From Acidaminococcaceae bacterium (GTDB taxonomy: Bacteria; Bacillota; Negativicutes; Acidaminococcales; Acidaminococcaceae), in NCBI GenBank assembly GCA_017443165.1, contig JAFSOW010000054.1, positions 1 through 12,098 on the forward strand: DNA of 12,098 bases. The letters run 5' to 3'. Below are positions 1-12,098 of the stretch, piece by piece (position 1 is the stretch's first letter; every line of letters begins with the position of its first letter). Under the pieces are notes generated by a model. That model was not told the DNA's origin, ran no database searches, and worked only from the letters and a program-made list of their open reading frames with translations. The translations under genes and the position numbers were made by a program.

Positions 1-781
1 CACCGGAGCGGGGCATAAATTCCAGAGACTGGGGCTCCAGTCCGGAGCCTTTGACCGCAGGCACGCAGCGGATGCAGGCCTCCAGATCCTCGAACATGCC
101 CAGCAGGGAGACCTGGAATTTCGGTTTGGGGATAAGCTTCAGTCCGATTTCCGTGATGATTCCCAGAGTTCCCTCGGAACCAACCATCAGATGCAGGAGG
201 GAATAGCCGGAACTGTTTTTGCTTGGTTCGCCGCCCAGTTTCACCACACGGCCGTCGGGAAGCACCACTTTCAGGGTGCGGACATATTCCCGGGTGCAGC
301 CGTATTTCACGGCCCGCATCCCGCCGGCGTTGGTAGCCACGTTGCCACCCACCGCGGCGAACCGCTGGCCCGGGTCGGGCGGATAGAACATGTCGCGCTC
401 CAGGCAGGCGGCGGTCAGGTCAGCCAGCAGGACGCCGGCTTCAATGTGGACCAGGCCGTTTTCCAGATCCCAGCGCAGAATATGATTCATCTTGGTCAGA
501 TCGATGACAACACCGCCGCAGATAGGCGCGCAGCCGCCGCTGAGCCCGGTTCCGGCCCCGCGGGGAATGATGGGGATGTTGTTCTCGTAGAGAATTTTGC
601 AGGCTTTGGAAACGTCCTCCGTAGACTGTGCCAGAACTACGGCGTCCGGCATACGGAAACCGGCGGATATCATCTCATCATGGGCATAGTCTTCGGTGAG
701 CTGGTCCCCGCTCAGGACGCTCCCGGGGAGCGCGGCGGTCAGTTGTGCAAGTACCTCGGGTGTCAGGGATTGATAAGCCAT
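1..781 (-). CDS. FAD-binding oxidase, GlcD / D-lactate dehydrogenase type (C-terminus outside window)
   Basis: Oxidises a 2-hydroxy acid such as D-lactate or glycolate to the 2-oxo acid using FAD. The visible part is the N-terminal 260 residues of a family usually about 460 long; the gene runs off the left edge. It contains the PCMH-type FAD-binding module: PRGAGTGLSGG at residues 73-83, a PPDPG segment near 134-138, NVATNAGGMRAVKYG at 147-161 and GSEGTLGIITE at 201-211, all hallmarks of GlcD/LDH-D flavoproteins. The ATG at 779-781 is preceded by AGGAGG (787-792) with 5 nt spacing, so the start is secure. The C-terminal domain that would help fix the substrate is not visible, and neither is a possible electron-transfer-flavoprotein neighbour, so D-lactate, glycolate and 2-hydroxyglutarate all remain possible. 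Confidence 0.92.
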   Translation of the reverse strand, partial: MAYQSLTPEVLAQLTAALPGSVLSGDQLTEDYAHDEMISAGFRMPDAVVLAQSTEDVSKACKILYENNIPIIPRGAGTGLSGGCAPICGGVVIDLTKMNHILRWDLENGLVHIEAGVLLADLTAACLERDMFYPPDPGQRFAAVGGNVATNAGGMRAVKYGCTREYVRTLKVVLPDGRVVKLGGEPSKNSSGYSLLHLMVGSEGTLGIITEIGLKLIPKPKFQVSLLGMFEDLEACIRCVPAVKGSGLEPQSLEFMPRSG

Positions 782-878
782 GTTAGCCTCCTAATTAAAG
801 ATTTTTTATCTTCGCATAACGGTATAATGCTATACTTTTTTCAAATTTTATAGTAATTACCATCTTAAAATCATTTTT

Positions 879-908
879 ATTTTATCATACTCTGATTCTA
901 TAACGCAA
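879..908 (-). promoter_or_regulatory. Weak candidate promoter for the GlcD-type gene
   Basis: Read on the minus strand, TTGCGT (903-908) and TAAAAT (879-884) are separated by 18 nt, about 100 nt upstream of the GlcD-type start. The -10 is good (5 of 6) and the -35 poor. The region between promoter and gene is AT-rich. It also holds a small inverted repeat GTATA-N4-TATAC and a short AAGAT/ATCTT hairpin just before the ribosome site. Confidence 0.3.
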
Positions 909-960
909 CAGACTTCTGAAAGTATACAAGTTTCTGCAAAAACGTTACGTTGCCAGTCTG

Positions 961-976
961 CTGCCGGCGCCGGCAG
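961..976. repeat. 16-bp GC-rich perfect palindrome downstream of the SPASM gene
   Basis: CTGCCGGCGCCGGCAG is a perfect palindrome 12 nt beyond the stop codon of the minus-strand SPASM gene. It could fold as a 6-bp stem with a GCGC loop. No U-tract follows directly on either strand (a short T run appears about 20 nt further on the minus strand), so it is at best an atypical terminator. Confidence 0.4.
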
Positions 977-988
977 TACGACAGGAAC

Positions 989-2917
989 TCATGGACGATC
1001 CCCGTCCGGGCGGTTCACCGGGCAGTCGCCCGCTTCTTTGATGACTGCGGGGCACGGCAGGCAGCGCCTTGCGTAGGGGCAGCCTTCATGGCCGTTCTGC
1101 TTGCGGATTTTTTTCAACAAGGGTGAATGTTCCCAATACTCCGTAATGGAACCGTACGTTTCCTGTGCGTCCAGATACGGGCAAGGCGTGAAACTGCCGT
1201 CTGCCTGCACGGCGAAGAACCAGCATCCCGCCTCGCAGCCGCGCCCGATGCCCCGGTTGCCGTTTCTCTTCTCGTCCGCGCCGCCCATCACGGCGCGCAG
1301 CGGCGAAAAGCAGTTTTCTACCGTAAGCTCCATGCGGCTTTTTGCGTCAGTGCCCGCCGTTTCGTCTGTCCCGGCCGCGGCAGCCGGTACGCCGTCCTGC
1401 AGTTCGTTTGCTGCGTCGACGTTCTGTGCTTCCTTCGCGTCGCCGTCCTGCAGTTCGTTTGCCGTGTCGCCGTTCCGGAGGTTCTCTTTTTGCCACGCGT
1501 TTATTATTTCTGCCGCTGCGATAATCTGTCCACGGTCAGGATTTTCCCTGCGCAAACCGGGACTGCAGGGCTTCATGCCCGTGATGATGAGTTCCTGCGC
1601 GCCCGTTTCTCCGGCGAGACGGATGACGCGTGGCAGGTCCTGCGCATTGCCCCGGTGCATGAACCAGCGGAGACGGAACCCGGCAAAATCCAAAGCGCGA
1701 AGCGTTTCCGCATTCGCCACCCAGCCGGTTTCCCCGTCCATGTCCATAAGAAAGCTGTCTGCTCCCGCGGCAATCATCTGTTCCAGCGCTTCCCGCGATA
1801 CCGGTTCCGCCAGTGATACTTCCGCACGGATGCTGTTTTCCCTGCACACGCCCAGAAGGCGGTCAAACTCTTCATAGCCTTCAACGCCCATAAAACGCGC
1901 CCGGCGCAGGCGGTTTTCCCCGCACTGGGCAAGGAGCCGCAGGGCGCTGTCCGCGGAAAGCGCCCGCTCCCCGTCCCTCAGGTAAAAATCCACGCGGCCG
2001 GGGAATTCATAGGCGTCAAAATAATTGTGGTTGATATAGGGCGTCTGCTCCAGGTAGGCTTTTGCTTCGGTAATTTTTCCATCCTTGTAGTTCAGCTTGA
2101 AATAGTTGATCAGCGTCTGGCGGAAGGGGTCCGCATCGGGGCGGATGCGGATCCAGCGCCGCAGCGCTTCGCCTTTTTCCGGAAGGCACAGCCCCGCATC
2201 TTCCAGGCGCATGATAAATTTGTCGACGATGAGCGGATGCCGCCAGCGTGAAAAGACTTCGATGCCGATCTTGGGCAGCACGCCGTCCGCGCCGAGGTCG
2301 ATATTGACGGCAATTTTCTGAGATTCCTTCCACGGCTCCAGCGCAGACGCAAGTTCTGCCGTATCGCCCTGCCAGCCGATGGCGGTCAGACCCGGGAAAA
2401 TGCTCTCCCAGGAAGGGAACAAAATCACGAGGCGCATGATGTCCAGTTCGCCCCGGCTCGTCATGGTGCCGATTTGCTTGATAAACGCTTTTTCGGGGAG
2501 ACGCTCCGTCACCCTGTCCAGCGGAGCGCGCAGGCGTCTCGCCCGTTCTTCGCCCAGAAAGGCCGGCAGCACATCATCCCAGAATGTCCGGTAATCTTCC
2601 TCACCCACATTGGCAAAGAGGCACGGCTCGATTCGTTTGCCCGTTGCGGCGGCCCGGGAAAATTCCTCGTAGTCGATTTCGTACCACAGCGCTTTCACCT
2701 TGGGAATGTTTTCCTCGTCGATATTCATGATGTAATCCACATACGCCGCGGGATTCCCCAGCCGCACTTCCAGCCCCGCGCCGTAGCTTTCCGTTTCACC
2801 GTACTGCGCCTCCACTGACGAGAGCGCCGCCATACACTCTGCCGAGACGATTTCCGGCATGGGGTGGCGGAGGAGATGCGCCAGCCAGTTTTTTACCGCA
2901 AGTTCCTTTTCTTCCAT
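989..2917 (-). CDS. SPASM-domain protein with cysteine-less radical-SAM-like middle region
   Basis: The 642-aa product has three visible parts. Residues 1-300 form a module I do not recognise. Residues about 305-450 look like a radical SAM/TIM-barrel fold (RVDFYL, then alternating helices and strands ending ELIITGMKPCSPG). However, the expected CX3CX2C after the first strand is replaced by LRDGERALSADSALRLLAQC, so it cannot bind the SAM cluster in the usual way. After a low-complexity linker (481-530) comes a SPASM-type Fe-S domain with cysteines at 561, 565, 579, 613, 619, 622 and 632, including GRGCEAGCW and the ADGSFTPCPYLD motif. SPASM domains hold auxiliary [4Fe-4S] clusters in peptide- and protein-modifying radical SAM enzymes. 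The ATG at 2917 has GGAGGT at 2931-2936, with long 13-nt spacing. It has no co-transcribed partner here. A modification or scaffold role is inference. Confidence 0.8.
   Translation of the reverse strand: MEEKELAVKNWLAHLLRHPMPEIVSAECMAALSSVEAQYGETESYGAGLEVRLGNPAAYVDYIMNIDEENIPKVKALWYEIDYEEFSRAAATGKRIEPCLFANVGEEDYRTFWDDVLPAFLGEERARRLRAPLDRVTERLPEKAFIKQIGTMTSRGELDIMRLVILFPSWESIFPGLTAIGWQGDTAELASALEPWKESQKIAVNIDLGADGVLPKIGIEVFSRWRHPLIVDKFIMRLEDAGLCLPEKGEALRRWIRIRPDADPFRQTLINYFKLNYKDGKITEAKAYLEQTPYINHNYFDAYEFPGRVDFYLRDGERALSADSALRLLAQCGENRLRRARFMGVEGYEEFDRLLGVCRENSIRAEVSLAEPVSREALEQMIAAGADSFLMDMDGETGWVANAETLRALDFAGFRLRWFMHRGNAQDLPRVIRLAGETGAQELIITGMKPCSPGLRRENPDRGQIIAAAEIINAWQKENLRNGDTANELQDGDAKEAQNVDAANELQDGVPAAAAGTDETAGTDAKSRMELTVENCFSPLRAVMGGADEKRNGNRGIGRGCEAGCWFFAVQADGSFTPCPYLDAQETYGSITEYWEHSPLLKKIRKQNGHEGCPYARRCLPCPAVIKEAGDCPVNRPDGDRP
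1390..1473 (-). repeat. Two-copy in-frame repeat (51-bp period) in the SPASM protein linker
   Basis: A 22-bp stretch is repeated exactly at 1390-1411 and 1441-1462, and the match extends imperfectly to 33 bp per copy (1390-1422 and 1441-1473). The period is 51 bp, or 17 codons. The encoded units are NGDTANELQDG and NVDAANELQDG (residues 482-492 and 499-509), in an acidic, Ala/Asp-rich linker between the barrel and the SPASM domain. This looks like linker growth by slippage or duplication. Confidence 0.85.
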
Positions 2918-3021
2918 ATCGTTTGCTGTTACCTCCGGGTCATTGTTTTTCCATCTGTCGCGTGTTCCGCTTTGTCAGCCGTTGCCGCCCGACTTCTGAA
3001 AATCCCGCTATTCTATACGCA

Positions 3022-3062
3022 TTATAACAAAACAGCCGCGGAAAATAAATTCCACGGCTGTT
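3022..3062 (-). terminator. Rho-independent terminator of the TetR / 206-aa operon
   Basis: Read on the minus strand, AACAGCCGTGGAA and TTCCGCGGCTGTT form a 13-bp stem with a 6-nt loop (3031-3062), followed by TTTGTTAT. One pair is G-U on this strand but would be a C-A mismatch on the plus strand, which fixes the orientation. It begins 19 nt beyond the stop of the 206-aa gene. Its arms are identical to those of the terminator at 5533-5562. Confidence 0.88.
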
Positions 3063-3080
3063 AAACTAATTATGAATTTG

Positions 3081-3701
3081 TCAGTCTGTTGCCGAAGCCA
3101 GTAATACCACAAACCGGTTCCTGCGGCTGTCGTATACGCTCCAGCACGACGCGCCCCACCATTCGTGCCCGTCATCAAAAATATCCGACCAGTCCGTTGT
3201 CCATTCATACGCTTCCAGGCCTTCCGCGCCGTCCGGAAACAGGACCGCGTTGATCCGCCGGAGGTCTTCCGGTCCGTATTTTGTCCCATGCGGCGGCTCC
3301 AGAAACGCGTACCAGTACGGGATCTGTTTGCCGCAGTTTTCATCGTTGGGAACCCAGTCACTGTCGTATTTCTTATTTCCGTAACGGTCTTTGCGCAGTA
3401 CGTTCGGAACAAAAAGCAGCTCTTTGGGGTCGAGGCTTTTTGCTTCCGCTTTGCTGCTGTCACAGGTAAACAGGTGCAGTTTATCCGCATACTCTTTCCC
3501 GAAAAGTTCTTCCGCTTTTTTTATCGTCTGCTTTTCGTTTTCATTTATCAAATGCACGGCGAAAAGAATGGCGGCCCTGTGTGATTCTATTCCATTGTAT
3601 GGACTTTCATCCGCCATAAGAAAGAAATCCACGCCTTCCGGCTCTTCTTTCTCTAAGATTTTACCGAGTTCGTCAATTTTCAGCTCATACATATCGTTCA
3701 C
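3081..3701 (-). CDS. Hypothetical protein, 206 aa, downstream of TetR
   Basis: I do not recognise this family. The product is acidic, soluble-looking, without a signal peptide or membrane segment. It is rich in Trp and Tyr toward the C-terminus (DWSDIFDDGHEWWGASCWSVYD, then RFVVLLASATD at the end). An aromatic, acidic C-terminal half is common in small conserved proteins of Firmicutes, some of them immunity-like, but nothing here proves that. The first codon is GTG at 3701 with CAGGGA 7 nt upstream; an in-frame ATG at 3692 with AGGTGA 5 nt upstream is an equally credible start (203 aa). It lies 22 bp after the TetR gene and shares its terminator, so the two are probably co-transcribed and the regulator may control it. 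Confidence 0.8.
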   Translation of the reverse strand: MNDMYELKIDELGKILEKEEPEGVDFFLMADESPYNGIESHRAAILFAVHLINENEKQTIKKAEELFGKEYADKLHLFTCDSSKAEAKSLDPKELLFVPNVLRKDRYGNKKYDSDWVPNDENCGKQIPYWYAFLEPPHGTKYGPEDLRRINAVLFPDGAEGLEAYEWTTDWSDIFDDGHEWWGASCWSVYDSRRNRFVVLLASATD

Positions 3702-3723
3702 CTGCGAATCCCTGTTTCACAAA

Positions 3724-4362
3724 CTAGCTTCCCAGTCCTTTCAGCAAAATCTTCAGGAACGTAACATACTGTGAAGCAAAATCCCGGGTCCCCCGTCCCA
3801 CGTCCGGAAAAATCTCTATGTGCTGGCTGCTTTTATATTCCAGGCTTGCGGGATACAGGGTCAGGGCATAACAGCTCTCGCATTCCACAAAATAATACGC
3901 CTGCTCCGGGGTAAACGCCGGAAACAGTTTCTGTACCAGCGCGGTCAGTTCGGCAGAGGCCCGGCTCATTTCCAGGCGGAAACGCCTGTGCATTTCGGAA
4001 GAGGCGTCTTTCAGTATCACCGTGTTCGTGATGCTGAACAGGGCCATCATCCGCCGGTGCCGGAGCAGCAGTTCCGCCCAGGCATGGCAGAAGGCATCAC
4101 GGTCTGTCACAACCTCTGAAAAAGTCTTTTTGGCATCTTCGACCATCTTCCGCCGGTCCTGCAGCAGAAGGGTAAGGAAGATATCTTCTTTGCAGTGGTA
4201 ATATGTGTATAGATTCAGGCGGGAAAAACTTACTTTTCTGCCGATCTGCGAGAACGTAACTTTATCATAGCCTACTTCTTCGTAAAGCAAAGCCGCGGCG
4301 TCTATGATCTGCTGTATCCTGACTTGTTTCTGTTCTTCGCTCCGCGCCCTGATAAACCCCAT
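3724..4362 (-). CDS. TetR-family transcriptional regulator
   Basis: A 212-aa DNA-binding repressor or activator of the usual TetR length. Residues about 15-62 form the TetR helix-turn-helix: IIDAAALLYEEVGYDKVTFS, then IGRKVSFSRLNLYTYYHCKEDIF, matching the family pattern of two helices followed by Y-x-YY/F-x-x-K-E-x-(I/L)-(F/L). The remainder is helical and would hold the ligand pocket and dimer interface; its ligand cannot be read from sequence. The ATG at 4362 has GGAGAA about 9 nt upstream. The following gene (206-aa unknown) is 22 bp away. I see no clear palindromic operator between this gene and the SBP gene behind it. The paired palindromes near 5400-5470 could be bound by this or by any other regulator. 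Confidence 0.93.
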   Translation of the reverse strand: MGFIRARSEEQKQVRIQQIIDAAALLYEEVGYDKVTFSQIGRKVSFSRLNLYTYYHCKEDIFLTLLLQDRRKMVEDAKKTFSEVVTDRDAFCHAWAELLLRHRRMMALFSITNTVILKDASSEMHRRFRLEMSRASAELTALVQKLFPAFTPEQAYYFVECESCYALTLYPASLEYKSSQHIEIFPDVGRGTRDFASQYVTFLKILLKGLGS

Positions 4363-4460
4363 AGCTTTATCTTCTCCATTGGTTTTTTTATTATTTTACC
4401 ATATCTTGTTTTGCTTTTGGTGTTTTTATTTATAAAGGTTCACTGACAAAACAGATGTAA

Positions 4461-4479
4461 CAGAACCGCGGGGGTTCCG
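4461..4479 (-). terminator. Possible weak terminator after the SBP gene
   Basis: Read on the minus strand, CGGAACC and GGTTCTG form a 7-bp stem (one G-U) around a 5-nt loop, 25 nt past the SBP stop. It is followed by a loose U-rich stretch (TTACATCTGTTTT). Weak, but in the right place. Confidence 0.4.
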
Positions 4480-4503
4480 TTTTGGCAGATCCCGTCATAT
4501 GTC

Positions 4504-5295
4504 TTACAGGAGTTTGCCGAAGTAATTGTTCTTCATCTGATAATATGCCGCGTCCTCCCGGTATTTCTGCAGGCCCGTATTCAGCCTGTCCGCCAGTTCC
4601 CTGTTGCCTTTGGCGACGGCGATGCCGGTGCGGGTGTCTGTATCGTCCTGCAGTTCCGCCACGATGCTCAGCCTGCCTTTGTAGAAATTGGTGATATAAA
4701 AACGCGCGGTGTAATTATCCAGGATGGCAAAGTCGGCTTTTTTATCTGCAATCATCTTTAATGCTTCTTCCGCTCCGCTGCATTCCATGACGGTGCCGGA
4801 ATACTGCCCGGCCTGTTTTACGTGGATGCTGCCGGTTTCCGCCGCGATGCGTTTGCCTTTCAGGGCGCCTGCGCTGCGGGTTGCCGCGTCAGAGGAACCG
4901 ACCGCCACGTTGGCGCTGACAAGATAGGGCTGCGTGAAGTCAACTTCTTTCTTACGCTCCTCCGTCATCGTCAGGCAGGAGATCACCGCGTCCACCTTTC
5001 CGTCCTTCAGGGACGTCAGCAGTTTACCGAACTCCATATCCACGAATTCCACCCTGGTGTAACCTGCTTCTCTGGCCACGCCCTGCATAAGCTCGATATC
5101 AAAACCGATGAAGGTTTTGGATGCTTCCTGATAATACTCAAAGGGCGGGTAGTTTGCGTTGGTGCCCACCCGCAGCACTTTTTCCGCGGCGGCCTTCTGA
5201 CCGGCGGGCGCCTCTGCTTTTTTTGCTCCGCCGCCGCAGCCCGCAACGGCAAGCAGACAAATCACTGTTAATACAAAGCACATTATCTTTCTCAT
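4504..5295 (-). CDS. Amino-acid ABC transporter substrate-binding lipoprotein (SBP_bac_3), orphan
   Basis: Binds a polar amino acid outside the cytoplasmic membrane and delivers it to an ABC permease. The ATG at 5295 is preceded by GGAGGAG and starts a classical lipoprotein signal: MRK, a hydrophobic core, then the lipobox LAVAGC with the acylated Cys at residue 20. An upstream in-frame ATG at 5358 would add 21 basic residues ahead of the signal and lacks a good ribosome site, so I reject it. The mature part is a family-3 binding protein: RVGTNANYPPFEYYQ near residue 45, FIGFDIELM, SCLTMTEERKKEVDFTQPY, and the AETGSI lobe-2 motif; 263 aa is the usual length. No permease or ATPase gene is adjacent, so it must work with a transporter encoded elsewhere or as a sensor. 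A promoter, paired palindromes and a structured leader sit upstream. Confidence 0.92.
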   Translation of the reverse strand: MRKIMCFVLTVICLLAVAGCGGGAKKAEAPAGQKAAAEKVLRVGTNANYPPFEYYQEASKTFIGFDIELMQGVAREAGYTRVEFVDMEFGKLLTSLKDGKVDAVISCLTMTEERKKEVDFTQPYLVSANVAVGSSDAATRSAGALKGKRIAAETGSIHVKQAGQYSGTVMECSGAEEALKMIADKKADFAILDNYTARFYITNFYKGRLSIVAELQDDTDTRTGIAVAKGNRELADRLNTGLQKYREDAAYYQMKNNYFGKLL

Positions 5296-5420
5296 GCTTC
5301 TCCTCCTTCTGTCTGCCGAAAGCTGCAGACGCCGCTGTTTCATTTTTTCCGGTAACACCGGTTAAACCGGCATTGTATTTAAAGCCGGGCAGATAAGCAA
5401 CACGTTGTTGCTTATTGTTT
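5296..5420 (-). promoter_or_regulatory. Structured 5' leader of the SBP gene with overlapping CCGG hairpins
   Basis: The predicted transcript start near 5420 gives a leader of about 125 nt. It contains three overlapping inverted repeats that share CCGG elements: CCGGT-AAC-ACCGG (5349-5361), CCGGTT-A-AACCGG (5358-5370), and CCGGC...GCCGG (5367-5388). Neighbouring hairpins share an arm and cannot form together. A fourth inverted repeat, GTCTGC...GCAGAC (5311-5330), lies directly upstream of the ribosome site. I do not recognise a known riboswitch; a regulatory role is inference. Confidence 0.4.
5393..5415. promoter_or_regulatory. Operator-like palindrome 1 (just downstream of SBP transcription start)
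   Basis: A perfect inverted repeat, ATAAGCAACA and TGTTGCTTAT, around a 3-nt centre at 5404. It shares its half-site with the palindrome centred at 5456 (GATAAG, then ACA / TGT, then GCTTAT). The centres are 52 bp apart, close to five helical turns, and bracket the promoter. This fits a dimeric repressor with two sites on one DNA face. Confidence 0.6.
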
Positions 5421-5426
5421 GCGGTA

Positions 5427-5455
5427 ATCATATCATAAAAAAAGATAAGTGACAA
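5427..5455 (-). promoter_or_regulatory. Sigma70-type promoter of the SBP gene
   Basis: On the minus strand TTGTCA (5450-5455) and TATGAT (5427-5432) are separated by exactly 17 nt. A second overlapping TATGAT lies at 5432-5437. The -35 sits inside the upstream palindrome. Transcription should start near 5420. Confidence 0.65.
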
Positions 5456-5474
5456 CATGTCGCTTATCTTTTTT
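5438..5474. promoter_or_regulatory. Operator-like palindrome 2 overlapping the SBP -35, also a possible bidirectional terminator
   Basis: GATAAGTGACA and TGTCGCTTATC form an inverted repeat centred at 5456 with one non-complementary position on each side (T opposite G), flanked by seven A on the left and six T on the right. Its core matches palindrome 1. Because A and T runs flank the stem, it could also fold as an intrinsic terminator in either direction and act as a second stop for readthrough from the transporter gene. Confidence 0.55.
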
Positions 5475-5523
5475 GTGACGGTTTACAAAAATTGTTATTT
5501 TTTATTGGAAAAACCCGCGCGGT

Positions 5524-5562
5524 AAACAAAAAAACAGCCGCGGAACGAATTCCACGGCTGTT
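5524..5562 (-). terminator. Rho-independent terminator of the BASS transporter gene
   Basis: On the minus strand a 13-bp stem (AACAGCCGTGGAA / TTCCGCGGCTGTT, one G-U) closes a TTCG tetraloop (5533-5562) and is followed by TTTTTTT after the stem's own final T pair, then GTTT. It begins 16 nt beyond the transporter stop. Both arms are identical to the terminator at 3031-3062. Confidence 0.9.
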
Positions 5563-5578
5563 AAGTAAAAATTTGATT

Positions 5579-6508
5579 CTAACTCTGCTCCCTGCCGGAA
5601 AGATAGTTCGCCGCCAGGGATCCCGAAATGTTGTGCCATACGCTGAAGATTGCGCCGGGAATCGCGGCGGCAGCACCGAAATGCAGCATGGCAAGAGAGG
5701 CCGCAAGCCCGGAGTTTTGCATACCGACCTCGATTGCGACGGCTTTGGCCCTGGCCATATCTATACGGAGCGCTTTGGAAAGGGCGAACCCGATCGCGTA
5801 CCCCAGCAGATTGTGGCAAATCACGACGGCCATGATCAGCAGCCCCGTTTCCTTAATACGGCCGGCGCTGACGGCAACCACGCCGCCGACAATGAGGAGA
5901 ATGACCGTAATCGACACCAGCGGCAACAGTTTCACAATGCGCCGGACAAACGCCCCGAAAAACGCGTTCACCGCAAAACCGGCCGCAATGGGCAGTATCA
6001 CAACTTTAACAATGGACAGCATCATGGCTGTGAATGATACTTCAATCCACGCCCCCGCCAGCTGCCAGGTAAGGAACGGTGTCACAATGGGCGCCAGAAG
6101 GGTGGTCGTCATGGTCATGGATACAGAAAGGGCCACATCGCCGCGGGCCAGATAGGTCATCACATTGGAGGAGGTTCCGCCGGGGCAGGTACCCACAAGG
6201 ATAACCCCGACAGCCAGATCCGGCGGAAGGGCAAACCCTTTTGCCAGCACCCATGCCAGGAGCGGCATCACGGTAAACTGCGCCAGCACTCCGATACACA
6301 CATCCCCCGGATGTTCCAGGATGCGCCGGAAATCCGCTGCGCGAAGGGTTGTGCCCATGCCGAACATGACGATTCCCAGCAAAAGCGCCACGTGCGGCGC
6401 GATTCCGGCAAACGTCTGAGGCGCGGCCAGGGCTGTCCCGGCCATCAAAATGACCAGTACGGCCATGTATTTTGACACGAAATCCCCGATCCGTTCCAAA
6501 ACTTTCAT
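5579..6508 (-). CDS. Bile acid:sodium symporter family (BASS) transporter
   Basis: A 309-aa inner-membrane protein with about ten hydrophobic segments, importing an organic anion with sodium. The sodium-site residues known from the Neisseria meningitidis ASBT structure (from memory) fall at the same numbers here: Q77, S114, N115, S128, T132, E260, V261, M263 and Q264. They lie in motifs CPGGTSSNVMTYLARGD (109-124) and EVGMQNSGLA (260-269). Sodium coupling is therefore well supported. The substrate is not: BASS proteins carry bile acids, pantothenate precursors, 2-oxo acids and other anions. The ATG at 6508 has AAGGAG a few nt upstream. The gene is divergent from the bilin-reductase-like operon, with 284 bp between starts, which suggests but does not prove a shared substrate or shared regulation. 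Confidence 0.93.
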   Translation of the reverse strand: MKVLERIGDFVSKYMAVLVILMAGTALAAPQTFAGIAPHVALLLGIVMFGMGTTLRAADFRRILEHPGDVCIGVLAQFTVMPLLAWVLAKGFALPPDLAVGVILVGTCPGGTSSNVMTYLARGDVALSVSMTMTTTLLAPIVTPFLTWQLAGAWIEVSFTAMMLSIVKVVILPIAAGFAVNAFFGAFVRRIVKLLPLVSITVILLIVGGVVAVSAGRIKETGLLIMAVVICHNLLGYAIGFALSKALRIDMARAKAVAIEVGMQNSGLAASLAMLHFGAAAAIPGAIFSVWHNISGSLAANYLSGREQS

Positions 6509-6588
6509 AACGACTCCTTCTTACCGTGCGCCCGTTGGAATTTTCCGTAACAAGACCGCTTCAACGGAAGATATTTGAAATATATTTT

Positions 6589-6597
6589 ATTATATCA
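6589..6597 (-). promoter_or_regulatory. Extended -10 promoter of the BASS gene
   Basis: On the minus strand TGATATAAT carries a perfect TATAAT (6589-6594) with the TGN extension (6595-6597); no good -35 is seen at 17 nt. The start near 6583 gives a leader of about 75 nt containing TTCCGT...ACGGAA (6543-6569). Confidence 0.5.
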
Positions 6598-6727
6598 TAC
6601 GTTGCCAAAACAAGGAAAAGCGCGCCTTTTTTACCGGGACGCGTTTTACTGATTACTAACTGAACACCGGCAACAATTCTCCTGACGCATCTCCCGCAAA
6701 GGACCTTCCAATATTCTTTCCGGAGTC

Positions 6728-6756
6728 TTGACACAGGGAACATGCGATACTATTCT
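6728..6756 (+). promoter_or_regulatory. Promoter of the bilin-reductase-like / flavoprotein operon
   Basis: A perfect TTGACA (6728-6733) is followed after 17 nt by TATTCT (6751-6756), with a perfect TATAAT overlapping at 6756-6761. Transcription would start around 6763-6768. This puts the upstream ATG at 6742 inside the promoter and supports the start at 6793. Confidence 0.6.
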
Positions 6757-6792
6757 ATAATTGTAAGAAAATTCTTTAAGAGGTGTGCGGCC

Positions 6793-7497
6793 GTGGGAAT
6801 GTATGAGGAAAACGAAAAAAAGGTACAAACCATTTTAGAGCGGGGCGTCGGAATCCTGGCCCGGAATTACGGCGTGCGAAAACTGGACGCAGGCGATTTT
6901 TCCGCCCCGGTAACGCTCAATACACAGTTCCGCATCGCCCATTATGAAATCGAAAACGTGGGGCACCTGATGACGATGTACACGGAAAACAATCCGCAGC
7001 TGCTGATGGCGACGTATACATTGACCCCCTATTATAAAAAGCTGCCCCTGATCAGTTCCGATTTTATTTTCAACGGGGACGGCGGCATGTTCCTGATCGA
7101 GATTTATGAACTGGTCAAAAACAGGGAAGCGGCCCCCTTCCAGGCATGGATCCGGAAATACGCGGAACGCTTCCGGGATCTGGCGGAATTCGGGGACATC
7201 CCGACGGAACCCTGCTTCTATGACCCGGTCCGCCCGGTTTATGTGTGCAAAAAAAGATTCCCCGGCCGGGACCAGGACGCAATTCAAAATCTGATTGACA
7301 TTATGAAAATTTTTATTGCACAGGAAAAATCGGAGAAACGGCTGGAAAAAGCGGACGCGGCGGAACAGGAAGCGATCCAGCGGAAATTTGTGGATGACCT
7401 GATCGACCAGAATGGTGTTTCCACACGGGTCTGGGTGAAAGAACACGGCGCGGACTACGTACGCCGGTTTTTCCATGAGATATTTTTCGGCGTATAG
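6793..7497 (+). CDS. Ferredoxin-dependent bilin reductase-like protein (PcyA/HY2 fold)
   Basis: Bilin reductases use ferredoxin electrons to reduce double bonds of linear tetrapyrroles without a flavin. The 234-aa product has the family's length. Compared with remembered cyanobacterial PcyA, the segment TQFRIAHYEIENVGHL (44-59) matches PQFRKMHLELAKVGKGL, keeping the catalytic Glu (E52, PcyA E76). TPYYKKLPLISSDFIF (78-93) matches the PLYGLPLFGCDIVAG region, keeping the catalytic Asp (D90, PcyA D105). The C-terminal STRVWVKEHGADYVRRFFHE (210-229) then IFFGV matches [21 protein letters not shown] then VLFDV. PcyA His88 appears replaced (Ala73 or a neighbour) and a 9-residue insertion follows E52. 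GTG 6793 has GAGGTG 7 nt upstream; ATG 6799 is the alternative. It leads the operon, 14 nt before the first flavoprotein. The fold is well supported, the substrate unknown. Confidence 0.75.
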   Translation: MGMYEENEKKVQTILERGVGILARNYGVRKLDAGDFSAPVTLNTQFRIAHYEIENVGHLMTMYTENNPQLLMATYTLTPYYKKLPLISSDFIFNGDGGMFLIEIYELVKNREAAPFQAWIRKYAERFRDLAEFGDIPTEPCFYDPVRPVYVCKKRFPGRDQDAIQNLIDIMKIFIAQEKSEKRLEKADAAEQEAIQRKFVDDLIDQNGVSTRVWVKEHGADYVRRFFHEIFFGV

Positions 7498-7511
7498 GAA
7501 AGGAGGAACCA

Positions 7512-8795
7512 ATGAAAAAAGACACCGTGATCGTGGGCGCGGGCCCCGCCGGCCTGATGGCGGCGCTGAAGCTGGCGGAACGGGGCATAACGCCCACCGT
7601 AATTGAGATGAAGAACAACATGGATAAGCTCAACAGGGCCTGCTCCATGCAGTTTATCATCGACGACGAATACGAAGCGGATGTCCTCAAAATCAAAGGG
7701 AAGAAGCTGGTCTTTACGAAATGCGGGCTGGAAGTTCCGTATACCGGGAAGCTGGTTCCGCTTTACAATAAGTATTACCATTCGCCCAAGGATCACATCA
7801 TCCGCTTTACGAGAAATGACGGGAAGGATCCTTTTTCCTATAAGTTTGACAAACAGTTTTTATTAAAGAGCCTCTTTGACGCCTGCGCCGCGAAGGGCGT
7901 CGAGTTCATGATGGGAACCCTGGTCCTCGGCGGAAAGGACAAAGGCGACGGGGTGGAGCTTACCCTCCGGCAAAAAGGGAAAAAGCTTGCCCTGACCTGC
8001 GATAAGCTGCTCATTGCAGAGGGTGTGAACGCATCGGTCTGCGGCAAATTTGGTTTGAATAAGCAGCGCCTGGGACAGGCCGGGGACAAAGTGCTCGATA
8101 TGGGCATGGCCTACAGCATGAAATATCTTATGGAAGGAATTACGGGCGTTGAGAACAACAGCTGGAACCTGTACTACGGCAACGCGTACCATTCTCAGAC
8201 GGCCTGCATCATCGGCCCCAGCCTGGAGGGGGATGGCATCTTTGAAGTGACCATTACCGGTTCCCCGGGCCTGATGCCAACGAAGATATTTGAAGAATTC
8301 ACTACCGCGAGCCCCATGGCTGAACATTTCAAAACCGCGAAACTGATCAAGAAGAACGGCTGCGGGCTGAAACCTTTCATGGCCATGAAAGAACCCTGCC
8401 GCGGCAATGTCATGGCCATCGGCGACTGCGCCGCCATGGTCGAAGTGGAAACCCAGGGAGGCCTCCTGTGCGGATACCGGGCCGCGAAAGCAGTGGCGGA
8501 GGAGCTGGAAGGCAGGGACGGTTTCGCGGCGTATACGAAATGGTGGCAGGATTCCTTTGAGTTTAACAGCGACGATTACATGGAGGTAAGCAAGGGCTAC
8601 GCGCTGGCTTTTGTCTATACGGACGATGAGCTGGATTATCTCTTTTCCCTCTGCGAAGGACATAACCTGCACGGCACCTACAGCCAGTACCTGACCCCGA
8701 AGCTGATCTGGGACTGCATCCGGCTTTCTTCGGAAAAGATCAGGGCGGAGCAGCCGAAAATCTATGCGAAGATGCATATGATGGGACAAGTTTAA
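7512..8795 (+). CDS. FAD-dependent oxidoreductase, geranylgeranyl reductase-like (paralog 1)
   Basis: A 427-aa flavoprotein. The N-terminal Rossmann motif is VIVGAGPAGL (6-15), with Glu32 ending the second strand as FAD-ribose ligand. The second FAD motif AIGDCAAMVEVETQGGLLCG (302-321) matches the GD-A-A-x(5)-G pattern of the geranylgeranyl-reductase/ChlP branch of the PHBH-like superfamily. NRACSMQF (41-48) is a conserved element shared with paralog 2. No NAD(P)-binding domain is evident, so electrons may come from the ferredoxin encoded next. Family members reduce isolated C=C bonds in isoprenoid chains; the substrate here is unknown. The C-terminal 90 residues are Trp/Tyr-rich and specific to the two paralogs. 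ATG 7512 is preceded by AAAGGAGG with 5 nt spacing, 14 nt after the bilin-reductase-like stop. Confidence 0.85.
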   Translation: MKKDTVIVGAGPAGLMAALKLAERGITPTVIEMKNNMDKLNRACSMQFIIDDEYEADVLKIKGKKLVFTKCGLEVPYTGKLVPLYNKYYHSPKDHIIRFTRNDGKDPFSYKFDKQFLLKSLFDACAAKGVEFMMGTLVLGGKDKGDGVELTLRQKGKKLALTCDKLLIAEGVNASVCGKFGLNKQRLGQAGDKVLDMGMAYSMKYLMEGITGVENNSWNLYYGNAYHSQTACIIGPSLEGDGIFEVTITGSPGLMPTKIFEEFTTASPMAEHFKTAKLIKKNGCGLKPFMAMKEPCRGNVMAIGDCAAMVEVETQGGLLCGYRAAKAVAEELEGRDGFAAYTKWWQDSFEFNSDDYMEVSKGYALAFVYTDDELDYLFSLCEGHNLHGTYSQYLTPKLIWDCIRLSSEKIRAEQPKIYAKMHMMGQV

Positions 8796-8807
8796 TCACG
8801 GAAACAA

Positions 8808-8899
8808 AGATTTATGTGATGACCTGAAATTTTTGCGTTGAGCGAAAGTTTATGAAATGAACACAGATTTTGCGTTGGACAACGATTTATGCGATGACC
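8808..8899 (+). repeat. Imperfect tandem repeats in the flavoprotein-ferredoxin gap
   Basis: The 119-bp gap holds about two and a half diverged copies of a 36-39-nt unit: 8808-8846, 8847-8882 and a partial copy 8883-8899 that runs into the ferredoxin ribosome site. Each starts (A)GATTTATGNGATGACC-like, and the two full copies continue to TTTTGCGTTG and end in (C/G)AA. Weak similarity continues back over the flavoprotein stop (GGACAAG-TTTAATCACGG). No promoter or terminator is obvious. Confidence 0.55.
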
Positions 8900-8914
8900 G
8901 AGGAGGAATTTACG

Positions 8915-9097
8915 ATGGCTCATGTTATCTCTGATGAATGTGTCGGCTGCGGCACCTGCGCGACGTTCTGCCCGGTGGGGGCGATTTCCCAGGGGGAGGA
9001 CGGTTATTACGATGTAGACCCCGCTGCCTGTGTGGACTGCGGAAGCTGCGAAAAAGCCTGCCCTGTCCAGGCCATCGCGGCGGAAGAGAAAGGATGA
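8915..9097 (+). CDS. 2[4Fe-4S] ferredoxin, 60 aa
   Basis: A clostridial-type ferredoxin carrying low-potential electrons in the cytoplasm. Two complete cluster motifs are visible: C9-x2-C12-x2-C15-x3-C19-P and C39-x2-C42-x2-C45-x3-C49-P, arranged with the usual internal pseudo-two-fold symmetry (CVGCGTCATFCP and CVDCGSCEKACP). The length is normal for the family. ATG 8915 has GAGGAGG (8900-8906) 8 nt upstream; a longer reading from 8870 would place 15 unlikely residues over the repeat region and ribosome site. It lies between the two FAD paralogs and ends 10 nt before the next start, so it is most likely the private electron donor for the operon's reductases, including the ferredoxin-dependent bilin-reductase-like protein. 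That partnership is inference. Confidence 0.95.
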   Translation: MAHVISDECVGCGTCATFCPVGAISQGEDGYYDVDPAACVDCGSCEKACPVQAIAAEEKG

Positions 9098-9107
9098 GGG
9101 CGCGGCC

Positions 9108-10391
9108 ATGATGAAAGATCTTCTGATCGTGGGTGCGGGTCCCGCCGGACTCCTGGCAGGGTATACCGCCGCGCAAAAAGGCCTGAACGTAACCGTCGTC
9201 GATATGAAGCGGGATATCACTGTGGTCAACCGGGCCTGTTCCGCCCAGTTCGTGCTGGACGAAGGATATGAGGGGGAAACGCTGAAGGCCGGGGAAGGGA
9301 AACTGGTCTTCACAAAAAACGGCTTCGAGGTTCCGTACCGGGGAAAACTGGTCCCGATCCTCCATAACTACATGTATTCCCCGAAGGGTCACCGGGTCGC
9401 CTTTGAATATGAAGACCTGCGTCCCACGGCGCTCAAGTTCGATAAAAAAGAACTTCTGCGCGGCCTGCTGGAACAGTGCGAAAAGGCGGGCGTTGAGATC
9501 CGCGCCAATACCATGGCCCTCAAAGGCCGGGATAACGGGAAATCCGTCGTCCTGACCCTGCGCGGAGACAGGGGGCACTATGAGCTGGAGGCGAAAAAAC
9601 TGATCATCGCGGAGGGTGTGAACCGCAGGCTCACATCCATCTTCGGACTGAACAAGGGTTATCAGTGTATGGGCATCCCCCTCACCTGCGAATACACGCT
9701 GGAAGGAACGGAGGGCATCCCCCACAACAGCTGGATCCAGTATTACGGCAATGTCTATCATCCGTTCATGGAAATTATGGTGGGTGAAAGCACCGAAAGC
9801 GATGATGCCCTGGAGTTTACCGTTATGGGGCTTGGGGACATGAGACCTGCCGCCTTTTTCGAAAAACTGGTAAAAGACAGCCCCCTGACGCCGAACCTCC
9901 GGAATGCCCGGATCGTCCAGCGCAAGGGCTGCAGCTGCTGTAACTATCTGTCCCTTTCCAAGCCGTATCACGGCAACGTGCTGGCCATCGGCGACAGCGC
10001 GGCCCATATCGAGGTCATCAACCAGGGCGCCATGATGTGCGGGTATCACGCGGGGAATGCCGTCGCGGACGAACTGAATGGAAAGAATGGTTTCGAAGCG
10101 TACGCGAAATGGTGGAACGGCGCGTTTGAATTTAACTGCGAAGATCCCATGGAGCAGTTAAAACTGTACGGCGCCCTCAGCATCAAGCGGACCCTGGCGG
10201 ACGATGAGATCGACTATCTCTTCTCCATGCTGGCGGATGAAAAACATTGCGGTCACTTCAACCAGTATGAGGTTCCAAAAAATTTCTGGACGGACGTCTT
10301 GAAGCACGATGCAGAAATCCGGAAAGACCGGCCCGCGCTCTATGACAAGCTGGCGGTCATAAGAACTTACAAGGAACAGGGAAAGTTTTAA
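9108..10391 (+). CDS. FAD-dependent oxidoreductase, geranylgeranyl reductase-like (paralog 2)
   Basis: A 427-aa flavoprotein of exactly the same length as paralog 1 and clearly homologous throughout. It has LIVGAGPAGL (6-15), Asp32 where paralog 1 has Glu, NRACSAQF (41-48), KLVFTKNGFEVPYRGKLVP, AEGVN, NSWIQYYGN and the FAD motif AIGDSAAHIEVINQGAMMCG (293-312). The C-terminal half carries a CSCC cluster (RKGCSCCNY) where paralog 1 has a single Cys (KNGCGLKPF). These differences at conserved positions suggest that the two act on different bonds or different intermediates, or form a heteromer. ATG 9108 (or the adjacent ATG 9111) is used, with GAGGG 7 nt upstream overlapping the ferredoxin stop; earlier in-frame codons lie inside the ferredoxin gene. 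The next genes are convergent. Confidence 0.85.
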   Translation: MMKDLLIVGAGPAGLLAGYTAAQKGLNVTVVDMKRDITVVNRACSAQFVLDEGYEGETLKAGEGKLVFTKNGFEVPYRGKLVPILHNYMYSPKGHRVAFEYEDLRPTALKFDKKELLRGLLEQCEKAGVEIRANTMALKGRDNGKSVVLTLRGDRGHYELEAKKLIIAEGVNRRLTSIFGLNKGYQCMGIPLTCEYTLEGTEGIPHNSWIQYYGNVYHPFMEIMVGESTESDDALEFTVMGLGDMRPAAFFEKLVKDSPLTPNLRNARIVQRKGCSCCNYLSLSKPYHGNVLAIGDSAAHIEVINQGAMMCGYHAGNAVADELNGKNGFEAYAKWWNGAFEFNCEDPMEQLKLYGALSIKRTLADDEIDYLFSMLADEKHCGHFNQYEVPKNFWTDVLKHDAEIRKDRPALYDKLAVIRTYKEQGKF

Positions 10392-10401
10392 AAAAGAATT
10401 A

Positions 10402-10457
10402 AATAAAATTATAAAAACACAGCGCGGTCTGCATTTGTTTTGCAAGCCGCGCTGTGT
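10402..10457 (-). terminator. Rho-independent terminator of the LeuC/LeuD-like pair, between convergent operons
   Basis: ACACAGCGCGG (10417-10427) pairs with CCGCGCTGTGT (10447-10457), and an inner TGCA/TGCA pair extends the stem around a 7-nt loop. On the minus strand it is followed by TTTTATAATTTTATTT, so it stops the dehydratase transcript about 110 nt past its end. On the plus strand the stem could also hinder the flavoprotein operon transcript, but no T-tract follows there. Confidence 0.85.
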
Positions 10458-10458
10458 G

Positions 10459-10487
10459 TGTTAGTAATCTTTGAATGTTAGTAATCT
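10459..10487. repeat. 12-bp direct repeat beside the convergent terminator
   Basis: TGTTAGTAATCT occurs at 10459-10470 and again at 10476-10487, a period of 17 bp. No function is evident. Confidence 0.6.
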
Positions 10488-10565
10488 GTGTACTTTATTT
10501 TTTTATGAATATTTGTGCGTGAAGTTTGTGCCTGATTAATCAAAGAAATGAATAACGCTCATTCC

Positions 10566-11063
10566 TTACGCGTTCCTCTTCCTGATTTTTTCTTCCATTA
10601 AGTAAGGTATCAGACCGCCCCGTTCCATGATGCCCACAATATGGGCCGGGATTTTGTTACTTGGATACGTTTCCCCTGTCGTCCGGTTATAAATCTTTCC
10701 TTCCTCAAAATCCACTTCGATGATATCGCCTTTGCGGATTTTGTCCGTGTCCGGGCACTCCACGGGAATCATGCCCACGTTGATGCAGTTGCGGTAAAAA
10801 ATCCGGGCGTAATCCATGGCCACCAGCACCCGGACGCCCAGTTCCTTCAGCATCAGGGGCGCCGTTTCCCGGCTGGACCCGGAGCCCAGGTTATGTCCGG
10901 CCACAAAGATATCGCCGGGCTGATACGCCCCGGCAAACTCCGGATCCACGTTCCGCATAGACCAGGCCGCCGCTTCCTTCACGCTCAGCTCGATGGATTC
11001 CGGGGGAGCAATGATATCCGTGTTAATGTTGTTTCCGTACTTCCATACTTTTCCTTTCACCAT
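10566..11063 (-). CDS. Aconitase-family dehydratase small subunit (LeuD/DmdB-like)
   Basis: The swivelling small subunit of a two-subunit hydro-lyase. It has the compact 165-aa length of archaeal-type LeuD. Family signatures are GKVWKYGNNINTD (4-16), GHNLGSGSSRET (56-67), ARIFYRNCINVGMIPVEC (about 86-103) and a C-terminal GGLIPYL. Two features differ from the isopropylmalate isomerases I know. The substrate loop after NTD reads PPESIEL where those have PARYL followed by two variable residues. The cluster-side motif has GSGSSRE rather than GCGSSRE. The substrate may therefore be another 2-hydroxy diacid, such as 2,3-dimethylmalate or a methylmalate, rather than 3-isopropylmalate. The start is ATG 11063, 3 nt after the large-subunit stop, with AGGAG in the end of that gene, so the two are translationally linked. 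Confidence 0.88.
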   Translation of the reverse strand: MVKGKVWKYGNNINTDIIAPPESIELSVKEAAAWSMRNVDPEFAGAYQPGDIFVAGHNLGSGSSRETAPLMLKELGVRVLVAMDYARIFYRNCINVGMIPVECPDTDKIRKGDIIEVDFEEGKIYNRTTGETYPSNKIPAHIVGIMERGGLIPYLMEEKIRKRNA

Positions 11064-11066
11064 GGC

Positions 11067-12098
11067 TCATGCTCCTTTCAGAAATTCCCGCGGGTCCGTA
11101 ACATAACCGGTTACAGCAGAAGCCGCCGCCGTCAGCGGCGATGCCAGATAGACTCCGGACGATTTGCTGCCCATGCGTCCCAGGAAGTTTCGGTTGGTGG
11201 TTGCCACGCAAACCTCGTTGTCCCCGATGTTGCCGGAGTGGACGCCCAGGCAGGCCCCGCAGGTGGAACACAAGATTGTGCAGCCGGCTTCCGCCAGGGT
11301 CTCCAGAATCCCCTCCCGCATGCAGCGGTTGTAAATGTCGCGGGATGCCGGCGAAACAAGGACGCGGATGCCGGATGCCACCGTATAGCCCCGCAGCAGA
11401 TCCGCTGCCATCTTCAGGTCATAGTAGCGTCCGCCGGTGCAGGAACCCAGATACACCTGGTCCACCCGGACCCGGTCAATGGCGTCAATGTCAAACACGT
11501 TATCCACTTCATGGGGGCAGGCCACCTGGGGCACCAGTTCCGATGCGTCAAACCGGAGGTCCCCGCAGTACACCGCGTCTTTATCCGCGTTGAACCGGCT
11601 GAAATCTTCCGTGATATTGAAGTTTTCTTTCAGATACGACGCCGTCACATCATCGCAGCCGATCAGCCCCGCCTTGGCCCCGGTCTCCACTGCCATATTG
11701 GTCAGGCACATGCGCTCGTCCATGTTCAGCGAATGAATAGCCTCACCGCAGTATTCCATGGTTTTATAGGTAGCACCGGAATGACCGATCTTCTGAATCG
11801 TCTTCAGGGAAATATCCTTCGCCATCACGCCGGTCCGCAGGGTTCCGTCCCAGCGGATGCGGATGCTTTCCGGAACTTTCAGCCAGATCTCCCCTGTAGC
11901 CAGCACGCCAGACATCTCCGTGGAACCGATGCCGGTGCCGAAACTGCAGAGGGCGCCGTAAGTGGTACTGTGGGAATCGGTGCCCACCACCAGCGTGCCC
12001 GGCAGCACATGGCCTTTGTCCATCATCACCTGATGGCAGGGACCCGCGAACTCGTAATAGTTGCCGATGCCGTTAGCCGCTGCCCAGTCCCGGGTGTA
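11067..12098 (-). CDS. Aconitase-family dehydratase large subunit (LeuC/DmdA-like, N-terminus outside window)
   Basis: The catalytic [4Fe-4S] subunit of the same hydro-lyase; it interconverts 2- and 3-hydroxy diacids by dehydration and rehydration. 343 residues are visible of roughly 420, reading in frame from the right edge (YTRDWAAANGIG...), so about 75 N-terminal residues are missing. Cluster ligands are present: Cys in YLGSCTGGR and the two Cys in CSTCGACLGVHSG. TDSHSTTYGALCSFGTGIG and TGEIWLKVPE are typical of the LeuC/homoaconitase branch, as is NMAVETGAKAGLI. No leuA or leuB is in the window, so a leucine pathway role is unproven. A dimethylmalate, methylmalate or homoaconitate substrate is possible; the small subunit's odd loop favours a non-leucine role. 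Confidence 0.92.
   Translation of the reverse strand, partial: YTRDWAAANGIGNYYEFAGPCHQVMMDKGHVLPGTLVVGTDSHSTTYGALCSFGTGIGSTEMSGVLATGEIWLKVPESIRIRWDGTLRTGVMAKDISLKTIQKIGHSGATYKTMEYCGEAIHSLNMDERMCLTNMAVETGAKAGLIGCDDVTASYLKENFNITEDFSRFNADKDAVYCGDLRFDASELVPQVACPHEVDNVFDIDAIDRVRVDQVYLGSCTGGRYYDLKMAADLLRGYTVASGIRVLVSPASRDIYNRCMREGILETLAEAGCTILCSTCGACLGVHSGNIGDNEVCVATTNRNFLGRMGSKSSGVYLASPLTAAASAVTGYVTDPREFLKGA

Follow-up and report, generated by a model that had tools for sequence, protein, structure and literature searches.

A putative bilin-reductase-like protein branch in gut anaerobes, encoded in some loci beside ferredoxin and flavoprotein genes

P0001, a protein encoded in a 12,098-nucleotide stretch of Acidaminococcaceae DNA (the window), is almost certainly a member of the superfamily of ferredoxin-dependent bilin reductases (FDBRs). 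Enzymes of this family serve cyanobacteria, algae and plants in making light-sensing pigments of bile type. It is not PcyA and, judged from its sequence and predicted structure, its status as an FDBR enzyme is putative. The reading that we favor, and to which we give an even chance, is that it represents a gut-anaerobe branch of the FDBR/RCCR superfamily which would carry out the ferredoxin-dependent reduction of a linear tetrapyrrole. That P0001 acts as a catalytic reductase is fairly probable, while a linear tetrapyrrole as its substrate is close to evenly balanced. The features on which the argument draws are collected in Table 1.

Table 1. Coordinates of the features discussed, counted from the first nucleotide of the window
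Feature	Position	Strand	Evidence or remark
BASS/SBF-family transporter, divergent from P0001	5579..6508	-	association weak
Sigma-70-like promoter match (TTGACA-17-TATTCT), upstream of P0001 gene	6728..6756	+	promoter scan
P0001, FDBR-superfamily protein	6793..7497	+	234 aa, intact ORF, GTG start
Glu52 codon, catalytic Glu of the initial annotation, register ambiguous	6946..6948	+	family column: Asp 88, Glu 71 of 177
Met62 codon, likelier equivalent of PcyA Glu76	6976..6978	+	Met in 170/177; on Glu76 in 8/16 hhalign runs
Thr74 codon, likely equivalent of PcyA His88	7012..7014	+	family column: Ser 89, Thr 84 of 177
Asp90 codon, equivalent of PcyA Asp105	7060..7062	+	16/16 hhalign runs; 177/177 family members
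Geranylgeranyl-reductase-superfamily flavoprotein 1, 427 aa	7512..8795	+	TIGR02032 E 5.9e-19, below curated cut-off
2[4Fe-4S] ferredoxin, 60 aa, two CxxCxxCxxxCP motifs	8915..9097	+	NF058577 above cut-off
Geranylgeranyl-reductase-superfamily flavoprotein 2, 427 aa	9108..10391	+	TIGR02032 E 2.1e-22, below curated cut-off

The template-free AF2 model of P0001 (pLDDT 95.6, pTM 0.91) is a PcyA-type sandwich over the whole chain, and not the TIM barrel of the Old Yellow Enzymes. All 35 Foldseek matches of this model with E <= 0.001 are FDBR-superfamily proteins, as expected from the bilin-reductase fold proposed in the initial annotation. The RCCR fold is recognizable in the model as well, and the substrate might instead be a cyclic tetrapyrrole (pheophorbide, phylloerythrin or a porphyrin) derived from chlorophyll or heme, with a chemistry nearer that of RCCR or coproporphyrinogen oxidase. 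We consider this quite improbable: RCCR has a lower structural score than PcyA, PebA and PebB, Asp90 falls on the FDBR aspartate in every hhalign run, and coproporphyrinogen oxidase is described as oxygen-dependent in a passage of PMC10151467.

The favored reading also draws on sequence, where the evidence lies in the family and not in P0001 itself. P0001 gave no match to PF05996 up to E 10, short of the gathering score, and neither did any protein of its genome (73% complete); with phmmer against the PDB, PcyA chains came at E 0.42-1.1, ranked below three unrelated chains. Profiles of 18 and 36 relatives found PcyA at E 0.03 and at E 0.26, in the second case below one unrelated chain. PF05996 matched 5 of the 18 relatives (best E 0.0013) and 22 of the 36 family members (best E 9.6e-9). 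When 177 family sequences were compared with 128 FDBRs by hhalign, the probability was 97.5 (E 7e-12, 224 columns), against 0.2 (E 0.33) for a column-reversed decoy of the same comparison; together with the Pfam matches, this upholds the earlier claim of homology to bilin reductases. The 60 sequences closest to P0001, taken alone, reached a probability of just 2-33 against FDBRs, and an alignment of 18 (17 close relatives and L007) reached 40, so the sequence link between P0001 and the FDBRs runs via distant branches of the family. In a tree of 59 sequences (15 FDBRs and 44 of the 177 family sequences, without RCCR or pre-PcyA sequences) the two groups separate, a result that depends on midpoint rooting.

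The motif strings quoted in the initial annotation (Q45-F-R-x2-H50-x-E52-x3-V-G57, L84-P-x4-D90 and T211-R...G219...R-R-F) are present in P0001 and, on comparison of sequences, are more than a product of chance, though not from P0001 alone; a chance match was ruled out by the column-reversed decoy, the Pfam matches in relatives and the Foldseek fold search. The gene, for which an ATG at 6799 is a possible alternative start, is under purifying selection, with dN/dS values of 0.021, 0.059 and 0.057 against its congeners L001, L002 and L003; these rule out a pseudogene, and against more distant copies the silent sites are close to or at saturation. Promoter matches upstream of the gene were no more numerous than in shuffled sequence.

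The active-site positions agree in part with those of PcyA. As first proposed, the catalytic aspartate is kept: Asp90 aligns with PcyA Asp105 in all hhalign runs and is found throughout the family (Table 1). Glu103 is likewise kept in 176 of 177 members. The claim that the catalytic glutamate is retained is doubtful. Over the 16 runs, Glu52 was placed on PcyA Glu76 in six, on Gln66 in eight and on Arg71 in one, and was uncovered in one; four of the six runs with Glu76 used close relatives only, and the other two set the whole family against PcyA-like sequences only. Met62 is placed on Glu76 in whole-family and distant-branch runs against the 128 FDBRs. PcyA has seven strands, and the Met62 register also fits the P0001 model, since the strands of the model (44-53, 57-65, 71-79, 86-94) need no extra hairpin there. 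The histidine of PcyA, said earlier to be replaced, probably is: in 8 of the 16 runs it is the Thr74 column, one of Ser and Thr, that falls on His88, in 2 the Ala73 column and in 6 neither, and the only histidines of P0001 are at 50, 58, 218 and 228. From the alignments, then, His88 is probably and Glu76 perhaps replaced as well. With two of the three PcyA catalytic residues replaced or doubtful, and with some members carrying an HD_4 fusion (5/36), leucine-rich-repeat-like repeats (L081, L082) or an N-terminal hydrophobic stretch, P0001 might be a non-catalytic carrier or sensor of tetrapyrroles; we regard this as very unlikely, given that Asp90 and Glu103 are practically invariant and that redox partners are co-encoded in several loci.

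The ferredoxin/flavoprotein operon described in the initial annotation is borne out, P0001 being the first of four plus-strand genes separated by gaps of 14, 119 and 10 bp, with minus-strand genes as the recognized neighbors on both sides. The two flavoproteins are about 43% identical. Their assignment to the geranylgeranyl reductases (GGR) is taken from TIGR02032 only, because the model of flavoprotein 2 is of low confidence (pLDDT 62.3) and its Foldseek list, headed by GGR 3oz2, mixes many FAD enzymes; phmmer searches of both against the PDB returned mostly general FAD enzymes. The divergent BASS transporter is present near the family gene only as a fragment in L003 and is missing within 4 kb in L001 and L002, neighborhoods that rule it out as a fixed partner within the genus; in L087 and L088 a 52-53% homolog is the direct neighbor of the family gene. 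Elsewhere in the window, a 642-aa protein (989-2917, minus strand) has a SPASM-like C-terminal part and weakly resembles NirJ2 and AhbD, radical SAM proteins of heme synthesis (E 1.2e-4 and 4.3e-4); a Pfam search found no radical SAM domain in it.

The presence of a ferredoxin gene in the operon is suggestive of the electron donor of P0001, and together with the two flavoprotein genes it hints at a pigment reduction in the gut that needs no oxygen. In the mechanism that we propose, fermentation or one of the two flavoproteins would reduce this ferredoxin, which would donate electrons singly to a linear tetrapyrrole bound in P0001's central pocket. Asp90 could serve as proton donor, by analogy with PcyA Asp105, and one C=C bond would be reduced per two electrons. 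The GGR-like flavoproteins may reduce additional C=C bonds, whether in that molecule or in a derivative of it, or may feed the ferredoxin. The substrate would probably come from the gut, as chlorophyll-derived phyllobilins or other bilins derived from diet or host.

The neighborhoods of the family gene were compared over 33 loci, 32 of them with a family ORF (all but L008), several on short contigs and with the window and L001-L003 near-identical. A cassette of flavoprotein, ferredoxin and flavoprotein adjoins the gene in five: the window, L001, L002, L003 and L055, which covers the same place as L007. In L055/L007 the family member is 34% identical, the family gene lies downstream rather than upstream, and flavoprotein 1 is incomplete; at L007:2435-4465 the homolog of flavoprotein 1 consists of the last 225 residues only, joined to an unrelated N-terminal part, perhaps through an assembly join or a rearrangement. 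Flavoprotein 2 was matched at E <= 1e-30 in 1 of the 397 genomes of the taxonomic family of L007, L007's own (at most 4 candidates scored in the genomes listed), and strong matches to flavoprotein 1 were found in 4 of the 8 genomes behind the loci, which are the four with the cassette. No cassette without the family gene was seen among these 397 and 8 genomes. In L053 an EFR1 ferredoxin gene lies 18 bp downstream of the family gene. At L085:1302-3019 the FDBR-like gene directly follows genes that by eye resemble hypB and hypA, of nickel hydrogenase maturation. None of the partners sought was present in 17 of the 32 loci, some on short contigs.

A different partner, the steroid-5alpha-reductase-like DUF1295, occurs within 4 kb of the family gene in 9 of the 32 loci (L004, L046, L050, L054, L086-L089 and L092). 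Because the DUF1295 operons with their SDR genes, and the GGR-like genes, point that way, the chief rival to a bilin is a sterol, bile acid or isoprenoid: the fold would have been re-used for a non-tetrapyrrole, of which a C=C bond would be reduced or which would be bound, with DUF1295, SDR, GGR-like and BASS-type proteins as partners. In seven of the nine loci the family gene is also accompanied by genes for an SDR and for a ~207-aa membrane protein, and in five of those seven a flavin-reductase-like gene lies within 4 kb; of the 19 DUF1295 places in 30 genomes, 9 are within 0.8 kb of a family gene; and in L004, a 76% relative of P0001, DUF1295 is 78 bp upstream. The DUF1295 protein encoded at L054 is similar to a 3-oxo-5-alpha-steroid 4-dehydrogenase of solved structure (E 6.5e-4), and the SDR of L087 matches PF01073, 3beta-HSD (E 5e-11). 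The nine loci are not nine independent events, since many are close kin; L054, the L046-L050-L086-L087-L088 group and L092 nevertheless form three further branches of a tree drawn without L004 and L089. On the other side, DUF1295, NmrA-type SDR and BASS are broad families, the best Pfam match of the SDR being the general PF13460 and its PDB matches varied. No substrate of sterol or isoprenoid type appears among the listed structural matches of P0001 with the same fold. P0001 itself has no DUF1295 or SDR gene beside it in the window, and its genome (73% complete) gave no DUF1295 match. On balance we think a substrate of this class rather unlikely for P0001. The recurrent set in L046, L050, L086-L089 and L092 (NmrA-type SDR, DUF1295, the ~207-aa membrane protein and the FDBR-like gene), seen in genomes around the L005 and L007 groups, looks like a pathway of its own.

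If P0001 does act on a bilin, that bilin would probably be imported, because no canonical heme oxygenase turned up in the carriers examined. PF01126, heme oxygenase, matched 0 of 30 genomes (29 with the family gene, G463 with just a fragment of it; some are incomplete, G000 being 73% complete) and 3 of 14 controls, and HutW TIGR04107 above its cut-off was found in 0 of the 30 and in 1 of the 14. For TIGR04107 only the cut-off counts, since all 30 genomes and all 14 controls give some match, apparently through HemN/HemW-type relatives. The points that weigh against the favored reading are the failure of P0001 to match PF05996, the low hhalign probabilities of its close relatives, the probable loss of His88 and perhaps of Glu76, the DUF1295 loci, the loci without partners and the want of a linked heme oxygenase.

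The host was described at the outset as apparently non-phototrophic, and in agreement with this a 99% identical copy of P0001 occurs in the gut bacterium Succiniclasticum ruminis DSM 9236 (L001), which we take to be a fermentative strict anaerobe and to whose genus we assign the window. Distribution of the family gene is patchy. It is present in 4 of 14 genomes of P0001's own genus, the window's included, and in none of the other 47 relatives searched, to which a wider profile adds one weak match (E 9.5e-4); across the phylum it was found in 1 of 398 genomes, the window's own. The family of L007's genome has it in 13 of 299 genomes (L007's included), that of L004's genome in 6 of 247 (L004's included, one weak), and the order of L005's genome in 10 of 246 (L005's included, and one shared with the L007-family count). 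Carriers, presumably strict anaerobes, include Succiniclasticum, goat-duodenum Acidaminococcaceae, Clostridiales, Eubacteriales and Lachnospiraceae MAGs, a Butyrivibrio fragment, Limivicinus, Stomatobaculum, Eggerthellaceae and Spirochaetales. Contamination of the MAG is an unlikely source, because the gene also occurs in S. ruminis DSM 9236 and in congeners that are 93, 98 and 99% complete; the other 10 congeners searched lack it. A phage or plasmid origin was rejected: a pattern scan of viral contigs found no relative, and plasmids held none for P0001 or P0087.

Several members of the family depart from the architecture of P0001. Judged by alignment, P0101, P0109, P0150, P0157 and P0167 join the FDBR-like domain to an N-terminal domain of HD_4 type (PF13328), and L081:7408-9066 and L082:169-1893 encode proteins of 552 and 574 aa with a C-terminal leucine-rich-repeat-like region; the hydrophobic N-terminal stretch was noted by eye in L044, L045 and L091. 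L092 has two family genes in one gene set (6136-6366 and 7917-8618), one of them truncated (76 aa). In L008 (Butyrivibrio sp. XPD2002) there is fragmentary similarity only, with a best segment of 63% and no ORF found by the family profile.

P0001 is about 7-14% identical in structural alignments to the known FDBRs (PcyA, PebA, PebB, PebS, HY2/phytochromobilin synthase and PcyX), from which it also differs at the His88 and perhaps the Glu76 position. The family differs from them too in its gut-anaerobe hosts, in its linkage to GGR-like flavoproteins and a 2[4Fe-4S] ferredoxin, and in the absence of PF01126 from the genomes examined. FDBRs in non-phototrophs are not new in themselves, since pre-PcyA proteins of non-photosynthetic heterotrophs were published in 2023, as passages of PMC10151467 describe; the statement in the initial annotation that the family is established in cyanobacteria, plants, algae and cyanophages is to that extent out of date. 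Like P0001, a putative FDBR, the pre-PcyA proteins of lineages 1-3 are, in those passages, FDBRs of non-phototrophs; in the pre-3 lineage Asp105 is retained, a Thr stands in the His88 position and Glu76 is missing, which is the likeliest pattern for P0001. The pre-1 and pre-3 clusters typically contain a heme oxygenase, an Fe-S protein, V4R proteins and globins (the same passages of PMC10151467); the heme oxygenase, typical there though not strict, is not linked to the family gene in any locus of ours. RCCR, with its lower structural score, acts after an oxygen-dependent enzyme according to that source. In the main text of PMC10151467 the terms Firmicutes, Clostridi and rumen never occur, and the open-licence literature, supplements apart, yielded nothing on FDBR-like genes of gut anaerobes. 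What seems to be new, as far as that literature goes, is an FDBR-superfamily branch of gut anaerobes that is tied to ferredoxin and flavoprotein partners and for which the genomes examined show no canonical heme oxygenase. A bolder proposal, which we think unlikely, would make it the first within the FDBR/RCCR/coproporphyrinogen-oxidase fold to work in a pathway that is oxygen-free throughout: a rumen module in which the bilin-reductase-like enzyme, the ferredoxin and the GGR-like pair hydrogenate either chlorophyll (tetrapyrrole and phytyl) or a bilin formed anaerobically, for detoxification or to dispose of electrons. A parallel in function might be BilR/BilV of gut bacteria, with which P0001 could share the reduction of host bile pigments in gut anaerobes. 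The gut bilin reductases named in the portions of PMC10769871 and PMC13252198 consulted belong to the Old Yellow Enzyme family, BilR being a TIM barrel (PMC13252198), and P0001 has another fold; its family would offer candidate enzymes for the reduction of pigments or steroids in herbivore guts.
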